Origin: Planctomycetaceae bacterium
GTDB taxonomy: Bacteria; Planctomycetota; Planctomycetia; Planctomycetales; Planctomycetaceae
NCBI GenBank assembly: GCA_019636285.1
Contig: JAHBXV010000031.1
Location: 1 to 64,000 of the forward strand
DNA: 64,000 bases
Direction: 5' to 3'
Part shown: positions 1-64,000 of the stretch, piece after piece
Layout of the letters: each line of letters starts with the position of its first letter
How positions within the stretch are numbered: the stretch's first letter is position 1
Notes under the pieces: generated by a model
The model's database searches: none
What the model was told of the DNA's origin: nothing
What the model saw: the letters and a program-made list of their open reading frames with translations, nothing else
Made by a program: the position numbers and the translations under genes

Positions 1-2
1 AC

Positions 3-29
3 GCGTTCCCGGGCTCGGCCCGGGAACGC
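3..29. repeat. Perfect GC-rich hairpin (GTTCCC family)
   Basis: An 11-bp perfect inverted repeat (3-13 with 19-29) starts GCGTTCCCGGG, with a 5-nt loop. A second hairpin with the same CGTTCCC outer arms lies at 56645-56669 after the E3 gene. It may act as a terminator for the minus-strand gene ending at 45 or be a REP-like dispersed palindrome. There is no U tract. Confidence 0.6.
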
Positions 30-44
30 CGTCTCTGCCGAGGG

Positions 45-290
45 TCACTGCCATCGGTCGACTTCCCGGTGCGCGGCGGTCTCAAGTGCTGGTGTGTTCC
101 AGGCCAGATCGGCAGCAAGATGTTGCTCCATCCCGGCTGCGGGAGCCGAGGCGTGCAACAGGTCGGATCCCGGAATGCCGCTGGAAGCCGACAGCAGACA
201 ACTGATGATCAGCCCGAAAACGATCGTCGCGGCAAAGCTGGCGCCCACGCCTACCAGTGCCTGAGTGTCTGACGCATTTCGTCGGCTCAT
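45..290 (-). CDS. Small single-helix membrane protein, unknown function
   Basis: This 81-residue protein is not recognised. It has a polar N-terminus (MSRRNASDTQ), one hydrophobic segment at about residues 12-35 that can span the membrane, and a hydrophilic C-terminal tail predicted to lie on one side. The start at 290 was chosen because AAGGGA lies about 7 bases upstream; a longer frame to 329 has no such site. It is transcribed divergently from the sigma-54 activator, about 200 bp apart, so the two could share a control region. A single-pass accessory or sensor subunit is possible, but nothing in the sequence proves it. Confidence 0.55.
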   Translation of the reverse strand: MSRRNASDTQALVGVGASFAATIVFGLIISCLLSASSGIPGSDLLHASAPAAGMEQHLAADLAWNTPALETAAHREVDRWQ

Positions 291-489
291 CGTCTTGTCC
301 CTTCGCTCCGTTCGTCGGTCGTTTGCCACGGCATTCCAAGAACTGCCGTTCCCCCGTCTGGCGGTATTGGCTCGGAATCTGCGAGGGGGAAACGCAACCG
401 GCGTGCCAGTGCCCGCGCATCGCCCGAAAGTCCGGCAAATTGAGCAGAATTGCCGCCAAATGCATGTCGAACTTGACGAAGGCCGTCAT

Positions 490-2151
490 ATGTCACAGGA
501 TTTACCAGTATCCTTCCCTAGCAAACCCGTTATATTTAACGGCGACACCGAGAGCCAGGCGCAGTTCGTGCAACGCACCAGCCAACTTCTGCTCGACATC
601 TGGCGGGAAGCCTGCCGCCATATCGAGATCGATGAATTCCTGCGAACGGTCTCGCCGAGCCTCGTCCGCCACGCGCCAATCGACCAGATCATCGTGCGGC
701 GGTTCGATCGCGAGACAGCGAGCCTGGTCCACGTGGCGGCTGCTCCGACCCTGGACGGGGAGCATCCCCCCGGTGAACGGCACGAGTATCCGCCAGCCGA
801 CTTCAAGCAGCTTCTGCGTTGGGGTGCCAGCGACCGGATTGTCACTCGCGGGAAACGCCTGACCGGAATTCTGGGGCTGCTGGTCCCCGACGGAATCCAG
901 GCCGACGTCATCGCCGTCCCCCTCTCGCGGGAGACGGAAGCCTCGGGCGTCCTGCTGTTAATTGGCCGCGCGGGCCGGGAGTTTGAGTCAGGCCACCTGG
1001 AACTGGCCGAAAAACTCCGGGAGCCCTTTGCGGTTGCCCTCGAAAACGATCGCCGTGTTCACGAAATGGCGACACTGCGCGATGCCGCCGTTGCCGACCG
1101 AGGTTCCCTCCTCCGGCGTTTGGGCCGCAAGGAGATTGTCGAAGACATTGTCGGCGAGCGGACCGGTCTGCGACAGGTTATGGATCGTGTCGGCCTGGTA
1201 ACCGGCTCGGATGTCCCCGTGCTGATTCTGGGTGAGACGGGGACCGGCAAGGAAGTGATCGCCCGAGCAATTCATACCCGCAGTCCCCGCCACGATGGCC
1301 CGTTCATTCGCGTCAATTGCGGCGCGATTCCCTCGGAATTGATCGACTCGCAGCTCTTCGGACACGAGCGGGGAAGCTTCACCGGGGCCGATCAAAAGCG
1401 GCAGGGATGGTTCGAACGGGCTGACCAGGGAACGCTGCTACTTGATGAAATTGGCGAGTTGCCGCTCGATGCCCAGGTCCGTTTTCTGCGCGTCCTGCAG
1501 GATGGCGCCGTCGAGCGGGTGGGTGGAACGCAGCCGGTCCATGTGAATGTCCGCATCATCGCCGCCACGCATCGGGATCTGGCCCAGATGGTTCGTGAAG
1601 GCCGCTTCCGCGAGGATCTGTGGTATCGACTCGCCGTCTTTCCGATTCTGATGCCGCCGCTGCGAGACCGTAAGGACGATATTCCCGACCTCGCGCGGCA
1701 CTTCGCCGAACGAGCCGCCGTCCGCTTCGGCTTGCCGGTCAACATCCCCACCGAGCAAGACCTGAAGCTGTTGGCCGCTTACGACTGGCCCGGCAACATT
1801 CGCGAGTTCGGCGCGGTCATCGACCGGGCGGCTATCCTCGGAAATGGTCAATCCCTGGAGATTGCAAAATCCATCGGCTTCGGAGCAACACCGCAACCCG
1901 CGACCCCCAACCGAACCCCAGCCCATCCCGCTGCTGGAACCCCATCGCCTGCACCGAGCGATCGCTTCCTCACTCTCGATGAAGCAATGATCGAACACAT
2001 CCGCCGAGCCCTGGAAATGACCGAAGGCCAGGTCGAAGGGCGACGAGGCGCGGCCGCGCTATTGGGGATCAACCCCCATACACTGCGGGCACGCATGCGG
2101 AAACACGGCCTCGACTGGTCCGAGTTTCGGCATCCAGACAGTCGCCGATGA
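490..2151 (+). CDS. GAF-domain sigma-54-dependent transcriptional activator
   Basis: This 553-residue enhancer-binding protein should hydrolyse ATP to open sigma-54 promoters. In order it has a GAF-like sensory region (about residues 30-200), an AAA+ core with Walker A GETGTGKE (about 248), the sigma-54 contact loop as GSFTGA (about 295, against the usual GAFTGA), Walker B LLLDEIGELP (about 316), and a C-terminal Fis-type helix-turn-helix (about 520-543, AAALLGINPHTLRARM). There is no response-regulator receiver domain, so a small ligand or gas sensed by GAF is more likely than phosphorylation. The ATG at 490 was chosen because upstream residues lack similarity to the family and GAAGG precedes it. 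The target is unknown: the neighbouring genes face away from it or converge on it, and no -24/-12 promoter was identified. Confidence 0.9.
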   Translation: MSQDLPVSFPSKPVIFNGDTESQAQFVQRTSQLLLDIWREACRHIEIDEFLRTVSPSLVRHAPIDQIIVRRFDRETASLVHVAAAPTLDGEHPPGERHEYPPADFKQLLRWGASDRIVTRGKRLTGILGLLVPDGIQADVIAVPLSRETEASGVLLLIGRAGREFESGHLELAEKLREPFAVALENDRRVHEMATLRDAAVADRGSLLRRLGRKEIVEDIVGERTGLRQVMDRVGLVTGSDVPVLILGETGTGKEVIARAIHTRSPRHDGPFIRVNCGAIPSELIDSQLFGHERGSFTGADQKRQGWFERADQGTLLLDEIGELPLDAQVRFLRVLQDGAVERVGGTQPVHVNVRIIAATHRDLAQMVREGRFREDLWYRLAVFPILMPPLRDRKDDIPDLARHFAERAAVRFGLPVNIPTEQDLKLLAAYDWPGNIREFGAVIDRAAILGNGQSLEIAKSIGFGATPQPATPNRTPAHPAAGTPSPAPSDRFLTLDEAMIEHIRRALEMTEGQVEGRRGAAALLGINPHTLRARMRKHGLDWSEFRHPDSRR

Positions 2152-2170
2152 GCATGCGAGTTTATAAGTC

Positions 2171-2202
2171 GATGCAGGCGGCCTCGTAACGCCGCCTGCA
2201 TC
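2171..2202. terminator. Hairpin between convergent genes
   Basis: A 12-bp perfect stem (GATGCAGGCGGC at 2171-2182 with its complement at 2191-2202) and 8-nt loop lie between the stop codons of the sigma-54 activator (+) and the GT39-like gene (-). The symmetry and position suit a bidirectional terminator; no T-run follows. Confidence 0.6.
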
Positions 2203-2220
2203 ACAGTCTCGGGAACGGGA

Positions 2221-3843
2221 CTAACGCCGGAACGGGGTCTCCACCGAAGCGTCTGAATCCGTGATTTGGAAGGATATGGGAGCATCAATCCGATACAGCC
2301 GCCAGCCGGGCAGCCCCTCAGTTACGGGGACTGCGACTTCTGCCAGCGACGCCGGAAGTTGTTTTAGAAGCTGGCTCTCCGAACTGGCAAGAACATGGCT
2401 GGGCTGCAGCCCGCTCAGCAACGCCGCGTATTGCGGATGGGTATAATTGGACCGGATATAGGCGACGCGGCGCGGCTGAGCCGCGTATTCCACCATCAGG
2501 AGTTGATCAGCAAAGACAGATGGCTGAGCATCAACGAGTAATGTGGCATCCGTCGGAATAAGCCCCGTCAGCTGTTGGCGGACTTCGGCAACCGCCGCCG
2601 TGCAACGACGCCCGTCGTTGACCAATCGCAGCATCAGGGCCGCGTCAAGTACGAACAAAATCGTGAGGATCGCTGCGACGCTCGGCACGAACGGCGGACG
2701 TTGGAGAGTCTGTCTGCGAGCGGTGAGCCACTTCCACAGCGGCTGGGAGTTGACGACCGCGGCCGCGAGAATTACTGGGAACCCGGGGACGAGGTAGCGA
2801 AACTGATTCTGGTGCAGGACGATCTGCAGAACATGGATCCCGATCATTCCTGAAGCGAGCAGACTCAGACGATATTCCGGGGATTGAGCAGGACGACGAA
2901 ACAGGCCGACCACCGCTAGTCCTGCGGCGAGGTTGAACGGCCAATAGAAGAGACCGAGACTGTTAAGGGGGAACTGCTGCGAGATAGCCTGGGCAGCCTT
3001 AGTGGCAATACGTCCGGCGTCGAGAGCTCCGCCCTCCAGTGTAAACAGAAAGGCCATATTGTCCCCTCCGTCAGTACCGCCGTTCGCTAACAGATCCCGA
3101 ACCGACGTGGGCATACCGTTCGGAAGAAGTTGCTTCGCAACGACGACCACCGCCACCGTCGCCCCAACGAGCCCCACCGTCACCAGCAGCCGGCGAGCAT
3201 TCACGGGGCGTGAATAAAACAGGAAAACAAACGGAAGAACGGCCAAAACGGGGAGAAAAGACATCCTGCAGAGAACAAGCCCGGCGAGTGACAGTGCGAC
3301 CCATCCCCAGTTCCGCGGCCGATCACCCGTCTTAACCAGGAACCAGCCAGCCAGGGCGGAGAAGATCGTGCAGCTGGTTTCCAGAAGAGGTTGAGTCGCC
3401 TGCCAGTAAACTGCGGGATACGCCAGTGCCAGACCGTACGCAAGACATGCGGCGTCGCGCCCGGTGAGGCGACGAACAGTGAATCCCACAACAGCGGCTG
3501 CGGCAATCGCTACGAGGCAATTCGTCAAGGTCCAGCCCAGTACGGGTCCGAATATGCTGCTCAATGGCAAGGCCAGGTACAGCCCTAGAGCGTTATGAAT
3601 GAAGTGTGGACGGCCCTCGAATCCCGATTCGAAGAATTGTCGAGGGAAGACATGCCCGGCGACGGATGGACGGCCAGCCAAGAGAGTCTCGGTATCCGTG
3701 ATGTACCAATACTGATCCGATCCGCGGAGTTGCCATCCGCCCGCGAGAACGAGTCCGATAAATAGCAGGGTGACCACGGTCACCAGGACGCGGCGAGACC
3801 GAAATCCAGAAACAAACGGAGCCGCACCGATCGTTGTGTCCAT
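2221..3843 (-). CDS. Multispanning membrane protein, GT39/ArnT-like glycosyltransferase
   Basis: This is a protein of about 540 residues with roughly ten or more hydrophobic segments between residues 15 and 390, followed by a soluble C-terminal domain of about 130 residues. After the first helix comes an exposed loop rich in acidic and aromatic residues (DQYWYITDTETLL), the position where GT-C fold enzymes carry catalytic Asp/Glu. This resembles the GT39/PMT-ArnT group, which transfer sugars from polyprenyl phosphate on the outer face of the membrane. It is last in the CDP-dideoxyhexose operon, 30 bp after the GT2 gene, whose product could make the lipid-linked donor. ATG at 3843 is used; a TTG at 3867 is also possible. 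A polymerase or flippase role cannot be excluded. Confidence 0.65.
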   Translation of the reverse strand: MDTTIGAAPFVSGFRSRRVLVTVVTLLFIGLVLAGGWQLRGSDQYWYITDTETLLAGRPSVAGHVFPRQFFESGFEGRPHFIHNALGLYLALPLSSIFGPVLGWTLTNCLVAIAAAAVVGFTVRRLTGRDAACLAYGLALAYPAVYWQATQPLLETSCTIFSALAGWFLVKTGDRPRNWGWVALSLAGLVLCRMSFLPVLAVLPFVFLFYSRPVNARRLLVTVGLVGATVAVVVVAKQLLPNGMPTSVRDLLANGGTDGGDNMAFLFTLEGGALDAGRIATKAAQAISQQFPLNSLGLFYWPFNLAAGLAVVGLFRRPAQSPEYRLSLLASGMIGIHVLQIVLHQNQFRYLVPGFPVILAAAVVNSQPLWKWLTARRQTLQRPPFVPSVAAILTILFVLDAALMLRLVNDGRRCTAAVAEVRQQLTGLIPTDATLLVDAQPSVFADQLLMVEYAAQPRRVAYIRSNYTHPQYAALLSGLQPSHVLASSESQLLKQLPASLAEVAVPVTEGLPGWRLYRIDAPISFQITDSDASVETPFRR

Positions 3844-3873
3844 TCTACGGTCTCGTTTACTTGCCAAGAATTC

Positions 3874-4890
3874 TTAGGCCGAGCGTCGTAATGCACATTG
3901 TGACTCGACACGCGGGATTGGTGAGGCGGCTGACCGGTCGCCACCTGCCGACAGGGTTTGGACGTCGACAACCGAATGGGAGGTGTGCTTCACCTGACGG
4001 TAGATTCTCCCCAGATACTCCCCGAAGATGCCGAAAAAGATCGCGTTGATCCCCTGTGAAATCAGAATCAGCACTACTAGCGTCGTAAACCCGGCTGGCC
4101 ATTCGACGCCGCCGAACAAACGAGCGCCGGCGTAACCGGCAATCAACAGCCCGGTGAGAGCAAAAATCCCGAGTCCAACCCATGTCGCCAGCCGCAGCGG
4201 CTTTATCGAGTGGCCGATGATTCCATCGACTGCGAGGGCTGCCAACTGCCGAAAACGAAATTTGCTTTCGCCCGCCAGCCGCGCCTCACGTTGATAGAGA
4301 ATCCCGACTTGCTCAAACCCTAGCGACGCGATGACTCCGCGGAGGTAGGGGGTGCTGTCACGAAGTTGGGCAAGTTCTTCCAGGACTTTACGATCGATCA
4401 ACCGAAAGTCGCCGGCGTCGAGCGGAAGATTGTCCTCGCTGAGCCAGTTGATGACTCGATAGAACATCATTCGCGCCAGGGTGATTCCGGAGCCTTCCTT
4501 CCGACCAATACGGACGCCGTAAACGACCTGATAGCCTGACTCCCACTTGGCGAGGAATTCCGGGATCAATGTCGGGGGATCCTGAAGATCGCAGTCGAGC
4601 TGGATCGCCGCTTCGCCTCGCGCGTTCCGGTAACCGGTGAGAATCGAGTTCTGGTAACCGAAATTGCGCGAAAAGCGATAGGCCCGAATGCGCGGATCCC
4701 GCTCCGCCAGCTCGCAGAGAATGGGGAACGAGCGATCGGAACTGCGATTATCCGTAAAGACGTACTCCCACTTGTAGCGGTCTGCGAGGGGCGCCATCAC
4801 CTCCTCGATCGTGGCGTACAGACGAGGAATATTTTCTTCCTCGTTCAGGACAGGAACAACGAAGGAAATCAACTTGCGGTCGGACGACAT
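3874..4890 (-). CDS. GT2 family polyprenyl-phosphate glycosyltransferase (GtrB/DPM-like)
   Basis: This is a 338-residue GT-A glycosyltransferase with two C-terminal transmembrane helices. The N-terminus has the family signature VVPVLNEEENI, the acceptor-side motif SRNFGYQNS, a DCDLQDPP metal/nucleotide-binding motif and GDFRLIDRKV. The last 110 residues hold two hydrophobic helices with SQGINAIFFGIFGEYLGRIY, a hallmark of the GtrB/ArnC/DPM1-like group. These enzymes move a sugar from a nucleotide donor to polyprenyl phosphate on the cytoplasmic face. ATG 4890 was chosen because the longer frame would overlap rfbH. Its place in the operon suggests that it loads a hexose or the dideoxyhexose made by the upstream genes, which the downstream multispanning protein then uses. 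Confidence 0.87.
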   Translation of the reverse strand: MSSDRKLISFVVPVLNEEENIPRLYATIEEVMAPLADRYKWEYVFTDNRSSDRSFPILCELAERDPRIRAYRFSRNFGYQNSILTGYRNARGEAAIQLDCDLQDPPTLIPEFLAKWESGYQVVYGVRIGRKEGSGITLARMMFYRVINWLSEDNLPLDAGDFRLIDRKVLEELAQLRDSTPYLRGVIASLGFEQVGILYQREARLAGESKFRFRQLAALAVDGIIGHSIKPLRLATWVGLGIFALTGLLIAGYAGARLFGGVEWPAGFTTLVVLILISQGINAIFFGIFGEYLGRIYRQVKHTSHSVVDVQTLSAGGDRSAASPIPRVESQCALRRSA

Positions 4891-4951
4891 CGCGAAGTTC
4901 CGTGCGCCGGCGGAGAGAATCAGAAGAAAGGAGGGGGAATCGCGCCAAGAG

Positions 4952-6292
4952 TCACGCAGCGCGGTGGTTCTGAGCCGGCGCCGCCCGACATGCCTCGCGG
5001 AGTGTCTCAGCAACGTAATCGAGCATTTCGTGAGTCAGCCCGGGATAGACCCCGACCCAGAACGTGTGATGCATGATCCGCTCAGTGTTCGTCAGGTCCC
5101 CGACAACTCGATGGGCGACACCGTCGTATGCCGGCTGCCGCAGCAGATTCCCGCCAAACAGAAGCCGGGTTCCAATCTTCCTCGCTGTGAGATGCTTCAT
5201 CAAATCGGTGCGAGAAATGCCACTCTCAGCCTTGAGTGTAAGGGGAAAGCCGAACCAGGACGGGATACTAGCCGGCGTCGCTTCAGGAAGATCAAACAGG
5301 TCGCTGCAATCGGTGAGGAGGCTCCGCAAATAGGCGAAGTTTTCCCGGCGGCGATCGATGAAGCCCGGCAGTTTTTCCAGTTGCCGCACGCCGATTGCAG
5401 CCTGCATGTCGGTTGCTTTCAGGTTGTAACCGATGTGGCTGTAGATGTACTTGTGGTCGTAGCCCTCCGGAAGAGATCCGAGCTGCCAGCGGAACCGCTT
5501 GCCGCAGGTGTCATCGCAGCCGGTAGCGCACCAGCAATCGCGTCCCCAATCGCGGAATGATTCCACCAGTTTCTTCAGAACGGGGGAATTCGTGAGGACA
5601 GCTCCTCCCTCCCCCATCGTCATGTGATGAGCCGGATAAAAGCTGACAGTTGCCAAGTCGCCGAACTGCCCGACTTTCTTACCGTCATATTCGGCGCCGA
5701 CTGCGTCGCAGCAGTCCTCAATTAGCCAGAGTCCATGGCGTTTACAGAAGTCTGCGACGGCACCGAGATTGAAGGGATTCCCCAACGTGTGAGCGATGAC
5801 AACGGCCCGAGTTCGCTCCGAACGGGCGGCTTCCAGGTGTGTCACGTCGATGTTGTAGGTCGGGATATGGACATCCAAGAATACCGGGACCGCTCCGCAC
5901 TGTAGAATCGGGTTCACGGTCGTTGGGAATCCTGCCGCCACGGTGATCACTTCGTCACCGGGACGCAGTCGCCGATCTTTCAGGCGAGGAGAGGTTAGGG
6001 CGGCAACCGCTGCCAGATTGGCGCTCGACCCCGAGTTAACGACCAGGCAATCGCGGAGCCCCATCCAGTCGGCGAACTGCCGTTCGAACTGCTCCGTAAA
6101 ACGCCCGGCCGTCAGCCAGAAATCGAGCGATGAGTCGACGAGGGACGTGACTTCGTCCCCATCGAATACCTTGCCTGAAACCGGCACAGGCGTCTCGCCG
6201 GGAACGAACGCCTTCTCCTGCCAATTCTTCTTTGAGAACTCGCCGACAAGGTCGAGAATTCGTTGACGCAGTTCCGCCGCGGACTCAGACAT
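4952..6292 (-). CDS. rfbH: CDP-4-dehydro-6-deoxyglucose 3-dehydrase (E1)
   Basis: This 446-residue DegT/DnrJ/EryC1-fold enzyme catalyses the C-3 deoxygenation step of CDP-3,6-dideoxyhexose synthesis using PMP and an iron-sulfur cluster. Two diagnostic E1 features can be read. The usual PLP-binding lysine is replaced by His222 ([12 protein letters not shown]). The cysteines fit C-X57-C-X-C-X7-C exactly, at Cys195, Cys253, Cys255 and Cys263, the pattern described for the [2Fe-2S] cluster of the Yersinia enzyme. Other family motifs include VNSGSSANL. It starts 12 bp after the SDR gene. The partner reductase (E3/RfbI, a ferredoxin-NADH reductase type) is not in this window, so electrons must come from an enzyme encoded elsewhere. 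Confidence 0.95.
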
Positions 6293-6304
6293 GAAAAAAT
6301 TTCC

Positions 6305-7312
6305 TCAAACCGGAGATGATTCGTGGGACAAACGCATGACCGCGGGACGCCGATGCGGCGCGGAACAGGTGGTATGCGAGGCATACAGAAGGTGTTGCAC
6401 GGTTGCCGATAGTCCCTCTTGAAGGGACACCCGCGGCGACCACCCGCTCGCCACCTGGAACTTTGAAGCGTCGCCCACAATCCAATGTGGCTCTCCCGCG
6501 CGATTGGCGCGGGCGCCCCAGCAGAGAAGCGAGCTTGGACGATCGACAAGTCGCGCCAATTCCTCACCCACTTCGCGAATTGTGACCGGTATTCCCGTAC
6601 AAACATTGAACAACTCGGGCGGCGTGGCAGACGCCAGTCGTGGGGCGTGCAACAGCGCTTCTACCGCATCGTCAACGAACAGGAAGTCACGAATCTGGCA
6701 GCCGTCCGTCAGATCCACCGATTCGGATCGCTGCAAGCGTTCGATGAGGTAAGGGGTGAGTCGTGACGCCGCTTCGCCGGGCCCATAGACATGAGACAAA
6801 CGAATGACAACGAGGGGCCGCCGGCGTGAGATGGCGAGTTGAAGGGCTCGCTCAGTCCCGGCAACCTTCGAGCGGCCGTACTCTGAAAACGGGCGGGGCG
6901 GCGTCTCCTCAGTCAGCGCCTGTCCCACGGGGCATCCCCCGTACTCGAATAGGCTTCCAATGTGGACGACCGGGCAATCTTCCGGCACTGCGGCGAGCAA
7001 ATGATCGATCAATTCTTCGTTCGTCGCCCGCATTCGCTGCGGATCCTGCTGAGTTCCGTGGACCCCATATGCTGCCAGATTAAATGCCGCGACGATCCGC
7101 CGATTTCTAAGCAGTCGATTCAGCGACCCGGGCTCCGACTCTTCGTATTCAACCAGTTCGAGTCCGCACATGCCGTCCAGTCGGCCGCGACTGGTCGACG
7201 CTTGGCGACAGAGCCCGAGCACCGCCCGGCCTTCCGCGATCAGGCGGCGCGCGAGCGCGGAACCGACGAATCCACTGACGCCGCAGACCAGTACGCATTC
7301 ATCCGCGGACAT
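6305..7312 (-). CDS. Extended SDR, probable CDP-paratose/abequose synthase-type reductase
   Basis: This is a 335-residue NAD(P)-dependent epimerase/dehydratase family protein. The Rossmann loop is GVSGFVG (residues 11-17), the catalytic set is Ser120 and Tyr145-Lys149 (YGRSK), and a DFLFVDD motif lies mid-protein. Because it sits between rfbG and rfbH, the likely role is the last step of the pathway: reduction of the C-4 ketone of CDP-3,6-dideoxyhexulose to abequose, paratose or a related sugar. The final sugar cannot be decided from motifs. Its first 24 codons are overlapped by the end of rfbG; the start cannot move downstream because the nucleotide loop begins at residue 11. A plain UDP-sugar epimerase is an alternative. 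Confidence 0.8.
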   Translation of the reverse strand: MSADECVLVCGVSGFVGSALARRLIAEGRAVLGLCRQASTSRGRLDGMCGLELVEYEESEPGSLNRLLRNRRIVAAFNLAAYGVHGTQQDPQRMRATNEELIDHLLAAVPEDCPVVHIGSLFEYGGCPVGQALTEETPPRPFSEYGRSKVAGTERALQLAISRRRPLVVIRLSHVYGPGEAASRLTPYLIERLQRSESVDLTDGCQIRDFLFVDDAVEALLHAPRLASATPPELFNVCTGIPVTIREVGEELARLVDRPSSLLCWGARANRAGEPHWIVGDASKFQVASGWSPRVSLQEGLSATVQHLLYASHTTCSAPHRRPAVMRLSHESSPV

Positions 7313-8379
7313 TTCCGAATCCTTTCTTCGTACTGGCCGATTTGTTGTTCTGCGAATTCGGCCATGCGCTCCGGCTGTGCGCTGGCGGCGCGATACCAGT
7401 TAATGGTCCATTCGACGCGACTGGCATTTGTCAACAGGGCTTTCCATCCCAATCGTGTCGCCGCCAAACTGGAGTCAAGCTTCAAATTCATCGCCTCATG
7501 AAGTCCACCATCCGTGTATGGGGCAATCTCCAATTGTCCCCGGCCGAAGACGCGGACCACTTCTTCCGCAAGTTCGCCGACAGTCAGCCTGTCTTCGGTC
7601 GAGGGACCGAAGTTCCAACCCTGAGCGAACGGCGCCCCGTCTTCTAGGAGCCGTGCGCCAAGTATCAGGTAACCGCTAAGGGGCTCAAGAACATGCTGCC
7701 ATGGTCGGACGGCGGACGGCGATCGAATGGGAATCACTTTATTGGCGAGAACGCCCCGCACCAGGTCGGGAACGATCCGGTCAGCAGCCCAGTCTCCTCC
7801 TCCGATGACGTTGCCGGCTCGCGCGGACGCCACCGCGACTCCCGCACTCTCGAAGTACGATCGTCGCCAAGCCGCGGTTATCAATTCCGCGCATCCTTTA
7901 CTGACGCTGTAGGGGTCGGCCCCTCCCATGGGCTCGTTTTCGCGATAACCCCAGGTCCATTCCCGATTCTCATAACACTTGTCGCTCGTCACATTAACGA
8001 CGGCCCGCACGCTGGGGGCCTGGCGGATCGCCTCGAACAGGTGAACTGTCCCCATCACGTTGGTCGCGAGGGTTACTGCCGGCTCACGGTATGACAGCCG
8101 GACAAGAGGCTGCGCTGCGAGATGAAAGACCAGTTCCGGCTCGCGGTCGCGGACGAAGCGCAGCACCTGATCGGCGTCCCGGATGTCGAGCAGCGAACAA
8201 TCGCATTCGGCGGAAACCTGCCGCCAAAATGCTTCACCTTCGGGAGACTCAGGCGCCAGTCCGAAGCCGGAAACAACCGCCCCAAGTTGCTTAAGCCACG
8301 CGGCGAGCCATCGTCCCTTGAATCCGGTAACACCCGTCACCAGGACTCGCCGGCCCTCCAAAGAACTGACCACCGTCAT
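7240..8379 (-). CDS. rfbG: CDP-glucose 4,6-dehydratase
   Basis: This 379-residue extended SDR converts CDP-glucose to CDP-4-keto-6-deoxyglucose. It has the nucleotide loop TGVTGFKG near the N-terminus, HLAAQPLVRLSY typical of RfbG, the catalytic YSVSKG (YxxxK) with Thr in NVTSDKCYEN, and RAGNVIGGGDWA, which is highly characteristic of this family. Family members end about 20 residues earlier (near QIGQYEERI), so the tail MNAYWSAASVDSSVPRSRAA looks like read-through into the next gene, overlapping it by 73 nt. Its own start lies inside rfbF. The start at 8379 is fixed by the proximity of the nucleotide loop. Confidence 0.95.
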   Translation of the reverse strand: MTVVSSLEGRRVLVTGVTGFKGRWLAAWLKQLGAVVSGFGLAPESPEGEAFWRQVSAECDCSLLDIRDADQVLRFVRDREPELVFHLAAQPLVRLSYREPAVTLATNVMGTVHLFEAIRQAPSVRAVVNVTSDKCYENREWTWGYRENEPMGGADPYSVSKGCAELITAAWRRSYFESAGVAVASARAGNVIGGGDWAADRIVPDLVRGVLANKVIPIRSPSAVRPWQHVLEPLSGYLILGARLLEDGAPFAQGWNFGPSTEDRLTVGELAEEVVRVFGRGQLEIAPYTDGGLHEAMNLKLDSSLAATRLGWKALLTNASRVEWTINWYRAASAQPERMAEFAEQQIGQYEERIRKCPRMNAYWSAASVDSSVPRSRAA

Positions 8380-9154
8380 TGCTTCCACTCCAGATTTTCC
8401 AGGGGGCCGCGCCGCCTTCCCAAAGTCCTTCAAGCAGACGCTTGTCGCGGAGAGTATCCATCGGGTGCCAGAAACCCTCGTGCCGGTAGGCCGACAGCTG
8501 TCCGTCGGCGGCCAGACGCTCCAGCGGTTCGCGCTCCAGAACCGTCTCGTCCCCCGACAGGTAGTCGAACACTTCTGGCTCGAACACAAAAAATCCGCCG
8601 TTGACCCAGCCTTCAGAATTCTGCGGCTTCTCTTCGAAGCGCTCGATCTGGTCGCCTGTCAGCTGTAGGCAACCGAACCGCGCCGGTGGACGGACGGCGG
8701 TCAGCGTCGCGGCCCGCCTTTCTCGTCGATGCAGATCCAAGAGCGCCGAGAGGTCAACATCAGCCACGCCGTCGCCGTAAGTCACCAGGAACGGCTCGTC
8801 ACCAAGAATCGTGCGCAGACGCCGAATGCGACCGCCGGTCATTGAGTGAATGCCAGTGTCTACGACCCAGATGTCCCAGTCGGGGACCGACATGCTGAGG
8901 CGTTTCGACACGCCCGACTGTAAGTTGATCTTCCAGTCGCTGTGCTTGCAGTCGAAGTTGGAGAAGTATTCCTTGATGTAATCGCCGCGATAACCGCACG
9001 CGATCACGAACTCGCGGAATCCTTGGGCGGCGTAAATCGCCATAATGTGCAGGAGAATCGGCACGCCGCCGATTTCAATCATCGGCTTGGGTCGAACTGA
9101 CGTTTCCTCGGCAAATCGAGTGCCGAGGCCGCCGGCCAGCAACACGACTTTCAC
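8291..9154 (-). CDS. rfbF: Glucose-1-phosphate cytidylyltransferase
   Basis: This 287-residue nucleotidyltransferase makes CDP-glucose from CTP and glucose-1-phosphate, the committed step of CDP-dideoxyhexose synthesis. It has LAGGLGTRF and RPKPMIEIGG at the N-terminus, YGDGVADVD for metal and sugar binding, and WVNGGFFVFEPEVF and FWHPMDTLRDK as in RfbF. A GTG at 9154 is the start: GGGAGGAG lies at 9161-9168, 6 bases upstream, and the protein then begins directly with KVVLLAGG. Characterised members end near APWKIW; here about 30 further residues follow, encoded in the 89-nt overlap with rfbG. It is the first gene of the operon, so the promoter should lie in 9169-9290. Confidence 0.95.
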   Translation of the reverse strand: MKVVLLAGGLGTRFAEETSVRPKPMIEIGGVPILLHIMAIYAAQGFREFVIACGYRGDYIKEYFSNFDCKHSDWKINLQSGVSKRLSMSVPDWDIWVVDTGIHSMTGGRIRRLRTILGDEPFLVTYGDGVADVDLSALLDLHRRERRAATLTAVRPPARFGCLQLTGDQIERFEEKPQNSEGWVNGGFFVFEPEVFDYLSGDETVLEREPLERLAADGQLSAYRHEGFWHPMDTLRDKRLLEGLWEGGAAPWKIWSGSNDGGQFFGGPASPGDGCYRIQGTMARRVA

Positions 9155-9486
9155 GGCCCCCTCCTCCCTGAGCGTCGTCGAAAGCGGGCGATTCTTCGCC
9201 TCGCGGTATCCCCCTCCATGGGATAAGCCGGATAGTAGGCTGGCGTCGTCTGACCTGTCAACACGAATGTCGCCGACGGTTGCCTGGCCGAGAGCACGTC
9301 TTCGTGCTCTCGCTTGCCGAAAAACAGGAGGGCTCCTCACCGTATTCGCGTCGAGCTACATCGCAAGCCGCAGCGTCGATTCGCAAGTCCCCATACACGG
9401 CGGAGACGAAAACGAAGCGGCTTTACCCGTCAGATAAGCCCCCCCGGAGCGAAGTGCGGCTTTTGGGACGCTGATCGATCAACCGT
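9155..9486. other. Intergenic region upstream of the rfb operon
   Basis: This gene-free stretch lies between the end of the putative glycoside hydrolase gene (9487) and the rfbF start. It holds the rfbF ribosome binding site (9161-9168) and the hairpin at 9290-9311. No clear -35/-10 pair was recognised on the minus strand. Confidence 0.5.
9290..9311 (-). terminator. Hairpin downstream of the glycoside hydrolase gene
   Basis: A 9-bp perfect stem, GAGAGCACG (9290-9298) with CGTGCTCTC (9303-9311), closes on a 4-nt loop 176 bp beyond the stop of the 9487-11166 gene and ahead of the rfb operon. It may separate the two transcription units. No T-run is present. Confidence 0.45.
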
Positions 9487-11166
9487 TCATCGCCCCCACG
9501 CCGCCTTGGCGAACGCCTCGATGTGGTCGAAGTTGTCGGTCCAGGTGGTGTACATCGCGCCGTTGACGCCCCGGGTACGGGTTCCGGCTTCCAGCCAGTC
9601 GCGAATTGCCGCCGGGTTACTGTCGTAGTACCCGGCAAGGACTTGGTCGTGCCCCCGTTCGCCGAAGAATGGCAGACTTTTCTCGGCCTGGCCGTGGTTC
9701 CAGTTGACGACAATCATGTCTCGCGGAAGCCCTTCCCACGAACCGGCCAGATCGCCTTGAACCAGGTAGAACTGGTTCCGCGCGTTGTGGTGCGGATCGA
9801 ACATGTCCGACCAGACGCACAAGTGGGCCGTGGGATTGATGCCGCGAATCACGCTGACGCAACGCCGCATGTTTTCAGCCAGAAGTTCCCCCGCCGATTG
9901 GCCCTCGCGATGGCAGGCCGGGCACCAGTCGGCGACGCGAATTTCATCGTGCGAGAGGAAATATGTCTTCGGCTGAAAGAGCTTTTCGACTCGTCGGGTC
10001 TGCCGTTCCAACACCTGAAAGACTTCTGGATCGCCCAGGCAGCAGGTCACCTGATTGTTATAGATGGTGACCGCGTGAAAGTAACTGACCGTCAGGCGAT
10101 CGCCGTTCTTCAATTTGGACGCGGGCAACAACCGCAGTTCGGGCGGTTCATGAAAGACGTCGAAGCTGCCAGGATAAGGGACATTTCCGAGTTGGTGATC
10201 GACAAGTGCGTCGAAGTCAACGCCCTCTTTCAGCTCGCGGCCATCCGACGTGCGAACGACGAGCGGGCAGGCTTCGCGGCGCACGAGATTCACGAACGCC
10301 GCCTCTTCGAGCCGGACTTCGTCCATCCAGAAGCGCCCGCTGGTCCCTCCCCAGCTACCGACATAAAACGTGATCTGGTCGTTCTCCAGCGTGTTGAGCA
10401 TCACATGATGCTGCGTCCAATCCTGCGTCGATTTGGCTCCCAGGTTGGAGTGCGACAGAACACGGCCATCCGAGCCGATCGCAAACATTCGCAGGTTGTT
10501 CGCGCCGGCGAACTGGTCGGTCTTCAGCCAGACGCTTGCGTGCAGCAGTTGCCACGGATTGACGGAGATTCTCCGGCTGACGCGCCCGTTCCTACCGGAC
10601 AAATTCTCGAACCGGAGCGAGGCACTGCCGGAATGTTTGACCTCCCGATCCGCCTGGCTGGCGTCGCCGGGAAAGTCCTGGTGCCCCCAGCCTACGGCAG
10701 CGGCGTCCTTGAAGTCTTCAAAATCCCCGCCCGGGAGTAGATTCTTTCGTTTCGACGCCAGCAGGGCGAAGCCATCGCGAACGACGAACTCGGCGTTCCG
10801 AACCGGGATTCCCTCCACCAGATTCGGATTGTGAGCCAGCAGGCCATCGCTGTAGCCGATGGGGCAAACGGTTGGAATGATCTCCAGGCCGAGTTCCTGA
10901 CACGTCTCCTTGAATCGCTCGGCATGCCGAAAATAGTGCTGTGGAACCCGTTCGAGAATATTGAGCTTATAGTCGGCCAGAACCACCGCGTTGTAGCCCG
11001 CGGCCTTCGCTCGCCGCGCGAGCGCCTCGGCCTTGGTTAGGTTGTCTTCTACCTGGAGGTTCGTTTGCAGATAGAGCCAGCGGCGGGACGGCTCTTCAGC
11101 CCGTCCCACAAGGCCCGAAACGCAGACCAGACCAATCGCGAGCGGAATCCACAATCGTTGAGACAT
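9487..11166 (-). CDS. Secreted putative glycoside hydrolase with jelly-roll insert
   Basis: This 559-residue exported protein has a signal peptide (hydrophobic residues 4-20, cleavage near GRAEE). The first 130 residues (YLQTNLQVEDN, AGYNAVVLADYK, GLEIIPTVCPIGYSDGLLA) read like the first strands of a TIM barrel. Residues about 140-275 look like a carbohydrate-binding jelly-roll (GGDFEDF, HSGSASLRFEN). The last third resumes barrel-like text with FLSHDEIRVADWCPACH and ending in NGAMYTTWTDNFDHIEAFA. The acidic pair HDE could be catalytic, as in GH20-like enzymes, but no family was firmly recognised. It probably acts on polysaccharide in the periplasm or outside the cell. It is a single-gene unit between two intergenic hairpin regions. 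Confidence 0.6.
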   Translation of the reverse strand: MSQRLWIPLAIGLVCVSGLVGRAEEPSRRWLYLQTNLQVEDNLTKAEALARRAKAAGYNAVVLADYKLNILERVPQHYFRHAERFKETCQELGLEIIPTVCPIGYSDGLLAHNPNLVEGIPVRNAEFVVRDGFALLASKRKNLLPGGDFEDFKDAAAVGWGHQDFPGDASQADREVKHSGSASLRFENLSGRNGRVSRRISVNPWQLLHASVWLKTDQFAGANNLRMFAIGSDGRVLSHSNLGAKSTQDWTQHHVMLNTLENDQITFYVGSWGGTSGRFWMDEVRLEEAAFVNLVRREACPLVVRTSDGRELKEGVDFDALVDHQLGNVPYPGSFDVFHEPPELRLLPASKLKNGDRLTVSYFHAVTIYNNQVTCCLGDPEVFQVLERQTRRVEKLFQPKTYFLSHDEIRVADWCPACHREGQSAGELLAENMRRCVSVIRGINPTAHLCVWSDMFDPHHNARNQFYLVQGDLAGSWEGLPRDMIVVNWNHGQAEKSLPFFGERGHDQVLAGYYDSNPAAIRDWLEAGTRTRGVNGAMYTTWTDNFDHIEAFAKAAWGR

Positions 11167-11226
11167 CGGGTGTCCTTATCGCGGGGTTTTTCACGTTCAC
11201 CCCATGATCTCATCGCGCCCCGCGCC

Positions 11227-11303
11227 AAAAGAAAAGAGCCGACGGCTGAACCATCGGCTCTTTCTGTGAAAAACCCGGCGGGTGAAACGCTCGGTTTTTG
11301 GCG
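11227..11303. repeat. Direct repeat DR1 containing a terminator-like hairpin
   Basis: About 77 bp are roughly 90% identical to 14009-14086 (DR2), in the same orientation. Both contain a stem starting AAGAGCCGACGG, followed by TGTGAAAAA and a second block GGTGAAACGCTCGGTTTTT. In DR1 the stem (about 11234-11262) has one C-A mismatch. DR1 sits in front of a gene start rather than after a gene end, which is odd for a terminator. Confidence 0.75.
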
Positions 11304-11332
11304 GGGCGGCCGAGTTGAATGAGTTTGTCGTT

Positions 11333-11409
11333 GGGTGCCACGGCTCTGCGAGCCGTGATGCTTGGTCAAAAACCGATAAATACACACGGCTCGCAGAGCC
11401 GTGGCACCC
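11333..11409. repeat. Inverted-repeat element, copy A (GTGCCACGGCTC family)
   Basis: Two perfect 25-bp arms (11333-11357 and 11385-11409) are inverted around a 27-bp spacer. Each arm contains its own hairpin, CACGGCTC-TGC-GAGCCGTG. Related copies are at 12829-13098 (spacer expanded to 220 bp) and 29402-29472. No coding capacity. This resembles REP/BIME or MITE-type elements. Confidence 0.85.
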
Positions 11410-11484
11410 TCGATGAGGACCACTCCACCGAGCCACCCCGCCAAGGATCTCCGGATAGCGATCCGTCGTAACTCGTTTCGCAGT

Positions 11485-11514
11485 TTGACAAATCAAATTT
11501 CACCAGTCCATACT
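11485..11514 (+). promoter_or_regulatory. Candidate sigma-70 promoter, duplicated copy A
   Basis: TTGACA (11485-11490), an 18-bp spacer and CATACT (11509-11514) precede a hairpin (11517-11531 with 11542-11556, one mismatch) and the 11635 gene. The same promoter and hairpin recur at 13197-13268 before the nuclease gene with almost no change. This is a sequence match only. Confidence 0.5.
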
Positions 11515-11634
11515 ACACCGCCGAAGTGCGGTGGAAGTCTACCGCACTACGGCGGTCGAATACCTGTAAGGCGGGAGCCTTGAATGTTACCTGTAAACCA
11601 CAGTCTCATTCTCACAACCCAGGGTGAATGTTTG

Positions 11635-12450
11635 ATGCGACGGTTTGTTCTCGTCGGTGTATTTGTTCTTCACCTTGTCCCCGCTGTAACAGTTTGCGGC
11701 GCTGACGCCAATGACGAAGCGGAGTATCTTCCCGCGATTGCGAACAGTGGAAACGTCGAGATCGAGGCAATTCGAATATCGCGTGAACGAGTTGCAAGGC
11801 AAGCCAAACATGCGGACTTAACGAACATGACCGTCTCGTTGTGGCTGGCGTGGAAAGGCGAACCGCCAGAGCGAATTCTATTGCAGATCGTCGAACTCGA
11901 CCCTATCCGCGACAATACCGGCAAGTTGCTGACAACCAAGCAGCGACTCGATTCCCTTCCATTCCTAAAAAAGAACTTTCGCGGCAACGAGTTCAAGTCC
12001 CAAGGAGACAAGAATGGCCCTGTCGTTAATCTCCTTCTCGATGCTCCGGCTCGAGAAGCGACCACGATAAGATCGATCAAAGGGAAGGCTGTGGTCTCGG
12101 AAGTAACTGCCGCTCGCATTGACTTCAAAGACTTGGCAGCAATCAAAAAGAAAGTCCTCGAAGATCCAAAGTTGAAAGATTTTAAAATTGAGGCCGACAT
12201 CGAAATTTTCGACGGAGATACTGAACTGAAGTTGCAAGTTCCGCCCGCTCATGAGCGACTGATGTGGTGGGGCTTGGTGACCAATTCGCGACGCACCGTT
12301 CCAATCACAGCAGAGAGCCAAAATGGAGATATGTTGACCAAGACGTACTCGGGCGATCAAACTAAAGATACATTTCTCGGAATCGTGATCGCAGAACCAA
12401 CCAAGTCACATGAAATGGAATTCCAGTTCACTGATATAAAGTTACCTTGA
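11635..12450 (+). CDS. Secreted protein of unknown function
   Basis: This 271-residue protein has a signal peptide (MRRFVLVGVFVLHLVPAVTV, cleavage near VCGAD) and a soluble remainder without recognisable catalytic motifs. The mature part has alternating short hydrophobic stretches and many charged residues, with a Lys-rich segment at about 170-200, and looks mainly beta-stranded. The start was placed at 11635 because the signal peptide begins there and AGGGTG lies upstream. Its codon use is more AT-rich than that of neighbouring genes. It lies inside the direct-repeat-bounded island and has its own duplicated promoter leader, shared with the nuclease gene. Confidence 0.65.
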   Translation: MRRFVLVGVFVLHLVPAVTVCGADANDEAEYLPAIANSGNVEIEAIRISRERVARQAKHADLTNMTVSLWLAWKGEPPERILLQIVELDPIRDNTGKLLTTKQRLDSLPFLKKNFRGNEFKSQGDKNGPVVNLLLDAPAREATTIRSIKGKAVVSEVTAARIDFKDLAAIKKKVLEDPKLKDFKIEADIEIFDGDTELKLQVPPAHERLMWWGLVTNSRRTVPITAESQNGDMLTKTYSGDQTKDTFLGIVIAEPTKSHEMEFQFTDIKLP

Positions 12451-12577
12451 ACTCTGTCCAGTGCCGCGCCGAACAAGCCAGTCAATCCGAGCGGCGGATC
12501 TCGTTGGACCTGGCATCAACAGTTCCTGGCCGCCGGCAGGTTAGCTCGCTCGTTTTGCTGCTCAAAGGAAATCTACA

Positions 12578-12784
12578 TTGAATAACATCGACCTGAACCT
12601 TGGTGGCCTCATCGGGGCGTTGGCCTGCGGTGGTATTGCTGCCGCTATCGTGTTCTCGACTCTTGACACTACCAACAGTGGCCGAGGGCCGTACAAGCTT
12701 GTCATCTTCGCATTGATCGGCGGCGCGTTGGCTGGCAACTTCCTGTGGGGGCTCGTCTTCAAGAAGCCTGCAAAGAAAGACTGA
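12578..12784 (+). CDS. Small two-helix membrane protein
   Basis: This 68-residue protein has two hydrophobic helices, at about residues 9-28 and 40-58, joined by a short polar loop (DTTNSGRGPYK), and a basic tail KKPAKKD. Glycine-rich packing (GGLIGALACGG, ALIGGALAGN) suggests tightly packed helices. A TTG start at 12578 is supported by AAGGAA 9 bases upstream. No family is recognised. It lies in the 11.2-14.0 kb island, 127 bp after the secreted protein gene and 515 bp before the nuclease gene. A holin-like or effector role would be speculation. Confidence 0.6.
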   Translation: MNNIDLNLGGLIGALACGGIAAAIVFSTLDTTNSGRGPYKLVIFALIGGALAGNFLWGLVFKKPAKKD

Positions 12785-12828
12785 TCTAAAGTAGGGGCGG
12801 GGTGGCCGGGTTGAATGAGTTTATCTTT

Positions 12829-13098
12829 GGGTGCCGCGGCTCTGCGAGCCGTGCCGAAAGGCGTTGGCAACCGGCGGGCGAAGATAATGCCATTCCTTGG
12901 CAGTCGAGAACGATCCAGAAGGTCATCGATTCCATGCAAGCCAATCCGGTGCGACGCTCGTCGAGCGGCCAAAAGATGAGCGGTCGTCGAGTGCGCTCGC
13001 CCATAAGGAAGCCACGGACGTGCCGCTCAGAGTTGACCCGGCCAATCTCTCATGAGGCCGCTACGCACACCGGCACGGCTCGCAGAGCCGTGGCACCC
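12829..13098. repeat. Inverted-repeat element, copy B with long spacer
   Basis: The arms at 12829-12853 and 13074-13098 match copy A (one G for A change in the left arm), but the spacer is 220 bp instead of 27. The sequence before the left arm (GGCCGGGTTGAATGAGTTT) and after the right arm (CTCGATGAGGACCA) also matches copy A, so the whole unit, not just the arms, is duplicated. Confidence 0.8.
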
Positions 13099-13196
13099 TC
13101 GATGAGGACCATTCAACCGAGCCACCACGCCACGGGAGCCTTGTGCGGTGTAGCCAGGAACTCCGGGCAGCGCTCCGTCACAACTCGTTTCGCAGT

Positions 13197-13226
13197 TTGA
13201 CAAATCAAATTTCACCAGTCCATACT
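13197..13226 (+). promoter_or_regulatory. Candidate sigma-70 promoter, duplicated copy B
   Basis: TTGACA (13197-13202), 18 bp, then CATACT (13221-13226), followed by a perfect 15-bp hairpin (13229-13243 with 13254-13268) and the nuclease ribosome binding site. The sequence is nearly identical to 11485-11556. The hairpin would lie in the 5' leader of the transcript. Confidence 0.5.
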
Positions 13227-13299
13227 ACACCGCCGAAGTGCGGCAGAAATCTACCGCACTTCGGCGGTCGAACACCTCTTCTGTTCCGGAGGATTGGCT

Positions 13300-13890
13300 T
13301 TGACGCAGGCATCCGACGATTATGAACTCTTCACCCAGCGCGTAATGCAGGAACTTTCGCGCGGCGGTGTGAACGTGCGTCACAAGCATCCCTACACAGG
13401 GAAAGTTTCAGGGCGAACGATTGTCGTCGATGTGTCGTTCGAATTTACATTCGTGGGCGGCGCAAGAATCCTCGTGCTTGTTGAATGTAAACACTACTCG
13501 AACACGGTTGAGGTGGGCGATGTAGAGGAGTTCCATTCCAAGCTAGATGACATTGGTGCGCACAAGGGGATCGTGGTAACAACCAAGGGGTATCAATCGG
13601 GAGCACGCGACGTGGCAGCGGGGCGGGAGATCGCGCTGGCGTTACTGACCACTGAAATGCAACCAAACGAAATTCGATACATCTATGCTGCCGCCGCAGA
13701 AGAACACGATCAAGAACCAGTTTTGCAGGGCAACTTGCAATGCATCATCGACAATCACGATGGTGGATACCGCTTTAACGATGCGAAGCGGTTGATTAAT
13801 CTTATGTACGAGGATTTGGAACCGGACACCGAATCGGGAACAGAAAAAACGGTTGAACGTGATCGGCGGGCGGCGTCCAACTTGAAGTAA
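13300..13890 (+). CDS. Mrr-type PD-(D/E)XK restriction endonuclease domain protein
   Basis: This 196-residue protein is built almost entirely of an Mrr-like catalytic domain. The core motif is an Asp in VVDVSFEF followed by LVECKHY (the E-x-K pair), then the typical downstream text GIVVTTKGYQSGARDVAAGREIAL at about residues 90-113, as in type IV Mrr enzymes. There is no separate DNA-recognition domain, so its target and any role in DNA restriction are unknown. The TTG at 13300 is preferred over one at 13294 because GGAGG (13288-13292) is then 7 bases away. No methyltransferase gene is nearby. It lies in a repeat-bounded island, suggesting acquisition by transfer. Confidence 0.82.
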   Translation: MTQASDDYELFTQRVMQELSRGGVNVRHKHPYTGKVSGRTIVVDVSFEFTFVGGARILVLVECKHYSNTVEVGDVEEFHSKLDDIGAHKGIVVTTKGYQSGARDVAAGREIALALLTTEMQPNEIRYIYAAAAEEHDQEPVLQGNLQCIIDNHDGGYRFNDAKRLINLMYEDLEPDTESGTEKTVERDRRAASNLK

Positions 13891-14008
13891 CCGTTCTTGG
13901 CCGCTGCCACGTTAACCGAAACATTTCTGCTAACGCGCCGTCCCCAATTCCATTTGAACTCGAACTTCTCGACTCGGCTCACGATCCGATCTCGTCGTGG
14001 CGCGAGGT

Positions 14009-14086
14009 AAAAGAAAAGAGCCGACGGCTGAACCGTCGGCTCTTCCTGTGAAAAATCCCGGCGAGTGAAACACTCAGTTTTTGCCG
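14009..14086. repeat. Direct repeat DR2 with hairpin terminator
   Basis: This copy of DR1 includes a perfect 12-bp stem (14016-14027 with 14033-14044, 5-nt loop) and the last codons and TGA stop of the DUF1080 gene (14074). It lies between convergent genes, so it can serve as a bidirectional terminator. About 2.7 kb separate DR1 and DR2. Confidence 0.75.
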
Positions 14087-15159
14087 CGTTTCCAGCGGCG
14101 CCATTCCCGATGCGACATCGGCTGCTGCGATCCCGCGACCAGAGTCGAGGCGGCTGCCGATTTGGTCGGCGTCTGGTCGACCAGCCAGATGTTGCGGAAC
14201 TGGACGGGGTCGCTGTGGTTCTGAAAGAGGATTGGCAGGGCGTCGGGGCCTTCCTGCTTGCCGCCGCCGGTCTTGTTCTCAAGTTCCACATTGTTCTGCA
14301 CCACCACGCCGTTGTGCCACACCGTAATGCGGCCTTTGCTCAACCGGGTCGTTCCGTCTTCCGCGAAGCGCGGCGCGGTGAACTGAATGTCGTAGGTCTG
14401 CCACGTGAGCGGCGGCAGCGCCATGTTGAAGTCGGGAGCCTTAAAGCGATACAGGGCGGCCGAGCCATTGAAGACTGGGTCGAGCGCGAAGCTGTCGAGC
14501 ACCTGTACCTCATAGCGGCGGTGCAGGTAGAAGCCGCTGTTGCCGCGTTTCTGATCCGAGAAGGCCGGCATATACGGCGTCTTGAACTCGGCATGCATCC
14601 AGAAGTCCTGCCAGGCCCCTTTCGTTTCGGCGCCCACTTCCATCCAGCCCTCGGGCGAAATCTTCAGGTTGCCGAGCGCCCCGGTGTCCGTCCCGTTGAA
14701 GAGCACAGTGGCTCCCTGCGGTGGCACGGCTCCCATCGTGGGGCTCTGCCGTGTCACGAGGATGAGTTCGCCCAGCTTCGTGCCTTCGAAGTCGTAGAGA
14801 TCGGCCCGGCCGGCGGCAGGAATCGAGACCCGCAGTTCGTCGCCGGTCAATTCGATGGCGGCGGCCGGATCGGACGAGAGCCGCCCACCCTGGACGGCGA
14901 CCTTCTCGCTACCGTAATAGCCCCAGCCCGGAAGCCCGCCGGGATAGAAGTTGCCGCGAAAGGCGCCACTCCCCTGGGCGGCTAGCTGCAGTCCGCACGG
15001 GCGCGTACAGCCCTTCCAAACCGCACAGCCGTAGTATTCGCCCTGAATCGCATAGTCGGCATCGGCGTCTCGTGGATCGGTCACCGCACGCGGAGTATCC
15101 GCCGCCTCAAGCATGCAACATCCCATCGCCAAGGCGAAGACGGCCAGACACAACCTCAT
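14074..15159 (-). CDS. Secreted DUF1080 protein (3-keto-disaccharide hydrolase fold)
   Basis: This is a 361-residue exported protein with a signal peptide (MRLCLAVFALAMGCCMLEAAD). The mature protein has an N-terminal segment with YYGCAVWKGC and LPGWGYYGSEK, and a C-terminal DUF1080 jelly-roll from about residue 180, marked by ATVLFNGTDTG, WMHAEFKTPYMP, NSGFYLHRRYEVQVLDSF and ITVWHNGVVVQNN. DUF1080 proteins are abundant in planctomycetes and related phyla and bind or cleave modified sugars outside the cytoplasm. The start was placed at the signal peptide; the longer frame to 15471 is unsupported. Its stop codon lies in repeat DR2. Confidence 0.88.
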   Translation of the reverse strand: MRLCLAVFALAMGCCMLEAADTPRAVTDPRDADADYAIQGEYYGCAVWKGCTRPCGLQLAAQGSGAFRGNFYPGGLPGWGYYGSEKVAVQGGRLSSDPAAAIELTGDELRVSIPAAGRADLYDFEGTKLGELILVTRQSPTMGAVPPQGATVLFNGTDTGALGNLKISPEGWMEVGAETKGAWQDFWMHAEFKTPYMPAFSDQKRGNSGFYLHRRYEVQVLDSFALDPVFNGSAALYRFKAPDFNMALPPLTWQTYDIQFTAPRFAEDGTTRLSKGRITVWHNGVVVQNNVELENKTGGGKQEGPDALPILFQNHSDPVQFRNIWLVDQTPTKSAAASTLVAGSQQPMSHREWRRWKRGKN

Positions 15160-15251
15160 GACGCAAGTCCCTGACAGGATCGGAGAAACGGACGAAGCAC
15201 TTCGGAGCCAAACCAGTCTGTGGTGCTCTTTGAGCGGACACAACTCGAAAT

Positions 15252-15503
15252 TTATCGCGTAATCACGAACCGCGACGATTCCCGACCGCGAAATTCCGCT
15301 TCGCGCGATGAGAAGCTCTCGAGTTCGGAATAGAACTTCGCGGAGGGGTCGATGCCGCGCGCGGCGTTCCGTTCGATGCGGGCCGCCATGCTCGGCCACG
15401 TCGCGACCCACGGGAGGACCAATCCCCACAAGAAAATGGCGGCCGTGCAGATCCCGCAGAGCGCGAGCCACCCGCCGGGATTATCGCAATGCGGCGGCTG
15501 CAT
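15252..15503 (-). CDS. Small membrane protein overlapping the YeiH-type transporter gene
   Basis: This 83-residue protein has a strongly hydrophobic N-terminal half ([20 protein letters not shown], about residues 10-33) and a polar C-terminal half ([20 protein letters not shown]). The ATG at 15503 lies within the end of the transporter gene, giving a 23-nt overlap consistent with translational coupling. The function is unknown; an accessory subunit of the transporter is possible. Confidence 0.55.
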
Positions 15504-17028
15504 CGGGGAACACCTTCGTGAACATCAGCCAGGCCATCAGGAACGTCAGCAGAACGTTGAGCGCCTGACCGCACACATACAGGACCAATGGCTTACCCCC
15601 CACGAGTTGTTTCGACAATTCGCGGAAATTCGACTCCAAGCCAATGCTCACGAATGCGAGGCAAAAACACCAGCCGCGCAGTTGGCCGGAAGTCTTCGAG
15701 ATCGCCGCAGTAGTTGCTTCACCCGTCGGCCCCGTCGAAGTCAGCCAGGTGAACAGCAGCGAAGCCAGCAGAAATCCGAGAACAAACTTCGGGAATCGCC
15801 GCCAGATTTCCCACAGCGACGGAAACTTGTCGCCAGGACGGCGCTCGACACAGGTGACCCAGTACACAGCCACGCTGAACGCGATCACGCCGATCAGAAT
15901 GTTCTGAATCGTCTTAATCATCGTCGCCGTCAGTTCGCCCGCCGGTCCCAGCGCGGCTCCCGCGGCGGCGACCGCTCCCGTCGAATCGATCGTCCCGCCG
16001 ATCCACGCCCCACCGAGAACCGGGTCGATGCCGACCGCCTTTATGAACGCAGGCAACGCGATCATCATGATGACCGTGAACCCCAGCGACAGGCTAATGG
16101 CGAGCGACAGTTCTTCTTTCTTCGCTCGGCAGGCGGCCGCCGTCGCGATGGCCGCCGAGACGCCACAGACGGACATATCGGCACAGATCACCATGTTGAG
16201 CGACCGCGACGGGATCTTCAGAACCCGCTGGCCGAAGATGTATGTGCTGACCAGAACAATGGGCGTGACGACCCAGGCAATAAAGATCCCGGGCATGCCG
16301 AGCGCGACCAGTTTGTCGAGCAGAACCTCTGCCCCGTAGAGCACCAGGCCGGCCTTGATGTAGAGTTCCGTCCGTAGCGCGGGTTTCAGAAATACGGGCG
16401 TGCCGATCGTATTGCTGATGAGCAACCCGCCGAGCAGCGCCCATAGGGCATATTCCAAGCCCAGGTTGTTGATGACGACCTGCCCCGACGCGACGTAAGC
16501 GATCGTCGCCAGCAGGAACACCACGAGATACGCCGCCGGAAATCCACGCGTGCTGGACGTGCCTCCCAGATTCCAGACCGCCACTCCAAACAAGGCGAAC
16601 GTCACGAGAAAGACCCGCACGATCGGGACGATCAGCGATTCTTTCTTCTTGCCGACGAACGCATCCGCCGGGTTCGACGTCCATCCGCCCGGTTTCGCCA
16701 GGTAGCTTTGCAGCGGATTCACCGCGAGGGCAGCCTGGGCCTTGACGACCTTCTCATTGGCCGATTCGAGCGTCTTGTCATCGGCCTTTGCCGCGAGAAG
16801 CGCCGCGTATTCGGTCTTCGCCGCTTCATAGGCCGCCTGCCGTTCGGAGAGATCCGATGGCTGATAGGCGAGCGTGACAGCGAGAACCCCTAACAGGACG
16901 AACAAGCCGACGAAGTTGGCCCACCAGTCTTCGGTATTCCAGCCCCGGTCGGTTCCGATCGTCACGACATCATCGGGGCTATCCCCCACAGGAGGCTGTC
17001 CGGGACGAGGGTTCTCCGCATCGGCCAT
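15481..17028 (-). CDS. YeiH-family putative sulfate exporter/permease (Cons_hypoth698)
   Basis: This is a 515-residue integral membrane protein with about eleven hydrophobic helices. Family hallmarks are [40 protein letters not shown] and [18 protein letters not shown]. Characterised or predicted relatives (YeiH, PF03601) are linked to sulfite/sulfonate or sulfate export. It is unusual in having a soluble, charged, probably coiled-coil segment (about residues 60-105) after the first helix, followed by a Pro/Trp-rich stretch before the conserved core starts at about 130. It overlaps a small membrane protein gene by 23 nt. Substrate assignment is by family only. Confidence 0.82.
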
Positions 17029-18057
17029 GTCGTCAATCCATGAGGGTCAGCAGGCGGCTACCGGGACAAGCCATGAAATTCGCGAGTGGCCTCGAAAAGC
17101 GCACTGGCGATTCGTCCCACGTGTTCTACTGTCGGATTGCCAACGATGCCACCCGCGCGTCGCGGGCCGTCTTGACGTGACGTGCTGTTTCCCGACCTCA
17201 GGAAGGGACACATAGATCGCGTGGCCGCTTGACCGCCCGCGACCAGGACCTGCCTCGTTCGATTGGCAGGAAGGGTCTCTCACCAAGGCACAAAGACACT
17301 GAGAACGATAAGAACGAGGTTTGGAGGTCGGACGGAATCCATCCTTGAAGATTTCTCCGTGCCTTCGTGACTCCGTGAGAACCAAATTCCTTGCCCATCG
17401 ACACCCTCCTCACCGATCACGGCATCGGACCATACACCTCGGCCGCTCCACCGACGAGTGGGGCATTCGCTCCAGAGAACTTGAGCCGAAACCCTCGCTA
17501 CGGGGCAAACACTTGACTGTCGCCCCCGCGAATCGCTAAACTCGTCGCATCAGCGATCTCCTGCGCATTGAGATTGCCTGCCGACGTTTTAGCGGATTTG
17601 AACGCGATCGATTCCGGTCCGGTCGTCCGCAGGGTGTTCACCACCCAAAACTCCCATCCTGACTCCGCGCCCGACTTTAGCCAAACTGTCGTTTCCGACA
17701 GTTTCTTGAGATTTTTTCGCTGTTTTCCGCGAAGGTCTCGGCAGGTTGAATGGTTAACGAGCAGACTACTTCGGACGGGGCACGTTCCGCCCAGGTGGTC
17801 GAGGGCGGCCCGGCATCAGATGTCTGGCCAGGCGTTCGGTGTGATGAATCCGACTCCGGGTTGTGAGTCGCGTTCCTGAGAGTATTTCGACGGCAGGCCT
17901 GGGGTGGAGACCTTAAACTTCACTTCTGGCCAGCCGTTCACGGGGATTTCAAGAGAGTCGTGCAGGTCTCGACAGAGTGGTGTCGGGCAGCCTTTAAAAC
18001 AGGGTCTCGGCCGGTCCCGTATCTCGGACGGTCTCCATCTGAACTGGAGTTTCAAAC
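17029..18057. other. 1-kb intergenic region
   Basis: It lies between two divergent genes (transporter, minus; DUF1501, plus). It contains one inverted-repeat element (17277-17385) and GGAG before the DUF1501 start. Short reading frames here lack ribosome binding sites and family features. Nothing else was recognised. Confidence 0.6.
17277..17385. repeat. Inverted-repeat element, CACCAAGGCAC family, copy 1
   Basis: Imperfect terminal inverted repeats: TCTCACCAAGGCACAAAGAC at the left, and at the right GTGCCTTCGTGACTCCGTGA reading inward on the other strand. The unit is about 110 bp. Related full or partial copies are at 61118-61155, 61868-61897 and 62527-62648. This type of repeat is known as a dispersed intergenic element in several phyla; it has no coding capacity. 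Confidence 0.7.
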
Positions 18058-19386
18058 ATGGCGGATGTCATTGGTTCTTGTGCTCCCGAGCATTTCAAGC
18101 GGTTGAGCCGTCGCGGATTTCTGTCTGTTGGCTTCCTCGCGGGAACATCTCTCACCCTGCCCGACCTGTTGCGTCGTCAGGCCCATGCCGACCTGAAGCA
18201 TTACGAAAATTTCGAGGGGACCGCGAAGTCGGTCATCCACATTTACCTGCCGGGCGGCATGGCCCATCAGGAATCGTTCGACCCGAAGCCCTACGCTCCG
18301 ATTGAATACCGCGGCGAAATGGGCCAGGTCGCCACCAAGATCAGTGGCGAGCAGTTCGGCGAAACCCTCGCCAAAACCGCTCAGGTTGCCGACAAGCTCT
18401 GCGTGATTCGCTCGATGACGCACGGCGAAGCGGCCCACGAACGCGGCACGCACAACATGTTCACGGGCTATCGCCCCAGCCCGGCCCTGCAATACCCGAG
18501 CATTGGCTCGGTCGTCAGCCACGAGTACGGCCCCCGCAAGAACCTGCCGCCGTATGTCTGCATCCCGAACGTTCCGAACGAATTCGCCGGCAGCGGCTAC
18601 CTCAGTTCGGCATTCGCGCCGTTTGCCCTTGGCAGCGACCCCGCGTCGAACGGCTTCAAGGTCCGCGATCTCGATCTGCCGAACGGTATCGACGACAGCC
18701 GGTTCGCCACGCGTCGTAGTGCTCTGGAAGCGGTCAACGCCTACTTCCAGAAGAAGGAAAAGTCCGACGACCTGACGGCAATGGACACGTTCTACGACCG
18801 TGCCTATTCGCTCATCAGTTCGCCGGAAGCCCGTGCGGCGTTCGACATCAACCAGGAGCCGGAAGCCGTTCGCAATGAATACGGTCGCGGCACCGCCGGT
18901 GCTCGCATGCTGCTGGCCCGTCGTCTGGTTCAGTCCGGCGTGCGTCTGGTCAATCTGACGTTCGGCGGCTGGGACATGCACAACCAGATCGTTCGCGGCT
19001 TCAAGAACCAGATGCCCGAGTTCGACCAGGCGTTCTCGACACTGATCGCCGACCTTGACCGCACTGGCCTGCTCGGTGAAACGCTGGTCATGGTGTCGTC
19101 GGAATTCGGCCGCACGCCGAAGATCAACGCGACCGCCGGCCGCGACCACTGGCCCAAGGTCTTCAGCGTCGCCCTGGCTGGGGGTGGGATCAAGGGCGGC
19201 ACGATCTACGGCACTTCGGACGCCACCGCGACCGAACCCGATATGAACCCGGTCGGGCCGGAAGACCTGTTCACGACGGTCTACCACTGCATGGGAATCG
19301 TCGCCGACAAGGAACTGATGGCCCCCGGCGACCGCCCGATCGAAATCGTCGATGGCGGTAAAGTCGTCAAGGAAATGCTGGCCTAG
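18058..19386 (+). CDS. Tat-exported DUF1501 protein (sulfatase-like fold)
   Basis: This is a 442-residue member of the large planctomycete DUF1501 family. A twin-arginine signal (SRRGFL, residues 17-22, with hydrophobic run to about 38) directs export in folded form. Conserved family text includes HIYLPGGMAHQESFDPKP, THNMFTGYRP, NLTFGGWDMHN, VMVSSEFGRTPK and GRDHWPKVFSVALAGGG, corresponding to the metal-binding regions of the alkaline phosphatase/sulfatase superfamily. The substrate is unknown. DUF1501 genes are usually paired with DUF1549/DUF1553 genes, as here 3.3 kb downstream, and the proteins probably work together. A strong hairpin terminator follows. Confidence 0.93.
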   Translation: MADVIGSCAPEHFKRLSRRGFLSVGFLAGTSLTLPDLLRRQAHADLKHYENFEGTAKSVIHIYLPGGMAHQESFDPKPYAPIEYRGEMGQVATKISGEQFGETLAKTAQVADKLCVIRSMTHGEAAHERGTHNMFTGYRPSPALQYPSIGSVVSHEYGPRKNLPPYVCIPNVPNEFAGSGYLSSAFAPFALGSDPASNGFKVRDLDLPNGIDDSRFATRRSALEAVNAYFQKKEKSDDLTAMDTFYDRAYSLISSPEARAAFDINQEPEAVRNEYGRGTAGARMLLARRLVQSGVRLVNLTFGGWDMHNQIVRGFKNQMPEFDQAFSTLIADLDRTGLLGETLVMVSSEFGRTPKINATAGRDHWPKVFSVALAGGGIKGGTIYGTSDATATEPDMNPVGPEDLFTTVYHCMGIVADKELMAPGDRPIEIVDGGKVVKEMLA

Positions 19387-19404
19387 TCCGGCAACTGAGA
19401 CTGG

Positions 19405-19442
19405 GCAAACCCACCTCTCGCCAAATCGCGAGGTGGGTTTGC
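19405..19442 (+). terminator. Terminator hairpin after the DUF1501 gene
   Basis: A 13-bp perfect stem, GCAAACCCACCTC (19405-19417) with its complement (19430-19442), and a 12-nt loop lie 18 bp after the stop codon. The 3' arm contains TTT. Position and strength fit an intrinsic terminator. Confidence 0.75.
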
Positions 19443-19461
19443 TCGTATGTGGAGAGGAATC

Positions 19462-19758
19462 ATGAGCACGGGGTCGCTGACGGAGGTCTACCGGGCTGCC
19501 AGCGTGCTCGACGCAAAGTTGATGCAGTCCGCGCTCGAGTCCGCAGACATTCCCGCGGTCGTCTCGGGTGAATTACTCCAGAACGCACTCGGGGATATCC
19601 CGCTAGGCTGGTCGACAGCTCCGCGTATCATGGTGCCAGAAGAGTTCGTCGATGCCGCGAAAGCGATCATCGAGACCGTTGAAGCCGATGCCCAACGCAA
19701 TCGAGACGAAACGGCCGAGGAGAGTGACGAATCACCATCAGCGGATTCTGTCGAATAG
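19462..19758 (+). CDS. DUF2007 small protein (putative signal-transducing domain)
   Basis: This is a 98-residue cytoplasmic protein. The text LTEVYRAASVLDAKLMQSAL, ESADIPAVVSGE and APRIMVPEEFVDAAKAIIE matches the DUF2007 fold, a small alpha-beta domain with ferredoxin-like topology whose role is unproven. The C-terminal 20 residues are acidic and probably disordered. ATG 19462 has GGAGAGGAA 4-12 bases upstream; an ATG at 19447 is less well placed. It follows the DUF1501 terminator and so may be a separate transcript. Confidence 0.75.
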   Translation: MSTGSLTEVYRAASVLDAKLMQSALESADIPAVVSGELLQNALGDIPLGWSTAPRIMVPEEFVDAAKAIIETVEADAQRNRDETAEESDESPSADSVE

Positions 19759-20126
19759 CATCGGAATGTCTCTTGAGGTCATGTGATTGACACGTATTTA
19801 CGACGATGTGACCGAGTGGATGATCGACGGTTGCCCGAGTCCCCCGACCGACTTGCCCCCGCATCCTGACCCGCCGATTGCCCCACCCGGTTTCATCCGA
19901 CCACGATTCACAGTCCAAAATCTGCAGATGTCTCAAATGGGAGCGGTGCCCTCCCGAATTGTCCTGCACGCGGCACAATGAGATTTGCCCGGTTGAACTC
20001 GGTTCCATGGACGGAGCCGTTGGTTGAGGTGTCCGAGAATTCCCCGAGCGGCTCACGATGAGCAGCGGGAAGCCGGACACCGGCAGGGACGCCCGAACAA
20101 CTCCCGAAACTGACGGAACCTTCGCC
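19759..20126. other. Intergenic region with no recognised feature
   Basis: 368 bp between the DUF2007 and PPC-domain genes. Short frames here have Pro-rich translations and no ribosome binding site. Nothing else is supported. Confidence 0.5.
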
Positions 20127-22598
20127 ATGACGTGTTTGAGCAAATCCCCGGTGGGGAGCGCGATCGTCGCTCTGGTGCTGCTGGCCGGCGGCATGGCCGA
20201 GGCTGCCAATCCCACCCTCGCGAAAGTGACGCCGCGCGGTGCCCAGCGAGGCACCGAAGTGGAAGTCCTCCTCGTGGGCGACCGCCTGGACGACGCGCAG
20301 GAACTCGTCTTCTACCAACCGGGGATCGAAGTCGCCGAGCTGACGGTCGTCGATGCCAAGCAGGTGAAGGCCAAACTTAAGATCGCGGCCGACTGCTATC
20401 CCGGAACCAAATACGTCCGCGTCCGGACGAAGACCGGCCTGTCGGAACTTCAGAACTTCCGCGTCGGCGTGATGCCCAACGTCGCCGAAGTCGAGCCGAA
20501 TAACGAATTCACCGCTCCCCAGGCAATCGAAAAGAACGTGACGATTGAAGGGGTCATCACCAGCGAAGACCAGGATCTGTTCGTCATCGATGCCAAGCAG
20601 GGCGAACGGATTTCGGTGGAAGTCGAAGGAATTCGCCTGGCCGACTTCATGTTCGATCCCTACGTGGCCATCCTGAACGAACAGCGCTTCGAACTCGCCT
20701 CCAGCGATGACGCCGCGCTCGTCTGGCAGGATGGAGTCGCCAGCATTCTGGCTCCTGCCGATGGCAAGTACATCGTCCAGGTTCGTGAAAGCTCCTACGG
20801 CGGCAACGGCAACTGCCACTATCGGCTGCACGTGGGGAATTTCCCGCGTCCGCTGGCGATCATCCCCTCCGGCGGCAAGCCGGGCGAAACCTTGAAGGTC
20901 ACCTACCTGGGCGACGCGCGCGGCCCGTTGACGAACGATGTCACCATTCCCAGCACCTGGGCGGAACGGGACTTCGCAGTCTTCGCGCAGGACGAGTTGG
21001 GAATCGCCCCGTCTGGCAACATTTTCCGAATTTCTCCGCTCGACAATTTCGTCGAACCGCTGGAAGAAGCCAACGAAACGCGCGAGACGGCGACGCCCAT
21101 GACGCTCCCGGGCGCCGCGAACGGTGTCATCCGCACTGCCGCCGATCAGGATTATTTCAAGTTCACCGCCACCAAGGGCCAGGTCTTCGATGTGAAGGTC
21201 TTCGGTCGGCAACTTCGCAGCGAAATCGACCCGGTGCTGTACATTCAGAATGCCGGAGGCGGAAACGTGGCCGCCAATGACGACGCCAATGGAACGCCCG
21301 ACAGCGCGTTGCGGCTGACCATTCCCGCGGATGGCGACTACTTCCTGCACATCAAGGATCACCTGGGCCGCGGCGGCGACGCTTTCCATTACCGCGTGGA
21401 ATTCGAACCGGTAACCCCCACACTCGAAGCCAGCGTCAACGAAATCACGCAATTTGTCGAACATCGCCTCGTGGTGGCTCAGGGCAATCGCGCTCCGCTC
21501 GTCGTCACCGCGACCCGCCGCGATTTTGGTGGACGGTTGACCTTCCTCGGCGAGAATTTGCCGGAAGGCGTGACCGTGGAAGCCCCGGGAATGCAGGACA
21601 ACCAGAACACCACTCAGGTGACGCTTCTGGCCTCGCCTGAAGCTCCCCTCTCCGCGAAGCTGAGCAAGCTCTTCGCCAAGTTGGACGACGCCAATAACCC
21701 CTACCCGCCGACCGGTGAAATCCGTCAGGACGCCACGCTCGTTCGCGGACAGAACAATCGCCCGTTCTGGACCGAGCCGCTGCCGGGGCTCGTTATCGGG
21801 GTCGTTGAAAAGGCACCCTTCACTGTCGAGATCGTCCAGCCCAAGGTGCCGCTGGTTCAGAACGGCCAGATGCACCTGAAGGTGGTTGCCCATCGCGATG
21901 AAGGGTTCACCGCTCCGATCAAGGTCGACTTGGGCCTGAACCCGCCCGGTGTCAACTCCAGCCGCGAGGTCTCCATCGCCGAAGGGCAGACGGAAGCGCT
22001 GATCCTGATGAACGCCGCCGGCAATGCCCCGCCCGGAGAATGGGATCTGTGCATTCGGGCGGAAGCTCCCTACGGCAACGGTCGAATCGTGGTTGGTTCT
22101 CCGTTCGCGAAATTGACGGTCTCGGAACCTTTCCTGAAGTTCAACTACGCCTCGGTCGCCGCTGTCGAAACCGGTGCCGAAACGGTTCTTCCCATTCAGA
22201 TTGAAGTCGCCAAGCCCTTCGAGGGGGATGCCAAGGTGACGCTCGTCGGGCTGCCCAATAAGGTCACCACCGAAGAGAAGGCGATCAACACCGAAGTGAA
22301 AGAGCTGCTGTTCCCCGTGAAGGCGGAAGCGGACGCCAACCCCGGATTGACGAAGAACCTGTTCTGCCAGGTTGTCATCATGAAGGACGGCGAACCGATC
22401 CTCCACAACCTCGGCTCGGGTCAACTGCGGGTGGACAAGCCGCTGCCGCCGAAGCCAAATGCCCAGCCGGTGGCGGAAGCTCCCAAGCCAGCCGCGCCAG
22501 CGGCTCCGGTCGCCAAGCCGCTGAGCCGACTCGAAATGCTCCGGCAGCAGCAGAAAGAGAAACTGGCGGCGGAGTCGGCAGCACCGGGTGGGCAGTAG
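20127..22598 (+). CDS. Large secreted protein with pre-peptidase C-terminal (PPC) domains
   Basis: This is an 823-residue exported protein with a signal peptide (hydrophobic residues about 10-24, cleavage near MAEAAN). After an IPT-like N-terminal beta domain (TLAKVTPRGAQRGTEVEVLL) come two PPC-like beta domains. The first starts at AEVEPNNEFTAPQAIE (about residue 123) and has EDQDLFVIDAKQGERISVEV. The second starts near LEEANETRETATPM (about 312) and has ADQDYFKFTATKGQVFDVKV. Several Ig-like beta regions follow, then a Pro/Ala-rich linker and a charged C-terminal helix. The start at 20127 is set by the signal peptide. Such proteins accompany DUF1549/DUF1553 proteins in planctomycetes, probably as surface or periplasmic binding partners. 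No catalytic site is visible. Confidence 0.85.
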   Translation: MTCLSKSPVGSAIVALVLLAGGMAEAANPTLAKVTPRGAQRGTEVEVLLVGDRLDDAQELVFYQPGIEVAELTVVDAKQVKAKLKIAADCYPGTKYVRVRTKTGLSELQNFRVGVMPNVAEVEPNNEFTAPQAIEKNVTIEGVITSEDQDLFVIDAKQGERISVEVEGIRLADFMFDPYVAILNEQRFELASSDDAALVWQDGVASILAPADGKYIVQVRESSYGGNGNCHYRLHVGNFPRPLAIIPSGGKPGETLKVTYLGDARGPLTNDVTIPSTWAERDFAVFAQDELGIAPSGNIFRISPLDNFVEPLEEANETRETATPMTLPGAANGVIRTAADQDYFKFTATKGQVFDVKVFGRQLRSEIDPVLYIQNAGGGNVAANDDANGTPDSALRLTIPADGDYFLHIKDHLGRGGDAFHYRVEFEPVTPTLEASVNEITQFVEHRLVVAQGNRAPLVVTATRRDFGGRLTFLGENLPEGVTVEAPGMQDNQNTTQVTLLASPEAPLSAKLSKLFAKLDDANNPYPPTGEIRQDATLVRGQNNRPFWTEPLPGLVIGVVEKAPFTVEIVQPKVPLVQNGQMHLKVVAHRDEGFTAPIKVDLGLNPPGVNSSREVSIAEGQTEALILMNAAGNAPPGEWDLCIRAEAPYGNGRIVVGSPFAKLTVSEPFLKFNYASVAAVETGAETVLPIQIEVAKPFEGDAKVTLVGLPNKVTTEEKAINTEVKELLFPVKAEADANPGLTKNLFCQVVIMKDGEPILHNLGSGQLRVDKPLPPKPNAQPVAEAPKPAAPAAPVAKPLSRLEMLRQQQKEKLAAESAAPGGQ

Positions 22599-22701
22599 CC
22601 GCCGAAGACTCATGCCTTGCATCGCTCCGATTGGAAATACTGTTCGTCCTTTGCTCCGTCAGCCAGACCGTGAAACTTCCGTTTGGACAGGATAAGTCGT
22701 C

Positions 22702-25125
22702 ATGAAGTTGGCCCCTCATCTGGTCGCGATTGCCGTGACATTGGCCGCTGGATCGGCCTTTGCCGAGTCGACGCTGACCGAACTGCGCGTGTTTCCCGCA
22801 ACGGTTGAACTGAAGACCGCGCGGGATCGACAATCGATGGTCGTGCAGGCCGTCTATTCGGACGGCATCACTCGCGACGTCGCCGCCGAGTCGACGATCA
22901 CGATTGGCAACCAGGCCCTCATCAGGCGCGACGGCCTGACATTTCATCCGGTCGCCGACGGACAGACCGAGATCAAGGTCGATTTCGGCGGCAAGTCGCT
23001 GTCGGTTCCGGTGACGGTCGCGGCCGCGACCACGGATCGCCCCGTCAGCTTCAAGCTCGACGTGATGCCGGTCTTCATGAAGTCCAACTGCAATACCGGC
23101 AGCTGCCACGGCGCGGCTCGCGGCAAGGATGGCTTCCGTCTGTCGCTGTTCGGCTTCGATCCCGATGGCGATCACTACCGGATCATGCGGGAATTCCCCG
23201 GACGCCGCGTCAATCTGGGCGTGCCGGAAGCGAGCCTGCTCGTTGAAAAATCGATCGGCGTGGTCCCGCATACCGGGGGCAAGCGATTCGAAGCCGACTC
23301 GGAACTGAACCAGACGATGGTCGAGTGGATCACCAAGGGTTGTCCGCAGGATCCCGCCGACGTGGCCACGTGCGTCGGTCTCGAGCTCTATCCGCCGGAC
23401 GGCGTGCTGGATGGCGAAGGAGCCACGCAGCAGGTGACCGTACTGGCCAAGTATTCCGATGGCAGCGATCGCGATGTCACCGGACTGACGCTGTTCCTGA
23501 CGAACAACGAAACCTCTGCCGCGATCTCGCCCGAAGGGGTCATTACCGCCGGGGCGCGCGGCGAAGCTTTCATCATGGCGCGGTTCGCCACGTTTACCGT
23601 CGGTTCGCACTTCGTGGTGCTGCCGAAGGGACTCGAATGGCAAGACCCCGCGATGCCTTCGCTCAACTACATTGACGACCTCGTGAATCTGAAACTCAAA
23701 AAACTCCGCATGGAACCGTCGCCGCGCGCGGAGGATGACATTTTCCTGCGTCGCGTCTACATCGACCTCGTGGGTCAGCTCCCGACGGCCGAAGAATACA
23801 CGGCTTACATGACCAGCACGGACGCCGACAAGCGCGCGAAGCTGGTTGACGACCTGCTCGGCCGCAAGGAGTTCGCCGAGGTCTGGGTCTCGAAGTGGGC
23901 CGAATGGATGATGATGCGTTCGAGCAACCAGACGTCGTACAAGTCGATCGTCCTGTATTACACCTGGCTGTCGGACCAGATTTCAAACAACGTCCCCCTC
24001 GACCAGATGGTCCGGTCAATCCTGGGAGCGAACGGCGGTACGTTCAAATCGCCGGCGACCAACTTCTACCAGATTGAACGCGACACGCTGAAAGTCTCCG
24101 AGAACGTCGCGCAGATCTTCATGGGGATGCAGACCCAGTGTGCCCAGTGCCACAACCACCCGTTCGACCGCTGGACGCAGGACGACTATTACAGCTTCGC
24201 CGCCTTCTTCTCGCAGATTGGTCGCAAGCAGGGTGAAGACTATCGCGAGACGATCGTGTTCAACTCGGGGGGCGGCGACGTCCGGCACCCCGTCGGCAAT
24301 CGCGTGATGGCTCCCGTCTTCCTCGGGGGCGGCCCGGCCGACACGCAGGGGAAAGATCGCCGCGAAGTCCTCGCCAACTGGCTCGCTTCGCCGCAGAACC
24401 CGTACTTCGCGCAGAATTTCGTGAACCGGATCTGGCACCACTTCTTCGGAATTGGAATCGTTGAACCCGTCGATGACGTGCGCGTCAGCAATCCCCCGTC
24501 GAACGATCCGCTGCTGAAGGAACTCGCCAAGCAGTTCACCGAATCGGGTTACGACTTCAAAAAGCTCGTCCGCGAAATCTGCCTGTCGGAAGCCTACCAG
24601 CGATCGACGGTCACCAATCCTTCGAACGAACTCGATAGTCGCAACTTTGCAAAACAGACGCTCCGCCGCATCAAGGCCGAGTCAATGCTCGATGTCATCA
24701 GTCAGGTCACCGAGACCAAGGACAAGTTCCGCGGTTTGCCACTGGGCGCCCGCGCGGTTCAGATCGCCGACGGCGCGACGTCGAACTACTTCCTGGAAAC
24801 TTTCGGCCGCGCCAGCCGGCTGACGGCCTGCACCTGCGAAGTGAAGATGGAGCCGACGCTGTCGCAGGCCCTGCATCTGCTGAACGGGGACACCTCGAAT
24901 AACAAGATCCGTCAGGGGGGCGTGGTTGCCAACCTCCTCAAGGAACAGATGCCGCCGGAGCAGGTTGTCGAACAACTCTATGTCCGGTGCCTCAGCCGCA
25001 AGCCGACGCCGGAAGAAATGGAGGCCCTGAAGCCGATGCTCGCCGATCAGTCGAAGATTCGCGAAGGTCTGGAAGACGTCTTCTGGGCCCTGCTGAACAG
25101 CCGCGAGTTCCTGTTTAACCACTAA
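22702..25125 (+). CDS. Secreted DUF1549/DUF1553 protein with Ig-like domain and CxxCH sites
   Basis: This 807-residue exported protein has a signal peptide (residues 1-21, ending AFAES). In order: a bacterial Ig-like domain (LTELRVFPATVEL, about 24-110), a cytochrome-like segment with CNTGSCHG (about 130), a second Ig-like stretch (LELYPPDG, about 232-310), DUF1549 (NYIDDLVNLKLKKL onward, about 325-530) containing CAQCHNHPFDRW (about 480), and DUF1553 (GKDRREVLANWLASPQNPYF onward, about 545-800). Both CxxCH-like sites suggest covalent haem or cysteine-based metal binding in the periplasm. It is the planctomycete partner of DUF1501 proteins. AGGA lies 9 bases before the ATG. Confidence 0.93.
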   Translation: MKLAPHLVAIAVTLAAGSAFAESTLTELRVFPATVELKTARDRQSMVVQAVYSDGITRDVAAESTITIGNQALIRRDGLTFHPVADGQTEIKVDFGGKSLSVPVTVAAATTDRPVSFKLDVMPVFMKSNCNTGSCHGAARGKDGFRLSLFGFDPDGDHYRIMREFPGRRVNLGVPEASLLVEKSIGVVPHTGGKRFEADSELNQTMVEWITKGCPQDPADVATCVGLELYPPDGVLDGEGATQQVTVLAKYSDGSDRDVTGLTLFLTNNETSAAISPEGVITAGARGEAFIMARFATFTVGSHFVVLPKGLEWQDPAMPSLNYIDDLVNLKLKKLRMEPSPRAEDDIFLRRVYIDLVGQLPTAEEYTAYMTSTDADKRAKLVDDLLGRKEFAEVWVSKWAEWMMMRSSNQTSYKSIVLYYTWLSDQISNNVPLDQMVRSILGANGGTFKSPATNFYQIERDTLKVSENVAQIFMGMQTQCAQCHNHPFDRWTQDDYYSFAAFFSQIGRKQGEDYRETIVFNSGGGDVRHPVGNRVMAPVFLGGGPADTQGKDRREVLANWLASPQNPYFAQNFVNRIWHHFFGIGIVEPVDDVRVSNPPSNDPLLKELAKQFTESGYDFKKLVREICLSEAYQRSTVTNPSNELDSRNFAKQTLRRIKAESMLDVISQVTETKDKFRGLPLGARAVQIADGATSNYFLETFGRASRLTACTCEVKMEPTLSQALHLLNGDTSNNKIRQGGVVANLLKEQMPPEQVVEQLYVRCLSRKPTPEEMEALKPMLADQSKIREGLEDVFWALLNSREFLFNH

Positions 25126-25144
25126 CGATTTGCTTCCCGTGTGC

Positions 25145-25212
25145 CACTGGCTTCGCCAGTGTGCCTTTCGTGACGTAGATGGGTCCGAGACGGCACTGCC
25201 AAAATCAGTGCC
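25145..25212. repeat. Paired hairpins (GTGTGCCACTGG element)
   Basis: Two adjacent hairpins: CACTGGC-TTC-GCCAGTG (25145-25161) and GGCACTG-N7-CAGTGCC (25192-25212), flanked by GTGTGCC on the left and CCACCCGTG on the right. The layout is like the GTGCCACGGCTC elements (11.3 and 29.4 kb), with different arm sequence. They lie 19 bp after the DUF1549/1553 stop codon, so they could also end transcription. Confidence 0.6.
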
Positions 25213-25309
25213 ATCCACCCGTGTATCTTGAATAGAGACAGACACCCCCTGCCCGTGATCCGCCCGCGAACGGCCCTTTGGCCGTAACCCGCCGATGGAA
25301 GGTTTTGAA

Positions 25310-27661
25310 ATGCCGACGATGTTCCGCTGGTCCTTTGATTTTGTGTCAAAACCCTCTGGACGACGGTCGCGGCGAGGAAACTCTGATAGTTCACGAAACG
25401 CCAACCGGGTTTTGACAAAGATCTTCGTCTGTCTGTTCGCCGTCGTTCCGGGTGCGGCTGTCCTGGCCGAGGACGCCAAACCCGCCGACAAGGCGGAGAT
25501 GAAGATCACCTACGTCGATCACGTTCTGCCGCTGCTTCGCGAGAAGTGCGGCTCGTGTCACAACGCGAACGACAAGAAGGGCGACCTGGTTGTCGATAAC
25601 TTCACCGCCCTGATGCTCGGAGGCGGCTCCGGAGCGGTCGTGGCGACCGATGGCGACGCGGAAGGAAGCACGCTCTATCGCGTGGTCGCCCATCTGTCGG
25701 AACCCATCATGCCGCCGGGTCAGCCCAAGCTGCCCGACGAACAGCTCAATCTCATCAAGAAGTGGATCGAAGGGGGCGCGCTCGAGAACTCGGGGAGCGT
25801 CGCGAAGATCAAGAAGAACGCGGTGACCAAGGTCGTCGTTTCCAGCGAACGCCCGGCTGGTCCGCCCCCCATGCCCGAAAACCTGCCGCTCGACCCGATC
25901 ATCACGTCTCCCTCCGCGAACGCTGTGACGGCCCTCGCCGTGAACCCGTGGTCGACGCTCGCGGCCGTCTCGGGCCATACACAGGTGCTCCTGTACAACA
26001 CTCAAACCATGGAGCTTGTCGCCGTCCTCCCCTTCCCGGAAGGCACCCCGCACGTGCTGCGGTTCAGTCGCAATGGTTCGCTGCTTCTGGCCGCGGGCGG
26101 CCGTGGCGGGCATTCAGGCCGGGTGGTGTTGTTCGATGTGAAGACCGGCACGCGAACCGCGGAGATCGGTTCGGAGTATGACGCGGTCCTCGCGGCCGAT
26201 GTCAGCCCGGATCATTCACTCGTCGCGCTCGGCGGTCCCAAAAAGCTTGTTCGCATTTTTGACGTGGCGACCGGCGAGCAGCTCTATGAAATGAAGAAGC
26301 ACACCGACTGGGTGACCGCGATGCAGTTCAGCCCGGACGGCGTTCTGCTGGCGACGGGTGATCGGAGCAATGGCTTGATGGTCTGGGAAGCGAGCACGGG
26401 CCGCGAGTTCTACAACCTGACCGGCCATACCGGCATGATCACCGACGTCTCCTGGCGACCCGATTCCAATGTGCTGGCTTCCGCAAGCGAAGATACGACC
26501 GTGCGCCTGTGGGACATGAACTCCGGCAATCAGATCAAGCAGTTCGGCGCGCACGGCGGCGGAACATGGGGCGTTGACTTCTCGCGCGATGCCCGCATGG
26601 TCACCACGGGTCGCGACAACTCGGCGAAACTGTGGACGATCAATGGCGACGCCGTGCGAACTTTTGGCGGCCTGCCCGACCTGGGGATGAAAGTCGCCTT
26701 TTGCTCCGAAACCGATCGCGCCCTGGCCGGTGACCTCGCCGGAAATGTGCATCTGTGGAACGCGGCCGACGGAGCCGCGATTGGCAAACTCGTCACCAAT
26801 CCGCCGTCGCTCGCCAGCCGCATTCAGACCACCCAGCAGGAACTCGCCCAGGCGGAAGCCGCCGCCAAGCAAGCTGCGGATCAACTCGCCGCCTTGCAGA
26901 AGGGGATCGCCGATCGCAAGGCCGCCGCGGAAGCCGCCATGAAGCAGGCCGCCAATGCCTTAGCCGCTGTCGACCCGGCTGCCAAGGCGAAAGTCGCCGC
27001 CGATACCGTGGTGACCGGCAAAGCCGACGAACAGAAAAAGGCTGAGACCGCCTACCAGACCGCTGATGCCGCGAAGACGCAGGCGATTGCCGCGAAGGAC
27101 GCCGCCGCGAAGGGGCTGACCGACTTGAACACACAACTCGACGCTGCGACCAAGGCCGCGCAAACGGCTGAGGCCGCCGTCGCAACCGCCAACCAGGCAG
27201 CCGAAGCCAAGCCCGATGACGTCGCCTTGCGGCAGGCCGCCGATCAGGCCGCGGTGCAGGCGACGAACGCCATCAAGGCCGTGGCGGATCTCCTCACGAA
27301 GAAGATGGCCGCCGTCGCCGATCTTCAGACCAAGAGCACCGCCGTCGGCCAGTCAACCGTCGCCGCGAATGGTGCCAAGGCGGCCCTCGATACCGCCATC
27401 GCCGCGAAGGCCACCGCCGACAAGGCCGCTGCGGACGCCGCCACGGCTCTCAAGGCCGCGATGGACGCGGAAGTCGCTGCCAAGGCCAACGCCGAAAAAG
27501 CCGTCGCCGCCGCCACGCTGACCCCCGAACAGCAGAAGCAACTGCAAGACACCGAAGCCGCCGCCAAGGCCGGCACCGACCGCGTCGCCGCCCTGAAGGG
27601 CAAGGTCGAGTTCCTGCAAGCAGCCGCCGCCCGGGCGACGCAAACGGCCGCGGCGCAGTAG
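25310..27661 (+). CDS. PSCyt1 - WD40 - long coiled-coil fusion protein, exported
   Basis: This is a 783-residue protein. An internal hydrophobic segment (about 37-52, KIFVCLFAVVPGAAVLAED) after a basic Arg-rich N-terminus acts as a signal. A planctomycete cytochrome C domain follows (about 64-155) with the haem motif CGSCHN and the second ligand region EPIMPPGQPKLPDEQ. Next are about six WD40 repeats (about 190-500; for example HTDWVTAMQFSPDGVLLATG and HTGMITDVSWRPDSNVLASA). The last 280 residues are Ala/Lys/Gln/Asp-rich heptads predicted to form a long coiled coil. ATG 25310 has GGAAGG 7 bases upstream. It follows the DUF1549/1553 gene, and the three large products may form an exported complex. 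The coiled coil may mediate multimerisation or wall contact. Confidence 0.9.
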   Translation: MPTMFRWSFDFVSKPSGRRSRRGNSDSSRNANRVLTKIFVCLFAVVPGAAVLAEDAKPADKAEMKITYVDHVLPLLREKCGSCHNANDKKGDLVVDNFTALMLGGGSGAVVATDGDAEGSTLYRVVAHLSEPIMPPGQPKLPDEQLNLIKKWIEGGALENSGSVAKIKKNAVTKVVVSSERPAGPPPMPENLPLDPIITSPSANAVTALAVNPWSTLAAVSGHTQVLLYNTQTMELVAVLPFPEGTPHVLRFSRNGSLLLAAGGRGGHSGRVVLFDVKTGTRTAEIGSEYDAVLAADVSPDHSLVALGGPKKLVRIFDVATGEQLYEMKKHTDWVTAMQFSPDGVLLATGDRSNGLMVWEASTGREFYNLTGHTGMITDVSWRPDSNVLASASEDTTVRLWDMNSGNQIKQFGAHGGGTWGVDFSRDARMVTTGRDNSAKLWTINGDAVRTFGGLPDLGMKVAFCSETDRALAGDLAGNVHLWNAADGAAIGKLVTNPPSLASRIQTTQQELAQAEAAAKQAADQLAALQKGIADRKAAAEAAMKQAANALAAVDPAAKAKVAADTVVTGKADEQKKAETAYQTADAAKTQAIAAKDAAAKGLTDLNTQLDAATKAAQTAEAAVATANQAAEAKPDDVALRQAADQAAVQATNAIKAVADLLTKKMAAVADLQTKSTAVGQSTVAANGAKAALDTAIAAKATADKAAADAATALKAAMDAEVAAKANAEKAVAAATLTPEQQKQLQDTEAAAKAGTDRVAALKGKVEFLQAAAARATQTAAAQ

Positions 27662-27721
27662 CCAACTGAGGGTTTCACCCACGGAAGTTCGACTTTACAT
27701 CGACTCCAATCAACGACCGGC

Positions 27722-28363
27722 TCACCTCGCAAACCAGTCGTCCGAGGCACGGAACCAGTACCAGCCTGCACTCAGTGGGAATGTTCGATAGCCGGCCGCT
27801 CCAAAGGGTGAGCCTGCCTGGCTCGGATTTCGGCAGAAACCGTAGGACATCATGTCAGGGCCGAGTCCTACGCGACTGGCGTAGGCGCGGAAATAGATTC
27901 CACCCTGATCGTCAACAAGACACTGATCCACGTAGTACGGGCCGATCCACGTGTTGAATTCAGGGTTGCTGACTATGCCCCGGTCGACAATGTCCTGAAA
28001 GGACGAATGGCAGAGTCCGAAGGCAATTCGCCGAGGTAAGTAGAACTTGAGCGCCGCGAATGTGGCAGCGAGCAGGATGACGGCAATGGCCGCGTGCTTT
28101 TCAGGGAATTGGCATGTTGGCCAATAACCGCGGTGATAGCAAACGAATCCGACCACGATGAAGGCCACGAACATGAAGGGAGAGGCCACCAGCGTCAACA
28201 GCAATGCCACGGCAATCAGGTCGTTCAGCCAACCCGGCCAGATGCTGATGAAGAGAAATGCGACACAGACGACAGCAGTGGCGACAATGAGAAACGTGCC
28301 GAGCTTCGAGGCGCCCGATTCGCCGCCTTCACCTAACGGCGCATTGTCGACAGAAATCGTCAT
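27722..28363 (-). CDS. Membrane protein of unknown function
   Basis: This is a 213-residue protein with three hydrophobic helices (about 22-44, 47-75, 88-108), then a soluble C-terminal domain of about 100 residues rich in aromatic residues and cysteines (CHSSFQDIVDRG, YYVDQCLVDDQGG, YGFCRNPSQ). The C-terminal cysteines could form disulfides if the domain is periplasmic. It converges with the WD40 fusion gene, 60 bp apart. The family was not recognised. Confidence 0.6.
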   Translation of the reverse strand: MTISVDNAPLGEGGESGASKLGTFLIVATAVVCVAFLFISIWPGWLNDLIAVALLLTLVASPFMFVAFIVVGFVCYHRGYWPTCQFPEKHAAIAVILLAATFAALKFYLPRRIAFGLCHSSFQDIVDRGIVSNPEFNTWIGPYYVDQCLVDDQGGIYFRAYASRVGLGPDMMSYGFCRNPSQAGSPFGAAGYRTFPLSAGWYWFRASDDWFAR

Positions 28364-28439
28364 TGCTGGTCGTTGATACCTTTCGCCGCCGCATGATTGG
28401 AAGGGGCTCGTTCCCGGAGCACTTTCATGGCGATCTCCT

Positions 28440-29357
28440 CTACCTCACCGCCAACAGCGACAGCATCTCAAAGACCAGATTCGCCGCCAGAATCGACGTG
28501 ATCTGGGCGTGGTCATAGGCCGGGGCGACTTCGACAACGTCCGCTCCGACAAGGTTCAGTCCCGCCAGGCCGCGCAAAAGTTGCAGGGCTTCGTGGCTGG
28601 TGAAGCCGCCGACTTCGGGCGTGCCAGTACCCGGAGCGAAGGCGGGGTCGACCGCGTCGACATCGAAGGTGATGTAGACGGGACGGTCGCCAACGAGTTG
28701 CCGGGTTTCGGCGATCGTCGCGGCGATTCCCCGCTCGGCGACTTCGTCGCGGGTCATCATCCGGCAGCCGAGCTTGAGCGCGTCGGCATAGTCGCTGGGA
28801 CCATACGTCGGTCCGCGAATGCCGATCTGCACGTAGGCCGCCGTGTCGATCAGCTTCTCTTCAATCGCCCGAATGAATGGCGTGCCGTGGCTGTAAGGGT
28901 AGCCGGGATACTCATAATCCCACGTATCGGGATGCGCATCGAAGTGAACGACGGCGACGGGTCCATGCTTGCTGGCGCACGCACGCAACAGCGGCAGGCT
29001 GATTGAGTGCTCGCCCCCGAGTCCCACCACCGCGGCCCCTGCCCCGACCCAGCCGGCAGCCTCGGCTGCCACGCGGCGATGAGTTTCCACGATGTCGACC
29101 GGGACCACATCGACGTCGCCCGCATCCACGATCTTCAGATGCTCGGCCGGGGCAACTTTCAGAGCATTGTTATAGCCCCACAAGAGCAGCGACTGCTCGC
29201 GAATTGCCCGCGGACCAAACCGCGAACCACTGCGATAAGAAACTGACGCATCGAACGGCACGCCCAGAATCGCCACATCGGCACACTCAGGGCGCGGCAC
29301 ATGCGGTGACCGCAGGAACGTCGCAATGCCGGCAAACGGTGGTGGCGGCGCGGTCAT
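28440..29357 (-). CDS. speB: Agmatinase/ureohydrolase family protein
   Basis: This 305-residue binuclear manganese ureohydrolase hydrolyses a guanidino group to release urea; agmatine to putrescine is the commonest activity of close relatives. All metal-site motifs are present: GGEHS (about 114), FDAHPDTWD (about 138-146), SHGTPF, and FDVDAVDPAFAPGTGTPE (about 228-245). PVYITFDVDAVDP and the loop SVSYRSGSRFGPRAIRE favour SpeB over arginase; guanidinobutyrase or guanidinopropionase remain possible. GGGAAG lies 8 bases before the ATG. It is separated from trpF by an inverted-repeat element that may isolate their transcripts. Confidence 0.88.
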   Translation of the reverse strand: MTAPPPPFAGIATFLRSPHVPRPECADVAILGVPFDASVSYRSGSRFGPRAIREQSLLLWGYNNALKVAPAEHLKIVDAGDVDVVPVDIVETHRRVAAEAAGWVGAGAAVVGLGGEHSISLPLLRACASKHGPVAVVHFDAHPDTWDYEYPGYPYSHGTPFIRAIEEKLIDTAAYVQIGIRGPTYGPSDYADALKLGCRMMTRDEVAERGIAATIAETRQLVGDRPVYITFDVDAVDPAFAPGTGTPEVGGFTSHEALQLLRGLAGLNLVGADVVEVAPAYDHAQITSILAANLVFEMLSLLAVR

Positions 29358-29401
29358 GATATGACTTCCCTGTGTGCTGTAAACCCTGGATCGCTCTCAA
29401 C

Positions 29402-29472
29402 CCGTGTGCCACGGCTCTGCGAGCCGTGCGCTTTTCACATCAAGACACGGCTCGCAGAGCCGTGGCACACGG
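29402..29472. repeat. Inverted-repeat element, copy C (GTGCCACGGCTC family)
   Basis: Two perfect 27-bp arms (29402-29428 and 29446-29472) are inverted around a 17-bp spacer; each arm also folds on itself. It lies 3 bp after the trpF stop codon, so it is in position to act as a terminator of trpF. The sequence matches copies at 11333-11409 and 12829-13098. Confidence 0.85.
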
Positions 29473-29475
29473 ATT

Positions 29476-30126
29476 TCATGCTCTGGCCCGTTCCAGAAAC
29501 GTCTGAATCCTTGCGGCATCCTTCACCCCCGGCGACGACTCCACGCCGCCGGCGACATCAACTCCCCAGGGACCGACTTCGGCGACCGCATCGGCCACGT
29601 TCTCGGGAGTCAATCCGCCGGCCAGAACCAAGGGCGGCCATTCGCATTGCCAGTCGCGGCGCAGCACGTGCCATGGAGCCTTCACGCCGGATCCGCCATA
29701 TGTTCCAGCCACGCGCGCATCGACGAGGGCGGCGAATAGCTCAACTTGCAGACTTCGTAACGCATCCATTTCTCGCGCGACATCGTCGAGGCCGGTTTCG
29801 TCGACCCGAAATGCCCGAATGACGAACCGCGGGCCGACGCGGTGAGCAATCTCGGCGACCAGGTCGGGCGTTTCATCGCCATGCAGTTGCACGCCGGTGA
29901 GGCCCACCGTCTCGGCGATCCGCACGACGTCATCAGCAGTGCGATTGACGAACACGCCAATCGACTCAACGTGCGACGGCAAAGCAGCGACGATCTGACT
30001 GGCCGTTTGCTCATCGACAAACCGGGGTGACGGAGGATGAAAGTTGAGGCCAACGGCGTCCGCGCCGGCGAGCGCGGCGACGCGCGCGATATTGACATCC
30101 CGTATGCCACAAACTTTGATCCACAT
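29476..30126 (-). CDS. trpF: Phosphoribosylanthranilate isomerase
   Basis: This 216-residue TIM barrel catalyses the Amadori rearrangement of N-(5-phosphoribosyl)anthranilate in tryptophan synthesis. Family motifs are KVCGIRD (catalytic Cys6), AVGLNFHPPSPRFV, IGVFVN, GVQLHGDE, LVDARVAGTYGGSG (catalytic Asp) and the phosphate-binding LAGGLTPENV and GVDVAGGVESSPGVKD. The length is normal and all key residues are present. It starts 9 bp after the PQQ-propeller gene, so these two are probably co-transcribed; no other trp gene is in the window. Confidence 0.96.
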   Translation of the reverse strand: MWIKVCGIRDVNIARVAALAGADAVGLNFHPPSPRFVDEQTASQIVAALPSHVESIGVFVNRTADDVVRIAETVGLTGVQLHGDETPDLVAEIAHRVGPRFVIRAFRVDETGLDDVAREMDALRSLQVELFAALVDARVAGTYGGSGVKAPWHVLRRDWQCEWPPLVLAGGLTPENVADAVAEVGPWGVDVAGGVESSPGVKDAARIQTFLERARA

Positions 30127-30135
30127 AATCGACCG

Positions 30136-31431
30136 CTACCGTTCTCCGCCAGATTTCGCGTCGGTCTCACCGACCAGGCTGGCCCCCACAATCTCTGTAT
30201 CGCTACGAGCATAGACGCTCGTCCCCGCGAAGGCGGGATGTGCCCAGGTGAAGCCGATCAAAGGAGCCCGCGAGATTTCCTCATACTTCTCTGGAGTCAA
30301 CCGGGCGAGGATGAGTTCGCCGTCCGCATTGAGAATCAGGGCCCGATCGGTCTCGCCAAGCCAGACCAGCGAAAGCTGCGGATTGCGGTCACGGGGCGTC
30401 GCCGTGTTGCCGTCGTCCCATTGCTTCTTGCCCGTCGCCAGCTCGAAACACGTCAAGCCGAATTGTTTGTCGAGCAGATAGACATACCCCTCGCGATAAA
30501 GAGGCTGCGACATCAGCCCCCGCAGGTAGCGATTCTCCTCCCACGCCAGTTCCGCTGACATAGGGTTATCGGCGCTCACCCGGATGGCTTTCGACCCATG
30601 CCAGTAGCCGGCGACCAGCAGCAGGTTCTCCTGAAAGATCGGCTTGGCGATCGAAACGCCGTAGGTGATCTCGTACGGAATGCCCCACAGCGGTTTGCCG
30701 GTCGCAAAGTCAACACTTCGAATATGCGACGGCGTCCAATGGAAAATCCGCTCGCCTGTTGGAAACGTCACCACCAGCGGCGTGCAATAACCGGCCTCGT
30801 CGGATAATGATCGCCACCGTTCCTCGCCCGTCACACGATCGAGTGCCACCAGTCCCGCGTCAGGACCGCCGGGCGCTAACAGGACGACATCGCGATGAAC
30901 GACAGTCGAACCCGCGTAGCCCCAGGTCGGCAATCGCCCGCCGAAGTCGTCGCGATAATCCTTCGTCCAGTTGACCTTCCCGGTCGCCGCGTCGAAGCAC
31001 GCAACGTGCCCGAGCGCCCCGACAGTATAGACACGGCCCTCATGCACCGTCGGCGTGCAGCGAGGACCATTCCCGTAGTCGAGGCTCCCATAGGTAACGG
31101 GAACCTCATACCGCCAGACAATCTCGCCGGAGGCGGTGTTGAGACAAAGAACCCGTTCGCGTTCAACCGGTTCGGTCTGACGATCCAGCGTGTAAAGCCG
31201 GTCGCCCACGACGGCGATTCCCGCATAACCTCCGCCGATCGGCTTCCGCCAGTGAACCTTCAGTCCCGATTCCGGCCAGGCTGCGGGAAGTTCGGGACCG
31301 TGCCACGTTCCATCACCGCGCGGCCCCCGAAACTGCGGCCAGTCCTCCGCGGTTAAGGCGCTCGCAAAGAGCACCGACGCCACGATGAAAAATAGAGACT
31401 GCCGCAGACTTTCCACGACCGAACCCTTCAT
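30136..31431 (-). CDS. Exported PQQ-like beta-propeller protein
   Basis: This is a 431-residue protein with a signal peptide (hydrophobic residues about 11-26, cleavage near LTAED) and the planctomycete opening motif DWPQFRGPRGDG. Six to eight blade-like repeats follow, with PQQ-type text such as GDRLYTLDRQ, GEIVWRYEVP, GHVACFDAATGKVNWTKD, LVALDRVTGEERWRS and CFELATGKKQWDDG. Proteins of this group are common in planctomycetes and usually lack the residues that bind PQQ, so an enzymatic role is uncertain; periplasmic binding or scaffolding is as likely. It lies upstream of trpF. Confidence 0.85.
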   Translation of the reverse strand: MKGSVVESLRQSLFFIVASVLFASALTAEDWPQFRGPRGDGTWHGPELPAAWPESGLKVHWRKPIGGGYAGIAVVGDRLYTLDRQTEPVERERVLCLNTASGEIVWRYEVPVTYGSLDYGNGPRCTPTVHEGRVYTVGALGHVACFDAATGKVNWTKDYRDDFGGRLPTWGYAGSTVVHRDVVLLAPGGPDAGLVALDRVTGEERWRSLSDEAGYCTPLVVTFPTGERIFHWTPSHIRSVDFATGKPLWGIPYEITYGVSIAKPIFQENLLLVAGYWHGSKAIRVSADNPMSAELAWEENRYLRGLMSQPLYREGYVYLLDKQFGLTCFELATGKKQWDDGNTATPRDRNPQLSLVWLGETDRALILNADGELILARLTPEKYEEISRAPLIGFTWAHPAFAGTSVYARSDTEIVGASLVGETDAKSGGER

Positions 31432-31504
31432 CCGGCAGCTCTCTCTGGTCTCAGCGAACTTCGCATCCTCTGCGGTCAGCTCGCTTCATCACGGAAATGG
31501 CAAA

Positions 31505-31942
31505 TCACTTGATCTCGAAGATCGCCTCGACCTCGACGGCAACGCCGGTCGGCAACTGGGCGAACCCAATTGCACTGCGGGCATGGTAGCCGTCACCCGT
31601 CTTGCCGAAGATTTCGTGCAGCAGGTCCGACGCGCCGTTGATGACGAGGTGCTGGTCCGTGAATTCGAGCGTCGAGTTCACGCAGCCGAGCAACTTGATC
31701 ACGCGGAGACCATCGAGCGTGCCATGAGCGTTCCAGACCGACTTCAGAATCTTGACGGCACATTCGCGGGCCGCCTTGTAGCCGTCGTCGACGACCAGAT
31801 CCTTGCCGAGCTTCCCCTTGATGTCGCTGACATGGCCGGACGTGATGAGCAGGTTGCCCGTCTTGGCGCACAGGTTGAGGTAACCTGGTTCCTGCTTGGC
31901 GAACGTGATGCCTAACTGCTCGGCGGTCTTTTGCGCTGACAT
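31505..31942 (-). CDS. RidA/YjgF family protein
   Basis: This is a 145-residue RidA-like protein. Family text includes GNLLITSGHVSDIKGKLGKD, AARECAVKILKSVWNAHGTL, VIKLLGCVNST and GYHARSAIGFAQLPTGVAVEVEAIF. The position of the Arg that binds the imine carboxylate in RidA is occupied by HARSAIGFAQLP, consistent with an active deaminase of reactive enamines/imines or a close paralogue. Start 31942 was chosen because the family N-terminus begins there. It lies just upstream of the PQQ-propeller and trpF genes but is separated by 73 bp. Confidence 0.88.
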   Translation of the reverse strand: MSAQKTAEQLGITFAKQEPGYLNLCAKTGNLLITSGHVSDIKGKLGKDLVVDDGYKAARECAVKILKSVWNAHGTLDGLRVIKLLGCVNSTLEFTDQHLVINGASDLLHEIFGKTGDGYHARSAIGFAQLPTGVAVEVEAIFEIK

Positions 31943-32122
31943 GAAACAATGATCCTCACACAAGGTCCAAAAAGCTGTTCTCAAAGCCGCGCCCATTTCC
32001 AGTCCGGCTCTCGGCTTTCCGCTCTCCGCTTTCCGCCCGCTATGATACCGCACGACCTCGCCAGCGGCATCCGAACGCAGGATTTGCGTCGATACCGCCC
32101 GATTTGCCAGGAACCATCAGAC

Positions 32123-32530
32123 ATGGCCATTTCGTACCAGCTCGAACCCGATCTCACGGTCGAAGACTTCGTCGATGTCCTTCGCCGGTGTTCGCTCGGG
32201 GAACGCAGACCGCTCGACGATCGCGAGCGCATCGCCGGCATGTTGCGGGAGGCGGACGTCATCGCCACCGCGCGCGATGACGCGGGCCGCTTGATTGGCG
32301 TCTCCCGCGCGCTCACCGACTATCAGTTCTGCACGTACCTGTCCGATCTAGCCGTGGCGGAAGATCATCAGCGGCAGGGGATCGGCCGGGAACTCATCAC
32401 GCGGACCCACGCCGCCGCCGGATTGAAGACCTCGCTCATTCTGATCGCCGCGCCGACCGCACGCGAATACTACCCGCACATCGGCATGGAACAGCACCCG
32501 TCGTGCTGGTGGATCCCCTGGACACCGTAA
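32123..32530 (+). CDS. GNAT family N-acetyltransferase
   Basis: This is a 135-residue GNAT fold protein. The acetyl-CoA pyrophosphate loop is seen in DLAVAEDHQRQGIGRELI (Q/RxxGxG/A form), followed by LILIAAPTAREYYPHIGME, the typical beta-5 and C-terminal segment. The substrate is unknown. AGGAA lies about 9 bases before the ATG. It is transcribed divergently from RidA. Confidence 0.88.
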   Translation: MAISYQLEPDLTVEDFVDVLRRCSLGERRPLDDRERIAGMLREADVIATARDDAGRLIGVSRALTDYQFCTYLSDLAVAEDHQRQGIGRELITRTHAAAGLKTSLILIAAPTAREYYPHIGMEQHPSCWWIPWTP

Positions 32531-32567
32531 GCCACGGCTGGCGCTGGGGCCGTGTTCGGAACATTCG

Positions 32568-32653
32568 TGTGGCACGCCCTGAAGGCTTTGCGGAAGGGCG
32601 TGGGATGTGCCTATTCGCCACGCCCCTCGAAGACTCATGGCGTGCCACCGTGA
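32568..32653. repeat. Imperfect inverted repeat between GNAT and SGNH genes
   Basis: CGTGTGGCACGCC at the left and GGCGTGCCACCGTG at the right face each other across about 60 bp that contain a second, weaker inverted pair (GCCCTGAAGGC, GGCGTGGG and CCACGCCCC). The layout is like the elements at 11.3, 25.1 and 29.4 kb. It may act as a bidirectional terminator between the convergent genes. Confidence 0.55.
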
Positions 32654-32676
32654 ATGGGATGCCATGATTGGAAGTT

Positions 32677-33405
32677 TTACTTCTTCGGCAACGCCTCCTG
32701 AATGGCAGCCGCGACCGCTTCGGCAAGGTACTTCGAACCCTCCGGCGAGAAGTGGACATTCTTGGGGAGTTGCACGTCGTCGAGCTTCTTCGCCGCATGC
32801 GCGCCCAGATCGTTGATCGCGACGTTGTGCTTCTTCATGACTTTCGCGGCGGCCCCGTTGTAAGGAGCTTCATCTCCGCCGACGCGGCCATTCGAGCCTT
32901 CCGGGACGGGCGTGGTCGTACACCAGATCAGCTTCGCGCCGGTCTTTTCGAGTCGTGCGACGATCGTCTCCAGGTTCTTTTCATAATCGGCCAAGGAAAC
33001 CTGCGGCACGCTGCCGTCGGTGTTGGGCGTCGCGAGGTCCGTCGACCCCGGCCGCACGTACTTGAGGTCGTGCAGACCGAAGTTGAAGTGAATGACATCC
33101 CACTTTGAATTCCCCAGCCAAGAGTCGATCATCTCGACGCCGCGCGTTGTCGGACCGCCGTTGGTGGGAATGCGATGGACGTTCGCCTTCCCCCTGAGCA
33201 GTTCCCGCACGGGAAGCGTGTAGCCCATGGAGATCGAGTCACCGATCAACAGCACGCGCGGCAGCGCGGGGTCATCGGTGATTGGAGCCAGCGTCGGATT
33301 GGGGGCCCGCTTCTTCGCGGTCGGCTTCGTTTCCTGAGCCGTTGCTGTGAGAGCAAGCGATCCGACAATGGTCAGAACCAGCCAGAGACGAACAGAGGCG
33401 ATCAT
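32677..33405 (-). CDS. Secreted SGNH/GDSL-type hydrolase
   Basis: This is a 242-residue exported esterase-fold protein. The signal peptide is MIASVRLWLVLTIVGSLALTATAQ. Block I is LLIGDSISMGY (nucleophile Ser), the block III position reads FGLHDLKY instead of the usual GxND, and block V is KNVHFSPEGSKYLAEA, with the catalytic His two residues after Asn and the usual Asp replaced. The family is common in planctomycetes near sugar-degradation genes and probably removes acyl groups from polysaccharide. Start 33405 is set by the signal peptide. It is divergent from the sorbosone-dehydrogenase-like gene. Confidence 0.85.
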   Translation of the reverse strand: MIASVRLWLVLTIVGSLALTATAQETKPTAKKRAPNPTLAPITDDPALPRVLLIGDSISMGYTLPVRELLRGKANVHRIPTNGGPTTRGVEMIDSWLGNSKWDVIHFNFGLHDLKYVRPGSTDLATPNTDGSVPQVSLADYEKNLETIVARLEKTGAKLIWCTTTPVPEGSNGRVGGDEAPYNGAAAKVMKKHNVAINDLGAHAAKKLDDVQLPKNVHFSPEGSKYLAEAVAAAIQEALPKK

Positions 33406-33558
33406 GGCGGCGTATCCTGGGCGACGATCGAGAAGGGATTTCGAGGCTTTCGACAATGACGTTCGCATCCGGAGACGTCAAGATGTTGAAGCCGCCGGGT
33501 CATGTTGCGAGAGTCTCCCGGCTGGCAATCACCTCGACATCGTCCGGAGTGTTCGCCC

Positions 33559-36483
33559 ATGCATCGCCTGCTGCTGGTCGTGATGTGCCTGGGATCATCG
33601 GCTGCTGGCCTCGCGGCCGAGCGTCCCGCCTGGACAACATCTCGCGTGGTCGGAACCCCGGAACCGCCCCTTCCCTATCGAACCGAGCCGATCTGGCCAG
33701 GCGTGAAGTTTGAACACCCCACGCTGCTCGCAGTCATGCCCGGTGAAGACCGGATGCTCGTGGGAGAGCAAGCGGGCCAGTTGTGGTCGTTCCCCATGAC
33801 GCCCGATGTCGCGGCGAAAGACCTCGTCATCGACCTGCGCGCGGCAATCGCGCTGCCGGAAGGACATTCGGTGGAAGCGCTCTATGGCCTCGCGTTCGAC
33901 CCCGACTTCGCGACGAACCGGTTCGTTTACCTCTGCTATGTCCTGCGCGGCAAGCCGGACGAAGTCCTCAAAGAAGGTTCTCGCGTATCGCGATTTCGGA
34001 TGACGGACACCAGCCCGCCGACAATCGACCCGGCATCGGAACGGATCCTGCTGACGTTTCTGGCCGGGGGGCACAACGGCGGGTGCCTCGAATTTGGTCC
34101 GGACGGTTATCTCTACATCACCACCGGCGACGGAGCCGGGCCGAACCCTCCCGATCAGCTCAAGACCGGGCAGGATTGCAGCGACTTGCTGTCGTCTTTG
34201 CTGCGGATCGACGTGAAAGATGCGACCACCGATCGCCCCTATCGAGTCCCCGACGACAACCCCTTCGTCAACATTCCGGGAGTTCGGCCCGAAATCTGGG
34301 CTTATGGGCTGCGAAACCCCTGGAAGATCACATTCGATCGCGAGAACGGCGAACTGTGGGTGGGCGATGTCGGCTGGGACCAGTGGGAACTGGTGCATGT
34401 GGTGACCAAAGGAGCCAACTTCGGCTGGGCCGCTTACGAAGGCGTGCAGCCAATTTTGCCGGGACTGGATCCTGGCCCCAGCCCCGCGCAGCCGCCGTTG
34501 GTCGCGCTCCCCCATACCATCTCCGCCAGCGTCACGGGGGGCTACGTCTATCGCGGCCAGCGCTTTCCCGAACTGCGCGGCGAATACCTGTTTGGCGACT
34601 GGGAGACGAAGCGGGTCTGGGGCGTCCGTCGAGACGAACGCGGGCAAGGGGTCGTGCGTGACATTGCCGACAGTGGATTGCAAATCGTCGCCTTCGGACA
34701 GGACCACCAGGGGGAACTCTATCTGGCCGACTATGGGCAGGGGGTGATTCACCAACTTGTGCGAAATCAAGTTGATGAGAACCGACCTCCTTTCCCCACC
34801 CGGCTGAGCGAAACCGGTCTCTTCGCCGACACGGCCCAACAGATCCCAACCGAAGGCGTGCTCCCCTTCGAGGTCAATCAGCCGCAATGGTCCGACTTCG
34901 CGACGGCCCGGCGATGGATCGCCATCCCCGGAACCGAGCCGATCGTCTGGCATCCAGCGGATCGGCCGATTCCCGGCAGCATGTTCACGCGGCAGCACGA
35001 CTACCCGGCCGGTACCGTGCTCGTAAAGACGCTGTCGCTTGAATTGACACGCGGCGAACCGTCATCCGCAAAGAAAATCGAAACACAACTCCTGCACTTC
35101 GACGGCGTGAACTGGCGGGCCTACAGCTACGCGTGGAACGACGACCAGACCGACGCGGAACTCGTCCCCGCCGACGGATCCGAACGCATCATCGCCGTTG
35201 CCGATCCCATGGCAGCCGGAGGTCAGCGGAACCAGCGCTGGACGTTCGCAGGACGATTGCAGTGCCTGTCGTGCCATAGCCCCTGGGCCCAGCAGGCGCT
35301 GGCCTTCACGCCGGAACAATTGAATCGACCGGTAGACAAGGACGGCACGGCCGTCAATCAACTGGCCTGGCTCGAAGAGCACGGCTACTACCAGCGCGTC
35401 GACAAGGACCAGCAACCGCTCCAGCCACTCGAACAACCAGCGCTCGAAAAACTGCCGCAACTGGCCCGCAGAGGTGACGACTCAGCTTCGCCCTCCGCGC
35501 TCGCACGCAGTTACCTGCATGTGCAATGCAGCCACTGTCATCGCTTCAACGGCGGCGGCGCGGGAAGTTTTGAACTCCTCCTCAAGCTGTCCGATGCCGA
35601 CACCAAATTGCTCGATGAACCCGCCCGCCAGGGAACGCTCGACATTCCCGGCGCGCGACTGGTGGTTCCCGGCGTTCCGGAACAAAGCATTCTGTATGTG
35701 CGAATGGCCAAGTTCGGCCGTGGCCGCATGCCGCATCTGGGTGCGGAGCTGGTCGACGAAGAAGCGCTCGGCTGGATCGACGCCTGGATCCGAGGTCTCT
35801 CCGAAACACCCGAACAACAACCGGCGATCGGACTCGATTCGGTCGTCGCCGCGATCTGGACGGCTCGTGCGCTGGGTCGGGGTGAACTCACGACGGCGGA
35901 CCGGGATCGTCTGCTCGCGGAAGCGGCTGAACACCCGTCGCCGCTCATTCGCGACTTCTTCGCCGGCTATCAACCACCGGAGCGACAACGCCTGACGCTG
36001 GGTAGCCAAATCGTCGCGGAGCGGATTCTATCTCTGGATGGTTCGGCCGCTCGGGGCGAGACGCTGATTCTGCGCACCGCTGGCGTGCAGTGCAAGAACT
36101 GCCACAAGCTCGATGGATCGCCGAGCGTGGGTCCGGACCTGCGGACCATTGTCGGCAAGCGAACGCGCGAACATCTTCTGGAAAGTCTCATCGACCCTTC
36201 GCGCGTCATCGAACCCGCCTGGAAAACGCGAATCGTGGAAACATCGACCGGTCGCGTCCTGTCCGGGTTGGTGATCCGTGACGATGGCCGGGGAATCGTC
36301 CTGCGAGACTCCAATGGCCGCGACGAATTCATTCCGCGAGACGACGTCGAAGGGACGTCGGAGAGCAACAAATCTCTGATGCCCGACGGCCTCTTGCGCG
36401 ATCTGACGGCCGAGGAAGCCGCCGATCTGCTCGCATTTTTGCGGGAAACGGGTCGCACGGCCCAGGCGACAGGAAGTCCCTGA
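33559..36483 (+). CDS. Exported sorbosone dehydrogenase-like propeller fused to c-type haem domains
   Basis: This is a 974-residue protein. A signal peptide (MHRLLLVVMCLGSSAAGLAAER) is followed by a glucose/sorbosone dehydrogenase-like six-bladed propeller (about 40-400) with GLAFDPDFATNRFVYL, GGHNGGCLEFGPDGYLYI, GLRNPWKITFD and ANFGWAAYEG. A middle region carries CLSCHS (about 569) and CSHCHRF (about 657). A C-terminal haem domain carries CKNCHKLDGSPSVGPDL (about 845) and MPDGLLRDLTAEEAADLLAFL, typical of planctomycete haem proteins. Three CxxCH sites suggest an internal electron relay from a PQQ-type sugar oxidation to a periplasmic acceptor. Whether PQQ is bound is not certain from motifs. 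The start at 33559 is chosen by the signal peptide. Confidence 0.88.
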   Translation: MHRLLLVVMCLGSSAAGLAAERPAWTTSRVVGTPEPPLPYRTEPIWPGVKFEHPTLLAVMPGEDRMLVGEQAGQLWSFPMTPDVAAKDLVIDLRAAIALPEGHSVEALYGLAFDPDFATNRFVYLCYVLRGKPDEVLKEGSRVSRFRMTDTSPPTIDPASERILLTFLAGGHNGGCLEFGPDGYLYITTGDGAGPNPPDQLKTGQDCSDLLSSLLRIDVKDATTDRPYRVPDDNPFVNIPGVRPEIWAYGLRNPWKITFDRENGELWVGDVGWDQWELVHVVTKGANFGWAAYEGVQPILPGLDPGPSPAQPPLVALPHTISASVTGGYVYRGQRFPELRGEYLFGDWETKRVWGVRRDERGQGVVRDIADSGLQIVAFGQDHQGELYLADYGQGVIHQLVRNQVDENRPPFPTRLSETGLFADTAQQIPTEGVLPFEVNQPQWSDFATARRWIAIPGTEPIVWHPADRPIPGSMFTRQHDYPAGTVLVKTLSLELTRGEPSSAKKIETQLLHFDGVNWRAYSYAWNDDQTDAELVPADGSERIIAVADPMAAGGQRNQRWTFAGRLQCLSCHSPWAQQALAFTPEQLNRPVDKDGTAVNQLAWLEEHGYYQRVDKDQQPLQPLEQPALEKLPQLARRGDDSASPSALARSYLHVQCSHCHRFNGGGAGSFELLLKLSDADTKLLDEPARQGTLDIPGARLVVPGVPEQSILYVRMAKFGRGRMPHLGAELVDEEALGWIDAWIRGLSETPEQQPAIGLDSVVAAIWTARALGRGELTTADRDRLLAEAAEHPSPLIRDFFAGYQPPERQRLTLGSQIVAERILSLDGSAARGETLILRTAGVQCKNCHKLDGSPSVGPDLRTIVGKRTREHLLESLIDPSRVIEPAWKTRIVETSTGRVLSGLVIRDDGRGIVLRDSNGRDEFIPRDDVEGTSESNKSLMPDGLLRDLTAEEAADLLAFLRETGRTAQATGSP

Positions 36484-36706
36484 AAACCTGAACAAAGTTA
36501 TTTGGCAACAGGCCGGAACTTGTCGCCCGCTTGGCAAGACTTCTTGACGATGGCAGGGCGTTGCCCGTACGGTCGTACCAGTTGCCGGACGACGAGTTCT
36601 GGAACCAACCGACTCCGCCGTTCCGCATCTTTCACGCTGTTGTGTCTTTGACGATTCGCCACCGCCGAGATTCCGGGCTTCTTCGGCAAAACATGGACCG
36701 TTTCCA
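36484..36706. other. Intergenic region
   Basis: 223 bp without a recognised gene, promoter or repeat. Confidence 0.5.
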
Positions 36707-38065
36707 ATGGCTTCGCGATTCTCTGGAACCTGTGGCCCGATTCTGGCGGTTGGCTTATCGGCTGGAATGTACTGGACGTCCGCGTCGAGCCCCTTGGCCG
36801 TCGATCCGCCCAGCCCTCCCGCGACCGTGGGATCGACCGCTGTTCCCTTGTCGATCGTTTCGGGGTGCGTTCATCGGGACGATGCCATCGCGTGCGCGAT
36901 GTACGCGCCGGGTTACCGTCCGCTGTGGGACGGCGAAGACACGCCCAACGGCCCGAGACCCAACGAATTCAACATCGAGAACCCAAACTGGAAGTGGCCG
37001 CAACCGGGTGGTCTCGGCACGCCGGCCGTCATCAGCTACAGCTACAGTAACCTGCTCGACGGGAACATGCGGGGCGTGACGACGACGCAGCTTCGAATCG
37101 CGGTCGAGGAAGCCCTGGCCCTGTGGGCGAGCCATGCTCCGCTGCAATTTGTCGAAGTGAATGACTCCGGGCCCGCGGTCAGCGACGCTTCCTACAATGC
37201 CGCCGGCCATCCCGACCTGCGATTCGGACATCACATGTTTGACGGCCCCTCGGGAACGCTGGCGCACGCTTACTATCCGACGTCACTCACGAGCGGAATT
37301 GCCGGCGACCTGCATTTCGACAACGAAGAAAACTGGTCGATCGGCCGGGCCAGCGGCAGAACCGACTTCCTCGAAGTCTGCGCCCATGAACTGGGCCATG
37401 CTCTGGGCCTGGGTCATGAGAACCCGCCTCCCGACGCGATCATGAACCCCTTCTATGGCGCGCGGTACACCGGTTTCGGAACGGCGTTTCTCTTTAACGA
37501 CGACATCAACGGCATCGTGGCTCTGTATATTACCGGAGACACTGCCACCCCCTCGGACTGTCTCGTCGAGGGACTGATGAAGCAGGGCCGACGGCTCGGA
37601 CTGAATTGGGGCCGAAAGTTACTGGGCAAAGCTAGCCAGGCCGACAAAGTTCTCGTTTCGCTACGAAGCTTTCGCGACCAGGTGCTCGGGAAAACCCCCG
37701 CCGGTCGCGAACTCGTCGAATTGTACTATGCCCATGGCGACGATGTTCTGACACGAATCGTCGCGCATCCGGCCCTGCTCGCCGAAGGACTGGAACTCGC
37801 CGCCGAGTTCAGTCGCGCGGTTCCCCCGGGCCAACGAGTCAATGAGTGGACCATGACCGTCTCGTTCGATGTCTTCGAACGCACACGCGGCTGGCTCGAC
37901 CGGGTCGAACGACTGGTCAATGACGAAACCCGCATCCGCCTCCAGCGAGGCCGGAGCCTCATCGAGGAGCACGCCATCCCAACCGACGATGGATTCGTGA
38001 CCATCGATTGCCGCTTCGGCGACGAGTCACCTCGTCCGACGGGCCGCGTGGTCCTCGGGCGCTGA
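36707..38065 (+). CDS. Matrixin-type zinc metalloprotease
   Basis: This is a protein of about 452 residues. The zinc site HELGHALGLGH (about 227-237) and the Met-turn IMNPFY (about 245) are those of peptidase family M10, and DLRFGHHMFDGPSGTLAHAYYP upstream resembles the structural calcium/zinc region. The catalytic domain covers about 85-270. The C-terminal 180 residues are mostly helical and unrecognised. The N-terminus (residues 1-35) is weakly hydrophobic and could be a signal, but it is not convincing and no ribosome binding site precedes the ATG, so the start is uncertain. It is probably secreted, as family members normally are. Confidence 0.8.
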   Translation: MASRFSGTCGPILAVGLSAGMYWTSASSPLAVDPPSPPATVGSTAVPLSIVSGCVHRDDAIACAMYAPGYRPLWDGEDTPNGPRPNEFNIENPNWKWPQPGGLGTPAVISYSYSNLLDGNMRGVTTTQLRIAVEEALALWASHAPLQFVEVNDSGPAVSDASYNAAGHPDLRFGHHMFDGPSGTLAHAYYPTSLTSGIAGDLHFDNEENWSIGRASGRTDFLEVCAHELGHALGLGHENPPPDAIMNPFYGARYTGFGTAFLFNDDINGIVALYITGDTATPSDCLVEGLMKQGRRLGLNWGRKLLGKASQADKVLVSLRSFRDQVLGKTPAGRELVELYYAHGDDVLTRIVAHPALLAEGLELAAEFSRAVPPGQRVNEWTMTVSFDVFERTRGWLDRVERLVNDETRIRLQRGRSLIEEHAIPTDDGFVTIDCRFGDESPRPTGRVVLGR

Positions 38066-38087
38066 AGCGAAATTTGGCGAGCGAAGG

Positions 38088-38114
38088 CAGCGCTCCCCGT
38101 TGGGTCGCGGCTAG
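38088..38114. repeat. 23-bp repeat at gene ends, copy 1
   Basis: The core CGCTCCCCGTTGGGTCGCGG followed by CTA (38091-38113), preceded by CAG. The last three bases are the TAG stop (read on minus) of the 38111-41341 gene. Copies are at 41375-41397, 42176-42198 and, inverted, 43084-43106. Confidence 0.85.
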
Positions 38115-41100
38115 TTTGCCGGTGACGTGACGCGGAAGTCGTGCCGGCTTTCCCGTCCCGTCGCTCCTTCGCGAACGCTGATCGTCCACGCGCCGGGGAC
38201 GTCGTTCGCGGCAATCTGCAGGTTCAACTTCAGTTCTCCTCCGGCCGCACCATAGAACCCGCTGAATTCGGCCATTCGCCCGTGGGCATCCTGGATCTCG
38301 ACCTCCACCGGAATGACTGCATCGACCACCTCGCCGTCTTGCGAGGTAACGCGAACCGTCACCGGCAGCATGCCACCCCGCCGCACGACATCGGCCGCAT
38401 CAATCTGGACTTGCTCGATGGGCCGCGACGCCACGAGGTAAATCTCGCCGCCGCCCGGTTCCAGATTGACCGGCCACTTCAGAATTCCGCCATCGCTGGT
38501 CGCCGGGATCGACCGCGCGCGCCGCAGGTCATAGACATGCCCCGCATCGCGACGCAGATGAACCGTTCCCACGCTCGGCAGCCCGACTTCCTGCACCAGA
38601 CCGTGCTGCCCGACATAGGTTCCCGCTTCGCGATGGTCGTTCACCAGGAAAACATAGTCGCTGGTCTCGAACACGCGACGTCGCGGAATGATTTCGGCAT
38701 TGCCCGTTTCCACGACGCGCGAATAGCGCTGGTCGAGGGCCACTCGCAGTTTCGCCGCGTTGGCCAGCAGAGTCGCCTTATCGTCGGCTGCCTTTCGGGT
38801 CCGCGTGAATCGCGGAATCACAATGTCGGGCTTGATGGCGGGAACCAGGTTCGGATCGCCGATAATAATCCCGCCCCGCTTTTGAAACGCCAGAATCGCG
38901 TCCGCCACCGATCGGGTGAGGACATCGCAATCGACCAGCACGAGAACCTTGTACGCATCGAGACCATCCTTGAGCAGCGTTTCCTCGAAGATGACTCGCG
39001 GCTGCAACTGGGCATGCAGCAGCGTCAGAAACGCTTCGTCATGCGAATAGCCATAGCTTCCCCGGCGGGCAAACATCTGCGACGTGAAGCTATCGAGGTA
39101 GGCGACATCGGTGGGGTCGTCCTGAACTTGCAAGAGCGTCGGCCCCAATCGCGGCAGCACTTCCGTGTGCAATCGGCGGAACTCGGTCTGGGTATCCGGC
39201 TGCGTGAACTTGTAGGCGTGGGTGCCATCGGTTTCGACGAGCGATGACCAGCCGTGATACATGAGGCCCGCGACGGGTCGCGACAGCTTCGTCCAGAACG
39301 ACTGCCGCAGGTGCATCGGCGAGATCGAGATATACGCCGCATCCGGATCGTGATCGTCGAACGGGTTGCCGATGGCATCGGGCCCCGTCTTGATCGGCGC
39401 GCTCGATGACCGATACCAGAAGAGCTGCGTCATCTTCATCACCTTTGGCTTCTGCGGCGACGCAGCCGACATCGCGAAGACTTCATCGGCGAAGTACCCC
39501 ACCCGTAGCGGAGACGGCTCGGTGTAGGTCCACTGCCCCAGCACGTCGACCAGTCCGCCGCTGCCGCCAATGCTCGCCACGCGAATTGCCGGGTCGTACC
39601 ACGTCCAGATATCGTCGCGGCCGGTCGACTTGAGCCCCTTGTGAACAGCGGTATGCAAACCATTCCAGCCATCCCCCACCGTCCAGAACCAGCGGTAATA
39701 CTTCAAAATCGGATGGTCGTCGGGAATGACGCGATCGGCAGGAAAGTCCTTAATGCCGGTCCACTGCACGCCGTTTTTAATGACGACGTCCTCGGGAATA
39801 TCGGTCCCCGCGAACTTGCGGTAAGCGTCACGATCGAACTCCGAAAAACTCGGCTGGCTGCTATCCCGCACTTCCGAATCAATCAAGGCAGCCTGCAAGG
39901 CCGGATGATCGCCAAAAGCCCGCGCGACGCTGATGCCGACGTTCTCGCAATACTCATAGAGACCAGGCAGAGACGCATTCAGATCGACTCGCTCATACGG
40001 TTTGCCGGTCCGATCGACTCGCTGTAGCGATTTTTCATTCACCAGCGCATGGCCCGGCGCGAAGTTCGCCGCGATGCCGAACTGATGAGCCAGCGCGAGA
40101 TCAAGCATCCGCCGAACCCCCTCGGCTCGTGGTCCGCTAATGGGATCGATCGGCTTCCCCGCCTTCCAGATGGCATATTCCTCGGGTCGGAACCCCAGGC
40201 TATGCGTGAACCCCAGGTCCAAAAGTCGCGGCAGCTCCTCGGCGAATCCTTCCGGTCCGCCAATCCCCCACATCGTCACCGGCATGCGGTGCGGCAACGG
40301 TCGCGACACCACATGAATCGGCTGCCGGGCCTCCCGCGTTGTCGGAATCTCGCCGGGAACTTCCAGCCGCAACACGATGTCATAACGATCAGGACGAAGC
40401 GTCGTGTCGAAGACAATTGGAATTGCCTGCACGCTCGCTGCCACGATTTCGGGGAGTTCGGTCGATAGCGCCGGTCCCGCGCCCATCACCGTCAGGCGAG
40501 CTTTAGTGAGGGGCTGATCGCTGAGGTTGTGAATCTTCGCGACGATCGGACCCGCCTCTTCAAACCGCAGATAGCTCGTGCGCCGCGTGGCAACCTCCAG
40601 CTTCGCCCGGCCGAATTCACGAACGCCGTTCGTCAGCCGGACCTGATCGAGCACGCCGGGAAAGCCGCCATAATTGCTCCCCGTTCGATCGGCGATCGAC
40701 AGCCCCAGCGGCCCCGGTGAAATCGCCCGCCGCGCCGGCGACGTCCGGCCACCAAACGCTTCGCCATTCCGATAGAAACGGACCGTACCGGCGGCATCGT
40801 ACGTCACGGCCACATGCTGCCAGACATCGGCCGGCCACTCCGCCGGTTCCGACTGAAACGCTTCCGAATCGGTCCCAAACCCCAGATTCAGCACCAACGC
40901 CCGCCGCTTCGCCCCGGCCGGTGCCAGGTAGAACTGATAGTCATTGTGCGACACGTACTTCTTGCAGAGAAGATAACAATACCCCGTGGCGGGCATGTCC
41001 GCCGCCGGCTTGATCCACATATCGATCGTGAAGGCTCCCGCTGGCGACAGCGAAGGATGCGCCTTCACGAACGCCGCATGCCGCTTGTCCTCGACGGGAT

Positions 41101-41341
41101 AACCCGGAAACGACCGCAGCCCGCCGCCAAACTTGCCGTCCGCGACCGCCTCGGCCCCGAACAACTGCAGCTCATGGCCATGCCCCGACCGGTCCTCCAG
41201 CGGATTGTCAGCCGAGAACTGCCAGCAGGCCACGACATGCGGCTGCCGCAGCGCCTCATCGGCGTACTCGCGCGTCCAGTTGTCGAACGAAGGGTCCGCG
41301 GCAACGGCGGCCGCGAGCAGCATCCAGGGGGAAGACATCAT
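38111..41341 (-). CDS. Very large exported protein with LamG domain, glycoside hydrolase-like
   Basis: This is a 1076-residue protein. A short signal-like N-terminus (MMSSPWMLLAAAVAADP) is followed by a LamG/concanavalin-like domain (about 40-220: ACWQFSADNPLEDRSGHGHEL, FTIDMWIKPA, WQHVAVTYDAAGTVRFYRNG). Residues about 320-700 look like a TIM barrel of the beta-galactosidase/GH42-like type (MTMWGIGGPEGFAEELPRLL, LGFTHSLGFRPEEYAIW), with acidic SEVRDSSQPSF a candidate catalytic area. A glutamine-amidotransferase-like domain is suggested at about 760-850 (YKVLVLVDCDVLT, GGIIIGDPN), then C-terminal beta domains. The exact family was not recognised. It is last of the ABC transporter block, pointing to breakdown of an imported or surface glycan. 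Its stop codon is part of a 23-bp repeat. Confidence 0.7.
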   Translation of the reverse strand: MMSSPWMLLAAAVAADPSFDNWTREYADEALRQPHVVACWQFSADNPLEDRSGHGHELQLFGAEAVADGKFGGGLRSFPGYPVEDKRHAAFVKAHPSLSPAGAFTIDMWIKPAADMPATGYCYLLCKKYVSHNDYQFYLAPAGAKRRALVLNLGFGTDSEAFQSEPAEWPADVWQHVAVTYDAAGTVRFYRNGEAFGGRTSPARRAISPGPLGLSIADRTGSNYGGFPGVLDQVRLTNGVREFGRAKLEVATRRTSYLRFEEAGPIVAKIHNLSDQPLTKARLTVMGAGPALSTELPEIVAASVQAIPIVFDTTLRPDRYDIVLRLEVPGEIPTTREARQPIHVVSRPLPHRMPVTMWGIGGPEGFAEELPRLLDLGFTHSLGFRPEEYAIWKAGKPIDPISGPRAEGVRRMLDLALAHQFGIAANFAPGHALVNEKSLQRVDRTGKPYERVDLNASLPGLYEYCENVGISVARAFGDHPALQAALIDSEVRDSSQPSFSEFDRDAYRKFAGTDIPEDVVIKNGVQWTGIKDFPADRVIPDDHPILKYYRWFWTVGDGWNGLHTAVHKGLKSTGRDDIWTWYDPAIRVASIGGSGGLVDVLGQWTYTEPSPLRVGYFADEVFAMSAASPQKPKVMKMTQLFWYRSSSAPIKTGPDAIGNPFDDHDPDAAYISISPMHLRQSFWTKLSRPVAGLMYHGWSSLVETDGTHAYKFTQPDTQTEFRRLHTEVLPRLGPTLLQVQDDPTDVAYLDSFTSQMFARRGSYGYSHDEAFLTLLHAQLQPRVIFEETLLKDGLDAYKVLVLVDCDVLTRSVADAILAFQKRGGIIIGDPNLVPAIKPDIVIPRFTRTRKAADDKATLLANAAKLRVALDQRYSRVVETGNAEIIPRRRVFETSDYVFLVNDHREAGTYVGQHGLVQEVGLPSVGTVHLRRDAGHVYDLRRARSIPATSDGGILKWPVNLEPGGGEIYLVASRPIEQVQIDAADVVRRGGMLPVTVRVTSQDGEVVDAVIPVEVEIQDAHGRMAEFSGFYGAAGGELKLNLQIAANDVPGAWTISVREGATGRESRHDFRVTSPAN

Positions 41342-41371
41342 CGGTGGGGATTCCAATTCATTGAATGAAGA

Positions 41372-41398
41372 CAGCGCTCCCCGTTGGGTCGCGGCTAG
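41372..41398. repeat. 23-bp repeat at gene ends, copy 2
   Basis: CAG plus the 23-bp core and G, identical to copy 1 over 27 bp. It lies immediately after the TAA stop of the 41400-42143 gene (minus), separated by one base. Confidence 0.85.
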
Positions 41399-41399
41399 A

Positions 41400-42143
41400 T
41401 TATTCGCGCCGTCGCGCGAGGATGATCTCTTTTCTCGGGCGATCAATCCCGATTAAACCCTCCACGCCATCGACGGCGATCCCCTGCCCCGTAAACGGGA
41501 CCGACAGGGTTTCCACGTGCTCAAGCACGGTTCCGGCTTCCGGGAGTTGCAGTACAAACACGACCGGATCGTCGTGACCCGTGGCGAGCAGTTTGTCCTT
41601 CCACCAAAAGCCTCCCGAGATGCTGTAACGCCCGAGTTCAGAGATTACGGATTTGGGATAGGTCCACTTCCCAACTTCCCGCCACTCCGAATCGTATTTC
41701 ACGAGCGCGGTCCGGGCATTGTCGTCCCCATAACGGGCGAACGTACACCACCAGTAACCATCGTGCAGGACCGCCCAGGTGAGACTGCCATGCATGGTTT
41801 CGCCGAAGTTCTTGTACTCCGTGAGCTCCATCGTCGCGGGATTGAGCACCTTGATCTCGCTGCGTTCCGGCGTCTTCGGGTAGTTCGAATGCGCGCAGTA
41901 CAGCTTGCCGTCGTGAAAGAAACCGCTGTTGAGATGCGTCGCGGGACCGGTGCTCACGGCGAGACGTTTTCCCGTCGTGCGATCATATTTCGCGATCCGA
42001 TTTCCAGCGATCGCGTAGAGGTCGTCACCATTGGACGCCGCCGCCTGGATCGCTTCCGGCGCGGGGATGACCTGCGACTTCTCCCAACCCGTCGGCGACT
42101 GGACCGTGAGGATGGCGAACAGGACGATCGTCGCGCAGCGCAT
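41400..42143 (-). CDS. Exported propeller-like protein of unknown function
   Basis: This is a 247-residue protein. A signal-like N-terminus (MRCATIVLFAILTVQSPTGW) is followed by short repeated blades: DDLYAIAGNRIAKYDRTTGKRL, FHDGKLYCAHSNYP, SEIKVLNPATMEL and KLLATGHDDPVVFVLQLP. This looks like part of a beta-propeller. No catalytic motif is visible. It is placed between phzF and the giant LamG gene, with the 23-bp repeat on both sides, so it is probably co-transcribed with them. The start was set at the signal peptide. Confidence 0.65.
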   Translation of the reverse strand: MRCATIVLFAILTVQSPTGWEKSQVIPAPEAIQAAASNGDDLYAIAGNRIAKYDRTTGKRLAVSTGPATHLNSGFFHDGKLYCAHSNYPKTPERSEIKVLNPATMELTEYKNFGETMHGSLTWAVLHDGYWWCTFARYGDDNARTALVKYDSEWREVGKWTYPKSVISELGRYSISGGFWWKDKLLATGHDDPVVFVLQLPEAGTVLEHVETLSVPFTGQGIAVDGVEGLIGIDRPRKEIILARRRE

Positions 42144-42175
42144 GGTGTTTGGGCCCGTGGTACGAATAGGGGAAT

Positions 42176-42198
42176 CGCTCCCCGTTGGGTCGCGGCTA
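42176..42198. repeat. 23-bp repeat at gene ends, copy 3
   Basis: Same core; its final CTA is the TAG stop codon of the phzF-family gene on the minus strand. The following bases AGGGGGCG match those beside copy 4. Confidence 0.85.
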
Positions 42199-43002
42199 AG
42201 GGGGCGAATCGAGGAGGGTGCCTTCCCAGATGGTGACGGCCTGACCACCGAGTTTCACGCGGTTCCCCGCGATGCGCAGCCGCAAAATGCCGATCCGTTT
42301 GGAGACCTGTTGCGCCAGAAGCTCCGTCTTGCCGAGTTGACCGGCCCAGTATGGCCCCAACGTGCAATGAGCCGAGCCGCAAACGGGGTCTTCGTTGATC
42401 CCCACCGCCGGGGCGAAGAACCGCGAGGCGAAATCATACGGCGGTTCGTGCGAGCGAGCCGTCACCATGATCCCGCGAGTCGGCACGTCGCGCAGCAGCG
42501 CATAGTCGGGACTGACCGCTCGCACGGCGTCGGGCGATTCGACGACGACCAGGTAATCGAACTTTGATCGCCCCACGAATAGAGGCTTGGGAATGCGAAG
42601 CGCTACCAGCAATTCCGGCGGCGGTTCAACTTCTGTGGCGGGTAGCGCGGGGAAGTCGAGTTCCAGGAAATCCCCGTCCACCGTGCAGGTCAGCACGCCG
42701 CTCCGGGTGTGATAACGCAGCGGCTGATCGCGCGGAACCAGCCCGGCCGAGAGGATGGCGTGCGAGGTGGCCAGCGTCGCATGGCCGCACAAATCAACTT
42801 CAACCTCCGGCGTGAACCAACGGAGTTCGAGACCATCATCCAGCGGACGGACGAACGCGGTCTCCGAAAGATTCATCTCGGCCGCCACGTTCTGCATCCA
42901 GCCAACATCCGCTTCGCGGTCCAGCCAGCAGACGGCCGCGGCATTCCCGCCAAATGCCCGATTCGTAAACGCATCCACGGTCCAGCACCGCACCCGCGGC
43001 AT
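42196..43002 (-). CDS. PhzF family isomerase/epimerase-like protein
   Basis: This is a 268-residue protein of the diaminopimelate-epimerase fold. Family motifs are AFTNRAFGGNAAAV, MNLSETAFV (catalytic Glu47), LRWFTPEVEVDLCGHATLA and INEDPVCGSAHCTLGPYW. Members isomerise phenazine precursors or unknown small acids; the true substrate here is unknown. ATG 43002 was chosen because AAGGGG lies 6 bases upstream. It sits downstream of the sugar ABC transporter ATPase. The stop codon TAG is contained in the 23-bp repeat. Confidence 0.92.
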   Translation of the reverse strand: MPRVRCWTVDAFTNRAFGGNAAAVCWLDREADVGWMQNVAAEMNLSETAFVRPLDDGLELRWFTPEVEVDLCGHATLATSHAILSAGLVPRDQPLRYHTRSGVLTCTVDGDFLELDFPALPATEVEPPPELLVALRIPKPLFVGRSKFDYLVVVESPDAVRAVSPDYALLRDVPTRGIMVTARSHEPPYDFASRFFAPAVGINEDPVCGSAHCTLGPYWAGQLGKTELLAQQVSKRIGILRLRIAGNRVKLGGQAVTIWEGTLLDSPP

Positions 43003-43082
43003 ATCACGCCCCTTCAACAACCCGCCACCTCGTGCCGCCGCCCATCATCCCGAATTCAACGCCCCCTGTCACCCCGCCCCCC

Positions 43083-44621
43083 CTAGCCGCGACCCAACGG
43101 GGAGCGTTCTTCCCCCATCGCCGCCGCCATGATCGCCGCTTCGCTGAACTCGTCCCGCCCCAGTTCAGCCGTCAATCGCCCTTCGCACAAAACCAGAATC
43201 CGGTCGCACACCGTCAGCAGTTCCGGCAGTTCGCTCGACGTGAAGAGAATCGCCAGTCCGTCACGACAGAGGCGGTCGATGAGTTCATAGATTTCCGCCT
43301 TCGCGCCCACATCGATGCCGCGTGTCGGGTCATCCAGAAGAAGCAGCTTCGGCCGGGTCCGCAGCGCGCGGGCAATCAGGCATTTCTGCTGGTTGCCGCC
43401 GCTCAGCGAGAGAATCCTGGCCTCGCGCCCGGCCGTTTTTACACGCAGGGCCGCAATCGACTCGTCCGCCGCCAGTTGCTCGGCTCCCGCATTAACCAGC
43501 CCCCCGCGACGCGTTTCCGCCAGCGACGACAACGTGATATGTTCGCGGACCGACAGTTCGGGAAAGATGCCGAGCCGCTTGCGGTCTTCGGTCACCATCG
43601 CCACGCCGGTCGCGATCGCCTCTGCCGGATGCGTGAACCGCGCCGGCTGACCATCAAGCCGGATGTCTCCGACAAACGGCTCATCGCTGGCTCCATACAA
43701 ACATTCGAGCAGTTCGGTCCGCCCCGCTCCCATCAGTCCCGCGACACCGACGACTTCCCCCGCGCGAAGGTCAAAAGAGATATCCCGCAGCCGCCAGCCC
43801 CGCGCGTGGCCGAGCCACTCCCGCGAAAGATTCCTAACCTGTAAGACCACTTCGCCCGGAGTCCGCGCGGATCGATTCGTCGCACGTCCCACGTCGCGGC
43901 CAACCATCAATTGCGTGATTTCGCGCGGCGACGTCTCGGCTCGTGGCAACGTGCGGATTACGCGGCCGTCTCGCAGCACGGTGATCGTATCGGCCAGGCG
44001 AAAGACTTCATCCATCTTGTGCGAGATATAGAGGATGGTCGTTCCCGCCTCGCGTAACTGAGCAATCACGCGAAACAGCCGTTCGGTCTCAGCTTCGGTT
44101 AACGCCGAGGTTGGTTCATCCATAATCAGAATGCGGCTGTTGAAGGAAATCGCCCGCGCGATCTCGACCAGCTGCTGGTCGCCAATCCGCAGCGAGCGGA
44201 TGCGATCGTCCGGTCGAAGCGGACACTCCAAACGTTGGAAAAGCTCCTGCGTCGCGCGAGACATCGCCGCGTCATCAAGGAACCCGAACGGCGACCGGCG
44301 TTCACGACCGAGAAACAGGTTCGCCGCAGCCGTCAGATCGTTCACCAGGTTGAGTTCCTGATGAATAATCCCAATCCCGCGCTCGGCTGCGTCGCGCGGC
44401 CCCGTCAGATGCAACTCCTCACCCGCCAGCCGCAGCGAACCGGTGTAATCGACCAGCACGCCCGACAGAATCTTCATCAGCGTGCTTTTCCCAGCCCCGT
44501 TCTCTCCGCAGATGGCGTGAAAAGAGCCCGTGGCGACCGAAAAGCCGACATCCTCCAGCGCGACCACCCCGCCAAAGCGTTTGCCAACCCGATCAAACTC
44601 AATCAGCGGCGTGGTCGACAT
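43083..44621 (-). CDS. rbsA: Sugar ABC importer ATPase (RbsA/MglA type)
   Basis: This is a 512-residue protein with two ATPase domains in tandem, as in ribose/galactose importers. The first has Walker A GENGAGKST (39-47), Walker B LIMDEPTSALT and a relaxed signature (LRIGDQQLVE). The second has a degenerate Walker A (GLMGAGRTEL), signature LSGGNQQK and Walker B LLLDDPTRGIDVG. One catalytic site may be inactive, as in RbsA. It works with the downstream-numbered permease gene (its 5' neighbour) and the lipoprotein gene at 46.5 kb. A GTG at 44648 overlapping the permease stop is an alternative start. The last residues (RSPLGRG) and the TAG stop are encoded by the inverted copy of the 23-bp repeat. 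Confidence 0.93.
   Translation of the reverse strand: MSTTPLIEFDRVGKRFGGVVALEDVGFSVATGSFHAICGENGAGKSTLMKILSGVLVDYTGSLRLAGEELHLTGPRDAAERGIGIIHQELNLVNDLTAAANLFLGRERRSPFGFLDDAAMSRATQELFQRLECPLRPDDRIRSLRIGDQQLVEIARAISFNSRILIMDEPTSALTEAETERLFRVIAQLREAGTTILYISHKMDEVFRLADTITVLRDGRVIRTLPRAETSPREITQLMVGRDVGRATNRSARTPGEVVLQVRNLSREWLGHARGWRLRDISFDLRAGEVVGVAGLMGAGRTELLECLYGASDEPFVGDIRLDGQPARFTHPAEAIATGVAMVTEDRKRLGIFPELSVREHITLSSLAETRRGGLVNAGAEQLAADESIAALRVKTAGREARILSLSGGNQQKCLIARALRTRPKLLLLDDPTRGIDVGAKAEIYELIDRLCRDGLAILFTSSELPELLTVCDRILVLCEGRLTAELGRDEFSEAAIMAAAMGEERSPLGRG
43084..43106. repeat. 23-bp repeat at gene ends, copy 4 (inverted)
   Basis: Reverse complement of the core; read on the minus strand it encodes RSPLGRG plus a TAG stop at the end of rbsA. 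Confidence 0.85.
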
Positions 44622-44644
44622 GAACTCTTTCCCGCCAGTGAGTG

Positions 44645-46249
44645 TCACCGTTCGACATACTCAACACGCACGCCCGACAACCGACGTTCCAGACGGGTCG
44701 CCGCGCCGCGTGTCACCGGGAGCGACAGTCGCACATGCCGCAATCCGCGTCCCAACTTCTCCAGGTCAGCGACACTCGTATCAGTGATCCGAGTCTGGCT
44801 CAGATTGAGTTCCGCCACGACCGGGAAGAACCGCAGCGTCGATACGAGCGACTTCAGGTCGGCATCGGTGAATGACGTCGGGGACAGATCGACCAGGATT
44901 CCAGCGTCGTTCCGCGTGATGGTTCCACCAGCCGACTGGATGAGGGCTACGGCCCGGTTCTGCTGCCACGCGGGATAGCCGCGTTCGAGCGCGACGAAAC
45001 TCACGGCGGCAGCAACAAGCCATGCCAGCCAGAAGACGCCCCGACGCCGGGCCCACCAGTCTGTCCGCATCGAGAGCATCAGCCCCGCCACCAGCCCGCC
45101 GGCCCACAGCGAAAGCGGGAGCGCATCAACGCTTGTCCGGCCGCCCAGCAGCTTCGTGCCAATCAATGCCGTTAAAGCCATCGTGAGAATCGTGAGATTC
45201 AGGATCGCGACGGCTCCCAGCGGACCGCTTAACAACTTTCGCGAACCGCTGCTTCCCGCCCGAGCGAACGTGACGGCTCCGACGACGAGGACACCGACGA
45301 TCAACCCTTCGTAGACATCGGCTCCGGTCTTGATGATCTTCGCCACCGCATCGATCACCGACCGCAAGAAGATCGTTCCCAGCAGCGTGCCGGGGACCGT
45401 GCCGACGCCCCCTTGCAGACTGCACCCGCCAACAACGGCCGCCGCGATCGCATTGAGTTCTGCCCCGCGGCCGAGCACCTGCGGATTCGCCACGCCCGTA
45501 TCGAGCATGGCGAGCATCCCGGCGACCGACGACAGCACAGCGCTCAGGCTATAAGCGAGCCATTTGAGGCCATCGGTCCGAATCCCGGACAGCTTCGCCG
45601 CCTGCTCGTTCCCCCCCAGGGCATACACATGTCGACCAGTCACGGTCTTCGCCAGCAAGACCCACAACACGGCTGCTGTTATTAACAACAACACCGCCGG
45701 GATCCAGACCGAACCGGCCACGTAGCGAAAGCGGGCATCGGCGATGTTGATCTGCGTGCTCATCCCGCCCAGCGTCGCGGCGGTGGCTCCCTCGCAAATC
45801 GCCCGACCGAGACTCCGCAGGCCAACGAGCGTTCCCAGCGTGGCGACAAACGGCGGCAACCCGACCACCGTGATGAGCCACGCATGCAGACTTCCAATGA
45901 GAAACCCGACCACCAGTGTCCCGCAAACAGCCAGCACAATCGCCCACAACGGCAACGGCTGGCTGGCCACCATCTGCTCAGGCACGAGCAACAGCAGCAG
46001 CACCGCGCACGTCGTACTGCTGAAGGCCATGACCGAACCGGCCGAGAGGTCGATCCCGCCGGAGATAATGACAACCGCCGCCCCCAGCGCCAGAAACCCT
46101 AGGAGAGTCGTCTGCCGCGTGAGATCAATGGCCGACGTCGCCGGATTCACCCAGTAATTGTGCTGACTATCCAGCACAGCCGTCAGCACCCAAACGCCAA
46201 CGATCGCCCACAGCAAATTCGTTTCATGCAGGGCAATGAGGCGGCGCAT
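44645..46249 (-). CDS. rbsC: Sugar ABC importer permease (RbsC type) with extra membrane and LRR-like tail
   Basis: This is a 534-residue permease. The first ~330 residues match BPD_transp_2 permeases: TTLLGFLALGAAVVIISGGI, GGIDLSAGSVMAFS, GLPPFVATLGT, YALGGNEQAAKLSGI, and GAELNAIAAAVVGGCSLQGG with GTVPGTLLG. Family members usually stop near residue 320-340. Here about four more helices follow (about 345-440), then a soluble tail with a leucine-rich-repeat pattern (FTDADLKSLVSTL, VAELNLSQTRITDTSVADLEKL). The tail may sense or bind. It is separated from rbsB by a repeat element and abuts rbsA. Start ATG 46249. Confidence 0.9.
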   Translation of the reverse strand: MRRLIALHETNLLWAIVGVWVLTAVLDSQHNYWVNPATSAIDLTRQTTLLGFLALGAAVVIISGGIDLSAGSVMAFSSTTCAVLLLLLVPEQMVASQPLPLWAIVLAVCGTLVVGFLIGSLHAWLITVVGLPPFVATLGTLVGLRSLGRAICEGATAATLGGMSTQINIADARFRYVAGSVWIPAVLLLITAAVLWVLLAKTVTGRHVYALGGNEQAAKLSGIRTDGLKWLAYSLSAVLSSVAGMLAMLDTGVANPQVLGRGAELNAIAAAVVGGCSLQGGVGTVPGTLLGTIFLRSVIDAVAKIIKTGADVYEGLIVGVLVVGAVTFARAGSSGSRKLLSGPLGAVAILNLTILTMALTALIGTKLLGGRTSVDALPLSLWAGGLVAGLMLSMRTDWWARRRGVFWLAWLVAAAVSFVALERGYPAWQQNRAVALIQSAGGTITRNDAGILVDLSPTSFTDADLKSLVSTLRFFPVVAELNLSQTRITDTSVADLEKLGRGLRHVRLSLPVTRGAATRLERRLSGVRVEYVER

Positions 46250-46263
46250 AGGGGGGGGACGAA

Positions 46264-46480
46264 GAGAGTGGTTGGTGGATAGTAAAGAGGAATCAGGAGT
46301 CAGCCGTCAGGGATCAGGCAGAAGTGAAGTGGTTGGTGGGTAGTGGATGGTGGTTCGTGAAGAGCTAGGAAAAACATAAGGCCCGGATTTCACAATCCGC
46401 AGCTCATACTGATCCCTGACCCCTGATTGCTGATCCCTCTTTTCACCAACCACTAACCACCAACTACTAACCACTCTCCG
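46264..46480. repeat. Inverted-repeat element, GGTTGGTGG/GATCAGG family
   Basis: The left side (GAGTGGTTGGTGGATAGTAA followed by AGAGGAATCAGGAGTCAG) and the right side (read as GAGAGTGGTTAGTAGTTGGT and AGAGGGATCAGCAATCAGG on the other strand) are inverted over about 60-70 bp. A further repeated GTGGTTGGTGGGTAGTGG lies inside. It fills the gap between rbsB and rbsC. No coding capacity. Confidence 0.75.
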
Positions 46481-46485
46481 CCCCC

Positions 46486-47619
46486 TCAACTCCCCGTCAA
46501 GCCATTCTGCTCCAGCCAGCCCTTGAACGCCTCCAGCGTCAGCACTTCCACGTTTGAGCCGTAGTCGGCCGACTTCGCGGGGGACTGGTCGTTGGGGATG
46601 ACGACCTTCAGGCCCGTGTCCAACAGGTCTCCATCGGGTTGGCCGTGCCGGGGGTACATCGATGCGATCGTTTCCTGATCCTTGGCGACCAGAGCATGCA
46701 GCAACCGAACCCCGTCGTAACCCATCCGGTAAGGGTTCTGCACAACCAGCGCGTCGATCTGGTTGCCGGCCATCGCCTGAATGGCTAACGGCTCGGCGTC
46801 GAAACAGACGACCGTGTACTGGCTCTTGTCGAGCTTTCGCTCGCGAACCACGTCCACGATGGCCGGCGCGTTGTACGACCAGATCCCGACCAGGGTCCGC
46901 AGGTCGGGATTGTTGATGAGTGCGTTGCGGACATTCTCGCGGGCGCGGGAATCGTCGTTTTCGTCCTGCATCGAATCCTTCGACGTGAAGCCGGAACCGG
47001 CTCCTTGCGCGAATCCGCCAATCCGCTCGATCGCATTCTGCGCGCCGGTCCGGCCGACAAACGTCACATATTCGCCGCCGTCCGGTCTCAGAGCGGCCGC
47101 CGTTTTCCCGAGGACCACGCCTCCCGCCAGGTTATCGGTCCCGATGAAGGCAAAGCGGGCATCGCGAAACTTGTCGCGATCGACGTCGGAATCAATCGTG
47201 ACGACGGCGATTCCCTTCTTCTGCAAGGCGCGCAGTTCTTCCGCGATCGCGGAATTCGCCGCATCAATGGCGGAAACGCCGATTCCCGCCACGTCGGCCT
47301 GGCTGCCGAACTGCCGCAGCTTGTCGAGCTGTCCCTGCGGCGTCCCATCGTTGACTTCCATCACCCCGACGAAGCCCTTCGCCTCCAGGTCGAGTTCTCG
47401 ATTGGCGTCGAGAATGCCGGCCCGGCAGGCATCCCAGTAGGGGCTGTTCCCATTGGTCAGAACAATCAGCCGTTTGCGGGCCGTCGAGTCGGACGGCGCG
47501 GTGCCGGAAGTCGTCGCGGAGCCATCCGACGGGGCCGCCGCCTGGGGAATTTCAGGACCGCAACCGACGGCGAACACCGCCAGCGTGCCGAGTGTGAGGA
47601 ACCAGGAAGAACCGCGCAT
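46486..47619 (-). CDS. rbsB: Sugar ABC importer substrate-binding lipoprotein (RbsB type)
   Basis: This is a 377-residue periplasmic-binding-protein (peripla_BP_4 fold). The lipoprotein signal MRGSSWFLTLGTLAVFAVGC has its lipobox at AVGC. The mature protein starts with a Ser/Thr/Pro-rich linker, then KRLIVLTNGNSPYWDACRAG, the QADVAGIGVSAIDAA hinge region, IAVVTIDSDVD and VVCFDAEPLAIQAMAGNQIDALVVQNPYRMGYDGV, all typical of RbsB-like binders. The sugar is not identifiable. It precedes rbsC and rbsA, with a repeat element of about 215 bp between rbsB and rbsC that might tune expression, as hairpins do between binding-protein and permease genes in other operons. Confidence 0.92.
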   Translation of the reverse strand: MRGSSWFLTLGTLAVFAVGCGPEIPQAAAPSDGSATTSGTAPSDSTARKRLIVLTNGNSPYWDACRAGILDANRELDLEAKGFVGVMEVNDGTPQGQLDKLRQFGSQADVAGIGVSAIDAANSAIAEELRALQKKGIAVVTIDSDVDRDKFRDARFAFIGTDNLAGGVVLGKTAAALRPDGGEYVTFVGRTGAQNAIERIGGFAQGAGSGFTSKDSMQDENDDSRARENVRNALINNPDLRTLVGIWSYNAPAIVDVVRERKLDKSQYTVVCFDAEPLAIQAMAGNQIDALVVQNPYRMGYDGVRLLHALVAKDQETIASMYPRHGQPDGDLLDTGLKVVIPNDQSPAKSADYGSNVEVLTLEAFKGWLEQNGLTGS

Positions 47620-47875
47620 GGACGTCAATCCGGAAGGGTGTCGGTCTGGGTGTGAATACGAGCCGAGAGAATTTCTAAAGAACTGAATCAAAATAGGCCG
47701 GAGCCAATTGACGGTCAAGCACCCGGCCCCGCGACCCATCGGTTCACTCGCATGTGATGGCGGGTTGGGCTAGTCTGGCTCTGTCGAACATTCATCGCAA
47801 CTGGGAATCTTCGCAGCACCGACTGAGACTTCCGGCGAGCGACCTGCCAGCCCCATGAAAACGAGGCCGTCCACG
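47620..47875. promoter_or_regulatory. Divergent control region of the rbs block and the oxidoreductase gene
   Basis: 256 bp between the divergent starts of rbsB and the Gfo/Idh/MocA gene must contain both promoters. No clear -35/-10 pairs or operator palindromes were found by eye. GAGG at 47863-47866 serves the oxidoreductase. Confidence 0.4.
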
Positions 47876-49177
47876 ATGACCACCGATACGACCCGACGCG
47901 AGTTCCTGCAGTCCTCCACCCTTGCCGCCGCGGGTGTTTTGGCCCACGGCCTTTTCCGAGGAGCGGCTGCCCAGGAATCGCCGACGGAACAGCTTAATGT
48001 CGGAGTCATCGGTCTGGGGCGCGGACTCGCCCACGTGAATGCCATCCTGAACGGCAAGGCGGCCCGACTGAACTACATCTGTGATGTCGACACCGGTCGC
48101 CTCGAACGGGGCATGAAGACCGTTGAAGGGAAGATCAAGGATCTCGACAACAAGCCCGAAATGCCGACGCCGATTAGCGACCTGCGGCGAATGCTCGACG
48201 ATCCCAAACTCGACGCCATTTTCGTCGCGACGACCAATCACTGGCATGCTCCGGCCGCCATCCTCGGCTGCACGGCCGGTAAGCACGTCTATGTCGAAAA
48301 GCCCGGCAGCCATACCCCCTGGGAAGGCGAACAGTTGATTGCCGCGGCACGCAAATACAACCGGGTGGTCCAGATGGGGAACCAGCGACGGACGTGGCCC
48401 GGCGTGCAGGAGATGGTCCAGAAACTTCACGATGGCGCGATTGGGAAACTGCTTTACGCGCGCTGTTTCTACGAAAGCGCCCGCGAGTCGATCGGGATCG
48501 GTAAACCGGCCCCCGTCCCGGCTTCGCTCAATTGGGATCTCTGGCAGGGACCGGCCCCGGAACGCGAGTACAAGGATAACCTGGTGCCGTACAATTGGCA
48601 TTGGCACTGGCACTACGGCAATGGCGAACTCGGCAACAACGGCATCCATTCGCTGGACGTCGCGCGGTGGGGCCTGAATGTGACCTATCCGAAAAAGATC
48701 ACGTACCTGGGTGGCCGCTACCACTTCCAGGACGATCAGGAGACTCCCGACACCGGGACGGCTGTCTACGATTTCGGCCATTGCGGCATTTCGTGGGAAT
48801 GCAGCAGTTGCCACCCCCGCCGCGAGGAAAAACTTCCCATCTGCATCTTCTACGGAACCGAAGGAACGATGCACAACACGAACACGGGGTGGGTGCAGTA
48901 CGACCTGCAAGGGAAGGAAGTCGGAAAGGGCAACGGCCCCGGTGGTGAGCAGGACCACATCGACAACTTCCTGGCCTGCATCAAATCGGGCGAAACCCCC
49001 AACTCCGAAATCGAAGTGGGCCAGACCAGCACTCTGCTCTGCCATCTGGGGAACATCGCCTATCGCACGAACTCCGTGCTCGATTTTGACGGCACGTCCC
49101 GCAAGATCGTCGGCAACGAGGAAGCCGCGAAACTCTGGAAGCGCGAGTACCGCGACGGCTGGGAACCCCGCATCTGA
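47876..49177 (+). CDS. Tat-exported Gfo/Idh/MocA family oxidoreductase
   Basis: This is a 433-residue NAD(P)-dependent oxidoreductase. A twin-arginine signal (TRREFLQ, residues 6-12, hydrophobic run to about 38) precedes the Rossmann fold VGVIGLGRG (about 42-50). The conserved EKPGSHT (EKP, about 137) and GNNGIHSLDVARW are family hallmarks. The HWHWHYG stretch is typical of the large planctomycete Tat-exported group, thought to act on sugars in the periplasm with cofactor bound before export. ATG 47876 has GAGG 9 bases upstream. It is divergent from the sugar importer, which supports a role in the same sugar pathway. Confidence 0.93.
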   Translation: MTTDTTRREFLQSSTLAAAGVLAHGLFRGAAAQESPTEQLNVGVIGLGRGLAHVNAILNGKAARLNYICDVDTGRLERGMKTVEGKIKDLDNKPEMPTPISDLRRMLDDPKLDAIFVATTNHWHAPAAILGCTAGKHVYVEKPGSHTPWEGEQLIAAARKYNRVVQMGNQRRTWPGVQEMVQKLHDGAIGKLLYARCFYESARESIGIGKPAPVPASLNWDLWQGPAPEREYKDNLVPYNWHWHWHYGNGELGNNGIHSLDVARWGLNVTYPKKITYLGGRYHFQDDQETPDTGTAVYDFGHCGISWECSSCHPRREEKLPICIFYGTEGTMHNTNTGWVQYDLQGKEVGKGNGPGGEQDHIDNFLACIKSGETPNSEIEVGQTSTLLCHLGNIAYRTNSVLDFDGTSRKIVGNEEAAKLWKREYRDGWEPRI

Positions 49178-49448
49178 CGGGTCGAACGAGCCGGTTCGTG
49201 ACATGTGAAGAAGCCGCGCCTGGCTGAACTGAGGCGTTGCCGGGCTGGCGGATCGGTCCGTCGGAACTTACGATCTTGGATGGCGAGGTGAACGATTCGA
49301 CCGTCCTTGTGGCGGAAGGAAGGGTTCACCTGTAGCCTGATTGACCTGCCGGGCGTTTCCAGAGGAGGTACTCGCGTTCCCGAACGCGACAGAATCCGCC
49401 GTCTGTCTGAACGCTCCCGCCTCTGCCGCTGCCGAAGAAGTCATTTCC

Positions 49449-50480
49449 ATGCTGCTGATCGTTCTTCGAGTCTTGTACGTCTTCATCTGCGCCGGCGCGA
49501 TCGCGACCATGGTGCATCCGCAAAGCAACCCGCCGAAGATCATCGAAGATCACCCGCTGTTCGCGTTCTTCCTGCTGCTGGCCATGTCGCAGTCGGTGAT
49601 GGTGGTTGACTTTTTCGTTCGCCGGAAGCGGCTCGACCTAATCTCCGCCGTCTATTTCGGGCTGCTGATCGGTGTTCTGCTCGCCTACCTTTCGTCGCTG
49701 GCGCTCCGTCCCATCATTCAGCCTCAATTTGAACCAATCACGGTCGGCCTCTTGCTGATCGCGTTTCCGTACATGTGCATTTCGCTGCTGCTTCAGACCA
49801 AGGACGATTTCCGGTTCGTCATCCCGTATGTCGAATTCGTGAAAGAAATGAAGGGAGGAAGCCCATTAATAGTAGACACAAGCGCACTGATCGACGGTCG
49901 CATTGCCGACGTCATGGACACTCACGTCTTCGAGACCGAAATCCTCGTGCCAAGCATGGTGCTTGAGGAATTGCAGGGAATCGCCGACAGCAACGACAAA
50001 TTGCGGCGGACCCGCGGCCGTCGCGGCCTGGATGTCCTGACTAAGCTGCAACAGAACCCGCAGGTCGACGTGCGGATGTACGAAGTGAAGGACAAGGACG
50101 AAACGCTGACGGTCGACCAGCAGATTGTCGCCCTGGCAAAACGACTCGGCGGTCGCATCGTCACCAGCGATTTCAACCTCAACAAGGTCGCCAGCGTGCA
50201 GGGCGTCACCGTCGTGAACCTCAACGACGTTGCTAACTCGCTCAAGCCGCGCTACCTCCACGGCGAACAGATTCGCATACGCGTGATTCGCGAAGGCGAA
50301 TCGTTCGGCCAGGGGGTTGGCTACCTCGACGACGGCACGATGGTCGTCTGCGAACAGGCTTCGCAACTGGTCGGGCAGGACATCGACGTCGTCATTACCA
50401 GCATGTTGCAAAACAGCGCCGGACGCATGATTTTTGGCCGACTGGCCGGGTCGCTGACCCCATCGCGCGTCGGAAACTGA
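49449..50480 (+). CDS. Membrane-anchored PIN-TRAM domain protein (YacL-like)
   Basis: This is a 343-residue protein. Four hydrophobic helices (about 1-25, 36-53, 60-85, 95-115) anchor a PIN nuclease-fold domain (about 135-260: PLIVDTSALIDGRIADVMD, EELQGIAD, GGRIVTSDFNLNKVA) followed by a TRAM RNA-binding domain (about 280-340: GEQIRIRVIREGESFGQGVGYLDDGTMVV). The acidic PIN residues (Asp in VDTS and TSD) are present. Relatives such as YacL of Bacillus are of unclear function. The start at 49449 is where the first helix begins. Confidence 0.92.
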   Translation: MLLIVLRVLYVFICAGAIATMVHPQSNPPKIIEDHPLFAFFLLLAMSQSVMVVDFFVRRKRLDLISAVYFGLLIGVLLAYLSSLALRPIIQPQFEPITVGLLLIAFPYMCISLLLQTKDDFRFVIPYVEFVKEMKGGSPLIVDTSALIDGRIADVMDTHVFETEILVPSMVLEELQGIADSNDKLRRTRGRRGLDVLTKLQQNPQVDVRMYEVKDKDETLTVDQQIVALAKRLGGRIVTSDFNLNKVASVQGVTVVNLNDVANSLKPRYLHGEQIRIRVIREGESFGQGVGYLDDGTMVVCEQASQLVGQDIDVVITSMLQNSAGRMIFGRLAGSLTPSRVGN

Positions 50481-50726
50481 TGGAAGCAAAAGCCTCCTCA
50501 ACCAACCGTGCGAGAGTCTTGCCCGCGAGCGGCAACGTATCGGCAAAGTTGCAATTCTTTGCGCGAAACGCGCCAGATGGGCTTTCGGAATTTCGGGCCA
50601 GTTCGCTAAAGTAGATTGAGGCCAGCCAAACACGCTTCTGAACTTCCATCCCGGAGCAAGACTGTCGAGCCTGTTGGCAGTTCGTCAGTCGTCTCCCACC
50701 GACCCGACTCCCTCCAAGCAGCCACC

Positions 50727-53654
50727 ATGACTCCCACCGAAGTTTTGGAATCTCGCCGCGGAGGACCGCGACGGGGGCTTCATTTGTCCCAGCAATCTCC
50801 TGCCGATGCTGCCGAAACGAACGGGGTTGGAACTGTCGACAGTTCCAACCTCTCTTACGTTGAGGGGCTTTACCGGTCGTACTGCCAGGATCCGCAGTCC
50901 GTCTCTCCCGACTGGCAGCGGTATTTCGGCGAGTTGAGCCTCGCGACCAGCAATGGCTCGGCCTCGCCGGAAAATGGCCTGTTCAGCAAGCCGCGGGTTG
51001 GCTCATCTGGAGTCCTCAGCCCGGCCATTCTCGACGCCTCGATTCTCCAGGAACGGGTCGAGCAACTCATTCGCAACTACCGGTCGATGGGGCACTACGC
51101 CGCCGCGATCGACCCGCTCGGCCAGCCGCGGCGCGAAGTTCCCGAACTGGAACCGGAATCGGTAGGCTTCACCGAAGCCGACCTCGACAAGACGTTTTCG
51201 ACAATCTCCGCCGGCGGGCCGAACCTGCGCACCCTGCGCGAGATTCTGCAATGGCTCCGCAACACCTATTGCCGCTCGATCGGCGTGCAGTTCACGCATA
51301 TCGACGACTTCAACGTGCGGCAATGGCTGCAAATGCGGATGGAGTCGACCGAAAACCGCGTGCAACTGACTCGCGAAGAACAGCTTCGCATTCTCAAACG
51401 GCTTAGCGACGCCGTCGTGTTCGAGGAGTTCATTCTCAAGAAGTTCCAGGGAGCCAAGAGCTTCTCGCTGGAAGGGGCCGAAACGCTGATTCCGCTGCTG
51501 GAACTGGCGATTTACCGCGCCGCCGACCAGGGGGTGAAAGAAATCATCCTCGGCATGGCTCACCGCGGCCGGTTGAACGTCCTCGCCAGCATCATGGGGA
51601 AAAGCAACCAGACGATCTTCCGCGAGTTCGCCGACCTCGATCCGCAGTTGCACGTAGGCCGCGGCGACGTCAAGTACCACCTCGGCTTCAGCAACGACTG
51701 GCACTCCGGCGACGGACGAACCGTCCACCTGTCGCTGTGCTTCAACCCCAGTCACCTAGAGTTCGTGAACCCCGTCGTCCAGGGTCGCGTCCGTGCCAAG
51801 CAGGATCGCCGGGGCGATACCCGCCGCGAGCAGGTCATGCCCATCCTGATCCACGGCGACGCCGCCTTCGCGGGCGAGGGGGTCATCCAGGAAACCTTCA
51901 ACCTCTCGGACATCGAATCGACCCGCGTCGGCGGAACCGTTCACGTCATCGTGAACAACCAGATTGGTTTCACCACCGGTCCGCAGCAGGGACGTTCGAC
52001 GGCCTACGCGACAGACGTCGCCAAGATGCTGCAGATTCCGATCTTCCACGTGAACGGCGAAGACCCCGAAGCGGTCGCGTCGGTGGTGCGGCTGGCGATG
52101 GACTTCCGCAAGGAGTTCCACCGCGACGTCGTCATCGACATGTATTGCTACCGCCTGCGTGGCCATAACGAGCAGGACGAGCCGGCGTTCACCCAGCCGC
52201 TCATGTACCGCAAAATTCACTCGCACACCCCGGTTCCGCAGAGCTATCTGGAGCACCTCCTGAAGCTCGGCGAAGTGACGCGTGAAGAAGGCGAAAACCT
52301 CATCGCGCTGCATCGCCAGCAGTTGGAATCGGACCTCGAAGTTTCAAAAAGCTCCGAATACGTCCACCGCTGGGACACGATGCAGGGTGTCTGGAAGCCG
52401 TATCGCGGCGGTCCGAAAGCCTCGGTTCCCGATGTCGAAACGGGCCTGCCCGTCCCGCAGCTTTCGGAAATCCTCGAGCTTCTCACGCGGCTCCCCTCGG
52501 GGTTCCAGCCGCACATGAAGATCCATAACGGCGGGGCCGTCAAGAAGCCCGATGGCCTCCTGCAAAAGTGGGCCGCCATGAGCCGTGGCGAAGCGCCGCT
52601 CGACTGGGCGGCCGCCGAGGCCCTTGCCCTGGGAAGCCTCGTGCTGCAGGGCCATCGCGTGCGACTGCACGGGCAGGACTGCGAGCGCGGCACGTTCGGC
52701 CATCGCCACGCGGTTCTGCACGATGTGGAAACTGGCGGAACCTACATCCCGTTGCAACACCTGGCGGCCGATCAGGCTCCCATCGAAATCTACAACTCGG
52801 CTCTGTCGGAAGTGGGCTGCCTGGGCTTCGACTACGGGTACAGCCTCGATACGCCCGACGGGCTGGTGATGTGGGAAGCCCAGTTCGGCGACTTCGTCAA
52901 CGTGGCGCAGGTCATCATCGACCAGTTCATCAGCAGTGCCGAGGACAAGTGGAACCGCCTGAGCGGTCTGGTGATGCTATTGCCGCACGGTTTTGAAGGA
53001 GCCGGTCCCGAGCACTCCAGTGCCCGTCTGGAACGATTCCTCACCATCGCCGCCGACGACAACATCCAGGTCTGCTATCCCACGACGCCGGCGAACTACT
53101 TCCACCTCCTGCGACGGCAGGTGCTTCGCCCCTGGCGCAAGCCGCTGGTCGTCATGACGCCCAAATGGGTCTTGCGGTGGCCGGCCGCCACGTCGCCGAT
53201 GCTGGACCTGTCGATCGGCACGTTCCAGCGCGTGCTGCCCGACCCCGCGCAGCACGATCGTTCTCAGGTGCGTCGCATTCTGTTGTGCTCCGGCAAGATC
53301 TTCTACGAGCTCGATCATTGCCGTCGCAAACTCGAACGCGACGACATCGCGATCGTTCGCCTCGAAGAACTCTATCCGCTTCCCGAAGAAGAGCTGCGGC
53401 AGGTGCTGTCCGCCTACCCGGACGGCACGCCCGTGTTTTACGTGCAGGAAGAGCCGGAGAACATGGGGGCGTGGCGATTCCTTCGCAGTCAGTGGCTGAA
53501 TTCGATCTTCGGCAAATACCCGTTCGCGGGCATTTACCGGCCGGCTTCCGCCAGCCCCGCGACGGGCTCGAAGGAAAGCCACAAGTACGAGCAGAAAGAG
53601 CTTCTGGCCGAAGCCTTCAGCGTCGCCAAGGACGCTGTCGAACTTCCTGTCTGA
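50727..53654 (+). CDS. sucA: 2-oxoglutarate dehydrogenase E1 component
   Basis: This is a 975-residue thiamine-diphosphate enzyme that decarboxylates 2-oxoglutarate and passes the succinyl group to the lipoyl arm of E2. Motifs include the N-terminal E2-binding-like [57 protein letters not shown] and [16 protein letters not shown] (ThDP/Mg binding), and the transketolase pyrimidine region with [21 protein letters not shown]. The first 55 residues are variable and low in complexity, so the ATG at 50727 is a choice among possibilities. E2 follows 148 bp downstream, E3 after that. Confidence 0.96.
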
Positions 53655-53802
53655 AAACGAAACGCGACGCCCCGCTGGACTTGTTCAGCGGGCTGGTCGT
53701 CGCGAGAATTCAGCGCGGAACTCGCGTGGCCTCGAATGGGCCGCGATGGCAGCAGCTTCGGTCGTATCGGCAACGGCAAGTCACGGTTGGATCGGGAATT
53801 CC

Positions 53803-55035
53803 ATGGCAGTTGAAGTGAAGGTGCCCGCATTTGGCGACTCCGTTTCGGAGGTCATGATCGGCGAATGGCACAAGAAGGTCGGGGAAGTCGTCCAACTCGA
53901 CGAGGGACTGGTCGAAGTTGAAAGCGACAAGGCGACGCAGGACATCAACTCACCCGTTCGCGGCGTGCTGCTGAAACTGCTCAAGCAACCCGGCGACACC
54001 GCCACTGTCGGTGAAGTCGTCGCGATTCTCGACGAGACCGCCGCTGGGGCCGAAAATGGCGCCAAGCCCGCCGCGCAGCCGCCGGCAGCCCAGGAAGCAG
54101 CCAAGCCCTCATCGGCCGAGCCTCGCGTCATGCCGGCCGCTCAGCGTGCCCTGAACGAACGCGGTCTTTCGCCGGATGATGTCACCGCGACCGGTCCCGG
54201 CGGTCGCATCCTGAAGGAAGACGTGCAGCGACACGCGTCTCCGCCTCCCGCTGCCCCGGCACAACCCGTGTCCGCGCCCCCCGCGCCGGTCACGGTTGCC
54301 GCCGAACCGACGACCGTCGCGCGGGTCACCGGAGAACGATCGGCCCGCCGTCAGTCGATGAGCCTCATTCGTCGACGCATCGCCCAGCGACTGCTCGAGG
54401 CCCAACAGAACGCGGCCCTGCTGACGACGTTTAACGAAGTCGACATGTCGGCCGTCATGGAACTGCGCAAGCAGCACCAGGAAGCATTCGTTGAAAAGCA
54501 CGGCGTGAAGCTGGGCTTCATGTCCTTCTTCGTGAAGGCATCGGTCGAGGCCCTCCTCGAATTTCCCGCCATCAATGCCGAAATCTCCGGAAACGACATC
54601 GTCTACCACGACTACTGCGACGTGGGCATCGCCATCGGCGGCGGTAAGGGGCTCGTCGTGCCGGTTCTGCGCAGCGCCGAAGCGATGACCTTCTCGGAGA
54701 TCGAAAAGGCGATCGGCGACTTCGCGAAGCGGGCGCAGGCCAACCAGTTGACCCCGCAGGAACTGACCGGCGGCACGTTCACCATTAGCAACGGCGGCGT
54801 CTACGGATCGATGCTGTCGACGCCGATCGTCAATCCGCCGCAGTCCGCCGTGCTGGGAATGCACTCGATCCAGGAACGAGCCATCGTCCGCAACGGTCAG
54901 ATTGTTGCCCGCCCGATGATGTATCTGGCCCTCACGTACGATCATCGCATCGTCGATGGCCGCGAGGCGGTGACGTTCCTGAAGCGCATCAAGGACTGCA
55001 TCGAAAACCCGGTGCGACTCCTCCTGGAAGTGTGA
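53803..55035 (+). CDS. sucB: 2-oxoglutarate dehydrogenase E2, dihydrolipoyl succinyltransferase
   Basis: This is a 410-residue acyltransferase. A single lipoyl domain carries Lys43 in [12 protein letters not shown]; an Ala/Pro linker follows; a peripheral subunit-binding domain is at about 109-145 ([31 protein letters not shown]); a second Pro/Ala linker leads to the catalytic domain (about 185-410) with [20 protein letters not shown] and the active-site [10 protein letters not shown] (about 380). The single lipoyl domain and FGDSVSEV fit the succinyltransferase. Start 53803 directly precedes the lipoyl domain. The Lys is the substrate for lipoylation by enzymes such as the ligase at 56680. 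Confidence 0.95.
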
Positions 55036-55102
55036 GCGGCGACCGCTCCACCATGACTCCCACCGCGGCGTGACCGCCGACCGGCGGCGGACTTCTTTTA
55101 GA

Positions 55103-55197
55103 GATTCTAACACAACCTCTGTGCAATCGATTGCATGCTTGGTCTTTGGCGGGTTTCTGACAGGCACAACCGGTTGTGTTAGGAGTTTTTAGAATCA
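55103..55197. promoter_or_regulatory. Palindrome cluster between E2 and E3 genes
   Basis: Three symmetric elements: an 11-bp inverted pair CTAACACAACC (55107-55117) and GGTTGTGTTAG (55172-55182), with GATTCTA outer arms; a 14-bp palindrome TGCAATCGATTGCA (55122-55135); and a 14-bp palindrome CACAACCGGTTGTG (55165-55178). The 14-bp palindromes look like operator sites for dimeric regulators. The larger inverted pair could form a long stem ending E2 transcription. The function is unproven. Confidence 0.5.
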
Positions 55198-55246
55198 CGG
55201 CGCGGCGAACATTCGGCCCGCCAATCACCTTGGAGCGGATGCCGAA

Positions 55247-56629
55247 ATGGACATTTTTGACCTCGTGGTGGTGGGTGCTGGCCCCGGCGGCTATGTCGCC
55301 GCCATCCGTGCCGCGCAGAATGGCCTGAAGGTTGCCTGCGTCGAAAAAGAGGCGCAACTCGGCGGCACCTGCCTTCGTGTCGGCTGCATTCCCAGCAAGG
55401 CGCTCCTCGAAGCCAGCGAACTCTACAAGCTGGCTCGTACGAACCTCGGCGAATTCGGCGTCGTCTCGAAGGAGGTCTCCTTCGACCTCGCGAAGATGAT
55501 GTCCCGCAAGGACTCGATCGTCGGCGGCCTCACCAAGGGAATCGAAGGACTCTTCCGCAAGCATAAGATCACGCGGTTTCACGGCCATGGCCGTCTCCTC
55601 GGAAACGGCAAGGTCGCCGTGGAAGGGGATTCGCCCACCGAGATTCAGGCCCGCAACATCCTCATTGCCACGGGCAGCATTTCCGCCCCGCTCAAAGGAG
55701 TGAAGGTCGATGGCACCCATGTCGTCACGAGCACCGAAGCCCTGTCGTTCGCCGAAGTCCCCAAACAGTTGATCCTCATCGGCGCGGGCGTGATCGGTCT
55801 CGAACTCGGCTGCGTCTGGTCGCGTCTGGGTGCGAAGGTGATCGTCCTCGAGTATCTCGATCGAATTCTCCCGGGCATCGACGCCGAAATCGCCAACGAG
55901 GCCCGCAAGCTCTTCACGAAACAGGGACTCGAATTCCGGACCGGCATGCGCGTCACGTCTGCCGAGTTCAAGGATGGCCGTTGCGTCGTCACCTGCGATG
56001 GCCAGGAACCGCTCGAAGCCGACAAGGTTCTGCTCGGCGTCGGCCGCATTCCCTGCACGTCGAACCTGGGCCTCGATGCGGCCGGAGTGAAGCTCGACGA
56101 ACGCGGACGCGTCGCCGTCGACGCTCATTTCCACACCTCGGCGGAAGGGATCTACGCCATCGGCGACGTCATCCCTGGCCCGATGCTGGCTCACAAAGCC
56201 GAAGAAGAAGGCGTCGCTGCCGCCGACATCATCGCTGGCAAGTACGGCCACGTGAACTACAACGCGATTCCCAGTGTCGTCTACACCGACCCGGAAATCG
56301 CGGGGGTCGGCAAGACCGAAGAGCAGCTCAAGGAAGCCGGGATTCCCTACAAGAAGGGGAGCTTCCCCTTTATGGCCAACGGACGCGCCCGCGCCCTCGG
56401 GCATACCGACGGCCGCGTAAAGATTCTCGCGCACGCCGAGACCGACCGGATTCTAGGGATGCACATCTTCGGGCCGCGGGCCGGCGACCTGATCGCCGAA
56501 GCCGCCACCGCCATCGAATTCGGTGCCTCGGCTGAAGACATCGCCCGCACGTCGCACGCACACCCGACGCTCGCCGAGTGCATCAAGGAAGCAGCCCTGG
56601 CGGTTGAAGGCCAACAGATCCACATGTAG
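55247..56629 (+). CDS. lpdA: Dihydrolipoyl dehydrogenase (E3)
   Basis: This is a 460-residue FAD/NAD flavoprotein that reoxidises the dihydrolipoyl groups of E2. The N-terminal FAD site is VVVGAGPGGYVAAI, the redox disulfide Cys42-Cys47 lies in GGTCLRVGCIPSK, the NAD site is LIGAGVIGLELG, and the C-terminal dimer-interface base lies in RTSHAHPTLAECIKEAAL (His-x-His-Pro-Thr). The length is normal. It is separated from E2 by 211 bp with palindromes, so it may have its own promoter, since E3 is shared by several complexes. Confidence 0.97.
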   Translation: MDIFDLVVVGAGPGGYVAAIRAAQNGLKVACVEKEAQLGGTCLRVGCIPSKALLEASELYKLARTNLGEFGVVSKEVSFDLAKMMSRKDSIVGGLTKGIEGLFRKHKITRFHGHGRLLGNGKVAVEGDSPTEIQARNILIATGSISAPLKGVKVDGTHVVTSTEALSFAEVPKQLILIGAGVIGLELGCVWSRLGAKVIVLEYLDRILPGIDAEIANEARKLFTKQGLEFRTGMRVTSAEFKDGRCVVTCDGQEPLEADKVLLGVGRIPCTSNLGLDAAGVKLDERGRVAVDAHFHTSAEGIYAIGDVIPGPMLAHKAEEEGVAAADIIAGKYGHVNYNAIPSVVYTDPEIAGVGKTEEQLKEAGIPYKKGSFPFMANGRARALGHTDGRVKILAHAETDRILGMHIFGPRAGDLIAEAATAIEFGASAEDIARTSHAHPTLAECIKEAALAVEGQQIHM

Positions 56630-56644
56630 CAAGTTCGCTTCTCT

Positions 56645-56669
56645 CGTTCCCAGGCTCCGTCTGGGAACG
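56645..56669. repeat. Hairpin (GTTCCC family), second copy
   Basis: A 9-bp stem, CGTTCCCAG (56645-56653) with its complement (56661-56669), and a GCTCCGT loop, 15 bp after the lpdA stop. The arms match the hairpin at 3-29 except for central changes that keep base pairing. It may end lpdA transcription; it has no U tract and the lipoate ligase gene starts 10 bp later. Confidence 0.6.
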
Positions 56670-56679
56670 CGGTGTCCTC

Positions 56680-57426
56680 ATGTTGCACTCGCCCGACTGG
56701 CCCGACCATCTCGTCCTGCTTGACGACATCGACCTGCCCCTGGGCGAGCAATTGGCTCTCGACGACGAGTTGCTCGCGGCAGTCGATCACGGGGGCCATC
56801 CTCCGCTTCTGCGTTTCTGGCAATCCCCTCAAACGAGCGTTGTCCTCGGCCGCGGAAACGCTCCTGAACTCGAAGTCGATCTGCCAGCCTGCCGCGACCT
56901 CGGCGTCCCGGTCTGGCGGCGATCCAGTGGAGGGGGGACCGTCGCTGTCGGCCCCGGCTGCCTTGCCTTTACTCTGGTCTTACCGGCCACCTCGCAACTG
57001 AGAAACCTCGGCGCCGGTCCCGTGACGCGTCTTCTTCTGGAGCGATCGCTCTGCGGCTGGGGCGAATCGCTCGGCCTCTCCGTGCAGGGTGTGAGCGACA
57101 TCACACTCGGCGATCGCAAGATCTCCGGAAACGCCCAGCGGTGGAAGCGAGACTCCTTCCTGCACCACGGGACCGTGCTTCTAACATTCGATCTGAACCT
57201 GGTTCGCCGACTGCTGCGGGAGCCCGCCCGCCGTCCCGAATATCGATCGACACGCACGCACGCCGACTTCGTCCAGAACGCCCCCTTCACCGCTGACGAG
57301 TTTCGCGATCATCTGGTCGAACGCTGGAACGCGACGGTTCAGCAACCCATTCCGGCTGAGATTCTCGCCGCGGCGCGACGACTCGCGAATGACCGGGCCA
57401 AACACGCGAACTGGCGAATCGCGTAG
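56680..57426 (+). CDS. Lipoate-protein ligase family protein (LplA-like)
   Basis: This 248-residue enzyme is of the biotin/lipoate ligase fold that attaches lipoyl or octanoyl groups to E2 lysines. Motifs: RFWQSPQTSVVLGRGN, VPVWRRSSGGGTVAVGPG (the RRxSGGGxV signature), and GVSDITLGDRKISGNAQRW (contains the Lys of the adenylate-binding site). The usual H-D after GGGxV is replaced by AVGPG, so the exact transfer activity (LplA, LipM/OctT or LipL) is uncertain. Its place after the E1-E2-E3 genes strongly supports a lipoylation role. The ribosome binding site is weak; a 25-bp hairpin precedes it. Confidence 0.85.
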   Translation: MLHSPDWPDHLVLLDDIDLPLGEQLALDDELLAAVDHGGHPPLLRFWQSPQTSVVLGRGNAPELEVDLPACRDLGVPVWRRSSGGGTVAVGPGCLAFTLVLPATSQLRNLGAGPVTRLLLERSLCGWGESLGLSVQGVSDITLGDRKISGNAQRWKRDSFLHHGTVLLTFDLNLVRRLLREPARRPEYRSTRTHADFVQNAPFTADEFRDHLVERWNATVQQPIPAEILAAARRLANDRAKHANWRIA

Positions 57427-57440
57427 ATCGCGCTGCGACG

Positions 57441-58562
57441 TTACTCAGCGAACCGCAACGGGTCGGCCGTCACGAAATAGCCCGGCCGGCAGGCAACATT
57501 GATGACCAGCCCCAGGGCAACGGCCGTCGCGACCAGGCTCGAACCGCCATAGCTCATCAGCGGCAGCGTAATCCCCGTGATGGGCATCAGCCCCACGGTC
57601 ATGCCCGTGTTGATGAGCGACTGCCCGGCGAGCAGTACCGAGACGCCAATCACCACCAGCCGCCCGAACGGGTCTTGCGTGGCGTTGGCGATCCGCATCC
57701 CTTCCAGGAACAACAGGCCATACAGGGCCACGGTGATGGCGACTCCCCAAAATCCCCAGCGTTCACCCACAAAGCAGAAGACGAAGTCGGTCTGGCCGGC
57801 CGGCAGGCGATACGCGGCTGGGTCGTCCAGCGGCATGCCATCCAGTTCGCTCCCCCACAGCCCTCCGAGCGACAACACCAGCTTCGACTGATGAAGGTGA
57901 TAGCCATCGCCGCGCGGCACTTCGCCGCCATCAACCTGCGACATCAGCGCCGTTACCCGCGATCGTTGTTCGGCGTTCATGCCCGTCCAGAGGAGCGGCA
58001 AGCTGGCGACTCCCAGTAGCACGATCGCCACGAGATGCCGCGGCCGCGCGCCGGCGGCGAACAGCATGGCGAACAGCACCGGAATGAACAGGATCGCCGT
58101 CCCCAGGTCTGGCTCCTTCAGAATCAGGCCGACGGGAATGAGCATCAGCAGAAATGGCCCGACAAGGCCGCTCAGTCGGCGATAACGATCCTGATAAACC
58201 AGGTGCCGGGCCAGCGCGAGAATGAACGCCAGCTTGGTCAGTTCCGACGGTTGCAGGTCGAAAAAGCCCAGCGAAATCCAGCAGCGGGCCCCGTTCCGCG
58301 GCGGTTGCGTGAAGACAACCAGCAACAGCGGCAGACAGGCAAGGAAGAAGACCGAGGTCCAAGGACGCAGCCGCGTGTAAGGGATCGCGGCGGCCAGAAC
58401 CATCGCCGGAAACGCCAGCGTCAAGAGTGTCAACTGGCGCGGCAGAAGATCGGCGCCTTCGGAAAGCTCATCCGCCCGCGCGATCCCCGTCAGGCCGAGC
58501 ACGACCAGTCCCGCCGCGCACAACAGGACGATCCACGGCATCCGTGCCAGGACTGTACGCAC
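57441..58562 (-). CDS. rodA: RodA/FtsW/SpoVE family peptidoglycan glycosyltransferase
   Basis: This is a 373-residue SEDS polymerase with about ten hydrophobic helices. Motifs: QPPRNGARCWISLGFFDLQPSEL, LKEPDLGTAILFIP, VGLMPITGITLPLMSYGGSS, and GERWGFWGVAIT, all typical of the family; PITGITLP and SYGGSSLV suggest RodA over FtsW. The GTG start at 58562 is preferred because GGAGG lies 8 bases upstream. SEDS proteins polymerise lipid II with a partner penicillin-binding protein; no such gene is nearby. Planctomycetes of several orders have reduced peptidoglycan gene sets, so a retained RodA is worth noting. It converges with the lipoate ligase gene, 14 bp apart. Confidence 0.9.
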   Translation of the reverse strand: MRTVLARMPWIVLLCAAGLVVLGLTGIARADELSEGADLLPRQLTLLTLAFPAMVLAAAIPYTRLRPWTSVFFLACLPLLLVVFTQPPRNGARCWISLGFFDLQPSELTKLAFILALARHLVYQDRYRRLSGLVGPFLLMLIPVGLILKEPDLGTAILFIPVLFAMLFAAGARPRHLVAIVLLGVASLPLLWTGMNAEQRSRVTALMSQVDGGEVPRGDGYHLHQSKLVLSLGGLWGSELDGMPLDDPAAYRLPAGQTDFVFCFVGERWGFWGVAITVALYGLLFLEGMRIANATQDPFGRLVVIGVSVLLAGQSLINTGMTVGLMPITGITLPLMSYGGSSLVATAVALGLVINVACRPGYFVTADPLRFAE

Positions 58563-58798
58563 GAGTCCCCCCTCCCGCGATCCGTAATCCACTGTCCAAC
58601 AACCCGGCTTGTAGTCCCCCGCAGCCAATCGGTCCAGAGGAATCTCTCACTTCGTCTCCCTCCCCGCGTCCCCCCATCACCCTCTCCCCCCATCACCTTC
58701 GTTCCCGCTCCTCCGACTTGCCCATCCGATCCCGGCTGGACATGCTGCTATCCGGAACCAATGGCTCGCATCACCCAGTCCCGAATTGAGAGCACCCC

Positions 58799-59929
58799 AT
58801 GCCCCTGCTCCGCATCCTGATCGCCCAAGGGATGGCACTCCTCCTGCTGTCGGCTGCCACCACCTGGGCCGAGGAACCCGGTCCTCGACTGATCCTCCCC
58901 AAACAGGCGACTGCGGTAGTGGGAGCCCCGATTGGCGTCTGGTTCGACAATCTCGTGTTGACGGAGAAGCCGGATCGCTACGCCTTTCGCGTCCACTCCA
59001 AACTGGGGACCAGCGACGCCCGGCATTGGACGCTGACAGCCACGGAACAGGATGTCGGCGAGCACGACTGGCAAATTGATGTTCTGGAAAGTGGCGAAAA
59101 GGTCGCGTCCGGCCAGATGACCTGGAACGTGATTCCCGCGAGCGCCGCCAAAGACCGATCGCTACGCCTTCTGATCGTGGGGGACAGCCTGACCCATGCC
59201 ACCATCTACCCGAATGACCTGGCCCGGCGGTTCGCGGAACCGGATCAGCCGAAAGTGACATTCCTGGGAACGCATCGACCCGCCTCGGCGAAGGAAGGCG
59301 TGGCCCACGAGGGTTATGGCGGCTGGACCTGGCAGCGCTTTCTCACGCACTACGAACCGAACCCCGATCCGGCTCAGCGAAAGCACAGCAGCCCGTTCGT
59401 CTTCGCGAACGACGGTAAGCCCGGGCTCGACATTCCCCGCTACATCCGCGAAGCGTGCGGAAACGAGCCGCCGGATGTGGTGATTTTCCTCCTGGGGATC
59501 AATGACGGCTTCTCAGCCGACTGGAAGACACCGGGAGCCGTCGACACCCGCATCGACGACATCTTCGGACACGCCGACAAGCTGATCGCCGCTTTTCATG
59601 AGGCGGCCCCGAAAGCAGCTCTGGGAGTCTGCCTGACGACGCCCGCCAACTCTCGCGATGCCAGCTTCGTCGCCAACTACCAGGACCGCTATCCCCGCTG
59701 GGGCTGGAAGCAAATCCAGCACCGCCTCGTCGAGCGGGAACTTGAACACTTTTCCGGCCATGAAGCCGACGGAATCTTCGTGATCCCCACCCACCTCAAT
59801 CTCGACCCGGTCGACGGCTACCCACCCGACAACGCCGTCCACCCCAACGCCCACGGCTACCACCAGATCGCGGCCACGATGCATGCCTGGCTGCTGGAAC
59901 ACTTGGCCGCGAACAACAAAGCCGAGTAG
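58799..59929 (+). CDS. Secreted SGNH/GDSL-type hydrolase
   Basis: This is a 376-residue exported protein. The signal peptide is near residues 1-24 (QGMALLLLSAATTWAEE). An N-terminal beta domain of about 100 residues precedes the SGNH domain: block I LLIVGDSLTHATIYP, block III LGINDGFSADW, and block V PPDNAVHPNAHGYHQIA (Asp and His). The layout, beta domain then SGNH, is like planctomycete esterases acting on acetylated glycans. It overlaps nothing and converges with the alpha/beta hydrolase gene. Confidence 0.88.
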   Translation: MPLLRILIAQGMALLLLSAATTWAEEPGPRLILPKQATAVVGAPIGVWFDNLVLTEKPDRYAFRVHSKLGTSDARHWTLTATEQDVGEHDWQIDVLESGEKVASGQMTWNVIPASAAKDRSLRLLIVGDSLTHATIYPNDLARRFAEPDQPKVTFLGTHRPASAKEGVAHEGYGGWTWQRFLTHYEPNPDPAQRKHSSPFVFANDGKPGLDIPRYIREACGNEPPDVVIFLLGINDGFSADWKTPGAVDTRIDDIFGHADKLIAAFHEAAPKAALGVCLTTPANSRDASFVANYQDRYPRWGWKQIQHRLVERELEHFSGHEADGIFVIPTHLNLDPVDGYPPDNAVHPNAHGYHQIAATMHAWLLEHLAANNKAE

Positions 59930-59953
59930 CAAACGAGACTTCAAATCGACAAT

Positions 59954-61033
59954 TTACTTCGCACGCGAACTCAGATCCTTCTCGCAATCCGCATCCAGCG
60001 GAACCGCTTTGCCGACTTTGTCGGTGGCGTGCGTGAAGAGGTATTTCCAGACCGCTTCGTGGACGAACTCGCCCTTGGCGTTCTTCACGGCGGCTCCACC
60101 CGGTTGGGCGGCTGAGTGGGCGCGGTTCTTGTCTTCTTTGACATCCGCATCGGTCACCAGCCGTCGTGAATTGCCGAACGGCGGGCGAACCCGGTCGACA
60201 TTGACCACCGGGCCAAACTCGTTGAGTCCCAGCAGTTCCCAAGAACGGCAGTAGTGGTCGCCAATCCAGCCTGTGTCGAGCACGTGGGTGAATCCAAAGA
60301 ACCGGTTCTTGGGGGTCGCGGAGGGGAGCGTGTACCAGCGTTCCAACTGGTCGCGCGGTCCAGACAGCATGACAACCCGGTCGACTCGCTGATGGAGGGC
60401 GAAGCGGGCTGCCGTTGTCGAACCGTGCGAAATACCCGCGACGATCACACGATCCCAGCGCAGCGAATCGCCGGATTCGTTGATGAACTCGTCCCAGTGC
60501 CCGACGGGGTGTTCCTTCGCCAGCCATTTCACGAACTGTAACGACCGCTCGGTCATGCCGTCCGGTTGAGGAATATCGATCGCATCGCTGTGGTCTTCGC
60601 CAGTCGCCGCTTCGAGACGAATGCGGCCCAGGTACTGATCATCGGGCGGCGGCTCCTTGTTGAGCGTGGAGAACCAGCCGTTCGCGTAGTGGACCTGAAT
60701 CGCATGCAGGCCGTAGCCGGAAAGGCGCTCAAACAGCGCCTGATTATGGCCCATCAGCCAGATCACCAGCCGCCCGCGCGGACGGACGCTGGTATCGACC
60801 ACCGCATGTTCGACGTCGGCCGGCTTGCCGTCTTTCTCGAAGACGAAATTGATCTCGGGATGCGGCTTGGCGCGCGGATCAATCTCGCTGGCCCGCGCGG
60901 TGAGATCGTATCGCCTGGGATTCGGATCCCGATACTGCGGAAACCCGCCGCTCGAAGGCGACTGCCCGACGGCAAACGTCGGAACCAGGAGAACAGCGGA
61001 CAGAGACAAAACCGACCGGACGGACCAGCACAT
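59954..61033 (-). CDS. Secreted alpha/beta hydrolase-like protein
   Basis: This is a 359-residue exported protein. The signal peptide (MCWSVRSVLSLSAVLLVPTF, cleavage near AVGQS) is followed by a Tyr/Arg/Pro-rich start. The core carries RLVIWLMGHNQALFERLSGYGLHAI (strand and oxyanion region), WDRVIVAGISHGSTTAARFAL with the nucleophile elbow GISHGS, and later LSGPRDQLERWY. This fits the alpha/beta hydrolase fold. The catalytic His was not located with confidence. ATG 61033 has GAGGAA 7 bases upstream; the first in-frame TTG at 61048 is less likely. Confidence 0.75.
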   Translation of the reverse strand: MCWSVRSVLSLSAVLLVPTFAVGQSPSSGGFPQYRDPNPRRYDLTARASEIDPRAKPHPEINFVFEKDGKPADVEHAVVDTSVRPRGRLVIWLMGHNQALFERLSGYGLHAIQVHYANGWFSTLNKEPPPDDQYLGRIRLEAATGEDHSDAIDIPQPDGMTERSLQFVKWLAKEHPVGHWDEFINESGDSLRWDRVIVAGISHGSTTAARFALHQRVDRVVMLSGPRDQLERWYTLPSATPKNRFFGFTHVLDTGWIGDHYCRSWELLGLNEFGPVVNVDRVRPPFGNSRRLVTDADVKEDKNRAHSAAQPGGAAVKNAKGEFVHEAVWKYLFTHATDKVGKAVPLDADCEKDLSSRAK

Positions 61034-61072
61034 GGAGTCGTTCCTCAAGGATCAGCATCTGCAACGATGGTC

Positions 61073-61107
61073 CCCGGCCACCCCACCGGCGTCAATGCCG
61101 CCGCGAT
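61073..61107. repeat. Module CGATGGTCCCCGGC...GGCGTCAATGCC, copy 1
   Basis: About 32 bp beginning CGATGGTCCCCGGC and ending CGGCGTCAATGCC; a second copy lies at 62476-62510 with 5-6 changes. Each lies 25-45 bp upstream of a minus-strand start codon and next to a CACCAAGG-family fragment. Confidence 0.6.
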
Positions 61108-61295
61108 CAGTGGTTCTTTGCCTTCTCCGTGGCTTTGTGGCCCTGTGAGATATTCTCCTGAGGCGACCAAATTGGCCGTCCCGAGACGGCTTGGCGTTCG
61201 CGAGCGTCGTCGAGAATCGCTCGGAGATCACCGCCGAACCGCTCGGAGATTTTACGACGTGTTTGATGAATCTCCTCGAGAATGGGGTCAGTCAT
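61107..61295 (-). CDS. Small partner protein of the PIN toxin, candidate antitoxin
   Basis: This is a 62-residue protein. The N-terminus TDPILEEIHQTRRKISERFG and RAILDDARERQA resembles small proteins often encoded beside PIN-domain genes. Its ATG (61295) overlaps the stop of the PIN gene by 8 nt (ATGACTGA), consistent with coupling. The last 13 residues (SQGHKATEKAKNH) are encoded within a CACCAAGG-family repeat fragment, so the original C-terminus has probably been replaced. The order, toxin first, is reversed from most type II systems. A role as the antitoxin is inferred from position only. Confidence 0.6.
   Translation of the reverse strand: MTDPILEEIHQTRRKISERFGGDLRAILDDARERQAVSGRPIWSPQENISQGHKATEKAKNH
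61118..61155. repeat. CACCAAGG-family repeat, partial copy 2
   Basis: CTTCTCCGTGGCTTTGTGGC followed by CCTGTGAGA matches the right terminal repeat of the element at 17277-17385 and 62527-62648. Only half is present, and it encodes the tail of the 62-residue protein. Confidence 0.6.
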
Positions 61296-61779
61296 TGTCA
61301 AATTCTGGATCATGATCCACCATCTCTTCGGGAGTACAAATCACCGGAACAGGAATGGAAAGGTCATTAAGAACAGAGTGAATTCTCGGAAGGATTCGCG
61401 CATTCGCGATATGCCGACAGTTCCACGTCAGGAGGTATTGTATTCGGTGATGAGCAACGATGGCGATATGCAGCGCATCAGTCCGTGCCTTTTCCGGCAG
61501 AATTGCCCGCGCCATGATTTCGTCGGCGATGTCTGCAATGGCTGGTTCGAGCGGCAAGAGAGGAATCCCGTCAAGGAATTGCAGTCGTTCTTCAGCCAGA
61601 ACGGGATCTCCGTCCGATGCCTCGTCGATTACAAATTGGGACGCAACAAGCTGGTATTTCGCTCGCTCGTCGTTCCACCATTGATGAGTCAAGAGTTGCC
61701 GAGCCGCCATCACGACCTGCGAACTTGGCTTCTGGCGCAAGTAGCTGATGACTGACGTCTCAATGTAGACAGTATCCAT
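61288..61779 (-). CDS. PIN-domain protein, probable type II toxin (VapC-like)
   Basis: This is a 163-residue PIN-domain protein. The fold signature starts with MDTVYIETSVISYL (acidic residue as Glu7, in place of the usual Asp), then VASQFVIDEAS, PEKARTDALHIAIVAHHRIQYLLTWN and CRHIANARIL. The acidic residues and the TDALHIA/TWNCRHIANA pattern match VapC-like RNases, which cleave tRNA or other RNA. GGTGGGT precedes the ATG at 61779. It is followed by a small overlapping gene that could encode its antitoxin. The repeated elements around it suggest a mobile or recently inserted module. Confidence 0.85.
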   Translation of the reverse strand: MDTVYIETSVISYLRQKPSSQVVMAARQLLTHQWWNDERAKYQLVASQFVIDEASDGDPVLAEERLQFLDGIPLLPLEPAIADIADEIMARAILPEKARTDALHIAIVAHHRIQYLLTWNCRHIANARILPRIHSVLNDLSIPVPVICTPEEMVDHDPEFDND

Positions 61780-61867
61780 TTTACCCACCAACTTGCGTTT
61801 CGTTGCTTCGACTATGTCCGACATGTCGTGTGAACGTGGTTTTCACCTTCCGAATCTCTTTGGTTTG

Positions 61868-61897
61868 GTTCTCACAAAGCCACCAAGGCACGGAGAA
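61868..61897. repeat. CACCAAGG-family repeat, partial copy 3
   Basis: CTCACAAAGCCACCAAGGCA and CGGAGAAGGCC match the left terminal repeat only. It lies between the reductase stop (61923) and the PIN start (61779). Confidence 0.6.
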
Positions 61898-61922
61898 GGC
61901 CAGATCAATCGCGGTCTCGCCG

Positions 61923-62453
61923 TTAAGTCGGAACATACGTCAATCGAATCACAGATTCGTCGATCCGGTCGTGCGCGACAAGGCGTAACGGCGGGCGGGG
62001 GCCGGCGAAGTAGGGTTTGCCGTGACCGATCGCGACCGGATGCAGGTAGATGCGATACTCGTCGATCAGGCCCAGCGTGGAGAGGCTGTGAGCCAGTTCC
62101 GGCCCGGCGACTTCGATTTCCCCCTCGCAGCCGGCCTTGATCTCGCGGATCGCCTGTTCCAGGTCGCCGTCCACAAGCGTGGCGTTCGGACCAACCGCCT
62201 TCAACGTGCGCGAAACCACCCATTTCGGCTGTTTCCGCCACGCCGCGGCGAAGGCCCGTTCGTCCTCATTCCATTCTGAATGCTCGTCATCCCAGTAACG
62301 CATGACCTCGTACATCCGGCGACCATACACGCTTCCCGCCTGCCCTTTCGCCTCTTCAATGAAATGGCGAAAGAGCGCCGGACTCGGCCCGAACGCCATG
62401 TGGTCGACGTACCCATCCAGCGACTGATTCATCCCAAACACAAGCCTGGCCAT
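61923..62453 (-). CDS. RibD C-terminal/dihydrofolate reductase-like protein
   Basis: This is a 176-residue protein with the RibD reductase fold. MARLVFGMNQSLDGYVDHMA is the family N-terminus, followed by YGRRMYEVMRYW, KWVVSRTLKAVGPNATLVDGD and GEIEVAGPELAHSLSTLGLIDEYRIYLHPVAIGHGKPYFA. Members reduce unknown small molecules with NADPH. A perfect GGAGG lies 7 bases before the ATG. It is probably a single-gene unit. Confidence 0.9.
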   Translation of the reverse strand: MARLVFGMNQSLDGYVDHMAFGPSPALFRHFIEEAKGQAGSVYGRRMYEVMRYWDDEHSEWNEDERAFAAAWRKQPKWVVSRTLKAVGPNATLVDGDLEQAIREIKAGCEGEIEVAGPELAHSLSTLGLIDEYRIYLHPVAIGHGKPYFAGPRPPLRLVAHDRIDESVIRLTYVPT

Positions 62454-62475
62454 CGACTCGCCTCCTTTGGTGAGC

Positions 62476-62510
62476 GATGGTCCCCGGCAGCCGAATCGGC
62501 GTCAATGCCA
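62476..62510. repeat. Module CGATGGTCCCCGGC...GGCGTCAATGCC, copy 2
   Basis: Second copy of the module at 61073-61107, 22 bp upstream of the reductase start and beside a full CACCAAGG-family element. Confidence 0.6.
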
Positions 62511-62526
62511 AGGCGTTTTGATTGAC

Positions 62527-62648
62527 CCTCACCAAGCCACGGAGGCACGGAGGCACGGAGGCACGGAGGTAGAGAAAACTTTGGTCTTGTCGATGATCTC
62601 CCATCCCAAGATTTCTCCGTGACTTTGTGGCTCTGTGAGTCACCATTC
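62527..62648. repeat. CACCAAGG-family repeat, copy 4, with octamer tandem array
   Basis: Full inverted-repeat element of about 120 bp: the left end CCTCACCAAGCCACGG and the right end (TTCTCCGTGACTTTGTGGCT) are inverted. The left end contains four perfect CACGGAGG octamers (62538-62569), absent from the other copies, so this array probably arose by slippage. Confidence 0.75.
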
Positions 62649-62708
62649 CTGGCGCGAACAACAAAGTTCCGGCGAACGATGATTGGGTGATTACCCGAAC
62701 TAGCAGAA

Positions 62709-63179
62709 CTATCCCGATCCTGTGGAATCTGCTTCTTCCGCCGTGTCGTCTCCACCGCGTTTGTAGTAATCGAGGCGGACAGATATGCCAGCGTTTCCGA
62801 GATCACGCAATGTGGATGCGAAAATTTCAAAGTCACAAAGACGGGTCGCGAAAAGCCCAATGAAGACAGTCACTTCTCCACCGGTGTCATCGATTCTGCG
62901 GGTCAAGCTCTTGGCCGACGGTGACAGCGAGTCAACGAATTCTTGGAGAAACTCCGGCACATTGTGCCCCGCGACGACCTCAAGTTCAGCGGTCCAGTAA
63001 TTGTCATCGTATGGCCCCGGGCGTTCACCTCGCCGTCTCGTCCGCTTCGGACAGACTCCAAAAGCGTCGGTTAGCTCATCGGGGTCTATCGACGGATGTC
63101 GAAATAGCAAAGATGCAACAAATCGATAGTCGTTGAGACCTTCGACGACTCGCGATTCGGATCGACCAGACATGTCCAT
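62709..63179 (-). CDS. DUF4279 family protein
   Basis: This is a protein of about 156 residues. ASLLFRHPSIDPDELTDAFG is the family opening, followed by the Arg-rich RTRRRGERPGPYDDNYWTAE and the C-terminal FATRLCDFEIFASTLRDLGNAGISVRLDYY. DUF4279 proteins are small cytoplasmic proteins of unknown function, often near secretion-linked or toxin-immunity genes. The start is either 63179 or 63173. No partner gene is apparent. Confidence 0.75.
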   Translation of the reverse strand: MDMSGRSESRVVEGLNDYRFVASLLFRHPSIDPDELTDAFGVCPKRTRRRGERPGPYDDNYWTAELEVVAGHNVPEFLQEFVDSLSPSAKSLTRRIDDTGGEVTVFIGLFATRLCDFEIFASTLRDLGNAGISVRLDYYKRGGDDTAEEADSTGSG

Positions 63180-63240
63180 TACCCTGCAACGGTTGTTGAT
63201 GCCGCCCACTTCATAGCGCCGCAGAATCCGCTACCTCCTA

Positions 63241-63600
63241 TTATTCGGCCGACGTGGGAGTTACATCGGTTGAAGGCGGCGGCAATAGGAACTTGACCAA
63301 GTGTACTACGGCAAGGGCCATCAGACCCGCGATCGGCGCCAGGACGAAGTGCGCCCCGGTGCAAGGGCATACCGTCAATGCTCCGACAACCGTCACAACA
63401 GCGAACACAAAGTAGACGCCGATTTTTTCGACCAGTGATCGCCGTGAGAACATGACCACGATCAGTCCAGCGTAGATAATGGCTCCCAAATACCAGGCCG
63501 CTGGACGAGGGACCGCAAACCACACCATGAACGCGTGGACCACGGCCACCATTATCGCCGCGCCACCGATTCGCGCCGTCCATGAGAGAATCAAATGCAT
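63241..63600 (-). CDS. Small four-helix membrane protein
   Basis: This is a 119-residue protein with four hydrophobic helices (about 5-27, 33-50, 58-76, 80-104) and a Pro/Thr-rich tail. It is not recognised. ATG 63600 was chosen from the start of the first helix; a longer frame has Cys-rich, non-typical text. The gene precedes DUF4279 by 62 bp, same strand. Confidence 0.55.
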   Translation of the reverse strand: MHLILSWTARIGGAAIMVAVVHAFMVWFAVPRPAAWYLGAIIYAGLIVVMFSRRSLVEKIGVYFVFAVVTVVGALTVCPCTGAHFVLAPIAGLMALAVVHLVKFLLPPPSTDVTPTSAE

Positions 63601-63705
63601 TTGCCGCGATTCCCGATTCACCGCGAGCCGCCGCGCACGCGAACGCCATGCAACACAAAACGGGCACGCACTGCCGACCAGGAGCAACACCCTGTTCGCA
63701 GCAAA

Positions 63706-64000
63706 CTACCGTCGCTCCTGAAACCCCCGACCCTCGAAGATTGCCGCCATTGCTTTTTCGATGCGTGCGGCCCGCGTGGCCGATTGTTTGGCTCCGGCGA
63801 AGTGGTAGAGGTACCCCCTCTGCCGCCCCGGCGTCAGGGCCTCAAAGGCACGCTTGAAAGCTGGGTCCGTGCGGAATCGTGCTGTGAGCTCATCGGGAAC
63901 GGCAAAGTCCGAGGTCTGCTTTCGCTCCACCCGCAGTCCCGCCTTCTCGACGGCGATCGCTTCGCGGACATAGGCCTTGATGGTGGCTGCCTTCGCGGTG
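63706..64000 (-). CDS. YdeI/OmpD-associated family protein, 3' part (5' end outside window)
   Basis: The reading frame is open from the window edge (64000) to the stop at 63706. The C-terminal 98 residues read AYVREAIAVEKAGLRVERKQ, then FAVPDEL, FEALTPGRQRGYLYHFAGAK, QSATRAARIEKAMAAIF, matching the conserved end of the YdeI/OmdA family, thought to help bacteria resist some cationic peptides. The N-terminal part and start codon lie beyond the window. Confidence 0.85.
   Translation of the reverse strand, partial: TAKAATIKAYVREAIAVEKAGLRVERKQTSDFAVPDELTARFRTDPAFKRAFEALTPGRQRGYLYHFAGAKQSATRAARIEKAMAAIFEGRGFQERR

Follow-up and report, generated by a model that had tools for sequence, protein, structure and literature searches.

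In ABC importers of the RbsABC type the translocator is normally bare, and the binding protein on which transport depends is a separate one. Why, then, should the translocator of one such importer end in a leucine-rich repeat (LRR) domain, and what might that domain be doing there? The question is raised by a gene in the window (the whole 64,000-nucleotide stretch of planctomycete DNA analyzed here), whose parts and partners, all on one strand, are the following.

44645-46249, minus strand: the fused permease gene, an RbsC-type permease with a three-helix extension and an LRR tail (534 amino acids)
45260-46249, minus strand: the permease core, residues 1-330, predicted type II ABC importer fold (Pfam BPD_transp_2 and model)
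45065-45226, minus strand: extra helices 1 and 2, residues 342-395 (model helices 342-367 and 376-395; alignment)
44984-45040, minus strand: the hydrophobic part of extra helix 3, residues 404-422, confined to LRR-bearing forms (model, alignment, hydropathy)
44648-44977, minus strand: the predicted LRR domain, residues 425-534, with a membrane-proximal Y-P-x-x-Q and a mostly acidic position 480 (model, profiles)
46486-47739, minus strand: the upstream partner, a Peripla_BP_4 substrate-binding lipoprotein (Pfam E 1.7e-37; lipobox-like AVGC by eye)
43083-44648, minus strand: the downstream partner, an RbsA/XylG-type double ATPase (Pfam, NCBIfam)

The fused gene is an uninterrupted open reading frame of 534 codons, running from an ATG start at 46249 down to a TGA stop at 44645; together with its two partners on the same strand it reads as an ordinary importer operon. 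(Two neighbors are noted in passing. The ATPase gene is followed on the same strand, at 42196-43020, by a gene for a PhzF-family isomerase, which turned up in none of the 80 related loci described below, the best 80 of 132 relatives. The 1111-residue protein encoded at 38111-41446 has a laminin-G-like domain in its N-terminal part and, near its C-terminus, a weak MG2 match that falls below cut-off.)

Where does the ordinary permease end? Pfam BPD_transp_2 covers residues 41-324 (E 2.1e-36; 125.9 bits against a cut-off of 26.8), and Pfam matches nothing else in the whole 534 residues; the NCBIfam sugar-permease matches all stop by residue 334. Residues 331-534 are therefore extra. All 11 NCBIfam matches fall under their equivalog cut-offs, the best being GguB (140.6 bits against 450), with the ribose permease equivalog at 120 bits against 398. 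Since none of the named substrate-specific NCBIfam equivalogs (ribose RbsC, galactose MglC, allose and others) reaches its cut-off, the protein is classed as RbsC-type, and no substrate is assigned. A search with the family profile returns no solved close homologue of the permease at E up to 1. Residues 1-333 of the predicted model superimpose on BtuC (1l7v; Z 19.1, rmsd 4.9, 285 residues aligned; Foldseek matches realigned with VIA-align), and the core is accordingly described here as having a predicted type II, BtuC-like importer fold.

The initial annotation saw an RbsC permease lengthened by about 200 residues that included roughly four helices. The lengthening stands, as the permease matches just described attest; the helices number three, both in the AlphaFold model (342-367, 376-395 and 400-439) and as hydropathy peaks (starting at residues 347, 376 and 405). 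The full-length model was built from 33 sequences (the window's own and 32 of the best 80 of 132 relatives) and has a mean pLDDT of 85.2. In it the third helix runs on unbroken from the membrane segment to residue 439.

How much of this extension is new? Related loci were collected from named genome contigs, the best 80 of 132 relatives being kept (all locus counts out of 80, 62, 60 or 18 refer to this set). A long LRR tail is present in 18 of the 80 (L079-L096); in the other 62 permeases the extension is short. Two of these are truncated where their contigs stop (L106 and L127) and were excluded from short-form counts, structure alignments and trees. The 60 complete LRR-less relatives are 396-462 residues long and every one has two hydrophobic segments after the core; all 18 LRR-bearing forms have three. 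These counts hold at two thresholds; loosening the criterion to a third gives four segments in one LRR-bearing form. On alignment, extra helix 1 matches up between the LRR-bearing and LRR-less forms, and helix 2 does so less closely. Some more distant relatives (for example L010, L025 and L028, 331-344 residues) have no extension at all. The idea that all of the extra helices are novel thus had to be given up, for the LRR-less relatives already have two; because two helices are ordinary in this planctomycete permease subfamily, the new step is the third helix together with the LRR. (A related 518-residue permease from another family, at L029:757-2310, appears by eye to carry a large, mostly hydrophobic insertion within its core in place of a C-terminal extension.)

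The tail itself had been described, from its LxLxxTxITD pattern, as LRR-like, and structure prediction bears this out: residues 431-530 are modelled as a compact domain, with block-mean pLDDT values of 90-95, in which strands (443-446, 451-454, 478-483, 505-509, 528-532) alternate with helices (462-472, 490-502, 514-523). Structural alignment splits the model into two separate domains, residues 1-333 and 424-534 (VIA-align on Foldseek matches), and the second of these matches solved LRR structures: coupling factor B (3dze; Z 10.4, rmsd 2.7, 106 residues aligned), LegL1 (4xa9; Z 9.9), NOD2 (Z 8.6) and ribonuclease inhibitors (Z 7.7-7.8). Modelled alone from 18 sequences (pLDDT 87.9), the tail again matches LRR structures. 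The family profile matches the solved LRR protein 4q62 at E 1.3e-5. No Pfam LRR model recognizes the window's tail on its own at E up to 1; LRR_6 does match 14 of the 18 aligned tails within that limit, the best at E 7.9e-5. As modelled, then, the tail is a compact alpha/beta LRR domain of few, degenerate repeats. The junction between core and extension (residues 301-340) is the part of the model with the lowest confidence (pLDDT 57-69), so the model does not predict how the LRR is positioned against the core.

Two features stand out among the most conserved in the tail that lack an obvious structural role. One is the membrane-proximal Y-P-x-x-Q segment (Y in 16, P in 17 and Q in 16 of the 18 aligned tails); the other is position 480, Glu in 17 of these tails and Asp in the remaining one, and, among 22 fused proteins from the genome search described next, Glu in 20, Ser in one (L047) and Asp in one (L055). 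Glu is also the commonest residue at the equivalent position of other LRRs, occurring there in 13 of 68 motif instances in the other fetched DNA, a six-frame count in which some instances may be due to chance.

A search of planctomycete genomes for the same fusion finds it repeatedly. With a tail profile of 207 positions and up to 18 candidates scored per genome, 22 of 170 family genomes, distributed over six genera, carry the extension in a single open frame, with matches over the whole or nearly the whole length of the profile (E 7e-42 to 1e-94). One genus, g34, contributes 15 of the 22 (15 of 15 searched); g25 contributes three of three, and g1 (the window), g2, g21 and g68 one each. Another genome, G116, has pieces of the extension on two contigs. 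Twelve of the 18 fused loci are titled Schlesneria, and the 22-genome and 18-locus counts are not independent because the two genome samples partly coincide. Broader samples, which themselves contain family members and in which at most seven candidates were scored per genome, yield no full-length match outside the family (397 class and 392 phylum genomes): 21 class genomes reach E 1e-14 or better with the tail profile, of which 20 are family members and the other has a separate 233-residue LRR frame covering profile positions 75-196, and the three matches in the phylum sample all lie within the family.

Selection on the tail was gauged from the 12 pairs of lowest core dS out of 153 possible pairs. 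In seven pairs with core identity of 94-95% and core dS of 0.5-1.1, dN/dS is 0.06-0.14 for the LRR against 0.03-0.06 for the core; in four more distant pairs the LRR value is 0.23-0.52, and for the pair of the window with L080 it is undefined. With LRR dS above 1 in several pairs, these ratios are rough. Identity is 36-44% in the LRR against 70-74% in the core for the three most distant of the 12 pairs. The comparison indicates a tail that is under purifying selection among close relatives, yet evolves faster than the core.

In a tree of 92 rows based on the core only, 18 LRR-bearing rows, the window's among them, form a starred clade (99/97) that nests among two-helix forms, and the LRR-bearing L094 and L095 group with short forms. 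A 34-row tree, made from a chosen subset of these rows without the near duplicates L088 and L096, needs three changes of LRR presence, and forcing every fused row into one clade, a grouping that was named after an earlier tree had been seen, is not rejected (p-AU 0.0645). One gain followed by losses and several separate gains are thus both compatible with the data. Stand-alone frames matching helix 3 and the LRR also occur in the family (for example L060, profile positions 74-202), which makes the new part look like a TM-LRR module that joined a two-helix permease. A stepwise gain of domains is suggested: core, then two-helix extension, then third helix with LRR.

On which side of the membrane would the LRR lie? 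The termini of BtuC, and thus the ends of a BtuC-type core, we take to be cytoplasmic; because three helices succeed a core with its C-terminus on that side, the LRR should end up outside. Charge points the same way: over 18 sequences the loops predicted to be cytoplasmic average 3.4 and 3.3 K+R, the predicted outer loops 2.0 and 1.7, a modest bias, and 59 of the 60 complete LRR-less relatives have more K+R than D+E among their last 15 residues. Six of 11 distinct LRR relatives inspected in the window's own genome also look, by eye, as if they were exported. Taken together, the number of helices and the distribution of charge make it probable that the LRR is periplasmic.

What could a periplasmic LRR do for an importer? 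The initial annotation had offered substrate sensing, contact with the lipoprotein and attachment to the cell surface as conceivable roles; for an LRR on the outer side, contact with the binding protein or with some other protein of the envelope would be possible. The explanation that we favor, with roughly even confidence, is that an RbsABC-type translocator has acquired a helix and an LRR that most likely serve as a protein-docking module on its outer face. The steps would be these: 1) The fused permease would be the translocation subunit of a standard importer of type II fold for a sugar or a similar small solute. 2) A membrane helix and an LRR of the planctomycete T-x-I-T-D type would have been added onto a pre-existing two-helix extension. 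3) The LRR would lie in the periplasm, in two copies per permease dimer. 4) There it would dock a protein, either holding and orienting the substrate-binding lipoprotein or tying the importer to another protein of the envelope. 5) Transport itself would proceed as in other importers. The conservation of Y-P-x-x-Q and of an acidic residue at 480, a position on the side with which LRRs usually bind, suggests a specific protein partner, for which the binding lipoprotein, the nearest candidate, is our best guess; the more rapid evolution of the LRR implies that the putative contact is not strongly constrained.

Alternatively, helix 3 and the LRR might only anchor or space the importer in the envelope (on peptidoglycan, on the surface or in a protein lattice) and leave transport unaffected, a reading that we regard as possible and on balance doubtful. 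LRR proteins of this type are numerous, with tail-profile matches at E up to 0.001 in all 170 family genomes, and the six of 11 distinct LRR relatives inspected in the window's own genome that look exported start, by eye, with a lipobox- or signal-peptide-like segment (L065, L067, L070, L072, L075, L078). (The other five show no such start: also by eye, L074 starts with a zinc-ribbon-like segment, L071 reads as protein-kinase-like and L068 as like an enzyme of the formylglycine-generating type, L066 has no clear character, and no frame was found in L073.) The faster evolution of the LRR would likewise suit a mere spacer. A mostly acidic position 480, however, suggests a specific partner, and the general Pfam and structure-model comparisons detected no domain besides the LRR in the tail.

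A more ambitious version of the docking idea would make the paired periplasmic LRRs a regulatory platform, where a partner bound to the concave face at Glu480 would gate either transport or the docking of the binding protein. If this rather improbable reading were true, the importer would double as a sensor of the envelope, a "transceptor"; we know of none of that kind among ABC importers.

What if the tail were cytoplasmic instead, and acted on the ATPase, for example by recruiting one that is encoded elsewhere? The disposition of ATPase genes speaks for this idea. A close RbsA-type ATPase lies within the locus in only six of the 18 fused loci; the fetched stretch has none in the other 12, as against five of the 62 LRR-less loci (L099, L106, L123, L142, L148). 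(The comparison is subject to there being too little downstream DNA for judging L090, with 236 bases, and L106 and L142, with almost none. The match in fused L093, 33% identical, is to a different ATPase. Some ATPase match is found in 59 of the 62 LRR-less loci, those in L099 and L148 being weak, at 32-36%.) Moreover, among 23 genomes whose tail is fused or split, 13 have an ATPase 55-70% identical that is encoded apart from the permease; the fragmented G166 offers at best an ATPase 42% identical. In six of these 13 genomes the match starts near residue 158. (In four of the detached ATPases, L164, L175, L176 and L177, the first nucleotide-binding half is interrupted, after the signature motif and before Walker B, by an insert of low complexity that varies among them.) Against a cytoplasmic LRR stand the three helices past a cytoplasmic core end, which put the tail outside, and the ATPase adjoining the permease in nine of the 23 genomes, the window's and eight others. 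LRR-less L099, L123 and L148 also lack a close neighboring ATPase, so that detachment as a consequence of the LRR is not supported; since L099 and L123 belong to the group that neighbors the fused clade, detachment seems rather to be linked to lineage. We consider a cytoplasmic LRR improbable.

Still less credit can be given to the LRR as a second, built-in solute-binding domain feeding the channel. Importers with linked extracytoplasmic binding domains do exist (GlnPQ and OpuA), but the fold here is a small LRR of few repeats, not that of a periplasmic binding protein, and a separate binding-protein gene is retained upstream in 16 of the 18 fused loci (61 of the 62 LRR-less ones). In the exceptions, L083 and L088, about 5 kb of upstream DNA yields no such gene. 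The retained gene likewise disposes of the LRR as a replacement for the binding protein. In a clustering of neighboring genes that might have given a clue to the substrate (the 80 loci and a slice of the window; the 25 largest clusters, each of at least four loci), what the fused loci have in common among the clusters listed is permease, binding protein and ATPase, and no conserved catabolic gene was recognized among them. (Four fused loci also have a gene for a ParA-like ATPase close to the permease, at L079:7013-7852 in one of them.)

Finally, the fusion might be an artefact, whether of a frameshift (which the initial annotation, coupling it with absence of the extension from all relatives, had named as refuting its reading), of misassembly or of chance read-through from one gene into another. 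This would fit the occurrence of homologous TM-LRR and secreted LRR proteins as separate genes, and is rendered practically negligible by the same one-frame architecture in 22 genomes of six genera, two of them single-contig assemblies (G001, G174), and by the low LRR dN/dS of close pairs.

How does the fused permease compare with what is already known? RbsC-type permeases (BPD_transp_2; E. coli RbsC and MglC) are like its core in type II fold and in their Peripla_BP_4 and double-ATPase neighbors, but the NCBIfam models matched have 321-375 positions, whereas the fused protein has about 205 residues more, in the form of three helices and the predicted LRR. Its closest LRR-less relatives on the core tree are the planctomycete RbsC-like permeases of 396-462 residues, mostly with the same binding-protein and ATPase neighbors; these have two helices and a K/R-rich end, whereas the third helix and the LRR belong to the fused form. 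The tail shares the L-x-L-x-x-T-x-I-T-D pattern and an alpha/beta LRR fold with the CC-type LRR subfamily with an ITD motif, among whose members proteins from Gemmata and from Rhodopirellula baltica are said to be counted (PMC2244805); unlike CC-type LRR proteins, it has few, degenerate repeats and sits on an ABC permease. GlnPQ and OpuA are likewise translocators with an extra domain that is extracytoplasmic, as the LRR probably is; their linked domain is substrate-binding, whereas the fused permease has an LRR fold and keeps its binding protein separate. No description of an LRR-fused ABC permease was recognized in searches of open-licence papers.

A conserved, lineage-specific LRR is an unusual accessory for a translocator. 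The domain architecture found here is real and conserved, and the transporter that bears it is of a well-known type; its structure has good support from prediction, and its function is inferred. Members of the Planctomycetales and Pirellulales are described as having an enlarged periplasm (PMC7716846). One can think of the LRR-bearing translocator as a concrete handle on how planctomycetes organize uptake.
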